From assembly GCA_902778285.1 (NCBI GenBank), contig CACYXC010000020.1, forward strand, positions 1 through 50,753: DNA of 50,753 bases, written 5' to 3'. The notes under the pieces are model-generated. The model was given only the letters and a program-made list of their open reading frames with translations, did no database searches and was not told where the DNA came from. Every line of letters begins with the position of its first letter. The stretch's first letter is position 1. Made by a program: the position numbers and the translations under genes. This DNA comes from Oscillospiraceae bacterium. GTDB taxonomy: Bacteria > Bacillota > Clostridia > Oscillospirales > Oscillospiraceae. Shown piece after piece: positions 1 to 50,753 of this stretch.

Positions 1-109
1 TTCGCGGTAGGAGGCATGTACCAATCCACAGCATCCCTTGCAGTGTAGCACAGCCCTTGGAGAGGGGCTATAAAAACTACTACTTCATAATACAAGGAGT
101 TATTGAATC

Positions 110-1618
110 ATGACCAATCAGCAGAAATGGAAGAAGCTCTCGAAGCAGCTCGATGAGATCGCGGCCTACGGACGCACGCTGGGCAAGCTGTCCTTCGACA
201 TGGAGTGCTGCGCGCCGCCGGAGGGTATCCGCAAGGCGGGCGAGGATATGAGCGTCGTCGGCAAGCAGCTGCACAGGATTACCCACAGCAAGCGCTATGA
301 AAACCTGATCGAAGAGCTCCACGCGGACAGCGAGGGTCTTTCGCCCGTGCAGAAGAAGGCCATGGAGCATCTGTACGAATACTACAGCAAGTCCAAAAAC
401 ATCACCGCGAAGCTCTCCTACGAGATGGACCTGGCCTCCAACCGCGCCTACGGCGACTGGCTGCAGGCCAAAAAGGCCAGCGATTTCTCGCAGTTTCGCG
501 ATTCACTTGAGGCGCTGATCCGCTACACGCGCATCGCCATCGACCTGCGCGACGAGAAGAAGGGCAGCTACTACGACACCTGCCTGGACGACATCGAGAA
601 GGGCGGCAGCATCGAACAGCTGGACGCCTTCTTCGCCGCGCTCAGGGCGCGCATCGTCCCCCTGCTCAGGCGCATCCGGGACGAGGGCAAGCCCATCCGG
701 GAGGACTTCATGTCCCGTCCGGTCGCCATAGCGCAGCAGGAGGCCATGTCCCGCTATCTGCTGGAGTTAGAGGGTCTGCGCGAGAGCGCGCTGGTGCTCA
801 TGACCACCGAGCACCCCTTCACCACGAATTTCGGGCGGGAGGACGTGCGCGTGACCACGCACTATCACGAGGACAGCTTCATCTCCAACGTCTTCACCAC
901 CCTGCACGAGGGCGGCCACGCCCTGTTCATGCAGAACGAGCCGGAAGAGCTGCAGCAGAACCACTGCGACAACGAGATGTCCAACGCCATGCACGAGACC
1001 ATCTCGCGCTTCTACGAAAACCTCATCGGGCGCAGCGAGGCCTTTATCCATTTCGTTTTCCCGAAGCTGCGGGAGCTCGCGGGCGGGACCTTCGACGACA
1101 TCAGCGAGCGCGAATTGTACGAGGCGGTCAACATCGCCCGGCCGAGCCTCATCCGCACCGAGGCGGACGAGCTGAGCTACTGCCTGCACATCATGATCCG
1201 CTACGAGCTGGAGAAGGCCTTCATCAACGGCGAGATCACCGTGGACGAGATCCCGGCCCTGTGGAGCGCGAAATACAAGGAGTATCTGGGCGTGGACGTG
1301 CCCGACGACGCCCGCGGCTGCCTGCAGGACGTGCACTGGTCCGGCATCTCCTTCGGCTACTTCCCCTCCTACGCGCTGGGCAACGCCTACGGCGCGCAGA
1401 TCCTGCACACGATGGAGAAGGACTTCGACGTCTTCGCCGCCGTCGAGGCGGGCGAGCTTTGGAAGGTCCGCGACTGGCTGACCGAACGCGTGTTCAGCAT
1501 CGCCTCTCTGACGACGCCGGACGAGTGGATCCGCGCCATCACCGGCGAGGGCCTGAATGTGAACTATTACCTCGACTATCTGGAAGAGAAGTTTACGGAG
1601 ATCTACGGGCTGAAATAA
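110..1618 (+). CDS. Carboxypeptidase Taq (M32) family metallopeptidase
   Basis: A cytoplasmic zinc carboxypeptidase of peptidase family M32, which removes C-terminal residues from peptides. The 502-residue length is normal for the family. The zinc motif HEGGH is at residues 266-270, and the family motif with the third zinc ligand follows at about 295 (HETISRFYENLIGRS, compare HESQSR..EN in characterised members). No signal peptide is present. The ATG at 110 is preceded by AAGGAG at 94-99. It stands alone and is followed by a palindromic repeat. The family assignment is secure; physiological substrates are not known from sequence. Confidence 0.95.
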   Translation: MTNQQKWKKLSKQLDEIAAYGRTLGKLSFDMECCAPPEGIRKAGEDMSVVGKQLHRITHSKRYENLIEELHADSEGLSPVQKKAMEHLYEYYSKSKNITAKLSYEMDLASNRAYGDWLQAKKASDFSQFRDSLEALIRYTRIAIDLRDEKKGSYYDTCLDDIEKGGSIEQLDAFFAALRARIVPLLRRIRDEGKPIREDFMSRPVAIAQQEAMSRYLLELEGLRESALVLMTTEHPFTTNFGREDVRVTTHYHEDSFISNVFTTLHEGGHALFMQNEPEELQQNHCDNEMSNAMHETISRFYENLIGRSEAFIHFVFPKLRELAGGTFDDISERELYEAVNIARPSLIRTEADELSYCLHIMIRYELEKAFINGEITVDEIPALWSAKYKEYLGVDVPDDARGCLQDVHWSGISFGYFPSYALGNAYGAQILHTMEKDFDVFAAVEAGELWKVRDWLTERVFSIASLTTPDEWIRAITGEGLNVNYYLDYLEEKFTEIYGLK

Positions 1619-1630
1619 GCCACTTTAAAA

Positions 1631-1768
1631 AAACGGATTGCCACGCCAGTGTGCGCGCTGGCTCGCAATGACGGAACTCTGGTTTTGACGTTCTCATGAA
1701 CCTCGTACCAGGCCAAAACCTGTCATTGCGAACCAGTGACCGATGTCACTGGTGTGGCAATCCGTTTC
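1631..1768. repeat. Palindromic intergenic repeat, family A, copy 1
   Basis: The two ends are inverted copies of each other (ACGGATTGCCACGCCAGTG at the left, complement of CACTGGTGTGGCAATCCGT at the right). Each arm contains its own inner palindrome, CCAGTG..CACTGG type. A second copy lies at 38222-38361 with the arm types exchanged, i.e. inverted. It separates two convergent genes and may act as a bidirectional terminator or be a REP/MITE-like element. Similar sequences are, from memory, common in Oscillospiraceae genomes. Confidence 0.8.
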
Positions 1769-1804
1769 TCTATTCGTTGTCTCCTAAGCGCTAAGCGCTT
1801 TATG

Positions 1805-2518
1805 CTAAGCGCTATAAACGAGTCTCATCCGGAAAAACGGCCGCTCCCCTTCTCCGGTGATGAAATATTCGCCGTTCTCCTCCCCCCAGGAGACGGTGAA
1901 GTTCTCGCCGAAGCGGGCCTCGCTCACATACTCGGTCCGGATGCGGCGCAGGGCGCGGCCCTCCGCCGCGGCGGGGATGCAGTCCTCCGCGAGGTCGAAG
2001 TAGCGGGTGTTGTTCATGTGGCCGTTGAGGTCCACATAGCTGTAAGGCACCGTGAAGGGCCGGCTCTTTGTGCAGTCCATACGCCGCGGCGCCGAGGGCA
2101 GGGCGATCTCCTCCCCTGTCTCGACGCCCTCGATCTCCACGCCGTAGCGCTCCGGGAAGACCACCTTGCGCGTCTTCTCGTCCACGAGGCTCCAGAGGGC
2201 GCTGGCCGCGAGCAGATGCTCCCCCGCCGCGGTCTCCAGCCGGTAGTAGCGCGGGAAGAGCAGGTGCATGGTCCGGCCGGGCCAGCTTTTGAGCACGATC
2301 CGCTCGTCATACTCCGGCATACGCGCGATCTCCGCCGACTGGAGCAGCAGCACCCAGAGGATGCCCCTGTCAAGCGTTTTGTCCCGCCCCATGCCGAGCT
2401 GCTCGGTGTGGCGGATCGAGGCCTCCTGCAGCAGCCGGAAGAGCTCCGAGGTGCGCAGACGGCGGAACATGTCCACGTCCTTGCTGCGCAGCAGAAGCTC
2501 CTGCCGATAGACGCTCAT
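1805..2518 (-). CDS. Acyl-ACP thioesterase (FatA/FatB family, double hotdog)
   Basis: Hydrolyses acyl-ACP to release free fatty acid. The 237-residue protein has the two tandem hotdog folds of bacterial acyl-ACP thioesterases. The second half contains the signature VDLNGHMNNTRYFD, matching the conserved N-x-H-x-N-N active-site region. The start is taken at 2518, since its ATG overlaps the TGA of the upstream ACP gene (ATGA, translational coupling); a longer reading to 2581 would lie inside the ACP gene. It is the last gene of a three-gene operon with an ACP and an acyl ligase, which implies that the ACP in this operon is its natural substrate carrier. Chain length specificity cannot be read. 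Confidence 0.88.
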   Translation of the reverse strand: MSVYRQELLLRSKDVDMFRRLRTSELFRLLQEASIRHTEQLGMGRDKTLDRGILWVLLLQSAEIARMPEYDERIVLKSWPGRTMHLLFPRYYRLETAAGEHLLAASALWSLVDEKTRKVVFPERYGVEIEGVETGEEIALPSAPRRMDCTKSRPFTVPYSYVDLNGHMNNTRYFDLAEDCIPAAAEGRALRRIRTEYVSEARFGENFTVSWGEENGEYFITGEGERPFFRMRLVYSA

Positions 2519-2766
2519 TTCTTCTCGATCCGCTTCCACAGCGCGTCCACCACGTCGCCGAGGGTGGAGAGCTTGTTCCACTGGCGCTCGGGGATCTTCA
2601 CGTCAAAGAGCGCCTCAAGCTTGCAGATGACGAGCACGAAGCCCATGGAGTCGATGGCGGTCTCGGTGTTGATGACGCTGTCCTCCTGCAGCTTGTCCAC
2701 TTCCATATCCGGGAAACAGTCGTGGATCACCTTTTTGGTTTTTTCAAGCACTTCCTGTCGGGTCAT
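2515..2766 (-). CDS. Dedicated acyl carrier protein
   Basis: An 83-residue carrier protein with the phosphopantetheine attachment site at Ser40 in the motif DSMGFV, where housekeeping ACPs have DSLD/DSLS. It is acidic and predicted helical, as expected. The gene ends in a 4-base ATGA overlap with the thioesterase and begins 6 bases after the acyl ligase stop, so the three are surely cotranscribed. The divergent serine context and the neighbours suggest a specialised carrier rather than the fatty-acid-synthase ACP. A peptidyl carrier role is less likely because no condensation or ketosynthase gene is nearby. Confidence 0.88.
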   Translation of the reverse strand: MTRQEVLEKTKKVIHDCFPDMEVDKLQEDSVINTETAIDSMGFVLVICKLEALFDVKIPERQWNKLSTLGDVVDALWKRIEKK

Positions 2767-2772
2767 GGATAC

Positions 2773-4107
2773 TCAACTCACTTTCTTCTGGAGTTCCCAG
2801 CGTTTGATTTTGCCTGTCGCGGTGCGCGGCAGGGCCTCGTCCGTAATCAGAATGCCGGCCAGCTGCTGCCCGCGCGGCAGCAGCTCCATAAGGGGCCGCA
2901 GCTTTTCCCGGAGCGTCTTTTCCTCCGCCTGCCCCACAAAGACCAGCAGCGGTCGGTCATTGCGCAGCGTGACGGCCAGTTCGGTATGCCCGAGGGCGGA
3001 CATCAGCCGCGCCTCATATTCGGGCAGGAAGATCTTCGTCCCGTCCGGCAGGACCAGCATGTCCTTCTTCCGGCCGGTGATGTGCAGCCTGCCCTCTTCG
3101 TCGAAGCGCCCGAGGTCTCCGGTGTGGAACACGCCGCCGCGCAGCACCTCCCGCGTGGCGTCGGGCCGCTTGTAATAGCCCTGCATCATGCAGGTGGGCG
3201 CCTCGATCAGGATCTCCCCGTCATCACTCAGCGTGATCCTATCGTCCGGGCAGACCTCCATCGCGAAGGGGTCGCCCCCCACGCTGATGGCCACGCCCGA
3301 GCTGGTCTCGGTCAGGCCGTAGCCGAAGCTGACGCGGATGCCGCGCGCGGCCGCCGCCTGCAGAAGCTGCGGCGGGCAGTCCCCCGCGCCGACCAGGATC
3401 AGCTTGAGTTCTTCATTCACGCAGCTATGCTGCAGCAAAAAGCCAAGCAGCAGCGGCACCACGGACACCGCCGTTGGCCGGTAGTAATCGCAGTCGTCCG
3501 CGTAGTGCCGCGCCCCGCGGCCGAGGGCCACGCAGGCCCCGCAGCTCAGCCCCCAGAGAAGCCCGCACACAAAGCCGAACACATGCCCCAGCGGGAGCAT
3601 GCACAGCAGGGTATCCTCCGGCTGCAGCGGGAGCTTGGCTGATCCGTTCCAGGCGCTCTGGCAGAGGCTGTGGTCGGTGAGCACGACGGCCTTGGCCTGC
3701 TCGGTCGTGCCGGAGGTGAAAAAGAGGAGCTTCCCCGCCCCGTCCTTCACGCCGCCCATCAGGGCGGGAGACAGCTCGTCGCACAGCTCCCCGTCGCCCC
3801 AGAGCGTGTCGATGTCGGTGTAGCGGATCAGGGTCTTCAAAAGCGGCTCGGGCGCCATCGCGTCGAGCATGACGATCTGCAGGCCGGCGAGATTGGCCGC
3901 GAAGATCTCCTCCACGCAGGAAAGGCTCCCGTCCGCCAGGACGCCGATGCAGCTCCTGCCGCTCCGCTTCAGTTCTTCCGCACGTTTGCAGACGTCCTCA
4001 CAGAGTTCGGAAAAGCTCCGCGTCTCGCTTTCATAGCGCAGCGCCGGCGCGTCCGGGCGCTCCTGCGCCCAATAAGAGAGCAGATGGCGAAAAGAATCAA
4101 ATCGCAT
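2773..4107 (-). CDS. AMP-dependent acyl ligase (fatty acid activation, likely acyl-ACP synthetase)
   Basis: An adenylate-forming enzyme of 444 residues, shorter than the usual 500-560. The ATP loop is FFTSGTTEQAK at about residue 130. It is followed by the YGLTETSSG motif, TGDLGRFDEEG, and the C-terminal TGKIKR with the catalytic lysine near residue 436. It activates a carboxylic acid as the acyl-AMP and transfers it to a thiol. Because the next gene encodes a carrier protein, the acceptor is inferred to be that ACP rather than CoA. First gene of the operon; divergent from the flavoprotein genes across a 198-bp gap. O-succinylbenzoate ligase or an amino acid activating enzyme are alternatives, but the thioesterase partner favours fatty acids. 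Confidence 0.85.
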   Translation of the reverse strand: MRFDSFRHLLSYWAQERPDAPALRYESETRSFSELCEDVCKRAEELKRSGRSCIGVLADGSLSCVEEIFAANLAGLQIVMLDAMAPEPLLKTLIRYTDIDTLWGDGELCDELSPALMGGVKDGAGKLLFFTSGTTEQAKAVVLTDHSLCQSAWNGSAKLPLQPEDTLLCMLPLGHVFGFVCGLLWGLSCGACVALGRGARHYADDCDYYRPTAVSVVPLLLGFLLQHSCVNEELKLILVGAGDCPPQLLQAAAARGIRVSFGYGLTETSSGVAISVGGDPFAMEVCPDDRITLSDDGEILIEAPTCMMQGYYKRPDATREVLRGGVFHTGDLGRFDEEGRLHITGRKKDMLVLPDGTKIFLPEYEARLMSALGHTELAVTLRNDRPLLVFVGQAEEKTLREKLRPLMELLPRGQQLAGILITDEALPRTATGKIKRWELQKKVS

Positions 4108-4225
4108 AAGAGACCCCCTTATCTGTGATACTCCATATTGTATGTACTATAACACAGCAAAGTTCAAATGAAAAGAGCGTTGTGCAAAATCGCAGAAAAT
4201 TTGACACAGAAGTTGAAATTATATA

Positions 4226-4254
4226 GTGAAATCTGCACGAGCGTGGTGTATAAT
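4226..4254 (+). promoter_or_regulatory. Putative promoter of the flavoprotein genes
   Basis: A perfect -10 box TATAAT at 4249-4254 with a weak -35 GTGAAA at 4226-4231 and a 17-base spacer, about 50 bases before the start codon at 4306. A second possible -35, TTGACA, is at 4201-4206. This 198-bp divergent gap must also hold the promoter of the acyl ligase operon; I see no clear consensus for it. Confidence 0.45.
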
Positions 4255-4305
4255 ATCCGCAGCGAAATTGGAACCCGCATATTCTTGATCATTGGAGGAG
4301 ACACA

Positions 4306-5694
4306 ATGGATAAAAACATTCGCATCGCCATCATCGGCGGCGGCCCCGCGGGCCTGTCCGCCGGCATGTATCTCGAGAAGAAGGGCTATGAGAACTACGT
4401 GATCTACGAGCGCCAGGACCGCGTCGGCGGCAAGTGCTGGAGCCCCCACTACAACGGCAGACGCTATGAGATGGGCGCCATCATGGGCGTTCCCTCCTAC
4501 TACGCCGTGGAGGACGTTGAGAAGTTCTGCGGCATCACCCACGACGGCCCCAAGCTCAACCGCAACTACAAGGACAGTCAGGGCAATGTGATCGAGCCTT
4601 TTGCCCGCTCGCTCGGCAACATCATCCGCAATCCCTGGCTGCTCAAGATGAAGAAGCAGCTCAAGCTCTTCGGTGAGCTGCTGGAGACCAAGTACAAGGG
4701 CTATGACCTCAACGGCCACCGCGGCGTTGCCGAGGGCCGCTACGACGGCTACGCAGTGACCCCGGGCCGTGAGCGCGTGCAGGGCGAGAACCCCAACCTG
4801 AAGGATCTCGCGATGCCCTTCAAGGATTTCTGCGAGAAGAACGGCGTTCCTCTGGTGCAGAAGATCTGGATCGGACCCTTCACTTCCTTCGGCTACGGCT
4901 ATTTTGACGAGATCCCCGCGGGCTATGTCCTGAAGTATCTGGACTACCAGACCTGCATGAACTTCGTCAAGGTCAACCTCTGGACCTGGAAGGAAGGCAC
5001 CCAGTACATCTGGGAGCAGCTCAACGACCACATCAAGCACCCCGCCCTGCTCAACAGCAATATCGAGAAGGTCGAGCGCCGCGACGGCAAGGTCTTCATC
5101 ACCGTCAACGGCAAGGTCGAGGAGTTCGACAAGGTCATCGTCACCGCGCCTCTGCACATCCCCAACAAGCGCGACGATGGTCAGAAGGGCATGGACGAGT
5201 ATTTTGACGTGCGCGACGACGAGAAAGCACTCTTCTCCAAGATCGACTATGAGCGCTACGACGTGCAGGCCTTCCTCACCAAGCCCGAGAATCACCCCGA
5301 GATCTCCTACTACGTGTTCGACAACATGGTGCCCGAGAAGCTGGGCCACCTGATGGTCTACTACCGCCGCTGGAAGGACCAGATCGACCAGGTCATCACC
5401 ACCTACGCCCTGCGCAAGCACAAGAACTCGAAGGAGATCCCGTACGAGAAGTGCCGCCAGATGGTGCAGGACGACCTCAAGATCATGCACAACCCGGCCG
5501 AGAAGGTCATCAACGAGTGGTCCGTGTACTACTTCCCCCATGTCTTCTCCGAGGACTACGCCGCCGGCTGGTACGACAAGGTCGAGGCTATGCAGGGCAA
5601 GTACGACACCTTCTATGCCGGCGAGGTCATGAGCTTCGGCGACATGGACGAGACCGCCGAGTACTCCCGCGAGCTGGTGGAGCGCTTCTTCTAA
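4306..5694 (+). CDS. FAD-dependent polyunsaturated fatty acid isomerase-like flavoprotein (PAI family)
   Basis: A 462-residue flavoprotein of the amine-oxidase fold. The N-terminal Rossmann motif is IIGGGPAGLSAGMYLE, followed by the VGGKCWSP segment and RRYEMGAIMGVPSY. Several long stretches (RRYEMGAIMGVPSY, AGYVLKYLDY, LGHLMVYYRRW, YYFPHVFSEDYAAGWY, FYAGEVMSFG) match my memory of the P. acnes polyunsaturated fatty acid isomerase, which turns linoleic acid into trans-10,cis-12 conjugated linoleic acid by internal hydride transfer to FAD. The ATG at 4306 follows GGAGGAG; an upstream in-frame extension to 4168 lacks a ribosome site. It heads a run of three redox genes opposite an acyl ligase/ACP/thioesterase operon. 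Isomerase activity is inferred by homology; the exact double-bond product is unknown. Confidence 0.85.
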   Translation: MDKNIRIAIIGGGPAGLSAGMYLEKKGYENYVIYERQDRVGGKCWSPHYNGRRYEMGAIMGVPSYYAVEDVEKFCGITHDGPKLNRNYKDSQGNVIEPFARSLGNIIRNPWLLKMKKQLKLFGELLETKYKGYDLNGHRGVAEGRYDGYAVTPGRERVQGENPNLKDLAMPFKDFCEKNGVPLVQKIWIGPFTSFGYGYFDEIPAGYVLKYLDYQTCMNFVKVNLWTWKEGTQYIWEQLNDHIKHPALLNSNIEKVERRDGKVFITVNGKVEEFDKVIVTAPLHIPNKRDDGQKGMDEYFDVRDDEKALFSKIDYERYDVQAFLTKPENHPEISYYVFDNMVPEKLGHLMVYYRRWKDQIDQVITTYALRKHKNSKEIPYEKCRQMVQDDLKIMHNPAEKVINEWSVYYFPHVFSEDYAAGWYDKVEAMQGKYDTFYAGEVMSFGDMDETAEYSRELVERFF

Positions 5695-5697
5695 ATT

Positions 5698-5725
5698 CAA
5701 AACGAAAGGCACGCCTTTCGTTTTG
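5698..5725 (+). terminator. Strong hairpin directly after the isomerase-like gene
   Basis: A perfect stem, CAAAACGAAAGGC paired with GCCTTTCGTTTTG, begins three bases after the stop codon. There is an A-run on the left and TTTT inside the right arm. It probably attenuates or terminates transcription of the first flavoprotein gene or protects its 3' end. Confidence 0.6.
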
Positions 5726-5798
5726 AGAGGCTGCGGGCGAAAACTCTGCGAGGCTTCTGAATTGGTTGGCCTCTTTGAAACGCATGATTCTTTGAATA

Positions 5799-5826
5799 GG
5801 GGGCAATCCTTTGCCCCCTGTTTTTT
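5799..5826 (+). terminator. Intrinsic terminator just upstream of the second flavoprotein gene
   Basis: GGGGGCAA, loop TCCT, TTGCCCCC, then TGTTTTTT. A textbook intrinsic terminator that ends only 14 bases before the ATG at 5841. It follows another hairpin at 5698-5725, so read-through into the next two genes must be controlled or a promoter must lie in 5726-5798. Confidence 0.8.
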
Positions 5827-5840
5827 GAAAGGAAGATTTG

Positions 5841-7388
5841 ATGAAATTTTTCAAAGACCATTACGACGTCGTCATCATCGGCGGCGCGCTGGCCGGCATG
5901 TCCGCCTGCCTGCAGCTGCAGGCCTGGGGCGTCAAGGACATCCTGATCCTTGAAAAGCACAACATGCCCGGCGGCCTCGCCACCGACTTTGTGCGCAACG
6001 GCTACGAGATCGAGGCGACGCTGCACGAGATGATGTCCATCGGTCAGCCCGGCAAGCGCCTCAAGGTCGGTAAGTTTTTTGAGGACATGGGCGTCGATAT
6101 CGACTGGCTGCCCGTGCCCGAATGCTACCGCGTCGCCCTGCCCAACTCCGGCATCGACAAGGTGCTGCACCCGGACTATGACGACAGCTATACGACCGTC
6201 GCCAAAGAGATCGACGAGGTCTGCCCCGGCACCTACGACAAGGTGCACGAGCTGATGCTCCTCTGCCGCCGTGTCTACGACAGCATGAACGTTCTCTCCG
6301 TCACGCCGATGAGCAAGGTCCAGATGCTCTTAAAGCACCCGGACTTCGTCAAGACCGTGGGCTACACCGCGACCGAGGTCATCGACACCTTCAAGCTGCC
6401 CAAGAAGGCCGTCGAATTGCTCACGCCCTACTGGATCTACGTCGGCAACCGCATGGACGACCTGCCCTTCACGATCTATGCCTTCCTGATGGCCGACTAC
6501 TTCACCGGCTCCTACGTCTGCCGCAACTTCAGCCACGAGATGAGCATGAAGCTGCAGGCCAAGTGCGAGGAAAACGGCGCGCAGTACGAGTTCAACCAGG
6601 AAGTGGTGAAGATCCTTGTCAAAGACGGCAAGGTCTACGGCGTGCGCACCGCGCGCGGCGACGAGATCCACTGCGATTACGTCATCTCCGGCCCCTACCC
6701 CAACCGGGTCTACACCCAGATGATCGAGCCGCTGAGCGAGGTGCCCGTCGGCGCGATCAAGATGATCAACAATCGCAAGCTCTCCGTGGTGCCCGTGTCC
6801 GTCATCCTGCTCATCGAGGGTACGCCCGAGGAAAACGGCATCACCGACTACTCCACCTTCTCAGGCACCACCATGGACACCAACGAGATCTGGGAAAACT
6901 ACGCCAACATCACCGAGCCCTATAACTATATCACCACCATCTGCCTCAACTACGCCAATCCCACCCTGCCCGAGGGCATCACGCAGCTGTCCATCACGGC
7001 GCTGGTGCCCAGCAAGCCCTTTGAGGACGTGAAGGAGGAGGAGTACCACGATCTCAAGCGCCGTCTCGCCAGCGAGATGATCGACGAGTGCATCAGGATC
7101 ACCAAGGTGGACTTCCGCAAGCGCATCACCGAGATCGAGGTCACGACGCCCATGACCGTCTCCCACTATGTGGGCGCCTGGAAGGGCAACATCTACGGCT
7201 ACCTGCACTCCATGGAGGACCACGCGGTGGCGAGACTGCAGATGAAGGAGAAGGATCACTTCATCGAGGGTCTGGAGTTCGCCGGCGCGCACGGCATGAG
7301 CGGCGACGGCATGGGCCCGCAGATCACCAACGGCCGCGCGGCCGCCAAGGGCGTGAAGGAAGACATGGAAAAGAAAGGGAGGCTGTGA
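5841..7388 (+). CDS. Phytoene desaturase / retinol saturase-like FAD oxidoreductase
   Basis: A 515-residue NAD(P)/FAD-dependent oxidoreductase of the CrtI/CrtISO/RetSat type. The N-terminal dinucleotide motif is VVIIGGALAGMSACLQL, followed by ILEKHNMPGGLATDF. The C-terminal FAD motif is in the segment GMSGDGMGPQITNGRAAA. Family members desaturate, isomerise or saturate polyene chains. The start is at the ATG at 5841 after GGAAG; a TTG one codon earlier is possible. The next gene, four bases on, encodes a reductase that could feed electrons to it. Next to a fatty acid isomerase homologue, a role in reducing a (conjugated) fatty acid double bond is plausible but inferred. A carotenoid role is unlikely, as no phytoene synthase is nearby. 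Confidence 0.8.
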   Translation: MKFFKDHYDVVIIGGALAGMSACLQLQAWGVKDILILEKHNMPGGLATDFVRNGYEIEATLHEMMSIGQPGKRLKVGKFFEDMGVDIDWLPVPECYRVALPNSGIDKVLHPDYDDSYTTVAKEIDEVCPGTYDKVHELMLLCRRVYDSMNVLSVTPMSKVQMLLKHPDFVKTVGYTATEVIDTFKLPKKAVELLTPYWIYVGNRMDDLPFTIYAFLMADYFTGSYVCRNFSHEMSMKLQAKCEENGAQYEFNQEVVKILVKDGKVYGVRTARGDEIHCDYVISGPYPNRVYTQMIEPLSEVPVGAIKMINNRKLSVVPVSVILLIEGTPEENGITDYSTFSGTTMDTNEIWENYANITEPYNYITTICLNYANPTLPEGITQLSITALVPSKPFEDVKEEEYHDLKRRLASEMIDECIRITKVDFRKRITEIEVTTPMTVSHYVGAWKGNIYGYLHSMEDHAVARLQMKEKDHFIEGLEFAGAHGMSGDGMGPQITNGRAAAKGVKEDMEKKGRL

Positions 7389-7391
7389 GAA

Positions 7392-8582
7392 ATGAGTATC
7401 AAAGTCAAAGGCTTTCTGCAGGACGTAGGCGGGGCCTCCCGCGTCACCAAGCTGAGAGAGGAGAACTTCGCCAAGGGTTCCCCGATCCCCGATCCCAGGG
7501 ACCCCATCCGCGAGATGGCGGACAAGCTGCACCCGGAGCACATGCTCTTCAAGGTGGTGGACATCCGCGAGGCCTCTCCCAGCTCCCGCATCTTCCGCTT
7601 TGAGTCCGCCGACGGGCATATCCCCGTGTTCCAGTCCGGCCAGTATGTGAACTTCCGCCTGAAGATCGGTGAGAGCCTGCTCTCCCGTCCCTACACCATC
7701 TCCTCCGCCCCCTATGAGGCGCGGACCGAGCACCCCTTCTTTGAGATCACCGTGCGCCGCAACGTCCCCTATCTCGTGCCCGACTACCTGTTCGAGAACG
7801 TCAAGGTCGGCGACACGCTGGAGGGCGCGCTGCCCTTCGGCTTCTTCTACTGGGAGCCCCTGCGCGACAGCAAGGAGATCGTGGCCCTGGCCGGCGGCTC
7901 CGGCATCACGCCCTTCCACTCCATGGCGAAGGAGATCGCATACGGCAAGATGAAGGGCTGCAAAATCACGATCCTCTACGGCTCCGTGAAGGCAAACGAC
8001 ATCGTCCTCAAGAAGGAGCTCGACGAGATCGAGAAGGCCTGCCCCGACGTGAAGGTCGTCCACGTCCTGTCCGACGAGCCGGACTGGCCCGGCGAGAAGG
8101 GCTTCATTACCCGGGAAATCATCGAGAAGTACTCCACGCCCGACTGCAGCTACATGTTCTGCGGGCCGCTGGCCATGTTCCGCTTCGTCAAGAAGGCGCT
8201 GGATGAGATGGGCATCTCCGGGCGCCGCTTCCGCCATGACGTGGTCAACAACCCGGCCGACGTCTCCACCCTGCCCGGCTACCCCAAGGGCACCGAGAAG
8301 AAGACCTTCAAGATCACCGTGCTGCGCGGCATCCATGAGGACGTGATCGAGGCGAAGGCCTCCGAGCCCGTGGCCGTGGCGCTGGAACGCAGCGGCATCG
8401 CCATCGACACCCACTGCCGCAACGGCGAGTGCGGCTTCTGCCGCAGCCATCTGCTCGAGGGCGAGATCTTCGTCTCCCCCATCGGCGACGGCAGACGGCG
8501 CATGGACAAGGAGATGGGCTGGTTCCACGCATGCTCCTCCTGGCCGCTGACGGATCTGAAGATCAAGATCCCCATCATGTGA
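7392..8582 (+). CDS. FAD/NAD(P)H reductase with C-terminal [2Fe-2S] ferredoxin domain
   Basis: A 396-residue electron-transfer protein. After a roughly 50-residue N-terminal extension comes an FAD domain of the ferredoxin reductase fold (RPYTISSAP, about residue 97), then an NAD(P) domain (AGGSGITPF, about 170). Last is a plant-type [2Fe-2S] domain with CRNGECGFC at about 337-345 and the fourth cysteine in FHACSS near 378. This order is that of phthalate dioxygenase reductase-like proteins, which pass electrons from NAD(P)H to a partner enzyme. It starts four bases after the preceding flavoprotein stop, so the two are translationally linked. I infer that it reduces one or both neighbouring flavoproteins. 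Its last 46 bases are repeated at 8704-8749. Confidence 0.88.
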   Translation: MSIKVKGFLQDVGGASRVTKLREENFAKGSPIPDPRDPIREMADKLHPEHMLFKVVDIREASPSSRIFRFESADGHIPVFQSGQYVNFRLKIGESLLSRPYTISSAPYEARTEHPFFEITVRRNVPYLVPDYLFENVKVGDTLEGALPFGFFYWEPLRDSKEIVALAGGSGITPFHSMAKEIAYGKMKGCKITILYGSVKANDIVLKKELDEIEKACPDVKVVHVLSDEPDWPGEKGFITREIIEKYSTPDCSYMFCGPLAMFRFVKKALDEMGISGRRFRHDVVNNPADVSTLPGYPKGTEKKTFKITVLRGIHEDVIEAKASEPVAVALERSGIAIDTHCRNGECGFCRSHLLEGEIFVSPIGDGRRRMDKEMGWFHACSSWPLTDLKIKIPIM

Positions 8583-8703
8583 TTTCCCTTTCTGCGGGAT
8601 GCTGCCATTCTCGGGCCGGGCTTATTCGCCTCGGCCCGACAATGGCGCGGCTGCGGTAATTCCGGCCTGCCTGTTTCCGCCCCCGGCGGCGGCAGGCCGC
8701 AAT
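8583..8703 (+). other. Hairpin-rich insert between two copies of a gene end
   Basis: 121 bases with two imperfect stem-loops: GCCATTCTCGGGCCG against CGGCCCGACAATGGC, and a GGCCTGCC..GGCAGGCC type stem near 8667-8699. It separates the true end of the reductase gene from a duplicated end. No gene is visible. Confidence 0.6.
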
Positions 8704-8749
8704 TCCTCCTGGCCGCTGACCGATCTGAAGATCAAGATCCCCATCATGT
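8704..8749 (+). repeat. Duplicated 3' end of the reductase gene
   Basis: 46 bases matching 8535-8580, the last codons of the reductase gene, with a single mismatch (8552 versus 8721). The original ends in TGA and the duplicate in TAA. It is not translated in any obvious gene. It looks like the scar of a tandem duplication or of insertion of the 8583-8703 segment with a long target duplication. Confidence 0.85.
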
Positions 8750-8760
8750 AAGACAGTTTC

Positions 8761-8790
8761 AGCACGCCCTGCCAAATGGCAGGGCGTGCT
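8761..8790 (+). terminator. Hairpin terminator after the redox genes
   Basis: AGCACGCCCTGCC, loop AAAT, GGCAGGGCGTGCT: a perfect 13-bp stem. The run of T after it is poor (GTATGC), so it may act as a weak terminator or 3' end stabiliser. Confidence 0.6.
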
Positions 8791-8814
8791 GTATGCAAAA
8801 GGCATCATTGCATT

Positions 8815-8903
8815 GTCATCCTGAGCGAAGCGAAGGATCTCGCCCCCCCGGCGCAGGATCGAATGCTTTGAGATCCTTCGTCACTCCGTTCCTCAGGATG
8901 ACA
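8815..8903. repeat. Palindromic intergenic repeat, family B
   Basis: The left end TGTCATCCTGAGCGAAGCGA and the right end, which reads as its inverted partial copy (GTTCCTCAGGATGACA), form an imperfect long stem with AAGGATCT/AGATCCTT inside. This palindrome type is, from memory, widespread in bacterial genomes. Only one copy is in this window. Confidence 0.75.
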
Positions 8904-8979
8904 GTTCTATTTTTGCTTGCAATACCCCCACTTTTTTAGTATCATGGAGAGTAGAAAACATATCGCAAGGAGTATCGCC

Positions 8980-9522
8980 ATGAGCAAGAAGCTGTATGTC
9001 GTCTCCGGACCCTCCGGGGCCGGGATCTCCGATATCGCGGCGGCCGTGTTCGCCGCGAGGGAGGACGTCTGTGCCGTGACGCCCATCACCGCCCGCAAGA
9101 TGAAGGAGGGTGAGGTGGACGGCGTGGGCTTTTTCTTCTACGATCTTGAGGGCTGGAACGCGCTGAAGGAGTCCGGCGACATGCTGGAGTGTACCGAATT
9201 CGCCGGCAACGACTACGGCACCTCCCGCCGCCTCGTGGAGGAGAAGCTGAACGAGGGAAAGCATGTGCTCCTGAATCTGGAGGTCGAGCGGGCCGCCCAG
9301 ATCAAGAAAAACATGCCCGAGGCTGTCTGCGTGTATATCGAGCCCTCCCCCGCCGTGCTCCGCACCCGCTATGAGGCCATTGCCCGCAGCCCCTTCGAGG
9401 TCCCGGTCCGGCTGGAAACGGCGGACAAACAGCGCGCGCTCTCATCCTTCTCTGACGCGCGCATTGCGAGCGACGATCTGGACGCCGCCGCGGCGGAGCT
9501 CAGCGCCCTGATCGCCGATTGA
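8980..9522 (+). CDS. Guanylate kinase-like protein with degenerate P-loop
   Basis: 180 residues, aligned along most of guanylate kinase: SGPSGAG at 9-15, a region matching the GMP-binding TTR-R..GE segment (ITARKMKEGEVDGVGFFF), and NDYGTSRRLVEEKLNEGKHVLL. However the Walker A lysine is replaced: Ile16 stands where GK(S/T) is expected, followed by Ser-Asp. The lid and late arginine segment is also poorly conserved. ATP phosphoryl transfer by the normal mechanism therefore looks doubtful; a binding or regulatory role is possible. The ATG at 8980 follows AAGGAGT. A normal gmk must exist elsewhere if this one is inactive. Monocistronic. Confidence 0.75.
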   Translation: MSKKLYVVSGPSGAGISDIAAAVFAAREDVCAVTPITARKMKEGEVDGVGFFFYDLEGWNALKESGDMLECTEFAGNDYGTSRRLVEEKLNEGKHVLLNLEVERAAQIKKNMPEAVCVYIEPSPAVLRTRYEAIARSPFEVPVRLETADKQRALSSFSDARIASDDLDAAAAELSALIAD

Positions 9523-9577
9523 CGGGAAAGTAAACGTAACGGTCATAGGAGTGGCCCTTGTCCCCGCCCGCCAGAAC

Positions 9578-9746
9578 AATAATGATTATCGGATGGCGAA
9601 ATCAATCGAGGATTCGATTGATTTCGCTGCCAAACAACAAGTTTGGCAGCGAATGATTCTTTGAATCATTCGCCCCGCTGTTTTGCTGCGCCGCAAAGCG
9701 GCGCGGCGAAAAGCTTTTTGGCTTTTCGCCATCCTATAGTCATTAT
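9578..9746. repeat. MITE-like element made of nested hairpins
   Basis: The ends are inverted repeats of about 23 bases (ATAATGATTATCGGATGGCG at the left; the right end reads as its complement with a few changes). Inside are at least five consecutive perfect or near-perfect stems: AATCAATCG/CGATTGATT, TGCCAAAC/GTTTGGCA, GCGAATGATTC/GAATCATTCGC, GCCGC..GCGGC and GAAAAGC/GCTTTTC. No coding capacity. It could be a non-autonomous mobile element or a structured transcript. Confidence 0.65.
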
Positions 9747-9761
9747 CGCGCCATTCGAAGC

Positions 9762-9809
9762 AAAAGGTGCGGCGAAATCGCAGGAAATTGCGATTTCGCC
9801 GCACCTTTT
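9762..9809. terminator. Bidirectional intrinsic terminator
   Basis: AAAAGGTGCGGCGAAATCGCA pairs with TGCGATTTCGCCGCACCTTTTT across a six-base loop, an approximately 20-bp stem with A on the left flank and T on the right. It separates the convergent guanylate kinase-like and SDR genes and can serve both. Confidence 0.85.
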
Positions 9810-9880
9810 TCATGTAATAGTGACATCGTCGCCGGGTGACCGCAAGGGCACAAGGCGCCCCTGCGGCGTGATTGCCTCCG

Positions 9881-10528
9881 TTACCAGATAAAATTCGATT
9901 TGAGCATCTCACCGTTGTCGATGAGCAGGTCCTCGCCGGTCATGGAGCGGTTAACGACCGTGAGGAAATACGCGAGCTCCGCGATCTCCTCCGCCTCGCA
10001 CCACTTTCCCAGCAGGGTCTCGTCCAGTACCGCGCGGTACAGCTCCTCGCTCTCGAGAATGTGGCGGTTGGCGGGCGTGATGACGCCGCCGGGCGAGATG
10101 CTGTTGACCGTGACGCCGCGCTTCGCCTCCGCGAGGGCGAGATTCTTCATGTAGCCCACGATCCCCGCCTTGCTCGCCACATAGAGCGGGAACTCCGCGC
10201 CGTTGCGGGCGGAGGCGGAGGCGATGAAGAGAATGGCGCACAGCTTCTCGCAGGGGCGGAAATGCTCGGCAAAGTGGATGGTCCCGGTCAGGTTGACCGC
10301 GATGGCGTCCTTCTCCTCCTGCGTGCCGGCGCTGCAGATCAGGATCTCCGTCTCCGGCAGCTCCGGCAGCTTTTCGTCCCGGATGTCGCAGACGAAGTGC
10401 CGGTAGGCGGGGTGCGTGATCGCGCTCACGCTCAGATCAATGCCGCAGACGCTGTGGCCCTCCCGCAGAAACTTCTCGGCGATGGCCCTGCCGATCCCGC
10501 TGGCCGCGCCGCTGACGACGATATTCAT
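9881..10528 (-). CDS. Short-chain dehydrogenase/reductase (SDR)
   Basis: A 215-residue classical SDR using NAD(P)(H). The cofactor motif GAASGIG is at residues 7-13, an ICSAG segment replaces NNAG, and the catalytic YVASK motif is followed by a PGG segment (SISPGGVITP). The start is the ATG at 10528, just before MNIVVSGAASGIG; longer readings lie inside the next gene. It is 23 bases downstream of a VUT/YhhQ-like transporter gene and probably cotranscribed with it. The substrate is not predictable. Confidence 0.88.
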   Translation of the reverse strand: MNIVVSGAASGIGRAIAEKFLREGHSVCGIDLSVSAITHPAYRHFVCDIRDEKLPELPETEILICSAGTQEEKDAIAVNLTGTIHFAEHFRPCEKLCAILFIASASARNGAEFPLYVASKAGIVGYMKNLALAEAKRGVTVNSISPGGVITPANRHILESEELYRAVLDETLLGKWCEAEEIAELAYFLTVVNRSMTGEDLLIDNGEMLKSNFIW

Positions 10529-10551
10529 GGCATTCTCCTCATAAATCAGGG

Positions 10552-11256
10552 TCACGCGGGGCGCTCCCGCTCGTTCATGATCCTCTTTGCGATCCGGTAA
10601 CCCATCGGGGAAAACAGCACCTCGAACAGCAGCTCCATCACCGCGCCCGTCAGCGCGCAGGTGAAGCACTGCAGCAGCGTCCAGCCGAAGAACAGCCTGC
10701 TGACCAGCAGCGCGAAGATCAGATTGTCCGCAAACTGCGCCAGAAAGGTGGAGACATAGGACTGCAGCGCGAAGGATCCGAAGCTCTCCCTCTCCTTGAG
10801 CAGCTTTCCGATGCCGTAGTGCAGGAAGTTGTTCAGGACCGCCGACGCGATGAAGGCGGCGGAGCTGCCGAGGATGATGAACCAGGTGCCGGCGAAGGTG
10901 TTGTCCAGCGCGGTGTTGATGATCGCCTCGCTTCCGTCCACAAAGCTCTCGCCCCAGACGCCGGGGATGCGGCTGGCCAGGAAGAAGACCAGCGCCATCA
11001 GCAGGTTCAGCAGCAGCGCTGCAAGGGACATGCCGGTGGCGGCCCGGGGGCCGTAGCAGTGCGTCAGCACGTCCATGGACAGGAAGGTCAGCCAGGAAAA
11101 CAAAATCCCGCAGTCCAGTGCGAGCCAGTCGAGCCCGGTGTTGATGCTCTTGTTGGCCAGCAGGTTCATCCCCACGACGGAGAGGACCAGCAGCGTCACA
11201 AGCACGGGCGGGGCGGTGCGCAGCAGACGGCGGAATTCGGACATAAACTTTTTCAT
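10552..11256 (-). CDS. VUT family (YhhQ-like) membrane transporter
   Basis: A 234-residue integral membrane protein with about six predicted membrane segments, resembling the YhhQ/VUT family that imports queuosine precursors in other bacteria. Features include the THCYGPRAA segment after the second helix, and C-terminal helices with NLIFALLVSRLFF. The ATG at 11256 has GGAG about ten bases upstream. The queuosine-related role is by family only. It precedes an SDR gene in a likely two-gene operon; no queuosine synthesis gene is near. Confidence 0.75.
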   Translation of the reverse strand: MKKFMSEFRRLLRTAPPVLVTLLVLSVVGMNLLANKSINTGLDWLALDCGILFSWLTFLSMDVLTHCYGPRAATGMSLAALLLNLLMALVFFLASRIPGVWGESFVDGSEAIINTALDNTFAGTWFIILGSSAAFIASAVLNNFLHYGIGKLLKERESFGSFALQSYVSTFLAQFADNLIFALLVSRLFFGWTLLQCFTCALTGAVMELLFEVLFSPMGYRIAKRIMNERERPA

Positions 11257-11435
11257 GGATACGCTTCTCCTTGTTTTTTTCAGGTGGTTGTCAAGAAACA
11301 CCTTTATTCGCTTTGCCGTCTTCCGACGGCTTGTGAAGCATACCACAGAACGGAGAAAAAAGCAAGGACGATTCCTTTCTCTCTTTGCGGATCGAAAAAG
11401 AGATCCTTCGCTGCGCTCAGGAAACGTATATACGG

Positions 11436-11466
11436 AAACAAGCCGCCGGAGACCGGCGGCTTGTTT
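11436..11466 (-). terminator. Terminator of the hydrogenase operon
   Basis: AAACAAGCCGCCGG, three-base loop, CCGGCGGCTTGTTT. The 14-bp stem is 39 bases after the stop codon of hydA on the minus strand. Confidence 0.8.
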
Positions 11467-11504
11467 GACTATGATACGTTGCAGCGGGGGCGTCCCCCTG
11501 CGGA

Positions 11505-13196
11505 TCAGTGATGACCGTGGGCGGGATAGTGGATGTGCAGCAGCTCGTGGGCGCGGCCCTTGAGCAGCTCGTCATACACATAGCCCAGCGCGGGGTTCTG
11601 CTGCGGGATCTTCAGCTCGCAGGCGTCATCCGCCTTGAAGATGGCCTCAAAGCGCTCGGCCTTGCGGGCATTGGAGGCGGGGGGCTGTCCGCCGCCGCCG
11701 ATGCAGCCGTTGGGGCAGGCCATGACCTCGATGAAATCGAAGTACTCCTCGCCGCTCTCGACCTTCTCGATCAGCTTGTCGGCGTTGCCGAGGCCGTTGG
11801 CCACCGCGATGCGGAGCTTCAGATCGCCCGCGGCGACTTCAAAGGCCTTGATGCCCTCCAGGCCGCGCACGCCGCATTCGGCGATGGTCTTGAGGGTCTC
11901 GGGGGAGGCGTCGTCCAGCACGCGGCGGATGACCGCCTCGGTGACGCCGCCGGTCACGCCGAAGATGACGCCGGCGCCGGTGTAGTCGCCCAGAGGGCTG
12001 TCGGGTTCGGAGTCGGGCAGGTTCTTGAAGTCGATGCCGGCGGCCTTGATGAGGCGGGCCAGCTCGTCCGTGGTCAGGACCAGGTCGATCAGACGCTTGC
12101 CGTCCTTCTCGAGCTCGGGGCGCTGGGCCTCAAACTTTTTGGCGGTGCAGGGCATGATGGCGACGGAGTAGACGTCCTCGTCCTTGAACTGCTGACGGAT
12201 CAGGGCGCCGAACATCTCCATCGGGCTGCCGCAGGTGGAGACCTGGGGCATCAGATGGGGATGGGCTTTTTCCACATGCTGGATCCAGCCGGGGCAGCAG
12301 GAGGTGAACATCGGGAGCTTGTCTCCGTTCTTGACCTTCTCCAGGAACTCCGCGCTCTCCTCCATGATGGTCAGGTCGGCGGTCAGGTTCGTGTCATACA
12401 CCACGTCGACGCCGAGGCGCTTGAGCGCGGTGACGAGCTTGCCCGTGACGGGCTCGCTGGCGGGCATGCTGAACTCCTCTGCCAGACCGACGCGGACGCT
12501 GGGCGCGAACTGCACGACGACCTTCTTCTTCGGGTCGTTGAGCATCCGCCACATCTCGGGGATCTGGTTGTTGATGGTGATGGCGCCGGTCGGGCAGACC
12601 GCGGCGCACTGGCCGCAGCCGACACAGCCGGTCTCGATCAGCGTCTTGCCGAAGCCGGGGGCCACGACGGCCTTCTTGCCGCGCTTGGTGAAGTCGATCG
12701 CGCCGATGTTCTGCACCTCGGCGCACATGCGCACGCACAGGCCGCAGAGGATGCACTTGGAGGGGTCTCTCGTGATGCTGGGAGAGGAGACGTCCAGCGG
12801 GGCGCGGGAATAGGTGTTCTCGGTAAAGCGCGGCTCGACGACGTTGTAGCGGTGCGCGTACTCCTGCAGCTTGCAGCGCCCGCTCTCGTCGCAGGTTAGG
12901 CATTCGGCCCGGTGGCTGCTGAGCAGCAGCTGCAGCGTGGTGTGACGGCTGTCGAGCACCTTCTTGGTGTGGGTGTAGACGACGAGGCCGTTTCTCGGCT
13001 GCATGGAGCAGGCGGCGTCCATGACGCCCTTTTCGTTCTCCACCAGACACAGGCGGCAGCCGCCATAGATGGAGAGATTCTCGCAGTAGCAAAGCGAGGG
13101 GATGTCGATGCCGTTTTTCCTGGCGACCTCGAGCACGTTGCGCTCATTGGTAAACGGGCATTCGATGCCGTCGATGATCATTTTCTTTTCTGCCAT
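11505..13196 (-). CDS. hydA: [FeFe] hydrogenase catalytic subunit (HydA/HndD type)
   Basis: The catalytic subunit of a trimeric NAD(P)-linked, electron-bifurcating-type [FeFe] hydrogenase, 563 residues. The N-terminal [2Fe-2S] domain contains YCENLSIYGGCRLC. Then come the His-Cys [4Fe-4S] motif (HRAECLTCDESGRC) and two [4Fe-4S] clusters (CILCGLCVRMC, CVGCGQCAAVCP). The H-cluster motifs are L1 FTSCCPGW, L2 MPCTAKKFE and L3 MACPNGCIGGGGQP. It ends with a histidine-containing tail (HIHYPAHGHH). It lies three bases after hydB, so the order is hydC-hydB-hydA. It evolves or consumes H2 with electrons from NADH and ferredoxin. Maturases (HydEFG) are not in the window. Confidence 0.95.
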   Translation of the reverse strand: MAEKKMIIDGIECPFTNERNVLEVARKNGIDIPSLCYCENLSIYGGCRLCLVENEKGVMDAACSMQPRNGLVVYTHTKKVLDSRHTTLQLLLSSHRAECLTCDESGRCKLQEYAHRYNVVEPRFTENTYSRAPLDVSSPSITRDPSKCILCGLCVRMCAEVQNIGAIDFTKRGKKAVVAPGFGKTLIETGCVGCGQCAAVCPTGAITINNQIPEMWRMLNDPKKKVVVQFAPSVRVGLAEEFSMPASEPVTGKLVTALKRLGVDVVYDTNLTADLTIMEESAEFLEKVKNGDKLPMFTSCCPGWIQHVEKAHPHLMPQVSTCGSPMEMFGALIRQQFKDEDVYSVAIMPCTAKKFEAQRPELEKDGKRLIDLVLTTDELARLIKAAGIDFKNLPDSEPDSPLGDYTGAGVIFGVTGGVTEAVIRRVLDDASPETLKTIAECGVRGLEGIKAFEVAAGDLKLRIAVANGLGNADKLIEKVESGEEYFDFIEVMACPNGCIGGGGQPPASNARKAERFEAIFKADDACELKIPQQNPALGYVYDELLKGRAHELLHIHYPAHGHH

Positions 13197-13199
13197 GAC

Positions 13200-15083
13200 T
13201 TATCCCTCCTTGATGGCGCCGACCGGGCAGTTGGCTTTACAGGTACCGCACTTGATACACTTGGTCGTGTCGATGACGTGCTGATGGCGCACGGTGCCGG
13301 TGATGGCGTTGACCGGGCAGTTGCGCGCGCACTTGGTGCAGCCGATGCACTTGTCGGTGATCACGTACTGCGCAAGCGCCTTGCAGGTGCCGCAGTGGCA
13401 GCGCTTGTCGCGGATATGCTCGACATACTCCTCCTCGAAGTTCTGCAGCGTGGAGAGCACGGGGTTCGGAGCCGTCTTGCCCAGGCCGCAGAGAGAAGAG
13501 GTCTGGATCATCTTGGCAAGGCTTCTCAACTCGTCGATATCGCTCATGCGGCCGCTGCCGGTGGTGATGCGCTTGAGGATCTCGTTCATGCGCGTGGTAC
13601 CCTCGCGGCAGGGGGTGCACTTGCCGCAGGATTCCTCGCAGATAAAGTTCATGAAGAACTGCGCGATGTTGACCATGCAGCTGTCCTCGTCCATGACGAC
13701 CAGACCGCCGGAGCCGATGATCGCGCCGACCTTCTTGAGCGAGTCGAAGTCCATCGGCAGGTCCAGATGCTCCTCGGTCAGGCAGCCGCCGGAGGGACCG
13801 CCGATCTGCACGGCCTTGAACTTCTTGCCGTTTTTGATGCCGCCGCCGATGTCATAGACGACCTCGCGCAGCGTCGTGCCCATCGGGACCTCGATGAGGC
13901 CGGTGTTGACGACGTTGCCGGTCAGGGCGAAGGCCTTGGTGCCGGAGCTGCCCTCGGTGCCGACGGAGCGGAACCAGGCGGCTCCCTTCTTGATGATATC
14001 GGGGACGTTGGCAAAGGTCTCCACGTTGTTGAGGCAGGTGGGCTTGCCGAAGAGGCCCTTGTCCACGCTGCGGGGGGGCTTGGTGCGCGGCATGCCGCGG
14101 TTGCCCTCGATGGAGGCGGTCATGGCCGAGCCCTCGCCGCAGACAAAGGCGCCGGCGCCCTTGTTGATATGCATGTGGAAGCTCTTGCCGCTGCCGAGGA
14201 TATCGTCGCCGATGATGCCGTACTCCTCCGCCTGCGCGATCGCGATCGTCAGACGGGAGACGGCCAGCGGATACTCCGCGCGGACGTAGATGTAGCCCTC
14301 GGTGGAGCCGGTGGCCACGCCCGCAATGATCATGCCCTCGAGGATCTTGTGGGGGTCGCCTTCCATGCAGGAGCGGTCCATGAAGGCGCCGGGGTCGCCC
14401 TCGTCGCCGTTGCAGACGATGTACTTGACAGGCTCCTCGGTGTGGGCCGCGACCTGCGCCCACTTCTTGCCGGTCGGGAAGCCCGCGCCGCCGCGGCCGC
14501 GCAGACCGGAGTCGGAGACCTCGGCGATGACTTCCTCGCCCGTCATCTCAAACAGGGCCTTGGTGAGCGCCGTGTAGCCGCCGATGGAGAAGTACTCCTC
14601 GATGCTCTCGGCGTCGATGTGGCCGCAGTGCTCCAGCACGCGGCGGGTCTGCTTCTTGTAGAAGGGGATGTCCTCCTGCCGCTTGTAGAGCATGCCGTCC
14701 TGATGGTAGCCGAGGCGCTCGATGAATTCGCCGCCGAGCAGGGTCTTCTCGACGATCTCCTGCACGTCCTCGGCGTGGACCTTGGTGTAGAGCCAGCCTT
14801 CCGGCTCGATGCGCACCAGCGGGCCCATCTCGCAGAAGCCGTGGCAGCCGGATTTCTTGATGCCGGTGGCGTCGCCGCCGCAGCCCTCGTTGAGGGAGAG
14901 CTCATAGGGGGCGCCGTGCGCGGCCATCTGGGTTTTCAGCTCCTCGAACACGGCAAGGTTGCCGCCGGCGGTGCAGCCGGTGCCGCAGCAGACGAGGACC
15001 TTGCGTTTCTCCCGTGCGCGCGCCTGAATGAACTTCTCCTGCAGGGCGCGGAATTCTTCCAGATTCTTGATTCTTTCCCGCAT
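13200..15083 (-). CDS. hydB: NuoF-like flavoprotein subunit of [FeFe] hydrogenase (HydB/HndC)
   Basis: A 627-residue NADH-binding flavoprotein subunit. The N-terminal thioredoxin-like [2Fe-2S] domain (VCCGTGCTAGG) is followed by the NuoF core with RGRGGAGFPTGKKW and the NADH-site segment CNGDEGDPGAFMDR. Next come SLBB and the C-terminal NuoF [4Fe-4S] motif (ESCGKCTPCREG). Two extra ferredoxin-type [4Fe-4S] clusters at the end (CIGCTKCARNCP, CIKCGTCKANCP) are typical of bifurcating hydrogenases and absent from NuoF. It starts three bases after the hydC stop. Confidence 0.95.
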   Translation of the reverse strand: MRERIKNLEEFRALQEKFIQARAREKRKVLVCCGTGCTAGGNLAVFEELKTQMAAHGAPYELSLNEGCGGDATGIKKSGCHGFCEMGPLVRIEPEGWLYTKVHAEDVQEIVEKTLLGGEFIERLGYHQDGMLYKRQEDIPFYKKQTRRVLEHCGHIDAESIEEYFSIGGYTALTKALFEMTGEEVIAEVSDSGLRGRGGAGFPTGKKWAQVAAHTEEPVKYIVCNGDEGDPGAFMDRSCMEGDPHKILEGMIIAGVATGSTEGYIYVRAEYPLAVSRLTIAIAQAEEYGIIGDDILGSGKSFHMHINKGAGAFVCGEGSAMTASIEGNRGMPRTKPPRSVDKGLFGKPTCLNNVETFANVPDIIKKGAAWFRSVGTEGSSGTKAFALTGNVVNTGLIEVPMGTTLREVVYDIGGGIKNGKKFKAVQIGGPSGGCLTEEHLDLPMDFDSLKKVGAIIGSGGLVVMDEDSCMVNIAQFFMNFICEESCGKCTPCREGTTRMNEILKRITTGSGRMSDIDELRSLAKMIQTSSLCGLGKTAPNPVLSTLQNFEEEYVEHIRDKRCHCGTCKALAQYVITDKCIGCTKCARNCPVNAITGTVRHQHVIDTTKCIKCGTCKANCPVGAIKEG

Positions 15084-15086
15084 AAC

Positions 15087-15560
15087 TCAGGCCTCCTCTT
15101 TCAGCTGCTCGACCAGGGCCCTGGCCTTCTCCGGCGTCATGGCCGCGTGAACGGTGTCATTGACCATCACCACGGGGCTGAGGCCGCAGGCGCCGAGACA
15201 CGAGACGATCTCCAGCGTGAAGAGCCCGTCGTCCGAATTCGGCTTCTGCTCGCTCGTCCCCGTCGCGTCGTAAAGCGCCTGCAGAACGTTGCTGCTCTTG
15301 CGAACGTGGCAGGCTGTGCCGCGGCAGACCTTCATCACATACTTGCCCTTGGCGTCCAGGGAGAAGTTGCCGTAGAATGTGGCGACCCCGTAAAGTTTGG
15401 ACTCGCTCATGCCGACCTTTTCGGCGATGTACTCCAGCGCCTCCTGCGGCAGATAGCGGTACTGCTCCTGAACATCCTGCATGATAGCGATGATCTTGCT
15501 CTTGTCGCTGTCGTGCTTCTCCAGCACAGAGTCAATGAACCGGAGATCCATGTTTTCCAA
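15087..15560 (-). CDS. hydC: NuoE-like [2Fe-2S] subunit of [FeFe] hydrogenase (HydC/HndA)
   Basis: 157 residues, thioredoxin-like [2Fe-2S] protein of the NuoE family. The four cysteines are visible as CRGTACHVR and SCLGACG. The GVATFYGNFS segment is characteristic. First gene of hydCBA. It delivers or receives electrons between the flavoprotein and catalytic subunits. Confidence 0.93.
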   Translation of the reverse strand: MENMDLRFIDSVLEKHDSDKSKIIAIMQDVQEQYRYLPQEALEYIAEKVGMSESKLYGVATFYGNFSLDAKGKYVMKVCRGTACHVRKSSNVLQALYDATGTSEQKPNSDDGLFTLEIVSCLGACGLSPVVMVNDTVHAAMTPEKARALVEQLKEEA

Positions 15561-15617
15561 AGCTATCTCATCCTTTCTTTTATCTTACATTTAGACAAAG
15601 GGCATAACGCTGTTCAT

Positions 15618-15646
15618 ATAATACTATGAAAAACGCAGTAAGGCAA
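15618..15646 (-). promoter_or_regulatory. Putative hydCBA promoter with a metal-repressor-like operator
   Basis: On the minus strand a -35 TTGCCT (complement of 15641-15646), 17-base spacer and -10 TATTAT (complement of 15618-15623), about 58 bases before the hydC start. Overlapping the -35 is the near-palindrome TTAGGCTTGCCTTA, similar in outline to DtxR/IdeR-type boxes. The operator reading is speculative. Confidence 0.5.
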
Positions 15647-15720
15647 GCCTAACTTGTGATTTTTCTGTCAATACTTAAAATATTCCAACCATCCGCTCTG
15701 CAGGAAGGCAGGCTCCGGGC

Positions 15721-15749
15721 TTGACAAAGGGCTGACAGACGGATACAAT
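15721..15749 (+). promoter_or_regulatory. Strong sigma-A-type promoter, divergent from hydCBA
   Basis: Consensus -35 TTGACA at 15721-15726, 17-base spacer, and -10 TACAAT at 15744-15749. Transcription should start near 15756, giving a leader of about 150 bases before the TM1266-like gene. Confidence 0.8.
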
Positions 15750-15755
15750 AGCAGC

Positions 15756-15886
15756 GACCGAACCGTGAGCGCCGCTTTCGGCGAGGTATTATCGATTCTA
15801 CTGACGCCGAAACGAAACTTGAGGCGAAAGGCTGAACAGAAGGAGCGCTGTGCGCCCTGCCGCCATGCCTTTCGGCATGGCTTTTT
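15756..15886 (+). promoter_or_regulatory. Structured 5' leader with terminator, candidate riboregulator
   Basis: Between a strong promoter and the regulator gene the leader can form short stems: GCCG/CGGC (15772-15783), CGCC/GGCG (about 15803-15824) and GCGC/GCGC (about 15845-15855). It ends in a perfect intrinsic terminator at 15862-15886. This is the layout of an attenuated leader. I compared it by eye with the consensus features of TPP, FMN, SAM, lysine, glycine, glutamine and cobalamin riboswitches and could not match it. Confidence 0.45.
15862..15886 (+). terminator. Leader terminator before the TM1266-like gene
   Basis: GCCATGCC, loop TTTC, GGCATGGC, then TTTTTGTTTT. It ends 22 bases before the ATG at 15909, so it must be overcome for the downstream genes to be expressed from the 15721 promoter. 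Confidence 0.8.
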
Positions 15887-15908
15887 GTTTTGGCGGGAAA
15901 GGACAGAC

Positions 15909-16154
15909 ATGGAAAGCAGGATCGCGGCGATCTCCATCATCGTCGAGGACCCGGACTCGGTCGAGGCGCTCAACGGCGTGCTGCACGAGTATTCGGCCTA
16001 CATCCTCGGGCGCATGGGGATCCCCTATCGGGAAAAGAACATCAGCATCATCTGCCTTGCGCTGGACGCCCCCGCGGACACGGTCAACGCCATGACCGGC
16101 AAGATCGGCCGGCTCAGCGGCGTCAGCGTGAAAGCGGTCTACTCCCGCGCATAA
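15909..16154 (+). CDS. TM1266-type putative iron-only hydrogenase system regulator
   Basis: 81 residues, an ACT/NikR-C-like small protein of the family named after Thermotoga TM1266, found near [FeFe] hydrogenase and maturase genes. Recognisable segments are LHEYSAYILGRMGIPYREK and the final GRLSGVSVKAVYS. The ATG at 15909 is preceded by GGAAAGGA. It is divergent from hydCBA and upstream of an ABC transporter, 37 bases away. No DNA-binding domain is visible, so 'regulator' follows the family name only. Confidence 0.88.
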   Translation: MESRIAAISIIVEDPDSVEALNGVLHEYSAYILGRMGIPYREKNISIICLALDAPADTVNAMTGKIGRLSGVSVKAVYSRA

Positions 16155-16191
16155 TCACAGCTTTTATCTGAACTGAGAAAGGATCAACAAC

Positions 16192-17274
16192 ATGAAAAAC
16201 AAACGCAACATCGTCATGATCGCCCTGCTGCTGGCGCTCTGCCTGCTCTTCTCCGCCTGCGGCTCGAAGAGCGCGGCGCAGACCACCCCCACCGAACAGC
16301 CCGCTGCCGAGGCGGCGCCCGCGGCCGAGGCGGCGCCCGCGGCCGAGGCGGCCCCTGCGGAAGCGCCCGCGGAGACGGAGGCCGCCGGCACGGACGCCGT
16401 GCGCGTCCTTGTGCTCAACGGGACCACCGGCTTCGGCATGGCCGGGCTCATGGCCGAGAGCGCCGAGGGCAATGCCGCGCTCAACTACAGCTTCGGCGTG
16501 GAGACGGACGCCTCCAACATCTCCGCCGCGCTCATCAGCGGCGAGTGCGACATCGCCGCCCTGCCGACGAACGCAGCTTCGGCGCTCTACAACAAGACCC
16601 AGGGGCAGGTGCGCGTCCTCGCGCTGAACACCCGGGGCGTGCTCTATCTCATGTCCGACGGGATGATGGACCTGAAGAGCTTCGCCGATCTCGACGGCAG
16701 GACCGTCTATGTCCCCGCGCAGAACCCCAGCTTCATCTTCTCCTACCTCTGCCAGGCTAACGGCGTGAACGTGACGATCGACAACACCTACGCCCAGCCC
16801 GCGGAGCTGAGCGCGGCCCTCGCCTCCGGCCAGGTCTCTCTGGCCGTGCTGCCTGAGCCCATGGTCACCGCCACCATCATCAAAAACACCGACCTGATGC
16901 TCAACCTCGACCTGACTTCCGAGTGGAACAAGGTCGCCGAGCCGGGCAGCCTCGTGCAGGGCTGCGTCGTCGTGCGCAGCGAGTTTGCCGACACGCACCC
17001 GGAGGAGCTGGCTACGTTCCTCAAGGAGTATGAGGAGTCGGTCAATCTTCTGAACACCGACGTCACCGGCGCAGCGCAGAAGATCGAGGCGGCGGGGATC
17101 TTCCCCCAGGCCGTCATTGCCGAGAGGGCCATCCCCCACTGCAACGTCTGCTTCGTCACCGGCGAGCAGATGAAGGCAGAGCTCTCTGCCTTCCTGAAGA
17201 TCATGTTCGAGGCCGCGCCCCAGTCCATCGGCGGCGCGCTGCCCGGGGATGATTTCTACTGCATCTTAAAATGA
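16192..17274 (+). CDS. ABC transporter substrate-binding lipoprotein (NMT1/SsuA-like)
   Basis: 360 residues. A signal peptide ends in the lipobox LFSAC (Cys23), followed by an Ala/Glu/Pro linker (about 33-66) encoded partly by an 18-base tandem repeat. The mature domain resembles NMT1/THI5-like and NitT/TauT-type binding proteins (segments LISGECDIAALPTNAAS and LDGRTVYVPAQNPSFIFSYL). It delivers a small organic substrate, unknown here, to the permease encoded next. The stop overlaps the permease start by four bases. Location behind a TM1266 gene suggests a substrate tied to hydrogenase function, but this is inference. Confidence 0.85.
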   Translation: MKNKRNIVMIALLLALCLLFSACGSKSAAQTTPTEQPAAEAAPAAEAAPAAEAAPAEAPAETEAAGTDAVRVLVLNGTTGFGMAGLMAESAEGNAALNYSFGVETDASNISAALISGECDIAALPTNAASALYNKTQGQVRVLALNTRGVLYLMSDGMMDLKSFADLDGRTVYVPAQNPSFIFSYLCQANGVNVTIDNTYAQPAELSAALASGQVSLAVLPEPMVTATIIKNTDLMLNLDLTSEWNKVAEPGSLVQGCVVVRSEFADTHPEELATFLKEYEESVNLLNTDVTGAAQKIEAAGIFPQAVIAERAIPHCNVCFVTGEQMKAELSAFLKIMFEAAPQSIGGALPGDDFYCILK

Positions 17275-18035
17275 ACAGCCGGGAACAGAGTCTCCCGCTC
17301 AAAGCCGCCGTCTGCCTCTTCTGGCTGCTGCTCTGGGCACTCGCGGCGCGGCTCGTGGGGCAGGAGCTGCTGCTCCCCTCTCCGCTGCAGGTCCTGCGTC
17401 GGCTCTTTGCGCTCGCGCTCAGCCGGGACTACTGGAGCATGATCGCAAGCAGTCTGCTGCGGGTGCTGGCGGGCATCGTCGGCGCGGCGCTGCTGGGCGT
17501 GCTGCTGGCCATGCTCACGGAGTACAGTGCCCTTGCGAGGGCGCTCCTCTCCCCCCTGATGACGCTGGTCAAGAGCACCCCGGTCGCCTCCTTCATCATC
17601 CTCGCGCTGGTCTGGCTCGGGCGCAGCGTGCTGCCCGCCTTCATCTCCGGGCTGATCGTGCTGCCCGTCGTCTGGGCCAACGTCTCCGCCGGGATCGCCG
17701 GGCGGGACGCGCAGCTGCTGGAGCTCGCGCAGGTTTATGCCCTGCCGCGCGGGCGTATCCTGCGCCGGATCACGCTCCCCTCCGTGCTGCCGCATTTCCG
17801 TGCGGCGCTCTGCTCCGCGCTGGGACTCGGCTGGAAGGCCGGGATCGCCGCGGAGGTGCTGACCGTGCCGCGCAGCTCGATCGGCCGGATGATCTACGAG
17901 TCCAAGCTGTATCTGGAGACCACTTCCCTCTTTGCCTGGACGCTCACGGTCATCCTCCTGAGCCTCGTGATCGAGCGCCTGCTGCTCCGGCTCGTGCGGC
18001 AGATCGGCAGGAAAGGCGGTGCGGCGGATGTTTGA
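17271..18035 (+). CDS. ABC transporter permease (NitT/TauT type)
   Basis: 254 residues, about six membrane segments (for example residues 10-30 and 55-85), and the EAA-type loop near IAGRDAQLLELAQVYALPR, which is where the ATPase docks. Similar to SsuC/ThiX permeases. The ATG overlaps the TGA of the binding protein gene (ATGA), and its end overlaps the ATPase gene, so the three are one unit. Confidence 0.88.
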   Translation: MNSREQSLPLKAAVCLFWLLLWALAARLVGQELLLPSPLQVLRRLFALALSRDYWSMIASSLLRVLAGIVGAALLGVLLAMLTEYSALARALLSPLMTLVKSTPVASFIILALVWLGRSVLPAFISGLIVLPVVWANVSAGIAGRDAQLLELAQVYALPRGRILRRITLPSVLPHFRAALCSALGLGWKAGIAAEVLTVPRSSIGRMIYESKLYLETTSLFAWTLTVILLSLVIERLLLRLVRQIGRKGGAADV

Positions 18036-18618
18036 GTGGAGAGACGTCAGCGTCTCCTTCGGAGAGAAAAGTGTCCTGCGCGGCTGCAGCATCTCCGGGG
18101 CAGACGGGGCGCGCATCGCGCTGATGGGTCCCTCCGGCTGCGGGAAAACCACGCTGCTGCGCGTGGCCCTCGCCCTGCAGGAGCCCGACAGCGGCAGCTT
18201 CCGCAGCGACGCGGGGCGGATCGCCGCCGTCTTTCAGGAGCCGCGGCTGCTCCCCTGGCTAACGGCCGCGGAGAACGTGAATCTGGTCCTGTCCGACGGC
18301 CCCGAGACGCTCTCAGATGTGCGTGAATGGCTCGCGCGGCTGGGGCTCGGCGACGCGTCGGCGCTCTACCCGCGCGAGCTCTCGGGCGGGATGCAGCAGC
18401 GCGTGTCCATCGCCCGGGCGCTGGCCTGCGCGCCGGAACTGCTGATCCTCGACGAGCCCTTCCGCGGTCTGGATCAGGAGCTGCGCAATAAGGTCATGGC
18501 CCTCATCCGCCCGCTGTCCTTCCGCTCGGGCCTGCTGCTCGCCACGCACAGCGCGGAGGAGGCCGAGGCTCTCGGCTGCCGGATCCTCCGCTGGCGGGAC
18601 GGCACGTTTGTCGAATAA
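18028..18618 (+). CDS. ABC transporter ATP-binding protein (NitT/TauT type)
   Basis: 196 residues from the ATG at 18028; a GTG at 18019 is an alternative start three codons earlier. Walker A is GPSGCGKTT, the Q-loop is VFQEPRLLPWL, the signature is LSGGMQQR, Walker B is LLILDEPF and the H-loop is ATHS. It overlaps the end of the permease gene. It is slightly shorter than typical SsuB-like ATPases (about 240-250). It powers import of the ligand bound by the 16192 lipoprotein. Confidence 0.9.
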   Translation: MFEWRDVSVSFGEKSVLRGCSISGADGARIALMGPSGCGKTTLLRVALALQEPDSGSFRSDAGRIAAVFQEPRLLPWLTAAENVNLVLSDGPETLSDVREWLARLGLGDASALYPRELSGGMQQRVSIARALACAPELLILDEPFRGLDQELRNKVMALIRPLSFRSGLLLATHSAEEAEALGCRILRWRDGTFVE

Positions 18619-18627
18619 ATACGATTT

Positions 18628-18847
18628 GGGGAGACCGCTTTCCGGTCTCCCCTCAAGCTGTCGACAGGAAGTCGACAGCTTGAGGAGCGAAAAACGGAAC
18701 TGTACAAACAGTTCCGTTTTTCGCGTAGATTGGGCGTGAAGAGGGGCATACCCTCCCCTCTTCACAATCACCCCATGCCTGTCCAAGCTTGTCCGCGCAA
18801 TTATTTCGCAGCCTTCGGGGGAAACCGCTTTCCGGTCTCCCCCTTTT
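18628..18847 (+). repeat. Terminator-flanked hairpin element, family C, copy 1
   Basis: Hairpin GGGGAGACCG..CGGTCTCCCC (18628-18652) is repeated, with one change, at 18817-18843, where it is followed by TTTT. Between them is a 164-bp core. It consists of TCAAGCTGTCGAC / GTCGACAGCTTGA (18653-18683), a 16-bp stem GCGAAAAACGGAACTG / CAGTTCCGTTTTTCGC, a stem GTGAAGAGGGG / CCCCTCTTCAC, and a CCCCATGCC tail. It lies after the ABC ATPase gene. Other copies are at 24424, 32202 (inverted), 43373 and 50624. Confidence 0.85.
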
Positions 18848-18933
18848 CTCTGATATCGGGAAACGCTTGACGCGCTCTCCCAAAACCTGTAAAGTAGCAC
18901 CAGAACGAATCTTTCAAAACGGGAGGCGGGAAC

Positions 18934-19815
18934 ATGTTTGAACTCATTGAGCTCACCGACAGGACCAGTTATATCCAGAGCCCGGCCAAGATCGGCCTTG
19001 TAAGGCTCGACGGCGGCGAGGTCTGTCTGATCGACAGCGGGAACGACAAGGACGCGGGGCGGAAGCTCCGCCAGATCCTGGACCGGAACGGCTGGAAGCT
19101 GCGGGCCATCTACAACACCCACTCCAACGCCGACCACATCGGCGGCAACAAATACCTGCAGGCCCAGACCGGCTGCAAAATCTACGCGCCGGGGATCGAC
19201 TGTGCCTTCACGCGGCATCCGCTGCTCGAGCCCTCCTTCCTCTACGGCGGCTTCCCCTGCAAAGACCTCAGGCACAAGTTCCTGATGGCGCAGGAGAGCG
19301 ACGCGGAGTATCTGACGGACGCAGCGCTGCCGGAGGGCTTTGAGAGCATCCCCCTGCCCGGCCACTTCTTCGACATGGTGGGCTACCGTACCCCGGACGA
19401 CGTGGTCTTTCTGGCAGACTGCCTGTCCAGCCGGGAGACGCTGGAGAAATACCGCATCGGATATATCTACGATGTCGCCGCCTATATCCGCACGCTGGAG
19501 ACGGTGAAAAGCATGCAGGCGAGGATGTTCGTGCCCTCGCACGCCGCCGTCACGGAGGACATCGCGGAGCTTGCGCAGTACAATCTCGACACGGTGTACG
19601 AGATCGCGGAGCGGATCGTGGCGCTGTGCGCGGAGCCGCTCCGCTTCGAGGCGGTTTTGCAGAAGCTGTTTGCGGTCTACGCTCTGACGATGAATTTTGA
19701 GCAGTACGTGCTGGTCGGCAGCACCGTGCGCGGCTACCTCTCCTGGCTCAAGGACAGCGGCAGACTGAGCGTGAGCTTTGAAAACGGCATGCTTCTGTGG
19801 CGCAGGGCCGGGTAA
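18934..19815 (+). CDS. MBL-fold metallo-hydrolase-like protein with altered metal motif
   Basis: 293 residues with a metallo-beta-lactamase fold. The usual metal motif HxHxDH reads H63-S-N65-A-D67-H68, so the second histidine is asparagine. Later landmarks are present: PLPGHFFDMVGY with a histidine, FLADCLSS with the bridging aspartate, and PSHAAV with the last histidine. The substitution may change metal content or activity. The ATG at 18934 follows GGGAGGCGG. Substrate unknown; the family includes hydrolases of thioesters and nucleotides. Confidence 0.82.
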   Translation: MFELIELTDRTSYIQSPAKIGLVRLDGGEVCLIDSGNDKDAGRKLRQILDRNGWKLRAIYNTHSNADHIGGNKYLQAQTGCKIYAPGIDCAFTRHPLLEPSFLYGGFPCKDLRHKFLMAQESDAEYLTDAALPEGFESIPLPGHFFDMVGYRTPDDVVFLADCLSSRETLEKYRIGYIYDVAAYIRTLETVKSMQARMFVPSHAAVTEDIAELAQYNLDTVYEIAERIVALCAEPLRFEAVLQKLFAVYALTMNFEQYVLVGSTVRGYLSWLKDSGRLSVSFENGMLLWRRAG

Positions 19816-19880
19816 AAAAGAGCGCGGCATAGTGATATGCCGGCAGCGGCTGTTTGGATCGTCAGAGAGGAGAAAGACAT

Positions 19881-20609
19881 ATGAACGCGATCATCGAATC
19901 CCTCCACAAACGCAAATCTGTCCGGGTATATACGGAACAGGACATTTCCGAAGAAACCGTGCAGGCCATCCTGACCGCCGCCGCGCAGGCGCCGACCCCG
20001 GGGAACCAGCAGCTGTACAGCATTGTGCGTGTTACGGACCCGGCGCTGAAGCATCGCCTGAGCATTTCATGCGACAACCAGCCCTTCATTGAAAAATCCA
20101 AACTTGTCCTTGTTTTCTGCGCCGACTGCCTGAAGTGGTATAACGCTTTCAAAGAAGGCGGGTGCGCTCCGAGAAAGCCGGACGTGGGCGACCTGCTGCT
20201 GGCTGTGAGCGATGCCAACATCGCGGCGCAGAACGCGGTCGTTGCGGCCGAGGCCCTGGGCGTCGGCTCCTGTTATATCGGGGACATCATGGAGAATATC
20301 GAGACGCAGCGGGAAATACTCGGCCTTCCGAGGTATGTTTTTCCGGCCGCAATGGTGGTGTTCGGATACCCGACCGACCAGCAGAAGGCCCGCGAAAAGC
20401 CGCGGCGTTTCGATTTGCGGTTCATCGTGTCCGAGAACGGTTATCACGAGCTGAGCGCCCCGGAACTGCGGGAGATGTTCGCCGAGAGGATCGGCGCGCG
20501 GTCTTACGAAGATTGGATGAACGCCTTCTGTGAACGCAAATACAACTCTGATTTTTCGAGGGAAATGTCCCGCTCCGCGCGGAAGGTTTTAGAGGATTTT
20601 GAGGATTGA
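19881..20609 (+). CDS. Nitroreductase family FMN oxidoreductase
   Basis: 242 residues, NADPH-dependent nitroreductase (NfsA/FRP-like) fold. It opens with the RKSVRVYTEQDISEETV segment that binds FMN phosphate; AAAQAPTPGNQQ and GVGSCYIGDIMENIE are typical later motifs. A C-terminal extension runs past residue 200. The ATG at 19881 follows GAGGAG; the in-frame upstream start at 19854 has none. The physiological substrate is unknown. A terminator-like family D repeat follows. Confidence 0.9.
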   Translation: MNAIIESLHKRKSVRVYTEQDISEETVQAILTAAAQAPTPGNQQLYSIVRVTDPALKHRLSISCDNQPFIEKSKLVLVFCADCLKWYNAFKEGGCAPRKPDVGDLLLAVSDANIAAQNAVVAAEALGVGSCYIGDIMENIETQREILGLPRYVFPAAMVVFGYPTDQQKAREKPRRFDLRFIVSENGYHELSAPELREMFAERIGARSYEDWMNAFCERKYNSDFSREMSRSARKVLEDFED

Positions 20610-20626
20610 AAGGCAAGAGGCCGCAT

Positions 20627-20735
20627 CGTCAGGAGAAGCTCGAACCGCTCCGTTTCCGTCAAGCATGACGAAAACTGCGCTATGCTCCCTCCTTCTTCCT
20701 CTCCGAATCAAAACCGCTTCGCTGGGTTTTGATCC
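20627..20735 (+). repeat. Two-hairpin 3' module, family D, diverged copy
   Basis: It begins CGTCAGGAG 17 bases after the nitroreductase stop. The first arm is closed by CTCCTTCTTCCTCTCC, and a second stem AATCAAAACC / GGGTTTTGAT follows. Same plan and orientation as the copies at 41941, 47468, 47841 and 48059, but the central part is diverged. It may serve as transcription terminator. Confidence 0.6.
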
Positions 20736-20846
20736 GGATAAGCTCCGCTGAAACGCATGGGGAGGGTTTGGGAGGGATGGGCTTCCCCTCCCATAAATTT
20801 GAGCGAAGCGGATCTTCGCGCGGCTGCGCGGCGCTGAACGAGGAGC

Positions 20847-20886
20847 AACAAGGGAGAGGGTATCTTTCGATACCCTCTCTCTTGTT
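20847..20886 (-). terminator. GAAA-loop hairpin fused to a tRNA-Pro 3' end copy
   Basis: AACAAGGGAGAGGGTATC, loop TTTC (GAAA on the minus strand), GATACCCTCTCTCTTGTT with one mismatch. Its last base is the first base of the tRNA-Pro end copy. Probably the original or an alternative terminator for tRNA-Pro. Confidence 0.65.
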
Positions 20887-20908
20887 GGTCCGAGTGACTG
20901 GATTTGAA
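20886..20908 (-). repeat. att-like copy of the tRNA-Pro 3' end (left island boundary)
   Basis: 23 bases identical to the 3' end of tRNA-Pro including CCA (24204-24226). Diverges sharply after that. With the copy at 24048-24079 it bounds a 3.2-kb segment in direct orientation, as expected for attL/attR after integration at a tRNA gene. Confidence 0.8.
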
Positions 20909-21502
20909 TTCCTTTACAGGAATTCATACGAACAATTATCGTGTCAATCCATATCAATTCGTACATAAATCAGTGAAAACCAGTACCTGTCAGTTCGTAT
21001 GATTCAAGTGTTTGGATGCCGTAAGGGTCAAAAATATGGTCAGGCTCTTCCCCCGGTCGGTAATAAGATTTAAATGAACGATACTATGGAATCCGATGCT
21101 TCCGTGTCTTTCCTCCGCAGACCGAGTGAAAGTGGTCACTGCTCCCTCTATTCCTTGCACGCAACAAATAAGCCTATCTTGATAGACGCCCGCGGCTCCC
21201 TCGGAGCAGCGGGCTATTCTTTTGAAATGTATTCTTTCGCAGGTAATCTCCGTTCATTTGAAACCTCCCGCCCTCATTTTGCGTTTATATCTATGAAAGG
21301 GTATTCCTGCGTTCGTGTATCAAAATCCGGCGTTTGTGCTCTTTCACTGGATTTGCCGAGGGAGGACGGATATGATCGGGTCGATACAGCTATGATTGCC
21401 GTGCTGCACTCCCCAGCGTAGCAACCGCAAAATACGGCAAAAGCAATCCCCGAATCATTCAAGAATGAATTGGATCATCAATAATGTATGGAGGGTCAAC
21501 CT
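20909..21502. other. Non-coding left part of the tRNA-Pro island
   Basis: About 590 bases, more AT-rich than the surroundings, without a convincing gene. A 115-codon reading frame (21074-21421) has no recognisable domain and no good ribosome site. The 20-base motif at 21024-21043 (AGGGTCAAAAATATGGTCAG) recurs with few changes at 23931-23950 near the right boundary. It may be what remains of integrase arm sites. Confidence 0.5.
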
Positions 21503-23602
21503 ATGAAACAGAGAATTATGGCGGGACTCCTGCTCCTGTGCCTGGCGCTGAGCCTCTGCGCCTGCGGAAAGAAGGAAGAAACGACGGCTTCGGTTCCGGG
21601 CGTCGACGCGCAGAGCGGCGCCTGGATCGGGCAGGGCGGATGCTTCACGGCGGAGCGTGCCAGGATGCCAAAAGGCGCGCTGGCTGTCGGAGAATATGAG
21701 GGCGAACTGTATGCGCTCACGATGGGAATGGAGTTCTGTTCCCTCTGCAGGGGCGAGACGGAAATCAAACGACTCGATGGGCATATTTATGATGCCTGTG
21801 CCGTGAAAGAGGGCTTCTGGCTGAACGAGGATCTCTATGAGGATGGCCGGGCAAGCCAGAAACTGTCGCTGCTTTCCTTCACCGGCGAGACGATGCGGCA
21901 GCTTACGCTTACGCCGCCGGATGGCACGATTTTGCGCAAGATGTACGTCACTGACAGTCGAATCTGCTTTAACAGCAGTGACGCACTTTTGCTCTATGAT
22001 CTGGACGGGACCCTCAAGGCGAGCATCCCGCACGGCGAGTGGCAGGGAGAGCTCCTCATGGGCGGCGACGGCGCGGTGTATTATCTGGAGGACGGCGCGG
22101 TCTATGCGATCAACGAGGAGAACGCGCGCGTGGAGCCGCTCTTTTCCCTCGAGCAGGGAACGCTCAGCTGCGGCGATGGGGAAACGCCGTTTTTCCGGAT
22201 TCAGAGCGAGGGCATCTATCGTCTGCACCCTGACGGGAGCGCAGCCCCGCTGGTTTTGTGGGAAGAATGCGGGCTTGCGATCAGCGGCGTGAGCGAAGTG
22301 CTCGCGCTCGACGGCGGCCGCTACCTGCTCACGGGCGAGAACATTACGCCGCTGCTTCTCTCTCCTGCTGCACCGTCGGAAATCAAGCCGCGCGTGATCC
22401 TGACGCTCGGCGTCTTGCCGGCCGACCCCCGCGTCCTTCAGTTTTCCTCTGTGAGTGCCGCAGTGAGTGCCTTTAACGCCGAGAGCCCGGATCTCACCAT
22501 CAAGCTTGAAGACCTCACTGACGGCGGCACATTCACAGTAGAGGCGGCGATTTCCCGACTCAATACGAGGATCGCTGCGGGAGACGGGCCGGACATGCTT
22601 TTCTTCCAGCAGGGGCCGGGGGCACTCTCGCCTTTCCCTTTGATCCATCAGGGGCTACTGCGGGATCTCAGCGTCGATGTGGAGGCGGATCCCGATATGA
22701 CGCTTGCGGATATCCTGCCAGCCGAGGCCATTGCGCGGGACTGTGGCGGCCTGTATCTTCTGGCGGAATCCTTCAGCATCGACAGCCGCGTCGGGCTGAA
22801 ATCACGCTTCGGGGATCGCTGGGGTTGGCGCTTTGATGAGTATCTGGAAATGGATCGCAGCCGCCCGGAGGACTCGCTTCTCATGTACAACATCACGCGC
22901 GACTATTTTCTGGAGCAGTGCGCTGCCCGTTTTGCGCGCTCTGCGATCGACTGGAAAAGCGGCACCTGCGATTTTCAAAACCGTGCCTTTGCAGATCTGC
23001 TGGAGACCAGTAAGAGCATCAGGGAAAACCCGGAAGATCCGAATAACATGGTCTTTGGCCTACCGTGGACGATGCTGCACGACGGCTATCTGCTTACTGA
23101 CGCTGTTTTTATCAATTCTGTCGGCAGTCTTGCGGTTTATCGCCAGAGTCTCGGAGAAGATTTCAGCGTCATCGGCTGGCCAACACCGGACGGAAGCTGC
23201 GGCAGTGACTTCCGGCTTTCCGAGCCGATCGCCGTGCTCACTGCTTCCAGACACCCGGCGGAATGTTGGCGCTTTCTCAAATACGTACTCACGCAATCAG
23301 AGCAGACACTGCCGTGCTATCGCCCTCTGCTGGAAGAGAGGATCGATGCGGCCAGAAACCGTACGGACGACAGCGAGCCGCTCCTGTATGCCGAAATGCT
23401 CAAGGGGCCGATCAGCGAAAGTGACGCGGCTCTTCTCACCGATCTGCTCGCCCATATCGAGCACACGACACTTTACGATCAGACGGCGCTGGACATAATC
23501 AAAGAGGAGAGCGCAGCTTGTTTCGGCGGGACGAGAAGCGCAGAGGAGACAGCGGCTATGGTACAAAGTCGAATCAGCATCTATGTGTCCGAGCGGCACT
23601 GA
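21503..23602 (+). CDS. Large lipoprotein with solute-binding-like C-terminal domain
   Basis: 699 residues. The signal peptide ends in LCAC (Cys21), so it should be lipid-anchored outside the membrane. Residues about 40-300 are beta-rich with repeated short strands and turns, suggestive of a propeller. From about 320 on it resembles family 1 extracellular solute-binding proteins (FNAESPDLTIKLEDL, AAGDGPDMLFFQ, ASRHPAECWRFLKYVL). The ATG at 21503 follows GGAGGG with ideal spacing. It sits alone in a tRNA-bounded island with no permease, so a sensor or scavenging role is possible. A truncated paralogue follows. Confidence 0.75.
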   Translation: MKQRIMAGLLLLCLALSLCACGKKEETTASVPGVDAQSGAWIGQGGCFTAERARMPKGALAVGEYEGELYALTMGMEFCSLCRGETEIKRLDGHIYDACAVKEGFWLNEDLYEDGRASQKLSLLSFTGETMRQLTLTPPDGTILRKMYVTDSRICFNSSDALLLYDLDGTLKASIPHGEWQGELLMGGDGAVYYLEDGAVYAINEENARVEPLFSLEQGTLSCGDGETPFFRIQSEGIYRLHPDGSAAPLVLWEECGLAISGVSEVLALDGGRYLLTGENITPLLLSPAAPSEIKPRVILTLGVLPADPRVLQFSSVSAAVSAFNAESPDLTIKLEDLTDGGTFTVEAAISRLNTRIAAGDGPDMLFFQQGPGALSPFPLIHQGLLRDLSVDVEADPDMTLADILPAEAIARDCGGLYLLAESFSIDSRVGLKSRFGDRWGWRFDEYLEMDRSRPEDSLLMYNITRDYFLEQCAARFARSAIDWKSGTCDFQNRAFADLLETSKSIRENPEDPNNMVFGLPWTMLHDGYLLTDAVFINSVGSLAVYRQSLGEDFSVIGWPTPDGSCGSDFRLSEPIAVLTASRHPAECWRFLKYVLTQSEQTLPCYRPLLEERIDAARNRTDDSEPLLYAEMLKGPISESDAALLTDLLAHIEHTTLYDQTALDIIKEESAACFGGTRSAEETAAMVQSRISIYVSERH

Positions 23603-23632
23603 AGAATTCATAAGAGGACGGAGAATGAAACG

Positions 23633-23917
23633 ATGAAACGAAGAATCCTTGCGGGGCTTCTGCTCCTATGCCTGGCATTAAGCCTCATCGCCTGCGGAAA
23701 AAAGAATGAGGCCGGGGCTGTCGAGCTGTCGGATAAAGAAGGAGAAACCGTTGAGGGATGGATTCCCTCCAAGATCGCCTTTCCCGACTGGCTCGCCGGC
23801 TCCACCGGCTGGGAGACGAATGGGGATACGATCTATTACAGTGGGTATACACCGGATAAGCAGCTTGTGGCCGCAGCTTACTCTGACGTCCGTTCTGTAA
23901 CAGGTGGTACCAAATGA
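23633..23917 (+). CDS. Truncated paralogue of the preceding lipoprotein
   Basis: 94 residues. The first 24 or so nearly repeat the preceding protein (signal peptide to lipobox LIAC, Cys21, then GKK). The rest (GWIPSKIAFPDWLAGSTGW..) is short and ends before any binding domain. It starts after GGACGGAG, 30 bases behind the large gene. Its end lies 14 bases before the island's right-hand repeat motif, so the gene was probably cut by recombination at the boundary. Possibly a decayed gene rather than a working protein. Confidence 0.6.
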   Translation: MKRRILAGLLLLCLALSLIACGKKNEAGAVELSDKEGETVEGWIPSKIAFPDWLAGSTGWETNGDTIYYSGYTPDKQLVAAAYSDVRSVTGGTK

Positions 23918-24020
23918 AAACATCCTATAAAGGGTCAAAATAAGGGTCAGCAAAATAACGCGGATTAAACATCTAACTATTTGGCGGTAAAACAGAGCGA
24001 AAATCGCCTGAAAAAGAAAA

Positions 24021-24048
24021 AAATCCGCATCATTTCTGATGCGGATTT
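24021..24048 (-). terminator. GAAA-loop terminator fused to the second tRNA-Pro end copy
   Basis: AAATCCGCATCA, loop TTTC, TGATGCGGATTT. On the minus strand it is followed by TTTTTCTTTTT, a complete intrinsic terminator. The right arm's last base is the first base of the 24048 tRNA end copy. Confidence 0.8.
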
Positions 24049-24079
24049 GGTCCGAGTGACTGGATTTGAACCAGCGGCC
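24048..24079 (-). repeat. att-like copy of the tRNA-Pro 3' half
   Basis: 32 bases identical to 24204-24235, i.e. the acceptor 3' strand, T arm and CCA of tRNA-Pro. The 5' half of a tRNA is missing, so it is not a functional tRNA. Right boundary of the island that starts at 20886. Confidence 0.85.
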
Positions 24080-24129
24080 GCAGCGGCGATGGACGCCGCC
24101 ACGGTCGCAAAGCGGCCTTGATTGTATTG

Positions 24130-24240
24130 CAAGAGGCCGCTGGTGTACGAACCTTTCTTTCGGACCAAATAACAGGGAGAGCCTTTCGGCTCTCCCTGTT
24201 ATTTGGTCCGAGTGACTGGATTTGAACCAGCGGCCTCTTG
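24130..24240. repeat. Palindrome built from tRNA-Pro 3' half and an inverted copy
   Basis: The central arms are perfect over 24 bases (24160-24183 and 24188-24211, loop TTTC) and include TCGGACCA of the tRNA end. Outer arms 24130-24144 and 24226-24240 are a perfect 15-base match. Only the T-loop region in between (24145-24159) differs. Thus an inverted, partly altered copy of the tRNA 3' half lies immediately downstream of tRNA-Pro. Confidence 0.85.
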
Positions 24241-24279
24241 AACCCCATTCAAGCGCGCTACCATCTGCGCTACACCCGG
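24204..24279 (-). tRNA. tRNA-Pro (GGG)
   Basis: Read on the minus strand: acceptor CCGGGTG pairs with CACTCGG (one G-T), D arm GCGCAGATGGTAGCGC, anticodon stem CTTGA/TCAAG with loop ATGGGGT (anticodon GGG), T arm CTGGTTCAAATCCAG, discriminator A and encoded CCA. Integration target of the neighbouring island. Confidence 0.93.
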
Positions 24280-24423
24280 ATAGCTCAGGAGAAAGACGCT
24301 CCTTTGCGCTTCTTCTGTATATAAAGCCGAAGGCCCTTGGCCTTGGCGCCTGATTATATTAGCACAAAGCCTCGCCGAGGTCAAGCTTTATTTTCTCTTT
24401 TCCCGCATTTTTTTGAAAGCGCG

Positions 24424-24634
24424 GGCGGGGCAGTGTCTGCCCCGCCTCAAGCAGTCGACAAACTGTCGACTGCATAAGCAGCGAAAAAGGGAACTTCTTG
24501 AAAAGTTCCCCTTTTCGCATGGATTGAACGTGAAGAGGGGCATACCCTCCCCTCTTCACAATCTCCCCATGCGTCTCCAGCCTTGTCCGCACGGATTTGA
24601 CTGCAGTCTGAGGCGGGGCCTTTTCTGCCCCGCC
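24424..24634 (+). repeat. Terminator-flanked hairpin element, family C, copy 2
   Basis: Flanking hairpins GGCGGGGCAG..CTGCCCCGCC (24424-24446) and GGCGGGGC..GCCCCGCC (24612-24634) share stems but differ in the loop. The core has TCAAGCAGTCGAC / GTCGACTGCATAA, the stem GCGAAAA..TTTTCGC, the same GTGAAGAGGGG / CCCCTCTTCAC stem as copy 1, CCCCATGCG, and the end GACTGCAGTCTGA. It lies after the rhomboid-like gene (minus) and before tRNA-Pro. Confidence 0.82.
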
Positions 24635-24641
24635 CGTTCTT

Positions 24642-25472
24642 TCATTCGGTAAAGTGGATATGGTTGTTGATGTGCTCCTCGCAGAAGCAGTGGTAGCCCG
24701 CGCAGCGGGAGCAGTAGCGGAATTCCAGCTCCGGGTTCGACACGTCCGTGCGGCCGCAGACGGCGCATTTATGACGGTAGAGCTGGTCACGCTGCTCGCG
24801 CCGGATGCGCTCGGACTCCCGTCGGAAATTCACGGCCTTGGCGCTCGGGCGCCGCGGGAGCATGCGCAGCAGATCGCCGCCGCAGAAGATAAAGAAGTTC
24901 AGCACCGCCACTACCGGCAGGAGATTGACCGGGAAGGGCATGGTCAGCACACCGTAGACGAAGAAGGCCGCGTCCAGAATGGCCAGCCATTTCATCTTCA
25001 CCGGGATGATGAAAAACAGCAGCACCTGCATGTCGGGAAAGAGCGCCGCGAAGGAGAAGAACATCGACAGATACACGTATTCCGCGGTCAGCTGGATACG
25101 GATACCGGTGATGAAATAGATCAGGAAGCCGTAGAGCACGGTCAGGATCAGGCCGGTGAAGAAATAGATGGTGAACTGCGGCGTGCCCCAGTACTGTTCA
25201 AGCGTGGAGCCGATCCAGTAGTAGAAATAGATCGCGATCAGTGCCAGCATCCCGGTACTCGGCGGGATGAGGGCAAAAGAGATCAGCCGCCAGACCTGAC
25301 CATGCAGCACCAGGTAGGGATCGAACACCAGGTAAGGCCAGACCCGTGAGTTCACGACGCCCAGCAGCCAGAAAGCGGCGTTGCCGATGGCGATGTACAT
25401 CATCAGGCGCGGGATGCCGAAATTCGGATGCCTGGCGCAGAACCGCTCGATATAGCTTCTCGGATCTTTCAT
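24642..25472 (-). CDS. Rhomboid/derlin-like membrane protein with C-terminal zinc-binding motif
   Basis: 276 residues with about six membrane segments (residues 22-215) of the rhomboid fold type: VFDPYLVLHGQVWRLISFAL and LEQYWGTPQFTIYFFTGLI resemble rhomboid-family landmarks. The catalytic serine motif GxSG and the partner histidine are not found, so it should not be a protease. The cytosolic tail has paired cysteines (CAVC, CSRC, CFC, plus histidines), a likely zinc ribbon or treble clef. Monocistronic. Derlin- or TMEM115-like roles are only structural analogies. Confidence 0.7.
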   Translation of the reverse strand: MKDPRSYIERFCARHPNFGIPRLMMYIAIGNAAFWLLGVVNSRVWPYLVFDPYLVLHGQVWRLISFALIPPSTGMLALIAIYFYYWIGSTLEQYWGTPQFTIYFFTGLILTVLYGFLIYFITGIRIQLTAEYVYLSMFFSFAALFPDMQVLLFFIIPVKMKWLAILDAAFFVYGVLTMPFPVNLLPVVAVLNFFIFCGGDLLRMLPRRPSAKAVNFRRESERIRREQRDQLYRHKCAVCGRTDVSNPELEFRYCSRCAGYHCFCEEHINNHIHFTE

Positions 25473-25554
25473 GGGGAGCTTCCTCCAAAAAGAAGGGCGA
25501 CTGCGAAAGCCGCCCCTGCAGTTGTCTCTATCTTAGCCGATTTTCTCGGCAAAA

Positions 25555-26364
25555 TCATGGCTTTTCTGTAACTTCTTCGGCGATCCCGGCAGTTTCTCCG
25601 CCCCCGGCGGGCACGCCGTCCCCTTTCGAGTAACCGTACTGCCCGCGGAAGCTGTCATCCCGCATGTAGAAGCGGTCGTCGCCCTTCCAGCCGGCGGCTA
25701 CTGCCTGCATGTCCGGGTCGAAGATATAGTCCGCGCCGTCGATGCGGATCTCCACCCAGCCGTGCGGACGGTCGGGCGGGCGGGTCTGCCCCTCCTCCGC
25801 CTGTCCGTAGACCGTGCCGCTGTAAGCCCTCGCGTCGTAGCCGATGCAGCGGGCCAGCAGGCAGAAGGCCGCGGCGAAATTGTAGCAGTTGCCCTTGCGC
25901 TCGGTGAACATGGTCAGGGCTTCTTTATTCTCCCAGCCGGTCTCGCCCGGCTCGTAGGAGCTGCGACGCAGATAGCCGAAGTTCTCGGAGACATAGCAAT
26001 ACAGCGCGTGGAGCTTTTCCTCGTCCGTCATGCTCTCGTCGGTCTGCTCTTCCACAATTGTGTACAGCAGCTCGTCAAGCTCCGGATCACCGCTGTGATA
26101 GCGCCCGTCAGGCGTCGGCTCCGGCGTAGGCACGGGCGTTGGCTCCGGCGTAGGCACGGGGCTGGGCTTCGAGGTCGGGGCGGGCGTCGGCTCAGGCGTA
26201 GGCACGGGCGTTGGCGCAGAAGTCTCCGCCGGTGCGGGCGTCGGCACGAGGAATCGTGCCGCGCCGAGCTTTTCCGCCAGCAGCAGTCCGCCGAGCGTCA
26301 GCAGCAGAAGCAGCAGGATCGTCAGCTGGACCGGATGCCGCCGTCTTCTGTGCGGTCGGTTCAT
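25555..26364 (-). CDS. Membrane-anchored transglutaminase-like domain protein
   Basis: 269 residues. An N-terminal membrane anchor (about 13-32) is followed by a proline/threonine-rich spacer of PTPEPTPAPT-type repeats (about 42-85) and a transglutaminase-like domain. The catalytic triad is plausible: Cys in ERKGNCYNF, His in PHGWVEI, Asp in FDPDM. It probably acts outside the cell on peptides or wall material. The start codon overlaps the stop of the upstream lipoprotein gene (ATGA), so the two are coupled. Confidence 0.82.
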   Translation of the reverse strand: MNRPHRRRRHPVQLTILLLLLLTLGGLLLAEKLGAARFLVPTPAPAETSAPTPVPTPEPTPAPTSKPSPVPTPEPTPVPTPEPTPDGRYHSGDPELDELLYTIVEEQTDESMTDEEKLHALYCYVSENFGYLRRSSYEPGETGWENKEALTMFTERKGNCYNFAAAFCLLARCIGYDARAYSGTVYGQAEEGQTRPPDRPHGWVEIRIDGADYIFDPDMQAVAAGWKGDDRFYMRDDSFRGQYGYSKGDGVPAGGGETAGIAEEVTEKP

Positions 26365-26747
26365 TTATTGATCTCCGCGTCCACCACGACCTGGGAATTG
26401 CCCTCTTTATAGGTATAAACCGTAAAGCCGTCGTAATAGAGGTTCACGTCCTCGCCCTTGCCCATGCAGCTGGGCGCGGCGTCCTCGGACTCCGGCTCGC
26501 CGATGGCGTCATAGAGCTCGGATACCGGGCGATCCTTCAGCTTGAGCGCCTTGCGCACGGCCTCCTCGATGGCGGCCTCCCTCTCGGTGAGCGGCGTCTC
26601 GGTCGCCTCCGGTTCGTCTTCGACGGCGGCCGCGCCGGGCAGGCTGGACTGCATATCGGCAGGCTTCTCTTCCGGGGCCTTTCCGCAGGCGAAGAGCGCC
26701 AGGGTCAGAACCAGGCAGAGCAGTACACAGATCATACGTTTGCGCAT
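26361..26747 (-). CDS. Small lipoprotein, function unknown
   Basis: 128 residues. Signal peptide with lipobox LFAC (Cys21), an acidic linker to about residue 60, then a compact domain (VSELYDAIGEPESE..LYYDGFTVYTYKEG) that resembles small lipoprotein domains with the pattern 'dl...G.P...' seen in other secreted clostridial proteins. It is cotranscribed and overlaps by four bases with the transglutaminase-like gene. The start at 26747 is the only ATG with a signal peptide behind it. Confidence 0.75.
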   Translation of the reverse strand: MRKRMICVLLCLVLTLALFACGKAPEEKPADMQSSLPGAAAVEDEPEATETPLTEREAAIEEAVRKALKLKDRPVSELYDAIGEPESEDAAPSCMGKGEDVNLYYDGFTVYTYKEGNSQVVVDAEINK

Positions 26748-26824
26748 TATGGGATCCTCGTTTTCAGTATTGGTAACTTTGTTAATATAGCACATTTCCC
26801 GGGAAAATACAATACGGGCACAGG

Positions 26825-26855
26825 AAAACGCTCCGCCCGGCAGGCGGAGCGTTTT
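26825..26855 (-). terminator. Terminator after the aldo/keto reductase gene
   Basis: AAAACGCTCCGCC, loop CGGCA, GGCGGAGCGTTTT: a 13-bp stem with T-runs on both strands, 18 bases past the stop on the minus strand. Confidence 0.85.
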
Positions 26856-26872
26856 TCGCGGTCCGGCGAAGA

Positions 26873-27997
26873 TTATTCGAAATGCTTCGCCACGTCCTCC
26901 AGATAGCGGCGGATGGGCAGATGCTGCGGGCACATCGCCTCGCACTGGCCGCACTTGATGCAGTCGCTGGCCTTGCCGAACTGCAGGGTGAGATTCGCGT
27001 AGTAGCTGCCCTGCGGCGTCCAGCCCTTCTCGGCGAGCTCCTGCAAGTCGGCGTTGTACAGGGAGTAATACTTGGGGATCGCGATATGCATGGGGCAGTT
27101 GACCGTGCAGTAGGAGCAGCCCGTGCAGGGGACGGCGATGCTCTCGTTGATGATCTCCGCCGCCTTTTTCATGAGCGCCAGCTCTTCGTCGTTGAGGGGC
27201 CGGAAATCCTTCATATAGCCGGTGTTGTCCAGCAGCTGCTCCATGTTGCTCATGCCGCTGAGCACGACCATGACGTTCTCCTGCGTCGCCGCGAAGCGGA
27301 TGGCCCAGGAGGGCACGGACATCTCCGGCTCCCGCTCCTTGAACATCGCCTCGAGCCTGGCGGGCACCTTCGCAAGCGTGCCGCCCTTGACAGGCTCCAT
27401 GACGATGACGCGCTTGCCGTGCTTGACCGCCACGTCGTAGCAGGCGTGGCTCTGCACGCCGAGGCTGTCCCAGTCGAGATAGTTGAGCTGCAGCTGCACG
27501 TACTCCATCTCCGGATGCTCGGTCAGCACCTTGTCCAGCAGCTCCGGCCCGTCGTGGAAGGAGAAGCCGACATGCCGCACGAGTCCCTGCCGCTTCTTCT
27601 CGAGTATGAAGTCCCAGCAGTTGAGCCGGTCGAAGGTCTGGATCGAGTGGGAATTGACGTCGTGCAGCCAGTAGTAGTCGAAGTAGCCCGCGCCGGTGCG
27701 CCTGAGCTGCTCCTGAAACAGCCATTCCCGGTCCTCCTCCCTGCGGAGCATATAGGCCGGCAGCTTGGTGGTCAGCGTGAAGCTGCCGCGCGGATGGCGC
27801 CTGACCAGCGCCTCGCGGGCCGCCTCCTCGCTCTTGCCGCCGCAGTACATCCAGGCGGTGTCAAAGTAGGTGAAGCCCTGCTCGAGGAAGCTGTCCACCA
27901 TTTTCTTCAGCAGCTCCAGATCGACGCTGCCGTCGTCGTTGGCGTCCAGCAGCGGCAGACGCATCAGGCCGAAGCCCAGTTTCTTTTTCGGTGTCAT
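26873..27997 (-). CDS. Aldo/keto reductase with C-terminal 2[4Fe-4S] domain
   Basis: 374 residues. The N-terminal AKR barrel has GFGLMRLP, the catalytic aspartate/tyrosine segment FDTAWMYCGGKSE, and SFHDGPELL. The C-terminal domain holds CTGCSYCTVNCP (about residue 286) and CIKCGQCEAMCP (about 345), a dicluster ferredoxin. This fused family is common in anaerobes; electrons presumably pass between an NAD(P)-linked or substrate site and ferredoxin-type partners. Substrate unknown. The ATG at 27997 follows GGGAGTG. Confidence 0.9.
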   Translation of the reverse strand: MTPKKKLGFGLMRLPLLDANDDGSVDLELLKKMVDSFLEQGFTYFDTAWMYCGGKSEEAAREALVRRHPRGSFTLTTKLPAYMLRREEDREWLFQEQLRRTGAGYFDYYWLHDVNSHSIQTFDRLNCWDFILEKKRQGLVRHVGFSFHDGPELLDKVLTEHPEMEYVQLQLNYLDWDSLGVQSHACYDVAVKHGKRVIVMEPVKGGTLAKVPARLEAMFKEREPEMSVPSWAIRFAATQENVMVVLSGMSNMEQLLDNTGYMKDFRPLNDEELALMKKAAEIINESIAVPCTGCSYCTVNCPMHIAIPKYYSLYNADLQELAEKGWTPQGSYYANLTLQFGKASDCIKCGQCEAMCPQHLPIRRYLEDVAKHFE

Positions 27998-28225
27998 GTG
28001 ATCACTCCCGATTGTTGTGTTGTATTCAGTGTAGCATAAGCGTGTATATCCTACAAGGGATAATCCGATCTTTTCTCCGCAGCCCGCATCGTTCTCCCCC
28101 TTCGCTGAAAAAAGTCCTGGTTGAGAAAAAAATTATGTAAACAAGGCTTCCCTTTTACAATATATTGTGTTATGATATCTTTGTATTCTTATATGGTGTG
28201 CAACTATGATATGGGGTAGAGAACC

Positions 28226-28978
28226 ATGGACAACAGACAGGGAATTCAAAACGAGATCATCGAGGGGCGCAACGCGGTCATGGAGGCGCTCCGTGCCGGC
28301 CGCGCCATCGACAAGCTCTTCATCAACAGGGGCGAGGTGGACAGGACGCTGGGCCACATCGCCTCAACCGCCCGGGACAAGGGCGTCGTGGTCGTCGAGT
28401 GCGACCGGCGCAAGCTGGACTTTATGAGCCAAACCCACGCCCACCAGGGCGTGATCGCCGTCTGCGCCGTGCGGGAATACTGCAGCGTGGACGATATCTT
28501 CGCCATCGCCGGGGAGCGTGGGGAGCTCCCCTTCGTCATCGTCTGCGACGAGATCAGCGACGGGCACAACCTGGGCGCGATCATCCGCTCGGCCGAGTGC
28601 GCGGGCGCGCACGGCGTCATCATCCCCAAGCGCCGCAGCGCGGGGCTGACCGCCATCGTGGACAAAGCCAGCGCCGGCGCTGCCGAGCACATGGCCATCG
28701 CCAGAGTCCCCAATCTCCCGGCGGCGATCCGGGAGCTCAAGGAGCGCGGGCTGTGGATCTACGGCACCGCAGCCGACGGGCAGAGCGACCTCTGGCACAC
28801 CGATTTTACCGGGCCTCTGGCCCTGGTCATCGGCTCCGAGGGGGACGGCATGGGCCGTCTCGTGGCCGAGAGCTGTGATTTTATCGTGAGCCTGCCGATG
28901 AAGGGGCGCGTCAGTTCCCTCAACGCCTCCGCCGCGGCGGCGATCACGATGTATGAGATCCTGCGGCAGAGAAGCTGA
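28226..28978 (+). CDS. rlmB: 23S rRNA 2'-O-methyltransferase (RlmB/TrmH family)
   Basis: 250 residues. An N-terminal substrate-binding domain (IIEGRNAVMEALRAGRAID) is followed by the SPOUT methyltransferase knot: CDEISDGHNLGAIIRSAE, VIGSEGDGMGRLV and SLPMKGRVSSLNASAAAAI. In the RlmB branch the modified site is Gm2251 of 23S rRNA; the exact site here is assumed. The ATG at 28226 has only a weak upstream ribosome site (GGGGTAGAG). A 12-base palindrome ACAATATATTGT lies at 28157-28168 in the promoter region. Confidence 0.9.
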   Translation: MDNRQGIQNEIIEGRNAVMEALRAGRAIDKLFINRGEVDRTLGHIASTARDKGVVVVECDRRKLDFMSQTHAHQGVIAVCAVREYCSVDDIFAIAGERGELPFVIVCDEISDGHNLGAIIRSAECAGAHGVIIPKRRSAGLTAIVDKASAGAAEHMAIARVPNLPAAIRELKERGLWIYGTAADGQSDLWHTDFTGPLALVIGSEGDGMGRLVAESCDFIVSLPMKGRVSSLNASAAAAITMYEILRQRS

Positions 28979-29011
28979 TCGTTCCGCGGGGACAGAGAGA
29001 AGAGGGATTGC

Positions 29012-32000
29012 ATGGATCAGGACTTCTTCAGGGATATAGAGGCCTCGACGTTGAGCGTGGACGATATCCTGCGGGAGTTTTACGCGCAGGAGGAAACGGC
29101 TGAGCCGCCCCGCCCCGCACGGCGCGAGAGCCGCCCGGCGAGCGGGCCGCGGCAGGCGCCGCCGGCGGAACGGCCGCCCGTCCGCGAGACGGAGGACCCG
29201 CGGCCCTCCCCCACGAAAGACCGCGCGCCGAGCGCGGAAACGGAGAATCCTATGGAATACGAATCGGAAAAGGAACACAGCGGCGCGGCCGAAGGGCCAG
29301 GCGACCGGGAGCTTTTCGATCTGCTCGGCGGTCTCTTCCGCCGGGACGGCGACAGCGATGGTGAGATCCGCCCTGCCGGCGGAGATGCGGACAGCACGCC
29401 GGCGGAGACGGAGATCCCGGAGCCGCCGACGCCGCGGGACCCGTCCTCCGGCGGGCCTTCCCTGGAGGAGATCCTGCGCGAGTACGGCATCGGCGCCGCG
29501 GAAGAGCCCGAGAGCGAGCCTTCATCCGCGCAGCCGGAGGAGCCGCAGTTCTTCATGCCGAAGAAGCCGGAGCCTCGCGAGGAGGACAGAGCCAGCGCCG
29601 CGGAGTACGCGGCCTTCGCCGCCGGCGGCGCCTTGTCCCGCGGGGAGAAGAGCGGCTCCGTGTCCTCGATGGCCGACGAGGCGCTGCGCTATATGAGCTC
29701 GCTGAGCGCCGAGGATCTCGACCGGCTTGCCTCCGAACCCGTCCGCAAGCCCGTTTCGTCCAGAAAGGACGTCGGCGCGGAGCATTTCAACCTGAGCGGC
29801 AGGCAGGACAAGATGGTATTCGGCGACAGGGAGCTCGATCTGAGCCCGGACGACGACTATGTGCCGCCCGCCCAGAACGCGGAGCCCATCTATCACTGGA
29901 CCGCCGGGGAGGAGGGGCTGGCCGAGGCGCCGGTGGAGAAGCCCAATCTGCTGCAGCGCATCAAGAGCTTCGGCGGCGGTCTCCGCAGGGACAGCCGGCG
30001 GCCGCTCAGGATGCCGGAGAAAACCGGCGCGGAGGAAGCGGCCGACGAAAGCGGCGAGGACGCTCCGTCCGAGGCCGCCGACGTGCAGGCCGAAGCAGAC
30101 GCCGCCTCCGAAGACACGCGGATTTTCGACATACACGAGCGCGGGGCGTCAAACGGAGCGGCCGCAAAGCGGCCCGCCCCCGGCGACGACGCCTTCAACA
30201 TCTCCTTTGACGACAACGATTCCCCCGCCGCGGACTACGCGCCCGTCGGGGACTACGCGCCCGAAGAATACGCCGGGGAAGACAGCCCCGCAGAGGAAGC
30301 CGAAATGCCCGCGGAGCCGACCGGGGACGCCGAAGAAGAGCCCGCGGCGCTCGACGGGGCCGCCGGGAAAGCGCCGGGAAAGCGCCGGAAGCGGAAGGAG
30401 CCGCCTCCCCTCGAGGGGGAGGTCCCGCTGGACGAAAACGGCGAATTTCCCAGCTTTACCCAGTATGTGGCCGGCCTGATCACCGGAACGCTCTTCCGCC
30501 TGCGCGGCGCGCCCGGCGAGCCCGGCTCGCTCACCATGGACACCGACGGCGAGGAGCTCGGCCCGGAGCTTACGCCGCTCGACGCCTCCCATTATTACGG
30601 CTCCTTCGTCCCCTCGCTGCGCCTGCGTTTCCGCATCGGCCTCGTGCTGCTGGCGATCCTGGCCTGGATCAGCCTCGGGCTGCCGGTCTCCGGCATGCTG
30701 CGCACCGCGCGCGTTGCCGCGGGGATGTGCCTTGCGCTGCAGCTGACCGTCATGCTGCTGAGTCTGGACGTGATCGCCAACGCCGCGGTCAATCTCGTGC
30801 GGCTGCGCTTCGGGGCGGATTCGCTGGCGGTGCTCTGCTGCGTGCTGACGAGCTTTGACGCGCTGGCTGTGGCGCTGGACGCCTTCGGCTCGCCGCACAT
30901 GCCGCTCTGCCTGCTCTCGAGCCTGTCGCTCATGGGCGTGCTGTATTCGTCCTGCGTGTCTGCGCGCGGCCTGCGCAAGGCCCTGCGCGTGCCGTCCATC
31001 GCCAAGCACAGCAGCAGCGTGAGCGGCGAGATGGCGGCCAAAGGCAAGGGCCTGACCCTGCTCAAGACCGAGCGCCCCATCACCGGCTTCGTCCGCCGGA
31101 TGGAGGAAGCTGCCCCCGACGAGACCGTCTTCCTGCGCGTATCTCCCGCTCTGCTGCTGCTGTGCCTGCTGCTGGCGGCGATCGTCGCCGGTGCCCGGCA
31201 CGCGGGCGGCGACTTCCTGTACATCTTCACCGCGCTGCTCACGCCCGCGGTCCCGATCGCCTCGCTGCTCTGCTTTGCGCTCCCCTTCTTTGTCGGCTCC
31301 AACCGCATCTTCTACAGCGGCGCCGCCGTTGCCGGCTGGTCCGGCCTGCGCGACGTGGGCCGCAGCCAGAACCTGATCATCACCGACCGGGATCTCTTCC
31401 CGGAGGGCAGCGTGGAGATTGACAAGATCCGCATCTTTGCCGACGCGGAGCCCGAAAGGATCCTCTCCTATGCCGGGACCATGATCCTGGCCTCCGGCTC
31501 CGGTCTCGCCCCCTGCTTTGCGGAGCTCATGAACCGCAACGGCGGCACGATCCGCCATGCGGACCACTTCGAGCTGCTGCCCGGCGGCGGCATGAAGGCC
31601 ATCATCGACGGCAGCACGATCCTCTGCGGCGGCACGGAGCTGATGCGGCTGATGAACGTGCGCGTCCCCTTCCGCCTCGTGGACAGCACGACGGTGCTGC
31701 TGGCGGTCGACGGCGTGCTGTACGGCATCTTCAACATGAAGTATACCGGCCAGCCGCAGGTGCGCAGGGCGCTGCAGGGCCTTATCCGCTCCAGCCGCCA
31801 TCCGGTCTTCGCCATCCGGGATTTCAACGTCAATCCCGAGATGCTGCATGAGATCTTCGACATCGCCACCGACGGCTACGATTTCCCGCCCTATCTGGAG
31901 CGCTTCAAGATCTCCGAGCCGCCCGAGGGCTCCGAAGCCCCCGTCGCCGCGGTCATCTGCAAGGAGGGTCTCGGCTCCCTGTCCCAGATGGCCGACACCG

Positions 32001-32185
32001 GGCGCGGCATGTATCTGGCTACGCGCTTCAACCTGATCGTGACCCTGATCGCGGCGGTGGTCGGCGTCTTTGCGGTGTTCATCCGTTTTATGAACCTCGG
32101 CAGCGTGGGCATCGGCTTCCTGCTGCTGTTCGCGATCGTCTGGGCCCTGCCCGTGGCGGCCGCGAGCCTGGCTTTGAAATTCTGA
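29012..32185 (+). CDS. Large membrane protein with disordered N-terminus and P-type-ATPase-like C-terminus
   Basis: 1057 residues. About residues 1-490 are low-complexity, rich in Glu, Asp, Pro, Ala and Gly, and likely disordered and cytosolic. Several short SLEEILREYG-like motifs may be docking sites. From about 540 there are membrane pairs (540-600, 620-680, 705-770 and a final pair at 1008-1057). Their spacing around a cytoplasmic domain recalls P-type ATPases. The position where DKTGT would be expected reads TDRDLFPEG, and no GDGxND motif is present, so it should not hydrolyse ATP by that mechanism. The gene follows rlmB by 33 bases. Function unknown. Confidence 0.7.
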   Translation: MDQDFFRDIEASTLSVDDILREFYAQEETAEPPRPARRESRPASGPRQAPPAERPPVRETEDPRPSPTKDRAPSAETENPMEYESEKEHSGAAEGPGDRELFDLLGGLFRRDGDSDGEIRPAGGDADSTPAETEIPEPPTPRDPSSGGPSLEEILREYGIGAAEEPESEPSSAQPEEPQFFMPKKPEPREEDRASAAEYAAFAAGGALSRGEKSGSVSSMADEALRYMSSLSAEDLDRLASEPVRKPVSSRKDVGAEHFNLSGRQDKMVFGDRELDLSPDDDYVPPAQNAEPIYHWTAGEEGLAEAPVEKPNLLQRIKSFGGGLRRDSRRPLRMPEKTGAEEAADESGEDAPSEAADVQAEADAASEDTRIFDIHERGASNGAAAKRPAPGDDAFNISFDDNDSPAADYAPVGDYAPEEYAGEDSPAEEAEMPAEPTGDAEEEPAALDGAAGKAPGKRRKRKEPPPLEGEVPLDENGEFPSFTQYVAGLITGTLFRLRGAPGEPGSLTMDTDGEELGPELTPLDASHYYGSFVPSLRLRFRIGLVLLAILAWISLGLPVSGMLRTARVAAGMCLALQLTVMLLSLDVIANAAVNLVRLRFGADSLAVLCCVLTSFDALAVALDAFGSPHMPLCLLSSLSLMGVLYSSCVSARGLRKALRVPSIAKHSSSVSGEMAAKGKGLTLLKTERPITGFVRRMEEAAPDETVFLRVSPALLLLCLLLAAIVAGARHAGGDFLYIFTALLTPAVPIASLLCFALPFFVGSNRIFYSGAAVAGWSGLRDVGRSQNLIITDRDLFPEGSVEIDKIRIFADAEPERILSYAGTMILASGSGLAPCFAELMNRNGGTIRHADHFELLPGGGMKAIIDGSTILCGGTELMRLMNVRVPFRLVDSTTVLLAVDGVLYGIFNMKYTGQPQVRRALQGLIRSSRHPVFAIRDFNVNPEMLHEIFDIATDGYDFPPYLERFKISEPPEGSEAPVAAVICKEGLGSLSQMADTGRGMYLATRFNLIVTLIAAVVGVFAVFIRFMNLGSVGIGFLLLFAIVWALPVAAASLALKF

Positions 32186-32201
32186 TCTGCAGACAAACAG
32201 G

Positions 32202-32395
32202 GACAGCGCCTGAGCGAAGTGCTCAGGCGCTGTCAGACTGTAGACAAACCTATACAGAGCAAGTCGGACTTGCATGGGGAGAGCGCGAGAGGGGATTGGG
32301 TATTCCCTCTCGCGTTTGATATTCTCAAAAATTCTCAAGGTGTCGACACTTTGTCGACACCTTGACAGCGCCTGAGCGAAGTGCTCAGGCGCTGT
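32202..32395 (-). repeat. Terminator-flanked hairpin element, family C, copy 3 (inverted)
   Basis: The 32-base hairpin GACAGCGCCTGAGC..GCTCAGGCGCTGT is present identically at 32202-32233 and 32364-32395. The 130-bp core between them, read on the minus strand, has CAAGGTGTCGAC / GTCGACACCTTG, a shortened AT-rich segment, CGCGAGAGGG / CCCCTCTCGCG, CCCCATGC and the end TTTGTCTACAGTCTG. It lies between two convergent genes. Confidence 0.9.
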
Positions 32396-32413
32396 TGTTC
32401 TTATTCTTATTTC

Positions 32414-33973
32414 TCAGTCGCCGATCATGGACAGGGCCGCGGCGTACCAGTACTTGCCGCGCCGCACGAAGACCATCTGCTCGGCGTTGGCCTCCGAGGA
32501 GCTCACTTCCTCCACCCAGGTGGAAGAGGTCTTGTCCAGCACGAATTCCACCGTGCAGGTGAAGCAGCTGTCCCCGATCCGATGGAGGTTGTCATAGCGC
32601 AGCTCCTGATTCTCCACGGTGCTGCGTGCGGCCCACTGCATGGTCGCGTTGGACTGCGCGATGTAGACCTGCAGCTGGGTGCCGCCGAGCGTGGCGTTGA
32701 GGAGCTTGTAGTAGATGCTGCCGTCGAAGGGCTTGGTGGTATAGTCCACGTAGGAGTTAAAGTAGCTCTCGGCCAGCTCCTGCAGATGATCGAGCTCCTT
32801 CTGTTCTTCCTCGTCCGCGGCGGCATCCGCCGGATAGAAGAAGTTGTATACCTTCTCATCGCTCATGATCGGCCGCAGCTCCTCGCCGTTTTTGGCATAG
32901 GCCTTGACCTCCGGCTCGGAATAGAGGCCGGTAAAGCGATAGGTGTTGGTCTTATAGGCTTCCTCGCCGGTATAGTTCTCCAGGCCCTCGAGCAGGCCGT
33001 AGGAGCTCTCACTCACGTCCTTTTTCTTCAGCTCCGCGCCGCCGACCGTGACGCGGATATCCTCCGGCGCGCGGATCGTCAGGCTGTTCGTGCCCTGTGT
33101 GGCCGCATGGTAGCGCAGCATCCTGCCGCTCTTCTCCGCCGCGAGCTCCCTCCCGTCGGCGCTGATGTGGATCTCCCCGTACACGGGGCCGACGCGATAG
33201 GCGAGCATCGTCGGCACCTCGTCCATGCGCGACTCGATATCCGTCAGATCCTCGATCTCGACCGGCTTGTCCGTCAGATAGGCCGGAGAGACCGGAATGT
33301 CGTTGATGCAGACCTCCTGTGCGGCGAGCGCCGTGATCTCCACCGTGGCGGAGCGCAGCGTTTTGGTGATGTCGCCGCTGCTGATGCGGCCGAGCTTCCA
33401 GTCGTGCCGCCCGAAGGGCAGCCTGCGTCCCCCCGGCACCAGCTCCACCGTACACAGGTTGGAGGGGCCGGAGCGCACGACGAAGACCGCGTGCTCGCTG
33501 TCCGTCGCCTTCTTTTCGCTGCGGTAGCTCAGGGGCTGGTCGGTGGTGAGGGAGGCGCGGTAATCGGCGTAGAGCGCCTGCGCATCCTCAAACTCGCTCA
33601 GTTCGAAGTCCAGATTCTTCTCCGCCTTGTCCAGCCAGTCCTCCGCGTCCATCAGGTCCATCATCTCGTCCATCAGCGTCTCGGGACGGGTGACTTCATA
33701 GATGTTCAGAAACTGGTACAGCACCGCGCAGCCGATCAGGCCGAGCGCCAGCAGCACCGCCGCCCAACAGGTCAGAAACAGGGGCCAGATCCTCCTGCCC
33801 TTCTTTGTCTCCGGCGCGGCGGCCGGTTTTTCGGCGGCGGAAGCGTTATTGTCCGGCGCGGGGGCCGGGTTCTCCGATGCGGGAGCCGCGTTTTCCGCTT
33901 CGGTGACTGTTCCCTCCGGCGCGGCGTTCGTCTCCTCCGTGCCCGGATTCGTGATCTTCTCTTCCTCAGCCAT
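32414..33973 (-). CDS. Single-pass membrane protein with large extracellular region, function unknown
   Basis: 519 residues. A charged, Ala/Glu/Pro-rich cytosolic N-terminus (about 1-55), one membrane segment (about 62-84) and a large beta-rich outer part follow. Segments RVTVGGAELKKKDVSES and EVCINDIPVSP look like repeated small beta domains. The C-terminal region FDGSIYYKLLNATLGG resembles NTF2-like folds of clostridial membrane proteins. The ATG at 33973 after GAAGGTG is preferred over the GTG at 33982. The start overlaps the end of the upstream glycosidase-like gene by eight bases, so they are coupled. Confidence 0.72.
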   Translation of the reverse strand: MAEEEKITNPGTEETNAAPEGTVTEAENAAPASENPAPAPDNNASAAEKPAAAPETKKGRRIWPLFLTCWAAVLLALGLIGCAVLYQFLNIYEVTRPETLMDEMMDLMDAEDWLDKAEKNLDFELSEFEDAQALYADYRASLTTDQPLSYRSEKKATDSEHAVFVVRSGPSNLCTVELVPGGRRLPFGRHDWKLGRISSGDITKTLRSATVEITALAAQEVCINDIPVSPAYLTDKPVEIEDLTDIESRMDEVPTMLAYRVGPVYGEIHISADGRELAAEKSGRMLRYHAATQGTNSLTIRAPEDIRVTVGGAELKKKDVSESSYGLLEGLENYTGEEAYKTNTYRFTGLYSEPEVKAYAKNGEELRPIMSDEKVYNFFYPADAAADEEEQKELDHLQELAESYFNSYVDYTTKPFDGSIYYKLLNATLGGTQLQVYIAQSNATMQWAARSTVENQELRYDNLHRIGDSCFTCTVEFVLDKTSSTWVEEVSSSEANAEQMVFVRRGKYWYAAALSMIGD

Positions 33974-35012
33974 CCACGTCACCTTCTTCCATCAGCAGGA
34001 ATGCCGTCGGGATCCTGCGCGGTCCCACGACGGACGCGCAGTTGTTGATGATCTCCCCGTCATAGACCATGACGGTGGAGGAGCCGCCGTCCAGATTGCC
34101 GGCGTTGACCGCGCCGTACTCCAGCATGATGTCGACCAGATCCTTCATCGTGGCGCCGAGGGTGCTGATGCTGCGCCCGTCGAGCACCAGCAGCAGCAGC
34201 GCGCCGTCCTCGCGCTGGCCGATGGCCGTACGCGGATTGACGCCGCCGCCGAGATTCTGGCGCTGCACCTCACCGTTGACGATCAGCGCGGAGGCGAGCC
34301 CGTCGTGCGTCTCAAAGCTGACACCCCAGCGGATGCCCGCGTCGAGCGCGGCCTGCACGGTCATGAAGCCCACGTGCAGGATGCCGTCGTTATCGAGGCC
34401 CACCACGTGAAAGCCGCCGACGTGACCCGCGCCCCAGGTGACCTCGCCGTTGTCGATGACCAGGCCCTGCGGCGTGCTGCCGTTGCCGTGGCCGCCCTCG
34501 TCGTTGAAGCCGCCGGCGTTGATGCCCGCGATGGCGCCGTAGCGCTCCACCATGTCGGTCAGTTCCCATCCGGCCTCTCTTCCGAAATTATCGGAGGTGC
34601 CCAGGATGACCCGCTTGGGATTGTCGACGATCAGCAGCTTGCCCTTGCAGGTGCCCTCGGAGATGTCCAGGATCTCATAGCCCGGGTCGCCCTCCTCCGC
34701 GCTCTCCACGTCCTCGGACAGGTGGATGAGGGAGGTGTTGACCGCTTTGGTCTCCTCCGCAGGGCTGCTGACGGCTTTATACTGCTCCAGCTCCTCTTCG
34801 CTCAGGAAGATGCCGGCCACCCAGCGGATCGCGCTGGTCTCGCGGACCGAGCGGGTAAAGATCTCCGTCGCCGTGGGAGAGGGGCCCTTTTCCAGCACCC
34901 AGACAACGCCCAGCAGCACCAGCGCGATGCTGACGACCGTCACCAGCAGGAACGCAAAAAACCTGCCGATGAATTTCGCCAGACCGCTTTTCTTTTTCTT
35001 CTCAGTTTCCAT
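33966..35012 (-). CDS. Phosphodiester glycosidase (NAGPA) family membrane protein
   Basis: 348 residues with one N-terminal membrane anchor (about 18-40) and an extracellular NAGPA/DUF2233 domain. Conserved segments are AIAGINAGGF, VNPRTAIGQREDG and AGNLDGGSSTVMVYDG, all in the expected order. Characterised relatives cleave phosphodiester-linked N-acetylglucosamine, and bacterial members act in exopolysaccharide or wall turnover. The following gene overlaps it. The ATG at 35012 follows GGGAGACC. Confidence 0.88.
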   Translation of the reverse strand: METEKKKKSGLAKFIGRFFAFLLVTVVSIALVLLGVVWVLEKGPSPTATEIFTRSVRETSAIRWVAGIFLSEEELEQYKAVSSPAEETKAVNTSLIHLSEDVESAEEGDPGYEILDISEGTCKGKLLIVDNPKRVILGTSDNFGREAGWELTDMVERYGAIAGINAGGFNDEGGHGNGSTPQGLVIDNGEVTWGAGHVGGFHVVGLDNDGILHVGFMTVQAALDAGIRWGVSFETHDGLASALIVNGEVQRQNLGGGVNPRTAIGQREDGALLLLVLDGRSISTLGATMKDLVDIMLEYGAVNAGNLDGGSSTVMVYDGEIINNCASVVGPRRIPTAFLLMEEGDVDG

Positions 35013-35109
35013 ACAGGTCTCCCAAGAAAGCTCTTGATATTTCGTAACTAAGTAAATGTATCATTCCCGCCCCCGCTTGTCAAGAATCGAGCGGCTTTGA
35101 CGGGCGTAA

Positions 35110-35144
35110 AACAGGGAGAACGGCGCTGCGCCGTTCTCCCTGTT
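35110..35144 (-). terminator. Terminator of the two-component operon
   Basis: AACAGGGAGAACGGCG, three-base loop, CGCCGTTCTCCCTGTT: a 16-bp stem, followed by TTTTACG on the minus strand, 17 bases after the kinase stop. Confidence 0.85.
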
Positions 35145-35161
35145 ATTCTTACGCTTTTTCC

Positions 35162-37273
35162 TTACAGCACCTCGTCGAAGGACAGCGTCACCTTGAACAG
35201 ATCCCCGTCGACGGTGATCTGCATTTCGCCCTTCTGCAGCCGGGCCAGGCTCATCGCGATCGAGAGGCCCAGGCCGCTGCCCTCGGTGCTGCGGGAGGCG
35301 TCGCCGCGCACGAAGCGCTCGGCCAGCTCCTCGCCGCTGGTATTCAGCCGCTCGCGGGAGATGTTGCGGAAGGTGATCTCCGCCTTGCCCGCCTTCTCCG
35401 CGAGATCGACGTAGACCCGCGTGCCCGGCTGGGCGTATTTGACGACGTTGCCCATGAGGTTGTCGAAGATGCGCCACATGTGCCGCCCGTCGCCCATGAC
35501 GGCCACGGCGTGATCGGGCTTGCCGCAGACGAGCTCCAGCCCGGCCTTCTCCATGCGCTCGGCGTATTCGCCGGCCGCCTGGTCCAGCAGCACGCCCAGC
35601 TCCAGCCGCTCCCAGTTGACCGTGAGGTTCCCCGTGGACGCTTTGGAGGCGTCCACCAGATCCTCGATCAGTTTTTTCAGCCGGGCGGACTGGCGCGAGA
35701 GCACCTCGACATAGCCCTTCGCGGTCTCGTTGCCCAGCTCCTCCTTCTCCAGCAGGTCCACGTAGCTGACGATGGAGGTCAGGGGGGTCTTGATGTCGTG
35801 GGAGACGTTAGTGATCAGCTCCGTGCGGAAGCGCTCGGATTTCAGACGCTCCTCCACCGCGGCGCTCACGCCGTCGCGGATGGCGTTGAGGTCCTGCGCG
35901 TGCTCTTTAAGCTCGAGGAACATGCCCCTCGTGTCCACCGTCGTATTAAGATCGCCCCGCGCGATCTCATGCGCGGCCAAGCGCAGCTTGCGCAGCTGCC
36001 AGACGAGGTACAGCGCCGCCGGGCAAAGGAAGAAGAGGCGCAGGAAGAAGAGCGGCCAGGCGCTCCCGCCGTCGGTCATGGCGGTGAGCAGGAAATCGAC
36101 GAGCGCCAGTCCGCCGAGGATCGCGGCCCAGCGCCCCATCAGGGGCAGGGCCTTCAGGCCCCGCAGCAGCAGGCTTCCGCCGCCTCTGACAAGGCGGACC
36201 AGCCAGCGCCAGACGCCGGAGATCACATTGTTCTTCCACACCGTGCCGCACTTGACGCGCACGGCCAGGCTCATGCACCACAGCAGGAAGATGAGTCCCG
36301 CGAGCAGCAGCAGCGCGGAGATCGCCGTCACGCCGACCGCGTCGAAGTTCCAACCCGGGCCGAAAATGCCCGAGAACACGATCGCCTCCGCGCCGGCGAT
36401 AAGCAGCGTGAACAGGTCAAAGGGGATGCGGTCGACGAAGCTCTCGCGCGGTCCCTCCTCGCCCTTGTGCCAGCCCGCGGCGGCCAGCAGGAAGAGGAAG
36501 AGCAGGATGCCCAGCAGAAGGCTGACCGCCGCGATCGCGGGCAGGACCGCGCGCAGGCCGTAGGCTTTCTCAAAGAAATGAAGCTCCTCCCAGACCTGAT
36601 CGCCCTCCACGATATCGCGCAGGATGTAGCCGTGCACGCGCCGGGTGTTCTCCTTTACCCAGGCGTTCCTCTCCTCGGGCGTGTCAAACTCACGGATCTC
36701 CCCCGTTCTGTAGTCCTGCGTCAGATAGACGGTCCTGACGGCCGCCTCTGCCGCAGACTTCGGCGCTTCGGTCGGTCTGGGGGTAGGCGTGACCACCGGC
36801 GGATCGTCGGTCGGGGCAGGCATGAACTCTTCATCCTCGGTCATCCGCAGCTCTTCGTCCCCGGCTTCCTCGTGCATGTTTTCGACTGTGCCGTCCGCAT
36901 AGAGGCGGCGCTGCTCGCTCCAGCTGCTGTACTCCGGCGGAAAGGGGATGATCTGATCCCAGAGCGTGTCCTCGCCCTTGTAGTCGGAGTAGAGTTCTTC
37001 GCCGTCCGCGTCGAGGATCACACAGCGGAAGTTGACGGGCCGGGCGCTGCCCTCGCAGGCGTCGTTTTTCCAGTTCTCCAGCGCCGCGGCGCTCATGTCT
37101 GTGCCCAGGCCGGACAGCATCCGGCGCGCTGCGGCGTCGTAGCCCTTGGTATAGGCGCCGCTTTCGTAGAGAGCCAGACTGACCGCGCCGGAGGCCGCGC
37201 ATGTCAGCGCCGCCGCGCACAGCAGGATCACGGCGATCAGCTTCGCCGCAAAGCTTTGTTTGAGTGTTTTCAT
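35162..37273 (-). CDS. Sensor histidine kinase with many membrane segments
   Basis: 703 residues. One N-terminal membrane helix, an extracellular region (about 35-225) ending in a Thr/Pro linker, then about six membrane helices (230-430). The cytosolic part has a HisKA domain with the phospho-acceptor His492 (NVSHDIKTPLTSIVSYV) and an HATPase domain (FDNLMGNVVKYAQPG, GSGLGLSIAMSLA). The ATG at 37273 follows GGAAAGGTG. It is encoded after the response regulator gene, separated by a 166-bp repeat. Signal unknown; helix-rich input regions of this type often sense envelope stress. Confidence 0.9.
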   Translation of the reverse strand: MKTLKQSFAAKLIAVILLCAAALTCAASGAVSLALYESGAYTKGYDAAARRMLSGLGTDMSAAALENWKNDACEGSARPVNFRCVILDADGEELYSDYKGEDTLWDQIIPFPPEYSSWSEQRRLYADGTVENMHEEAGDEELRMTEDEEFMPAPTDDPPVVTPTPRPTEAPKSAAEAAVRTVYLTQDYRTGEIREFDTPEERNAWVKENTRRVHGYILRDIVEGDQVWEELHFFEKAYGLRAVLPAIAAVSLLLGILLFLFLLAAAGWHKGEEGPRESFVDRIPFDLFTLLIAGAEAIVFSGIFGPGWNFDAVGVTAISALLLLAGLIFLLWCMSLAVRVKCGTVWKNNVISGVWRWLVRLVRGGGSLLLRGLKALPLMGRWAAILGGLALVDFLLTAMTDGGSAWPLFFLRLFFLCPAALYLVWQLRKLRLAAHEIARGDLNTTVDTRGMFLELKEHAQDLNAIRDGVSAAVEERLKSERFRTELITNVSHDIKTPLTSIVSYVDLLEKEELGNETAKGYVEVLSRQSARLKKLIEDLVDASKASTGNLTVNWERLELGVLLDQAAGEYAERMEKAGLELVCGKPDHAVAVMGDGRHMWRIFDNLMGNVVKYAQPGTRVYVDLAEKAGKAEITFRNISRERLNTSGEELAERFVRGDASRSTEGSGLGLSIAMSLARLQKGEMQITVDGDLFKVTLSFDEVL

Positions 37274-37290
37274 ACCAATCACCTTTCCTT

Positions 37291-37438
37291 ACAGCCTTCC
37301 CCCTCGGGGGAAGGTGCCCCAGTGCTCACATTGGGGCGGATGAGGGGCGTTCGTTTCCATGAAAGATCGCTTCGGAGCGTTTTCGAGTTCCGTACAAGCC
37401 CTCCGTCCTTCGGGCACCTCCCCTTTCAGGGGAGGCAT
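37291..37438. repeat. Palindromic intergenic repeat, family E
   Basis: Contains successive palindromes CCTTCCCCCTCGGGGGAAGG (from 37295), GCCCCAGTG..CATTGGGGC and, at the right end, CTCCCC..GGGGAG. It lies between the response regulator and the kinase gene. It may lower kinase expression relative to the regulator. The first palindrome type is, from memory, common in Oscillospiraceae. Confidence 0.7.
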
Positions 37439-37439
37439 A

Positions 37440-38126
37440 TTACGCGTCGAACTTATACCCCTGGCCCCAGACCGCCTTGATGTAGCGCGGGGCCGCCGGG
37501 TCGATCTCCAGCTTCTCGCGCAGGTGCCGGATATGCACGGCCACGGTGCTCTCCGCGCCGTAGGGCTCCTCGTTCCAGACGCGGCGGTAGATGGTCTTCG
37601 GCGCGAAGACCTCGCCGGGGCTTGCCATGAGGAGCTTGAGGATCTCGTACTCGCGGGGTGTGAGGGAGACCGGCTCGCCGTCGGCCGTGACCTGCTTGCA
37701 GCGGTCGTCCAGCTCGACGCCGCCGATGCGCAGCACGCTCTCCCGCGCCTGCCCGCCGCCGAGCTGCAGATAGCGCCGCAGCTGGGAACGCACGCGGGCC
37801 AGCATCTCCACGGGGTTGAAGGGCTTGGTGATGTAGTCGTCCGCGCCGACGTTGAGACCCAGCACCTTGTCGGTGTCCTCGCTCTTGGCGGTCAGCAGGA
37901 TCACGGGGACGTTGCTCGTCTCCCGGAGCTTCACCATGGCGCTGATGCCGTCCATCACGGGCATCATGATGTCCATGAGCACCAGGTGCACCTCGTGCTC
38001 ACGGAGCAGCGCCAGCGCCTCCCGTCCGTCAAAGGCGCAGAGCGTCTCGTAGCCCTCGGCCTCCAGATAGATTTTCAGCGCCGCGACGATGTCCTTTTCG
38101 TCGTCACAGATCAGGATCCGGTACAT
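37440..38126 (-). CDS. OmpR/PhoB-family response regulator
   Basis: 228 residues. The receiver domain has acidic residues CDDE (8-10), phospho-acceptor Asp52 (VLMDIMMPVMDG) and Lys in LLTAKSED. The C-terminal winged helix has LTPREYEILKLLM and GAESTVAVHIRHLREKL. Partner of the histidine kinase downstream. A transcription activator or repressor; target genes unknown. Confidence 0.94.
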   Translation of the reverse strand: MYRILICDDEKDIVAALKIYLEAEGYETLCAFDGREALALLREHEVHLVLMDIMMPVMDGISAMVKLRETSNVPVILLTAKSEDTDKVLGLNVGADDYITKPFNPVEMLARVRSQLRRYLQLGGGQARESVLRIGGVELDDRCKQVTADGEPVSLTPREYEILKLLMASPGEVFAPKTIYRRVWNEEPYGAESTVAVHIRHLREKLEIDPAAPRYIKAVWGQGYKFDA

Positions 38127-38221
38127 CGCGTTCTCTCCCTTCTCTTGACAGCATTATACCCTCCAGGTAATTAAGAACCAAGAGGGTATTGGATTAAGAT
38201 TTGATTAAGCAAAAGATAAGG

Positions 38222-38361
38222 AACGGATTGCCACACCAGTGACGTCGGTCACTGGTTCGCAATGACAAACATTACGATTGATGCGGCGTCCATTCTCTGT
38301 TGATAATCTGAAGCCTGTCATTGCGAAGCCAGTGCGCACACTGGCTGTGGCAATCCGTTTC
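38222..38361. repeat. Palindromic intergenic repeat, family A, copy 2
   Basis: Ends ACGGATTGCCACACCAGTG and, inverted, GGCTGTGGCAATCCGT; inner palindromes CCAGTGACGTCGGTCACTGG and CCAGTGCGCACACTGG. Matches 1631-1768 with the arms exchanged. Separates the response regulator from the GIY-YIG gene. Confidence 0.8.
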
Positions 38362-38645
38362 CTACTCCAGCGAATCGTACAGATCCTTCCATTCAGGATT
38401 CATCCGTTCCACCAGCGCGTTTTTCCTTTTCCGGTTCCAGCCCTTGATCTGCTTTTCCCGCTCGATTGCCGCACGCACATCCGTGCAGGCTTCGTAATAA
38501 ACGAGTTTGTGAATATGATAGCGGGCGGTAAAGCTTTTGGGGTCTGTCTGCTGTTTATGCTCATAAACCCGCCGTATGAGATCATTGGTCACCCCGGTAT
38601 AGAGAGCGACATTGCTTTCATTGGCAAGAAGATAGACAAAATACA

Positions 38646-38646
<1 letters not shown>
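38362..38646 (-). CDS. GIY-YIG domain protein (UPF0213/YhbQ type)
   Basis: 94 residues, the whole of a GIY-YIG nuclease domain: YFVYLLANESNVALYTGVTND with the two Tyr motifs, the conserved Arg in DLIRRVYEHK, and Glu in the REKQIKGWNR segment. The start ATG at 38646 overlaps the lepA stop by one base (TGATG). Small stand-alone GIY-YIG proteins of this kind have uncertain function, possibly DNA repair. Confidence 0.88.
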
Positions 38647-40447
<1,801 letters not shown>

Positions 40448-40451
<4 letters not shown>

Positions 40452-40768
40452 GGCTTTTTTCTCTCCCCCTCGATGCTGTTGAGCACTTCCTCGGCGCTGT
40501 CGAGCGCGCCGCGCAGCTTCGCCAGGAAGGCGCGCGACTCGCGCAGGCTCACGTCCCCCGGATGGGAGGCGCGGCCGAGCAGGTAGTCCGCCGTCACGCC
40601 GTAATAATCGCACACGCGGCAGACAAAGCTCAGGCCCGGTTCCCGGGTGCCCTTCTCATAATGGCTCAGCAGGGGCTGGCTGATCCCCAGATCGGCCGCC
40701 ACGGTCCGCTGGCTCAGATTCCGGCCCTGACGAAGGGCCAGCAGTGTTTCCGCAAAGTTTCTGTCCAT
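40448..40768 (-). CDS. XRE-family helix-turn-helix regulator
   Basis: 106 residues. The N-terminal HTH (about 5-60) contains [20 protein letters not shown] and [13 protein letters not shown], followed by a Tyr-rich segment [16 protein letters not shown] short helical C-terminus follows. The start is at ATG 40768 after GAAGGA. It overlaps lepA by four bases and therefore likely controls or is coexpressed with lepA. Target and ligand unknown. Confidence 0.88.
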
Positions 40769-40851
40769 GGTTGCAAGTTCCTTCAAAATTGATAACAGGC
40801 TGTATTATACATAGCATTCCCCCGTTTGTAAACAAAAAATTGCGCTTATTC

Positions 40852-40880
40852 TTGAAAAAAATGTCCGGGAGTGTTAGAGT
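40852..40880 (+). promoter_or_regulatory. Possible pta promoter
   Basis: -35 TTGAAA at 40852-40857, 17 bases, -10 TAGAGT at 40875-40880; a better -10-like TATAAC overlaps at 40880-40885 but with a 22-base spacer. About 60 bases before the pta start. Weak call. Confidence 0.35.
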
Positions 40881-40938
40881 ATAACTGTTGAGCACAAGAA
40901 CTATGGCAACGACAAAAAAATATGGAGGGTTTCTGAAC

Positions 40939-41940
40939 ATGTTTGAAAATCTGATTGAGATCCTGAAAGCCAATCCCCGCAAGATCGTCTTTACCGAAGG
41001 TCCCGACGCCCGCATCCTGTCCGCTGCCGCCCGTCTGAAGAAAGAGGGCTTCCTGACCCCGATCCTGGTCGGCAATGTCGACGAGGTCAAGGCCGCGGCC
41101 GCAAAGGGCGGTTTTGATATTGAGGGTCTTGAGATCCTCGATCCTCTGACCTATGACAAGATGGACGAGATGGTCGAGACCATGGTCGCCCTGCGCAAGG
41201 GCAAGATGAGCGCCGAGGACTGCGCCGCCGCGCTGAAGAAGGGCAACTACTTCGGCACGATGCTCGTCAAGATGGGCGTGGCCGACGCGCTGCTGGGCGG
41301 CGCCACCTACTCCACCGCCGACACCGTGCGCCCCGCGCTGCAGCTCGTGAAGACCAAAAAGGGCGCGAACCTGGTGTCCTCCTGCTTCATTCTCGTCAAG
41401 GAAGGCGCCGACATGCTGTGCATGGGTGACTGCGCCATCAACATCGACTACCAGGATACCGTGGACAAGGAGGGCAACGTCATCCTCCCCGCCGCCGCGA
41501 AGCTTGCCGAGGTTGCCGTCGAGACCGCCAAGACCGCCAAGGTCTTCGGCATGGACCCGAAGGTCGCCATGCTGAGCTATTCCACCAAGGGCTCCGGCAA
41601 GGGCGCGAATGTGGACCTCGTCCGCAATGCCACCGCCATCGCCAAGGAGAAGGCCCCCGAGCTCGACATCGACGGCGAGATGCAGTTTGACGCCGCGGTC
41701 TCCCCGGTCGTCGGACAGCTCAAGTTCCCGGGCAGCAAGGTCGCCGGCTATGCCAACACCTTCATCTTCCCGGAGATCCAGTCCGGCAACATCGGCTACA
41801 AGATCGCCCAGCGTCTGGGCGGCTACGCCGCCTTCGGCCCCATCCTGCAGGGTCTGAACGCCCCCATCAACGACCTCAGCCGCGGCTGCGACGCCGAGGA
41901 GGTCTACCAGATGTCCATCATCACCGCCGCTCTCGCTTGA
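40939..41940 (+). CDS. pta: Phosphate acetyltransferase
   Basis: 333 residues, the short clostridial Pta form. Converts acetyl-CoA and phosphate to acetyl phosphate, the route to acetate and ATP. Recognisable segments: KIVFTEGPDARILSAA at the start, GGATYSTADTVRPALQ, SYSTKGSGKG and the end PINDLSRGCDAEEVYQ. The ATG at 40939 follows GGAGGG. No acetate kinase gene is adjacent in this window. A family D terminator module begins directly after the stop codon. Confidence 0.96.
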   Translation: MFENLIEILKANPRKIVFTEGPDARILSAAARLKKEGFLTPILVGNVDEVKAAAAKGGFDIEGLEILDPLTYDKMDEMVETMVALRKGKMSAEDCAAALKKGNYFGTMLVKMGVADALLGGATYSTADTVRPALQLVKTKKGANLVSSCFILVKEGADMLCMGDCAINIDYQDTVDKEGNVILPAAAKLAEVAVETAKTAKVFGMDPKVAMLSYSTKGSGKGANVDLVRNATAIAKEKAPELDIDGEMQFDAAVSPVVGQLKFPGSKVAGYANTFIFPEIQSGNIGYKIAQRLGGYAAFGPILQGLNAPINDLSRGCDAEEVYQMSIITAALA

Positions 41941-42062
41941 CGTCAGAAGAAGCCAGCTTCATTCCGCTTCCCCGGTTTCCGTAAAGAGCCGGGGAAGCTT
42001 CATATCCGCAGGCTCCTTCTTCCTCTCAAAATCAAGCCCGCTCTGCCGGGCCTTAATTTTGT
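41941..42062 (+). repeat. Two-hairpin 3' module, family D, after pta
   Basis: Starts CGTCAGAAG at the base after the pta stop. Hairpin I pairs GAAGCCAGCTTC.. through an inner CCCCGG/CCGGGG stem with CCGCAGGCTCCTTCTTCC. Hairpin II is AAAATCAAGCCCG / CGGGCCTTAATTTT. Same plan as the copies beside tRNA genes at 47468, 47841 and 48059, in the orientation of the upstream gene. Likely a terminator. Confidence 0.78.
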
Positions 42063-42081
42063 ATTCTCTGGAGGTTTATCC

Positions 42082-42528
42082 ATGGATTACGAAAGCTACA
42101 TGCGCGAGGCTTTGGCCTTGGCACGGGAAGCCTTTGACGCGGGCGAGGTGCCGGTAGGCTGCGTCGTTGCGGGGCCAGACGGCACGATCATCGGCCGCGG
42201 CCGCAACCGCCGGCAGGAGCTGGGCGACGCCACCGCCCACGCCGAGATCGAGGCGATCCGCGAGGCCTGCACCGCTCTCGGCGACTGGCGGCTCGAAGGC
42301 TGCACGCTGTTCGTGACGCTGGAGCCCTGCCCCATGTGCACCGGGGCGATCATCAACAGCCGCGTCCCCTGCCTGGTCTTCGGCGCGCGCGAGCCCGTCT
42401 CCGGCTCCTGCGGCAGCGTGATCGACCTGTTCATGGAGCGCTACGGCCACCACCCCTCGGTTTTCGCCGGCGTCCTCAGGGACGACTGCGCCGCCCTGCT
42501 GCGCTCCTTTTTCCGCGAAAGGCGGTGA
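42082..42528 (+). CDS. tadA: tRNA adenosine(34) deaminase
   Basis: 148 residues. Zinc and catalytic motif HAE at residues 53-55 and PCPMC at 82-86. It deaminates A34 of tRNA-Arg(ACG) to inosine. Full-length compared with the family. The ATG at 42082 follows TGGAGG. The next gene starts five bases after its stop, so the two are probably cotranscribed. Confidence 0.95.
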   Translation: MDYESYMREALALAREAFDAGEVPVGCVVAGPDGTIIGRGRNRRQELGDATAHAEIEAIREACTALGDWRLEGCTLFVTLEPCPMCTGAIINSRVPCLVFGAREPVSGSCGSVIDLFMERYGHHPSVFAGVLRDDCAALLRSFFRERR

Positions 42529-42533
42529 GCGCG

Positions 42534-43367
42534 ATGCAGCCGGAAAAATGGCGGGAGACCGTGGACCCCTTTTCTCTCCCCTATCACAGCTTTCAGCCTC
42601 TGGAGATCCTCGGCTATCCGCACGCGGGCAACGACGTGTTCCATATCCGCGGCCTGTACCGCGGGGAGGAGGTGCGCGCTTACGTCAAAGCGGCGCGGCA
42701 GCCCGGCGCGGCCATCGCAAGCGAAGCCGCGATCCTGCGTCAGCTCTCCGGCCCGGTCTTTCCCCTCGTGATCGACGAGGGGGACAGCGATCCGCCTTTT
42801 TCCGTGACGCTGGCGATGCCGGGAGAACGCCTGTCTGTCCTGCTGGGCGGGAATGCGGGCCTTGCCTCTCTCGCCTTTTTGCCGGAATACGGCGCGGCGC
42901 TGGCGAAGCTGCACCGCCTCAGTCTTCCGGTCGGGAATCAGGCAGACCGCCGCTTTTTTCATCCGCCGGCGGAGGAACTGCTCGCAAAGAGCGATCTGCT
43001 GTATTTGAAGGATTTTTTCGCCCATCCCCCGACCGCGTCACAGCGCTGCTTTTGTCACGGCGATTTCCATTACGCAAACCTGCTCTGGCGGGACGGGCAC
43101 ATCAGCGCCATACTGGATTTCGAGCTGGCCGGTTACGGGGACCGGGACTTCGACATCGCCTGGGCCATGTTTCTGCGTCCGGGGCAGCGCTTTTTCAAGA
43201 CCGAAGACGAGCGGCAGGCTTTTCTGCGGGGTTATGCCGAACACGGGGAGTATGACCCGGACGCCGTCCGCTTTTATACGGCGCAGTGCTATGTGTATTT
43301 CCTGCAGTTTTCGGGGAATGACCCGGAGTACTGCGGCTATGTGCGCGACTGGCTGAAAAGCCTGTAA
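42534..43367 (+). CDS. Aminoglycoside/choline kinase-family phosphotransferase (APH)
   Basis: 277 residues with the APH/kinase-like fold. An N-terminal lobe with a lysine segment (EVRAYVKAARQPG) is followed by the catalytic loop CHGDFHYANLLW and the metal-binding ILDFELAGYGDRDFDIAWA. It phosphorylates a small molecule with ATP; the substrate (sugar, choline, amino sugar or antibiotic) cannot be told. Close to tadA (five-base gap). A family C element follows the gene five bases later. Confidence 0.88.
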   Translation: MQPEKWRETVDPFSLPYHSFQPLEILGYPHAGNDVFHIRGLYRGEEVRAYVKAARQPGAAIASEAAILRQLSGPVFPLVIDEGDSDPPFSVTLAMPGERLSVLLGGNAGLASLAFLPEYGAALAKLHRLSLPVGNQADRRFFHPPAEELLAKSDLLYLKDFFAHPPTASQRCFCHGDFHYANLLWRDGHISAILDFELAGYGDRDFDIAWAMFLRPGQRFFKTEDERQAFLRGYAEHGEYDPDAVRFYTAQCYVYFLQFSGNDPEYCGYVRDWLKSL

Positions 43368-43372
43368 ATGAA

Positions 43373-43569
43373 AAAGGAGCATCCGAAAGGATGCTCCTTT
43401 CAAGCTGTCGACAAAGTGTCGACAGCTTGAAAATCAAAAATGAGAACTCCCCAAAAAGTTCTCATTTTTGAGTATATCAATCGCGAGAGGGAATACCCCA
43501 TGCGTGTCAAACTTCGGCAGCATGGGTTTGTCTACAGTCTGAAAGGAGCATCCGAAAGGATGCTCCTTT
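43373..43569 (+). repeat. Terminator-flanked hairpin element, family C, copy 4 (best preserved)
   Basis: The 28-base hairpin AAAGGAGCATCC GAAA GGATGCTCCTTT is present identically at 43373-43400 and 43542-43569; only the second is followed by a longer T run. The 141-bp core contains CAAGCTGTCGAC / GTCGACAGCTTG, TCAAAAATGAGAACT / AGTTCTCATTTTTGA, TCGCGAGAGGG, CCCATGC / GCATGGG and the end TTTGTCTACAGTCTG. About 97 bases are identical to the copy at 50655. Confidence 0.93.
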
Positions 43570-43612
43570 TTGCTGTCTAAGCGCTAAAAGCTTGGCGCTA
43601 ACAGCTGTTTTC

Positions 43613-44167
43613 TCAGGCCTTGACCGTGCCGTCCGGGTTGAAGAGGGGCAGGTGGCCCAGGACGATGATGTCGTCGCGGTTGATGGCGTCGCCCTCGGCG
43701 AGTACGGCCATGCGCCCGGCCACGATGCCGCCGGCCTGTCTGACCAGCTCCTCGGTGGCGCGCAGGGACTCGCCGGTGGAGATCACGTCGTCCAGGATCA
43801 GGATGCGCTTGCCCTTGATCTTCTCCGCGTCGGCGGTGTCGATGACGAGCTTCTGCACGCTCATGGTGGTGATGGATTTCACATTGACCTCGAACACGCC
43901 GGACATGTAGGCCTTGGGGCCCTTGCGGGCCAGGAAGTACTCGTCAGCGCCGCTCTGGCGGGCCATCTCGTACAGCAGGGGGATGGACTTTGCCTCGGGG
44001 GCGAGCAGGTAATCGTACTCGGGAGCGCGCTTGAGAAGCTCCGCCGCGCAGTGCACGGTCAGCTCCACATCGCCGAACATGACGAAGGCGCCGATGTACA
44101 GATCGTCGGAGACCTTGCACAGGGGCAGATTGCGCTTCAGGCCGGCAATGTCCATTTCGTATGTCAT
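43613..44167 (-). CDS. Purine-type phosphoribosyltransferase
   Basis: 184 residues, type I phosphoribosyltransferase fold. The PRPP-binding motif is RILILDDVISTGES, preceded by DYLLAPEAKSIPLLYEMAR, as in adenine and xanthine phosphoribosyltransferases. It salvages a base with PRPP. The specific base cannot be assigned from the hood region by eye. The ATG at 44167 follows GGAGGAA. Monocistronic. Confidence 0.87.
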   Translation of the reverse strand: MTYEMDIAGLKRNLPLCKVSDDLYIGAFVMFGDVELTVHCAAELLKRAPEYDYLLAPEAKSIPLLYEMARQSGADEYFLARKGPKAYMSGVFEVNVKSITTMSVQKLVIDTADAEKIKGKRILILDDVISTGESLRATEELVRQAGGIVAGRMAVLAEGDAINRDDIIVLGHLPLFNPDGTVKA

Positions 44168-44246
44168 GGTAGTATTCCTCCGAAAACACAGTTTTTTGAC
44201 GCTCCTATTGTACAGGAAAGCGCGGAAAAATCAAGAGAAACTTCGC

Positions 44247-44990
44247 TTATTTGCTTTCCTGTTCCGGCTCGGGCTGCAGGAAGGGCCGCATCGCCCCCGC
44301 CTTTATCAGGCGGATGTAATCCTCGACGCTCTCGAGGGGCTCGTCCGCGCTCATGCCCGCGATCGCCGGCTGCAGTCCCCTTCTCCTGAGCACGTCGAAG
44401 ACCTCGCCCGCCCAGTGATTGTCCGACCCCCAGGTTGTGAGCAGGCCGTAGTGCGAGGCGTAGAGAGCCGCCATTTCGTTCACCGGCTCCGGCTGGCAGG
44501 AGTTCAGAGTCTCGACGGCGTGAACGCTTCTGGGAAAGAGGCGGATGTGGTCGATGTAAAAATCCTCCCGGTAGGGATGGGCCTGCACGATCAGCGCCCC
44601 CGCGTCCCTCATCATCGAAAGCTCCTCGGTCTTCTCCAGCCGCATGATCTCCGGGTGCGCCAGATACCAGGCTCTGCCCAGTCCGTAGATCAGAAAATCC
44701 GTGCCCAGAAAGGACAGCTCGACCGCTGGGAAGACCTTCAGGCCGATCCGTTTCCCTTCGGCAAGGGCGTCCTCATAATCCCGGAAATAGTACGCGATCT
44801 GCTCCGGGTAGGGCAGTTTTCCGGCCTCCGGGTTGATATTCCCGTCCAGAAAATGGTTGCTGAGGAAGATCCCGTCGTAGCCGAGTGCTTTGTAAAAGCG
44901 GACGGTGTCCTTCGCGGAGGCCTTCGCGCAGCCGCTGACCGGGGCCGTGTGACAGTGCGTCTCGTATTTGTATTTTCCTGCTGTAATCAT
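44247..44990 (-). CDS. PHP-domain metal-dependent phosphoesterase
   Basis: 247 residues. PHP motifs in order: ETHCHTAPVSGC (residues 10-21), GIFLSNHFLDG, a glutamate-containing FPAVELSFLG, QAHPYRE and the final WGSDNHWAG. The metal ligands look complete, so it should be an active phosphoesterase; related proteins include RNase AM and histidinol-phosphatase-like enzymes. The ATG at 44990 follows GAGGGGAAACG. Substrate not predictable. Confidence 0.88.
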   Translation of the reverse strand: MITAGKYKYETHCHTAPVSGCAKASAKDTVRFYKALGYDGIFLSNHFLDGNINPEAGKLPYPEQIAYYFRDYEDALAEGKRIGLKVFPAVELSFLGTDFLIYGLGRAWYLAHPEIMRLEKTEELSMMRDAGALIVQAHPYREDFYIDHIRLFPRSVHAVETLNSCQPEPVNEMAALYASHYGLLTTWGSDNHWAGEVFDVLRRRGLQPAIAGMSADEPLESVEDYIRLIKAGAMRPFLQPEPEQESK

Positions 44991-45032
44991 CGTTTCCCCT
45001 CACCGTATCGTCATTTGCCCGTCGGCGGCTTC

Positions 45033-46397
45033 TCACTTGTCCAGGATCCTCTTGCTGCGGTCCATCCAGCTCGCACGGCGGAAGTAGACGAGCATGATGA
45101 GGCTCGTGAGCGTCCAGGAGCAGACATAGGTCAGGCACAGCACGGGAAGCGTGTGGATGAAGCGGAAGACCGTGAGGATATACAGGATGCGGAAGGCGCA
45201 GATGCCGAGGCCGATGATGACCACCGGGCGCACCGCGTCGCCGGAGCCGCGCAGGACGGCCGAGAGCACCTCGATCAGCGTCCAGGTAAAGTAGAAGGGC
45301 ACAAAGTACCAGAGCATCTCCCAGGTGGTGGCGATAACGGCCGGGTCCTCGGTCAGCAGGCGCAGCAGGGGCTTTGCCGCCAGCATGATGAGGCCGCTGA
45401 GGGCGATCGTGACGCCGAAGCCGAGGATGAGCCCCTGCCTGACGCAGAGCCTCACGCGCTCTTCCTTCCTCGCCCCGAGGTTCTGGCCGACAAAGCTGGT
45501 GATCGCGGCGCCGAGCGCGTTGCTGACGGCCCAGAAAATGCCGTCGATCTTCGAGGTCATGGCCCAGGAGGCGACGACGACCGTGCCGAGGGAGTTGACG
45601 CCGATCTGCACGATCATGTTGGAGATGCCGTACATGGTGTTCTGCAGGCCGGAGGGGATCCCCAGGCGAAACATATTGGCGAGATAGACGCCCTTGAGCT
45701 TCATCTCCCGGAAGCTCAGGCGATAGGGCTCGCTCGTCCGCATAAGCCTGCGCGTCAGCAGGGCCATATTGACCACCTGCGCGGCGACGGTCGCCACGGC
45801 GACGCCCGCGACGCCCCAGCGGAAGAAGACGACAAACACGACGTCAAGGACGATGTTGGTCACGCATCCGACCACCATGTAGAGGAAGGGGCTGAAGGAG
45901 TCGCCGACGGAGCGGAGCATGTTCGACTCGATGTTCAGGATCAGGACGAAGGGCACGCCGAGAAAATAGATCCTGAGATACAGGGCGGAGTAGCCGAGCG
46001 TGTCCTCCGGCGTCCGGAGCAGGCGGAGCATGGCGGGCGTGGCGGCAAGGCCGACGGCCATCAGAAACACGCCCATCAGAGCAAAGACGGCGATGGCGTT
46101 CCCGGCCGCGATCCGCACGTCCTCCGTGCGTCCCGCGCCGTAGATCTGGGCGATGACGACGGAAGCGCCGGCTGTGACGGCGACGAAAAAGCCGATCAGT
46201 ACATTGATGATCTGGGCGGAGCTGCCGCCCACGGCCGCGAGCGCGACCGTTCCGACGAAGCGCCCGACGATCAGTCCGTCGACCGCGTTATAAAGCTGCT
46301 GGATGCAGGTGCCGGCGGCAATGGGGAGGAAGAACACGATCAGGCGCTTCCAGACGACGCCGGTGGTGAGATCTCTGCGCGCGTCCTCTGCTCTCAT
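45033..46397 (-). CDS. MATE-family efflux transporter
   Basis: 454 residues, about 12 membrane segments in two homologous halves. Typical N-terminal segments: FFLPIAAGTCIQQLYNAVDG and VGGSSAQIINVLIGFF; the second half has GIPSGLQNTMYGISNMIVQ and FVGQNLGARKEERV. It exports cationic or amphipathic compounds in exchange for Na+ or H+. The start ATG overlaps the stop of the cytidylate-kinase-like gene (ATGA). Confidence 0.93.
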   Translation of the reverse strand: MRAEDARRDLTTGVVWKRLIVFFLPIAAGTCIQQLYNAVDGLIVGRFVGTVALAAVGGSSAQIINVLIGFFVAVTAGASVVIAQIYGAGRTEDVRIAAGNAIAVFALMGVFLMAVGLAATPAMLRLLRTPEDTLGYSALYLRIYFLGVPFVLILNIESNMLRSVGDSFSPFLYMVVGCVTNIVLDVVFVVFFRWGVAGVAVATVAAQVVNMALLTRRLMRTSEPYRLSFREMKLKGVYLANMFRLGIPSGLQNTMYGISNMIVQIGVNSLGTVVVASWAMTSKIDGIFWAVSNALGAAITSFVGQNLGARKEERVRLCVRQGLILGFGVTIALSGLIMLAAKPLLRLLTEDPAVIATTWEMLWYFVPFYFTWTLIEVLSAVLRGSGDAVRPVVIIGLGICAFRILYILTVFRFIHTLPVLCLTYVCSWTLTSLIMLVYFRRASWMDRSKRILDK

Positions 46398-47062
46398 GAT
46401 TCCTTCGCCTCTTCTTCCGCGGCCGCCGCTTTTCGATCCTGCTCCTCGAACCAGCGCACGGCAAAGTCCGCCACGGCGGCGGTCATCGGCTTGATCTCCC
46501 AGTCGGTGGCGTTTACGGTGAGGTCGAACATGCTGCTGTCGCTGCGCCGTTTCCCGGTCAGCACCTCACGGGTGCGGCTCCTGTTTTTGTCGATCCGGCG
46601 GATGTTGCGCAGGATCTCCTTCTCCGTGAGGCGGCTTGCGCGGGGCTGCTTCCTCTCATAGGCCATGCAGCGCTCCAGCCTGGAGTGCAGATCGGCACAG
46701 ACATAGACCCGGAAGGGGTGATGCTCCTGCAAAATGACATCGGCGTCCCGGCCGACGATGATGCAGTCATTGCCGACCTCCGCGATATTGCGGATGATCT
46801 CGCTCTGACGCAGGAGAAGCTGGGTCCGCATGCCGTGGTCAAAGCCCAGATTTGCGAAGCTGTTTTGAAATGTCAGCTGCACGTTGTGCCAGCCGTGGTG
46901 GCTCAGCAGCTCGCGCACCTGCTCCTGGTCCATGCCCTGGTCCTCAGCGAGAGCTTCAATGATCTCCTTATCATAATAGTCCCAGCCCAGAACGTCCGAG
47001 AGCCGTTTGCCGAGCTCGCGTCCGCCGCTGCCGAACTGTCTGCTGACGGTGATGATCCGCAT
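46394..47062 (-). CDS. Cytidylate kinase-like family protein
   Basis: 222 residues. It begins MRIITVSRQFGSGGRELGKRL, the modified P-loop of the cytidylate-kinase-like family (no classical GKS/T). This family is common beside transporters in Firmicutes and its substrate is not established. Further segments: WDYYDKEIIEALAEDQGM, GRDADVILQ and VNATDWEIKP. The ATG at 47062 is preferred to an upstream reading from 47089. It overlaps the MATE gene by four bases. Confidence 0.88.
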   Translation of the reverse strand: MRIITVSRQFGSGGRELGKRLSDVLGWDYYDKEIIEALAEDQGMDQEQVRELLSHHGWHNVQLTFQNSFANLGFDHGMRTQLLLRQSEIIRNIAEVGNDCIIVGRDADVILQEHHPFRVYVCADLHSRLERCMAYERKQPRASRLTEKEILRNIRRIDKNRSRTREVLTGKRRSDSSMFDLTVNATDWEIKPMTAAVADFAVRWFEEQDRKAAAAEEEAKES

Positions 47063-47206
47063 GATCACAACCTGCCTTTCACAAAACACTGCTCCCCATA
47101 CGGAGCGATTGAAACGATATCACAGGCGGAGAACAATGTCAATTCCGATCTGCCCGGCGAAGCCCGTCGCTTCGCGACCTGCTTCGCAGCTTGATCCGCT
47201 TCGCTC

Positions 47207-47225
47207 AAAAAACGCTTCGCGTTTT
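47207..47225 (-). terminator. Terminator after tRNA-Lys
   Basis: AAAACGC, three-base loop, GCGTTTT followed by TT on the minus strand. A short stem just below the tRNA-Lys gene and the end of the tRNA array. Confidence 0.6.
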
Positions 47226-47247
47226 GGTGTCCGTGGCTTCGAATCCC
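47226..47247 (+). repeat. Inverted, altered copy of part of the tRNA-Lys 3' half
   Basis: GGTGTCC followed by a changed stem base and TTCGAATCCC is the inverted counterpart of 47263-47284 in tRNA-Lys, with one indel and a few substitutions. It lies 7 bases past the tRNA end and makes a palindrome with it. Confidence 0.65.
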
Positions 47248-47253
47248 GATGGG

Positions 47254-47326
47254 TGCTCCAGCGGGGATTCGAACCCCGGACACCCTGCTTAAAAGGCAGG
47301 TGCTCTGCCTACTGAGCTACTGGGGC
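47254..47326 (-). tRNA. tRNA-Lys (TTT)
   Basis: Acceptor GCCCCAG with CTGGAGC, anticodon stem CCTGC/GCAGG with loop CTTTTAA (anticodon TTT), T arm CGGGGTTCGAATCCCCG, discriminator A. The acceptor has a C-A mismatch at the third pair and CCA is not encoded in the usual form (CCC follows). Fold otherwise normal. Confidence 0.88.
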
Positions 47327-47467
47327 AAGCGTCGGACTGGGCTTCCTATCCATTCGCTTCCGGCTGAAGCCGAAAGCTCAGTCAGTCCGCCAGTCCTCCT
47401 TTTCAAACGCAAACCCGCTTCGCTGAGCTTTGCGTTTGCTAAACGAAAGAAGCGTTTTGCCGTCTCC

Positions 47468-47587
47468 CCAAATCGGAGCCCAGCGCAGTGGGTCCGATTT
47501 GGAAAGGAAGAAGGAAGCTGCGGATATAAAGCTTTCGCGGCTCTTTCGGAAACCGCGGAAGCGGTATGAAGCAGCTTTCTTCTGACG
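47468..47587 (-). repeat. Two-hairpin 3' module, family D, after tRNA-Gln
   Basis: Starts CGTCAGAAG three bases past the tRNA-Gln CCA on the minus strand. Hairpin II is CCAAATCGGA / TCCGATTTGG with inner pairs. Likely terminator. Best matched by copies at 41941, 47841 and 48059. Confidence 0.78.
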
Positions 47588-47590
47588 CCG

Positions 47591-47664
47591 TGGCTGGGAT
47601 GGCGGGACTCGAACCCACTATATCGGAGTCAAAGTCCGGTGTGTTACCATTACACTACATCCCA
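47591..47664 (-). tRNA. tRNA-Gln (TTG)
   Basis: Acceptor TGGGATG/CATCCCA, anticodon loop CTTTGAC (anticodon TTG), T arm GTGGGTTCGAGTCCCGC, discriminator G, encoded CCA. The outermost anticodon-stem pair is a C-A mismatch. Confidence 0.92.
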
Positions 47665-47679
47665 TGATTTCTGTGGAAA

Positions 47680-47700
47680 GAGGCCGGCACTGCCGGCCTC
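47680..47700 (-). terminator. Terminator after tRNA-His
   Basis: GAGGCCGGCA / TGCCGGCCTC, a near-perfect stem nine bases past the tRNA-His CCA, followed by TTTCC on the minus strand. Confidence 0.65.
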
Positions 47701-47709
47701 CCTCGTTTG

Positions 47710-47786
47710 TGGGGTGGGATATGGGGCTCGAACCCACGACACCCGGAACCACAATCCGGTGCTCTGCCAACTGAGCTAATCCCACC
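47710..47786 (-). tRNA. tRNA-His (GTG)
   Basis: Acceptor GTGGGAT/ATCCCAC with the extra 5' G (-1) opposite C73, anticodon loop TTGTGGT (anticodon GTG), T arm GTGGGTTCGAGCCCCAT, encoded CCA. Confidence 0.94.
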
Positions 47787-47840
47787 ATGTCGTCCGAACA
47801 GGCTTAAAAAACCTGCCGCGAACCGTATATGCGATTCATA

Positions 47841-47953
47841 CCAAATCGAAGCCCCGCGAGGCGGGTCCGATTTGGAGAAGGAAGAAGGAGCCTGCGAATA
47901 TGAAGCTTTCACCGCCCCGGCGGAAGCGGAATGCAGCAGGCTCCTTCTGACGC
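47841..47953 (-). repeat. Two-hairpin 3' module, family D, after tRNA-Arg
   Basis: Begins at the base after the tRNA-Arg CCA (minus strand GCGTCAGAAGG). Hairpin I AGAAGGAGCCTGC / GCAGGCTCCTTCT; hairpin II CCAAATCG..GCCCC / GGGTCCGATTTGG. Terminator candidate. Confidence 0.82.
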
Positions 47954-48030
47954 TGGCACGCCAAGAGGGATTCGAACCCCCGACCTACTGCTTAGAAGGC
48001 AGTTGCTCTATCCTGCTGAGCTATTGGCGC
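47954..48030 (-). tRNA. tRNA-Arg (TCT)
   Basis: Acceptor GCGCCAA/TTGGCGT, anticodon stem ACTGC/GCAGT with loop CTTCTAA (anticodon TCT), T arm GGGGGTTCGAATCCCTC, discriminator G, encoded CCA. Confidence 0.94.
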
Positions 48031-48058
48031 ATATAGATCCGCGCCAGCTCTCGCTCTG

Positions 48059-48165
48059 CCAAAGGAAAGCCGAAGGCTTTGCTTTGGAGAAGGAGGAAGG
48101 AGCTTGCGGATACGGAGCTTTCGCCGCCCCGGCGGAAGCGGAGGGAAGCAAGCTTCTTCCGACGA
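48059..48165 (-). repeat. Two-hairpin 3' module, family D, after tRNA-Gly
   Basis: Begins directly at the tRNA-Gly CCA end (minus strand TCGTCGGAAGAAGC). Hairpin II CCAAAG..AAAGCC / GGCTTTGCTTTGG. Same plan as the other copies with compensating base changes. Terminator candidate. Confidence 0.8.
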
Positions 48166-48239
48166 TGGAGCGGGTGATGGGAATCGAACCCACGTATCCA
48201 GCTTGGAAGGCTGGTGTTCTACCATTGAACTACACCCGC
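48166..48239 (-). tRNA. tRNA-Gly (TCC)
   Basis: Acceptor GCGGGTG/CACCCGC, anticodon stem CCAGC/GCTGG with loop CTTCCAA (anticodon TCC), T arm GTGGGTTCGATTCCCAT, discriminator T, encoded CCA. First of the five-tRNA array on the minus strand. Confidence 0.94.
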
Positions 48240-48331
48240 GCGTCCGTTCCCTTAAAGCTTAAAGATAATACCATAGGCTGACGCAAAATGTCAACCGCTT
48301 TTTCCGAAATTCCTAAAGAATTTGATTTGAC

Positions 48332-48360
48332 TTGACTTTATCAATGCAGCGTGTTAGTAT
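48332..48360 (+). promoter_or_regulatory. Promoter of the riboswitch-lysA unit
   Basis: -35 TTGACT at 48332-48337, 17-base spacer, -10 TAGTAT at 48355-48360, immediately before the riboswitch aptamer. Confidence 0.7.
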
Positions 48361-48364
48361 GTCA

Positions 48365-48591
48365 GCGGTCGAAAGAGGTGCGGTGTCCATCAGTAGCCTC
48401 CGGCAGGGCAGGCAGCCGCCGGAGGGGAAAGGGGCCACCGCCGAAGCGTCGGTCCCCGTGCCTGCGGGGCCGCCGCTGGGGTCATGGAGAAGATCCATGG
48501 CACTGTCACGGAGGGTAAGACGTGGAGCGCTGTCGACTGCCGCAGGGTATCCCTGCTCATGGCCGCTCCACGGGAGCGGTTTTTGTTTTTT
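48365..48591 (+). promoter_or_regulatory. Lysine riboswitch (L box)
   Basis: The aptamer spans 48365-48540, closed by the P1 stem GCGGTCGA / TCGACTGC. Conserved L-box blocks are in order: AGAGGTGCG, CATCAGTAG, GAGGGGAAAGG, GCCGAAGC, CGCTGGGGTC and CACTGTCACGG. The terminator at 48563-48591 follows, then lysA. Lysine binding should favour termination and switch off diaminopimelate decarboxylase, the last step of lysine synthesis. Confidence 0.93.
48563..48591 (+). terminator. Riboswitch expression-platform terminator
   Basis: CCGCTCC, loop ACG.., GGAGCGG, then TTTTTGTTTTTT. It ends 16 bases before the lysA ATG. Confidence 0.88.
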
Positions 48592-48607
48592 ACGGAGGTC
48601 ATCACCC

Positions 48608-49903
48608 ATGCTCAGCGACAACATTTCCCGCGCCGCCGACGGAAGCCTGCGCTTTGCCGGGCAGAGCGTCCCCGCGCTGGCCGAACACTACGGCACGCCT
48701 CTCTACCTGATGGACGAGGAGCGCATCCGCGCCAACTGCCGCATGTATCTTGACGCCTTCCGCGCGGCCTTCGGCGGCGCGGCCCTCCCCCTCTACGCGG
48801 GCAAGGCCGCCTCCTTCAAACAGATGTACCGCATCATGGCCGCCGAGGGCATGGGCGTGGAGGCGGTCTCGCAGGGGGAGATCCACACCGCGCTGTCGGT
48901 GGGCTATCCCGCCGGGCGCATCTACTTCCACGGCGACGGCAAGACCCCGGCAGACGTCCGCTTTGCCATGGAGCACGGGATCGGCTGCTTTATCGTGGAC
49001 AACGAGCACGAGCTCGCGCTGGTGGACGCCGAGGCCCGCCGCCTCGGGCGGCGGCAGAAGGTGCTGCTGCGCATCACGCCGGGCATTGACCCGCATACCT
49101 ACGAGGCCGTCAACACCGGCACGGTTGACGTGAAGTTCGGCGTCCCGCTCGAGACCGGGCAGGCCTTCGCCTTCGTGCAGGAGGCGCTGGCGCTCGAGGG
49201 GCTGGAGGTCGCGGGGCTGCACTGCCATGTGGGCTCCATGGTCTTCGACGAGGACGTGTTCGAGCGGACGCTCGACATCATGGTCGGCTTCATGGCCTCG
49301 CTGTACCGCAGTCTGGGCTTCGTGACGCGGGAGCTGAACGTGGGCGGCGGCTACGGCGTGCGCTATCTGGAGAGTGACAGGCAGGCGGACATCCCCGCCC
49401 GTATCGCCGCGGTCGCGGCGCATCTGAAGCAACTGTGCGCCGACGCCGGGCTGCCCCTCCCCTTCTTCCTGATGGAGCCGGGGCGCAGCATCGTCGCCGA
49501 CGCGGGGATGACGGTCTACACCGTCTCCACCGTCAAGCACATCCCCGGCTTCAAGCGCTACGCGATCGTCGACGGCGGCATGGGCGACAACCCGCGCTAT
49601 TGCCTGTACCAGGCGCGGTATACGGTCCTGCACGCCGACCGCGGGGCGGAGAACGAGGTGATCTTCGACCTCGCCGGTCGCTGCTGCGAAAGCGGCGACA
49701 TCATCCAGCCCGCGATCCCGCTGCCAGCGGACACGCGGCCCGGCGAGCACATCGCCGTCTGCACCACCGGCGCCTACAACTACTCCATGGCCTCCAACTA
49801 CAACCGGCTGGGCCGCCCGCCGGTGGTCATGCTCCGCGGCGGTGAAAGCTATGTGGCCGTGCGGCGCGAGAGCATCGAGGATCTCTGCGCGCTCGATCTG
49901 TGA
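48608..49903 (+). CDS. lysA: Diaminopimelate decarboxylase
   Basis: 431 residues, PLP-dependent alanine-racemase fold. The PLP lysine is in LYAGKAASFKQMYR; further landmarks are HCHVGSMV, LNVGGGYGVRY, MEPGRSIVADAG and the C-terminal CTTGAYNYSMASNYN. It converts meso-diaminopimelate to lysine. The ATG at 48608 (after GGAGGTC) is chosen because longer readings run through the riboswitch. Control by the upstream lysine riboswitch fits the role. Confidence 0.96.
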   Translation: MLSDNISRAADGSLRFAGQSVPALAEHYGTPLYLMDEERIRANCRMYLDAFRAAFGGAALPLYAGKAASFKQMYRIMAAEGMGVEAVSQGEIHTALSVGYPAGRIYFHGDGKTPADVRFAMEHGIGCFIVDNEHELALVDAEARRLGRRQKVLLRITPGIDPHTYEAVNTGTVDVKFGVPLETGQAFAFVQEALALEGLEVAGLHCHVGSMVFDEDVFERTLDIMVGFMASLYRSLGFVTRELNVGGGYGVRYLESDRQADIPARIAAVAAHLKQLCADAGLPLPFFLMEPGRSIVADAGMTVYTVSTVKHIPGFKRYAIVDGGMGDNPRYCLYQARYTVLHADRGAENEVIFDLAGRCCESGDIIQPAIPLPADTRPGEHIAVCTTGAYNYSMASNYNRLGRPPVVMLRGGESYVAVRRESIEDLCALDL

Positions 49904-49929
49904 GGCTGCGATCGTTCACAAAAAGTGCA

Positions 49930-49958
49930 TTGTTTCAGGCGCTCTTGTGCGGTATACT
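49930..49958 (+). promoter_or_regulatory. Promoter of the small secreted protein gene
   Basis: -35 TTGTTT at 49930-49935, 17-base spacer, -10 TATACT at 49953-49958, 42 bases before the ATG at 50000. Confidence 0.6.
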
Positions 49959-49999
49959 ACAGGCAGGACAGAAAGCCAGGGGCAAAGGAGTACAATACC

Positions 50000-50605
50000 A
50001 TGAGAAAAAACAGGATCATCACCTCGCTTGCGCTGACGGCCGCCGCCGCGCTGGCTGCCGGCGTCGCAACGCTTCTGAAAAAGCTGCCCGAGGAGGCCGC
50101 GGCACCCGCTCCCGCCGCGCCGAAGGCTCCCGCCGTGCCCAAGATGCGCATGTGCGGAAGCTACAGCTTCATCTCCGGCAATCAGGACGCCGTGACCGTG
50201 GAGCTCGGCATGGACTACGACGGGGAGAATTACAGCTTCGTCGTCATTGAGGATGAGTTCCCCAGCTATTCCAGCGACTCCCATGTGGCCGTGGTCTACG
50301 GCAAAGACTTCAACATGCAGATCGAGTACGCCGCCTTCTTCCCCGGGGAGGATTTCGCCGCCCACTGCAGGGCCCTTGCCGAGAAGTATCAGGGCGTCGG
50401 CCCCGTGCGCTACGGCAGTCTGGAGGGCATCCGCTTCCTCGACGGCGACAACGTGTGCCTCGCTCTGCCCATCCCCGGCGACATGCACAGCTATGTGCTG
50501 GTGACGCTGATGAAGAACCCGGACTACGACGAGGACTACACGAGCCTGCCCGAGCACCCCGACGTGCGCTACATGCTCTCCTCGCTCCGCTTCCAGACCC
50601 TGTGA
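50000..50605 (+). CDS. Small secreted or membrane-anchored protein, function unknown
   Basis: 201 residues. An N-terminal hydrophobic segment (about 8-24, rich in Ala) without lipobox cysteine is followed by an Ala/Pro spacer (33-48) and a mostly beta domain (MCGSYSFISGNQDAVTVELG.., DYDEDYTSLPEHPDVRYML). I do not recognise a family. The start at 50000 follows AAAGGAG; an upstream in-frame ATG at 49925 lies over the promoter. Followed by a family C element. Confidence 0.75.
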   Translation: MRKNRIITSLALTAAAALAAGVATLLKKLPEEAAAPAPAAPKAPAVPKMRMCGSYSFISGNQDAVTVELGMDYDGENYSFVVIEDEFPSYSSDSHVAVVYGKDFNMQIEYAAFFPGEDFAAHCRALAEKYQGVGPVRYGSLEGIRFLDGDNVCLALPIPGDMHSYVLVTLMKNPDYDEDYTSLPEHPDVRYMLSSLRFQTL

Positions 50606-50623
50606 ACAGAAGCAAACGATACG

Positions 50624-50753
50624 AAGGCGAGACCGCAAAATGCGGTCTCGCCTTAAGCTGTCGACAAAGTGTCGACAGCTTGAAAATCAAAAATGAGAAC
50701 TCCCCAAAAAGTTCTCATTTTTGAGTATATCAATCGCGAGAGGGAATAACCAA
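50624..50753 (+). repeat. Terminator-flanked hairpin element, family C, copy 5 (cut by window end)
   Basis: Local hairpin AAGGCGAGACCGCA / TGCGGTCTCGCCTT (50624-50654), then a core that is identical for about 97 bases to that of the 43373 copy. The second flanking hairpin is expected beyond the window. Confidence 0.88.

What the first reader, a model, noticed from the sequence alone, without database searches (positions are those of the whole stretch)
43373..43569. A family of hairpin elements sandwiched between duplicated, locus-specific terminators
Five related elements (18628, 24424, 32202 inverted, 43373, 50624) share a 130-165 bp core: a GTCGAC-centred stem at one end, further stems inside, and a TTTGTCTACAGTCTGA-like end in the better preserved copies. 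In the four complete copies the core lies between two copies of a terminator-like hairpin. These flanking hairpins differ completely between loci but agree within a locus: identical over 28 bases at 43373 and 32 bases at 32202, nearly so at 18628, and with the same stem but another loop at 24424. The simplest reading is an element that inserts at intrinsic terminators and duplicates the whole hairpin, leaving the gene with a working terminator. Seen directly: the cores and the flanking repeats. Inferred: mobility and terminator targeting. I know of no described element with this exact behaviour.
Basis: partly seen in the sequence, partly recalled or inferred. Interest (0 to 1): 0.88.

Follow-up and report, generated by a model that had tools for sequence, protein, structure and literature searches.

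The report
Mobile element that duplicates terminator hairpins
A short mobile DNA element, repeated many times in this gut-type bacterium, lands on the hairpins at gene ends and copies the whole hairpin to its other side, so an insertion leaves a hairpin on each side of it.

Summary
The repeats are non-autonomous elements (MITEs, mostly 113-165 bp) with 15-bp terminal inverted repeats CARRCTGTMGACAAA. They share these ends with a 1.6-kb insertion sequence whose transposase is IS1182-family. The genome has 139 right-end matches, against 0 for the reversed pattern. I parsed 104; 89 are testable, and 74 of these are flanked by a direct repeat of 22-44 nt that is usually a stem-loop running A...T from foot to foot. 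Orthologous loci in relatives have one hairpin (4 of 4 compact two-flank sites), and insertions nested in older copies double a hairpin that is otherwise single. Sites lie at gene ends: 41 convergent, 24 tandem, 0 divergent, 9 other of 74. Related IS1182 elements in complete records also duplicate hairpins, 8 of 20 regions. The closest described element, IS1272, targets such structures but deletes them; whole-hairpin duplication was drawn there only as a hypothetical pathway (PMC5678879). Terminator function and the cutting step remain inferred.

The parts
43373..43400 (+). left copy of the duplicated target hairpin (28 nt)
   Evidence: AAAGGAGCATCCGAAAGGATGCTCCTTT, identical to 43542-43569; 12 contiguous pairs
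43401..43541 (+). MITE copy (141 nt), ends CAAGCTGTCGACAAA ... TTTGTCTACAGTCTG
   Evidence: alignment A1
43542..43569 (+). right copy of the duplicated target hairpin
   Evidence: keeps the T-rich downstream side
43401..43429 (+). left-end hairpin made of the terminal inverted repeat and its inverse (GTCGAC stem)
   Evidence: consensus fold with both-side changes at 2 of its 9 pairs; itself used as a target in L055 and L071
43434..43471 (+). internal A/T-flanked hairpin of the MITE (approximate bounds)
   Evidence: 13-pair consensus stem, 5 pairs with both-side changes; used as a target in L072
32203..32233 (-). target hairpin copy of the inverted element
   Evidence: 31 nt, identical to 32365-32395
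32234..32364 (-). MITE copy in inverted orientation, internally deleted
32365..32395 (-). second target hairpin copy of the inverted element
18628..18652 (+). left hairpin copy of an older element
18654..18800 (+). older MITE copy whose right terminal repeat is lost (right bound approximate)
18817..18843 (+). right hairpin copy of the older element, slightly diverged
24424..24447 (+). left hairpin copy: same stem, different loop
24448..24610 (+). older MITE copy
24611..24634 (+). right hairpin copy
50624..50654 (+). left hairpin copy of a MITE cut by the end of the window
50655..50753 (+). MITE copy truncated by the end of the window

Best explanation
It is a family of miniature inverted-repeat transposable elements mobilised by an IS1182-family DDE transposase. 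Shown from sequence: the element sits between two copies of a locus-specific stem-loop; the copy pair behaves as a target-site duplication (A-stem-loop-T, 22-44 nt); the compact orthologous sites found without the element have one hairpin; the sites are mostly gene 3' ends; and an IS with the same ends, in part with the same flanking duplications, exists in this genome and in relatives. [quoted passage not shown] gap repair then copies the whole hairpin. The stagger is therefore set by the hairpin, not by a fixed distance. Also inferred: because the right copy keeps the T-rich side and the left copy keeps the A-rich side, a usable terminator remains for each direction, so insertions are mild and each leaves a fresh target hairpin.
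For: Copy number: 139 right-end matches with up to 2 mismatches, 0 for the reversed pattern. Duplications: 74 of 104 parsed right ends have an upstream copy of the right flank; 58 of 74 pairs identical; first base A in 74 of 74 right copies, last base T in 68 of 74 as parsed. Palindromic: 58 of 74 with 10 or more contiguous foot pairs, against 72 of 200,000 random windows. Empty sites: the L009, L015, L057 and L078 loci in G051 have both flanks and one hairpin, of diverged sequence; the L034 locus in G033, one flank 96% identical, has the same hairpin once with one loop change. Nested insertion L072, and repeated hits on one hairpin in L045. Partner: IS left ends at five contig ends continuing in relatives into a transposase, NF033551 444.9 bits against a cut-off of 270; five IS right ends at or near contig ends; two left/right pairs carry identical hairpins, a third the same stem. 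Context: 41 convergent, 24 tandem, 0 divergent, 9 other of 74, against 5/25/5 gene pairs in the window. Eight of 20 regions around IS1182-family genes in other complete records carry hairpin duplications.
Against: Terminator function is not measured, and the terminator scan called none at 43300-43650, probably because the T run pairs into the stem. One copy sits inside a coding sequence with only a 6-nt repeat, AGTTCT (L043). Full-length ISs often carry different hairpins on their two sides: L147, L149, L154 (3 of 3 two-ended copies shown from same-genus genomes), and L308 and L312 in complete plasmids; in this genome two of five IS left ends and two of five right ends found no IS partner. ISEfa7 (L300, L303, L304: one insertion), with the same terminal repeat, shows no duplication, and the IS1182 member ISPse1 is listed with a 4-bp repeat (PMC3281130). 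No transposase gene is assembled in this genome: 0 matches in G000. Cruciform versus single-strand hairpin recognition is untested.
Confidence: 0.92

Rival explanations
1. IS1272-type stem-loop replacement: the element replaces a hairpin, and two pre-existing hairpins happen to flank it.
For: Same IS family and the same taste for terminator hairpins (PMC4923244, PMC5678879). Several full-length ISs have unlike hairpins on either side.
Against: IS1272 leaves no duplication, whereas here 74 of 89 testable copies have direct repeats specific to the locus, 58 of 74 identical. Compact orthologous sites have one hairpin, 4 of 4.
Confidence: 0.03
2. Ordinary DDE transposition with a long variable stagger at A...T sites; the hairpin is only a hot spot because terminators are AT-flanked, accessible DNA.
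For: A strong A at the first duplicated base on both strands and a purine before it. One insertion in a coding sequence with a 6-nt repeat.
Against: Duplication length (22-44 nt) follows hairpin length, with the ends on paired feet in most copies; a hot spot alone would not make the stagger match the stem.
Confidence: 0.1
3. Post-insertion gene conversion or hairpin copying made the two flanks alike, rather than a target-site duplication.
For: Palindromes are prone to template switching (general knowledge); a few pairs share the stem but not the loop (window 24424, L052, and the C62/C64 pair).
Against: 58 of 74 pairs are identical including the loop, and relatives show one hairpin where the copy has two.
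Confidence: 0.03
4. The elements are not mobile but are a structural repeat maintained at gene ends (REP or BIME-like).
For: Highly structured (fold of 43366-43580 with its flanks, z -14.5), at gene ends.
Against: Defined terminal inverted repeats shared with an IS, locus-specific flanking repeats, nested insertions and empty sites.
Confidence: 0.01

Closest known systems
IS1272 and TnSha1 (IS1182 family, staphylococci; PMC5678879, PMC4923244)
   Same: IS1182-family transposase, 16-bp terminal repeats, target is a stem-loop without sequence consensus, several targets are terminators or lie just downstream of genes; a tandem copy of the left end was reported there, and one is seen here in L157.
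   Different: IS1272 deletes or replaces the stem-loop and leaves no duplication; here the whole stem-loop is duplicated. Whole-loop duplication is drawn in PMC5678879 Fig. 13 only as hypothetical pathway b. A Staphylococcus haemolyticus plasmid match listed is 25.5% identical over 44% of our transposase; I did not confirm that it is IS1272.
IS1182-family members that target palindromes (Siguier and colleagues, as cited in PMC4923244 and PMC5678879; ISfinder's long variable direct repeats for this family are recalled, from no call)
   Same: Family and taste for palindromes.
   Different: I could not read those sources; a non-autonomous family at this copy number at gene-end hairpins was not found in my searches.
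ISMac2-related MITEs of Methanosarcina acetivorans (table in PMC3852290, passages seen)
   Same: Short MITEs (160 and 169 bp) assigned to an IS1182-family partner.
   Different: Direct repeats of 4 and 0 bp are listed (reading the table's last column as direct repeats), not hairpins.
REP elements with RAYT transposases, and REP- or attC-targeting ISs (recalled, from no call)
   Same: Hairpins as substrate or target, intergenic.
   Different: Different enzyme class or no such duplication, as recalled; here the partner is a DDE transposase.

Membership tests
IS1182 family (partner IS) | transposase scores above the curated family cut-off | tested here: met
   NF033551 444.9 bits, cut-off 270, profile 4-487 of 488, for the full copy L147; the truncated L103 copy alone scores 217, below the cut-off
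IS1182 family (partner IS) | DDE transposase domain | tested here: met
   Pfam DDE_Tnp_1_6, DUF772, DDE_Tnp_1
IS1182 family (partner IS) | about 1.3-2 kb with one ORF between terminal inverted repeats (size range recalled) | tested here: met
   L147: 1639 bp, ORF of 514 codons, ends TCAGCCTGTAGACAAA / TTTGTCTACGGTCTGA
MITE | short, non-coding, many copies, terminal inverted repeats shared with an autonomous element | tested here: met
   113-165 nt in most copies, a few longer; 139 end matches, which include IS ends; TIR shared with the IS in this genome and relatives
MITE | target-site duplication and empty sites | tested here: met
   74 of 89 testable copies; 4 of 4 compact two-flank orthologous sites have one hairpin
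MITE | mobilised in trans by the partner transposase | not testable with these tools
   needs a transposition assay
IS1272-type stem-loop replacement | no target duplication; hairpin lost on insertion | tested here: not met
   hairpin duplicated
Terminator-targeting element | insertion sites at gene 3' ends | tested here: met
   41 convergent, 24 tandem, 0 divergent, 1 in an ORF, 8 with a neighbour unknown, of 74; 62 of 69 within 60 bp of a stop (own gene calls)
Terminator-targeting element | target hairpins terminate transcription | tested here: inconclusive
   T- or A-rich side in 64 of 73, but the scanner called none at 43300-43650; no RNA data

The most novel reading that the evidence does not exclude
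A DDE transposase that reads DNA shape: it cuts the two 5' feet of an extruded cruciform, so the target duplication is exactly the hairpin whatever its length. It thereby inserts into terminators without removing them and regenerates its own target, allowing repeated hits on one terminator and very high copy number. This is pathway b of the IS1272 model, here in a natural family and, judging from complete records, in a wider IS1182 subgroup across Firmicutes and Fusobacteria.
Probability: 0.6. Interest if true: 0.78.

Novelty: new variant of a known kind. Interest (0 to 1): 0.64.

Why it matters
In the two papers I could read, hairpin targeting by an IS1182 element rests on a few dozen staphylococcal insertions that remove the hairpin. 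Here one genome offers over 70 precisely bounded examples of the opposite outcome, with stem lengths and sequences varied by nature. That makes structure-directed DDE transposition directly testable, and suggests how a parasite can fill a compact genome's gene ends with little harm. It also warns that terminator predictions, and assemblies, can break at these elements.

Tried and rejected
Unrelated-repeat or REP reading: dropped once terminal repeats, empty sites and nested insertions were seen. Element-borne flanking hairpins: rejected because the flanks differ from locus to locus. Loop-specific mutation of the duplicated hairpins: 5 loop and 13 stem mismatches, Fisher p 0.09, not significant. 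First gene calling by longest ORF put 33 of 74 sites inside ORFs, probably antisense ORFs of high-GC DNA; repeated with a codon-usage caller, which leaves 1. Both are my own rough callers. No Rfam family reached its gathering score on the element in window, L011 or L147. No solved structure by sequence up to E 1. The viral-contig pattern scan was empty. Exact element boundary: TSD = A-hairpin-T with element CAAG...TCTG fits L031, L057, L023 and L014, where the last base is not T and both copies agree; the window 24424 copy does not fit (T against C). Where the target itself has A...T the two readings cannot be told apart. The 74 direct repeats were found by looking for an upstream copy of the right flank, so direct repetition is selected for; palindromicity is not.

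Counts behind '89 testable': 104 distinct right ends minus 13 at contig or locus ends (L007, L020, L028, L036, L047, L053, L069 minus strand e32, L070, L077, L080, L084, L085, L086) and 2 beside N gaps (L029, L066). Of the other 15 without a detected copy, 4 have the same stem with indel, loop change or partial loss (L016 minus strand, L052, L079, window 24424). L043 has a 6-nt repeat in a CDS. L062 has unlike hairpins. L055 (two ends), L045 (first), L071 and the outer L072 element are nested or truncated. L013, L050, L088 and L090 are degenerate or spurious end matches. This sorting was by eye. About 35 of the 139 end matches were not parsed; ends with the same first 40 nt of right flank were counted once.

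Full report
OBSERVATION. The five elements and their flanking hairpins are present as described. At 43373 the 28-nt stem-loop AAAGGAGCATCCGAAAGGATGCTCCTTT occurs on both sides of a 141-nt core. The ends of the core are imperfect terminal inverted repeats, CAAGCTGTCGACAAA and CAGACTGTAGACAAA (reverse complement of TTTGTCTACAGTCTG).

GENOME-WIDE. The genome in which the window lies (G000, 2.43 Mb, 76 contigs) has 139 matches to TTTGTCTACAGTCTGA with up to two mismatches and none to the reversed pattern. The list shows 92 exact and 8 one-mismatch places; I read the DNA round all 92 and round 5 of the 8 (window). Of 104 distinct right ends found there, 74 have a direct copy of the right flank upstream. 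Leaving out 13 at contig or locus ends and 2 beside N gaps, 89 are testable: 74 with a direct repeat, 4 more with the same stem but an indel, loop change or partial loss, and 11 without (listed in Tried and rejected). The duplications are 22-44 nt (commonest length 28, in 12 of 74); 58 of 74 pairs are identical. The first base is A in 74 of 74 right copies and the last is T in 68 of 74 as parsed; L026 was mis-parsed (really T), and L083 has a decayed left end. Contiguous pairing from the feet reaches 10 or more in 58 of 74, against 72 of 200,000 random windows of the same lengths in the window. Pairing often continues outside the duplicated part: 61 of 74 have at least one more pair. The cut is therefore at an A-T pair low in the stem, not always at the last possible pair. 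Cut contexts on the two strands mirror each other: a purine before the cut in 65 of 73 left cuts, A after it in 73 of 73 left and 69 of 73 right (L083 dropped, L026 corrected).

PLACE. With a codon-usage ORF caller of my own, the 74 sites fall into 41 convergent, 24 tandem and 0 divergent gene pairs, 1 within an ORF and 8 with one neighbour unknown; 62 of 69 lie within 60 bp of a stop codon that faces them, median 19 bp. The window's own 36 called genes give 5 convergent, 25 tandem and 5 divergent pairs. An A- or T-rich side is present at 64 of 73 sites. A simple terminator scan of 43300-43650 found nothing, probably because the T run is paired into the stem; terminator function is an inference. 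There is no clear orientation preference at tandem sites (13 against 11).

BEFORE INSERTION. In stretches of two same-genus genomes (G051, G033) and the other relative loci then held, 7 of the 74 sites had both flanks on one stretch within 3.5 kb. Four had a compact gap of 73-85 bp, and all four hold one hairpin and no element: the L009, L015, L057 and L078 loci, all in G051. Their hairpins have diverged from the duplicated ones (L009 keeps the outer stem), so they show one hairpin at the place, not the same letters. The other three had larger changes between the flanks: L021, L073, and L040, whose match L155 carries a relative of the IS1182 transposase. At the L034 locus one flank is 96% identical in G033 and runs straight into the same hairpin once, with one loop change; at L035 the G051 hairpin shares the stem. 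For the window copy, the right-hand gene was found in relatives. Of the 29 loci listed, 14 show 130 bp past the gene's 3' end in the right orientation; 11 of these have one perfect hairpin of 8 pairs or more there, 1 has two and 2 have none (5 loci too near a contig start, 9 in the other orientation and 1 of the other flank were left out). The left neighbour is not conserved at most of them, so this is weaker than the two-flank sites. Nested insertions give the same answer inside this genome: in L072 a younger element sits in the internal hairpin of an older one and that hairpin is now doubled; L055 and L071 have insertions at the GTCGAC hairpin, with the left side truncated or off the contig. 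In L045, three element right ends lie in a row, each followed by a copy of the same hairpin, so a duplicated hairpin is hit again.

PARTNER IS. Five contig ends carry another sequence inside the same terminal repeat. In relatives this continues into a transposase. A full copy in G062 (L147) is 1639 bp; its 505-residue product scores 444.9 bits to the IS1182 family model (cut-off 270) and has DDE domains. Five places carry the IS right end, four at contig starts and one about 150 nt from a contig end. Two left/right pairs have identical flanking hairpins (C14/C16 and C70/C61) and a third has the same stem with another loop (C62/C64); two left and two right ends found no IS partner, one of these right ends (C31) matching the hairpin of a MITE-bearing contig end (C23) when both are read on one strand. 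The transposase interior is not assembled in this genome: 0 matches in G000. Besides the terminal repeats, MITE and IS both have hairpins just inside their ends, with different sequences.

BREADTH. The MITE query finds matches in 38 of 102 genus genomes, this one included. Of 29 loci from other genomes examined (L267-L295), 14 show flanking direct repeats next to stems of 8 or more pairs by one script. The 34 stretches bear titles of mostly Oscillospiraceae or Ruminococcaceae metagenome assemblies, many from gut or rumen; L099 (G051) and L116 (uncultured Clostridiales RUG498) give the same match on contigs of the same length. In 20 regions of the plasmid collection around IS1182-family genes analysed together, the same stem-loop lies on both sides in 8 (Acetoanaerobium L296, Macrococcoides L299, Brevibacillus L301, Enterococcus casseliflavus L306, Peribacillus pB L307, Cytobacillus L309, Sutcliffiella L313, Cetobacterium L314). 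Unlike hairpins lie on the two sides in 2 (L308, L312). The other 10 show no duplication of this kind, or their ends were not found reliably (L298, L300, L302-L305, L310, L311, L315, L316; L300, L303 and L304 are the same ISEfa7 insertion). One more fetched region, L297, was not analysed there. These regions were chosen from the best and spread rows of 1774 matching records, not at random.

KNOWN WORK. PMC5678879 (abstract, passages and part 1 of 2 of the Discussion read) reports that IS1272, an IS1182-family element, replaces stem-loops without duplication, and proposes three pathways; [quoted passage not shown] PMC4923244 (passages) reports IS1272/TnSha1 targeting hairpins, including mapped terminators, with partial deletion. 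Both cite Siguier and colleagues for palindrome targeting in the family. PMC3852290 (passages) lists two IS1182-associated MITEs with 4- and 0-bp repeats, and PMC3281130 (passages) an IS1182 member with a 4-bp repeat, so hairpin duplication is not general in the family. Searches of the paper library listed no report of a hairpin-duplicating MITE; of the listed papers I opened only these and PMC8868234 (passages), and ISfinder and most subscription papers were not searchable.

MECHANISM. The stagger equals the stem-loop whatever its length, which fits joining of the element's 3' ends to the 5' feet of a cruciform and gap repair. This step is inferred. The main unexplained result is the frequency of unlike hairpins around full-length ISs (L147, L149, L154, L308, L312) and one MITE (L062); recombination between copies, misassembly, or two-target events would do it. 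The element with its flanks is highly structured (43366-43580, fold z -14.5), and two of its internal hairpins keep pairing through changes on both sides at 7 of 22 pairs.

VERDICT. The new part is the outcome (duplication rather than loss of the hairpin), its scale, and the precise bounds. The family is known.

Noticed in passing
window 1721-1769 and 38219-38267: Another interspersed repeat, TGTCATTGCGAACCAGTGAC..., in inverted orientation (49 nt, 96%); a similar sequence stands in the tail of L147.
   Followed up: no
window 24424, L052, contig ends C62/C64: Duplicated hairpins with the same stem but different loops. Overall the loop excess of mismatches is not significant, but these cases change most of the loop.
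   Followed up: partly
L117 3726-3795 (same element as in L102): A 70-bp element made of two IS left ends in inverted orientation, with unlike hairpins on its two sides.
   Followed up: partly
L157 about 1393-1425: Tandem duplication of the terminal repeat of a related IS1182 element, like the 25-bp left-end duplication reported for IS1272.
   Followed up: no
L012 and L040 loci versus L099 and L111: The partner IS sits next to the orthologous flank in other genomes, which suggests independent hits on the same gene ends.
   Followed up: partly
window 50753 and other contig ends of G000: Contigs end inside MITE or IS copies; hairpin identity could guide scaffolding.
   Followed up: no
window 47254-48540: tRNA genes beside a lysine riboswitch.
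   Followed up: no
window 26099-26243: 12-bp GC-rich tandem repeat.
   Followed up: no
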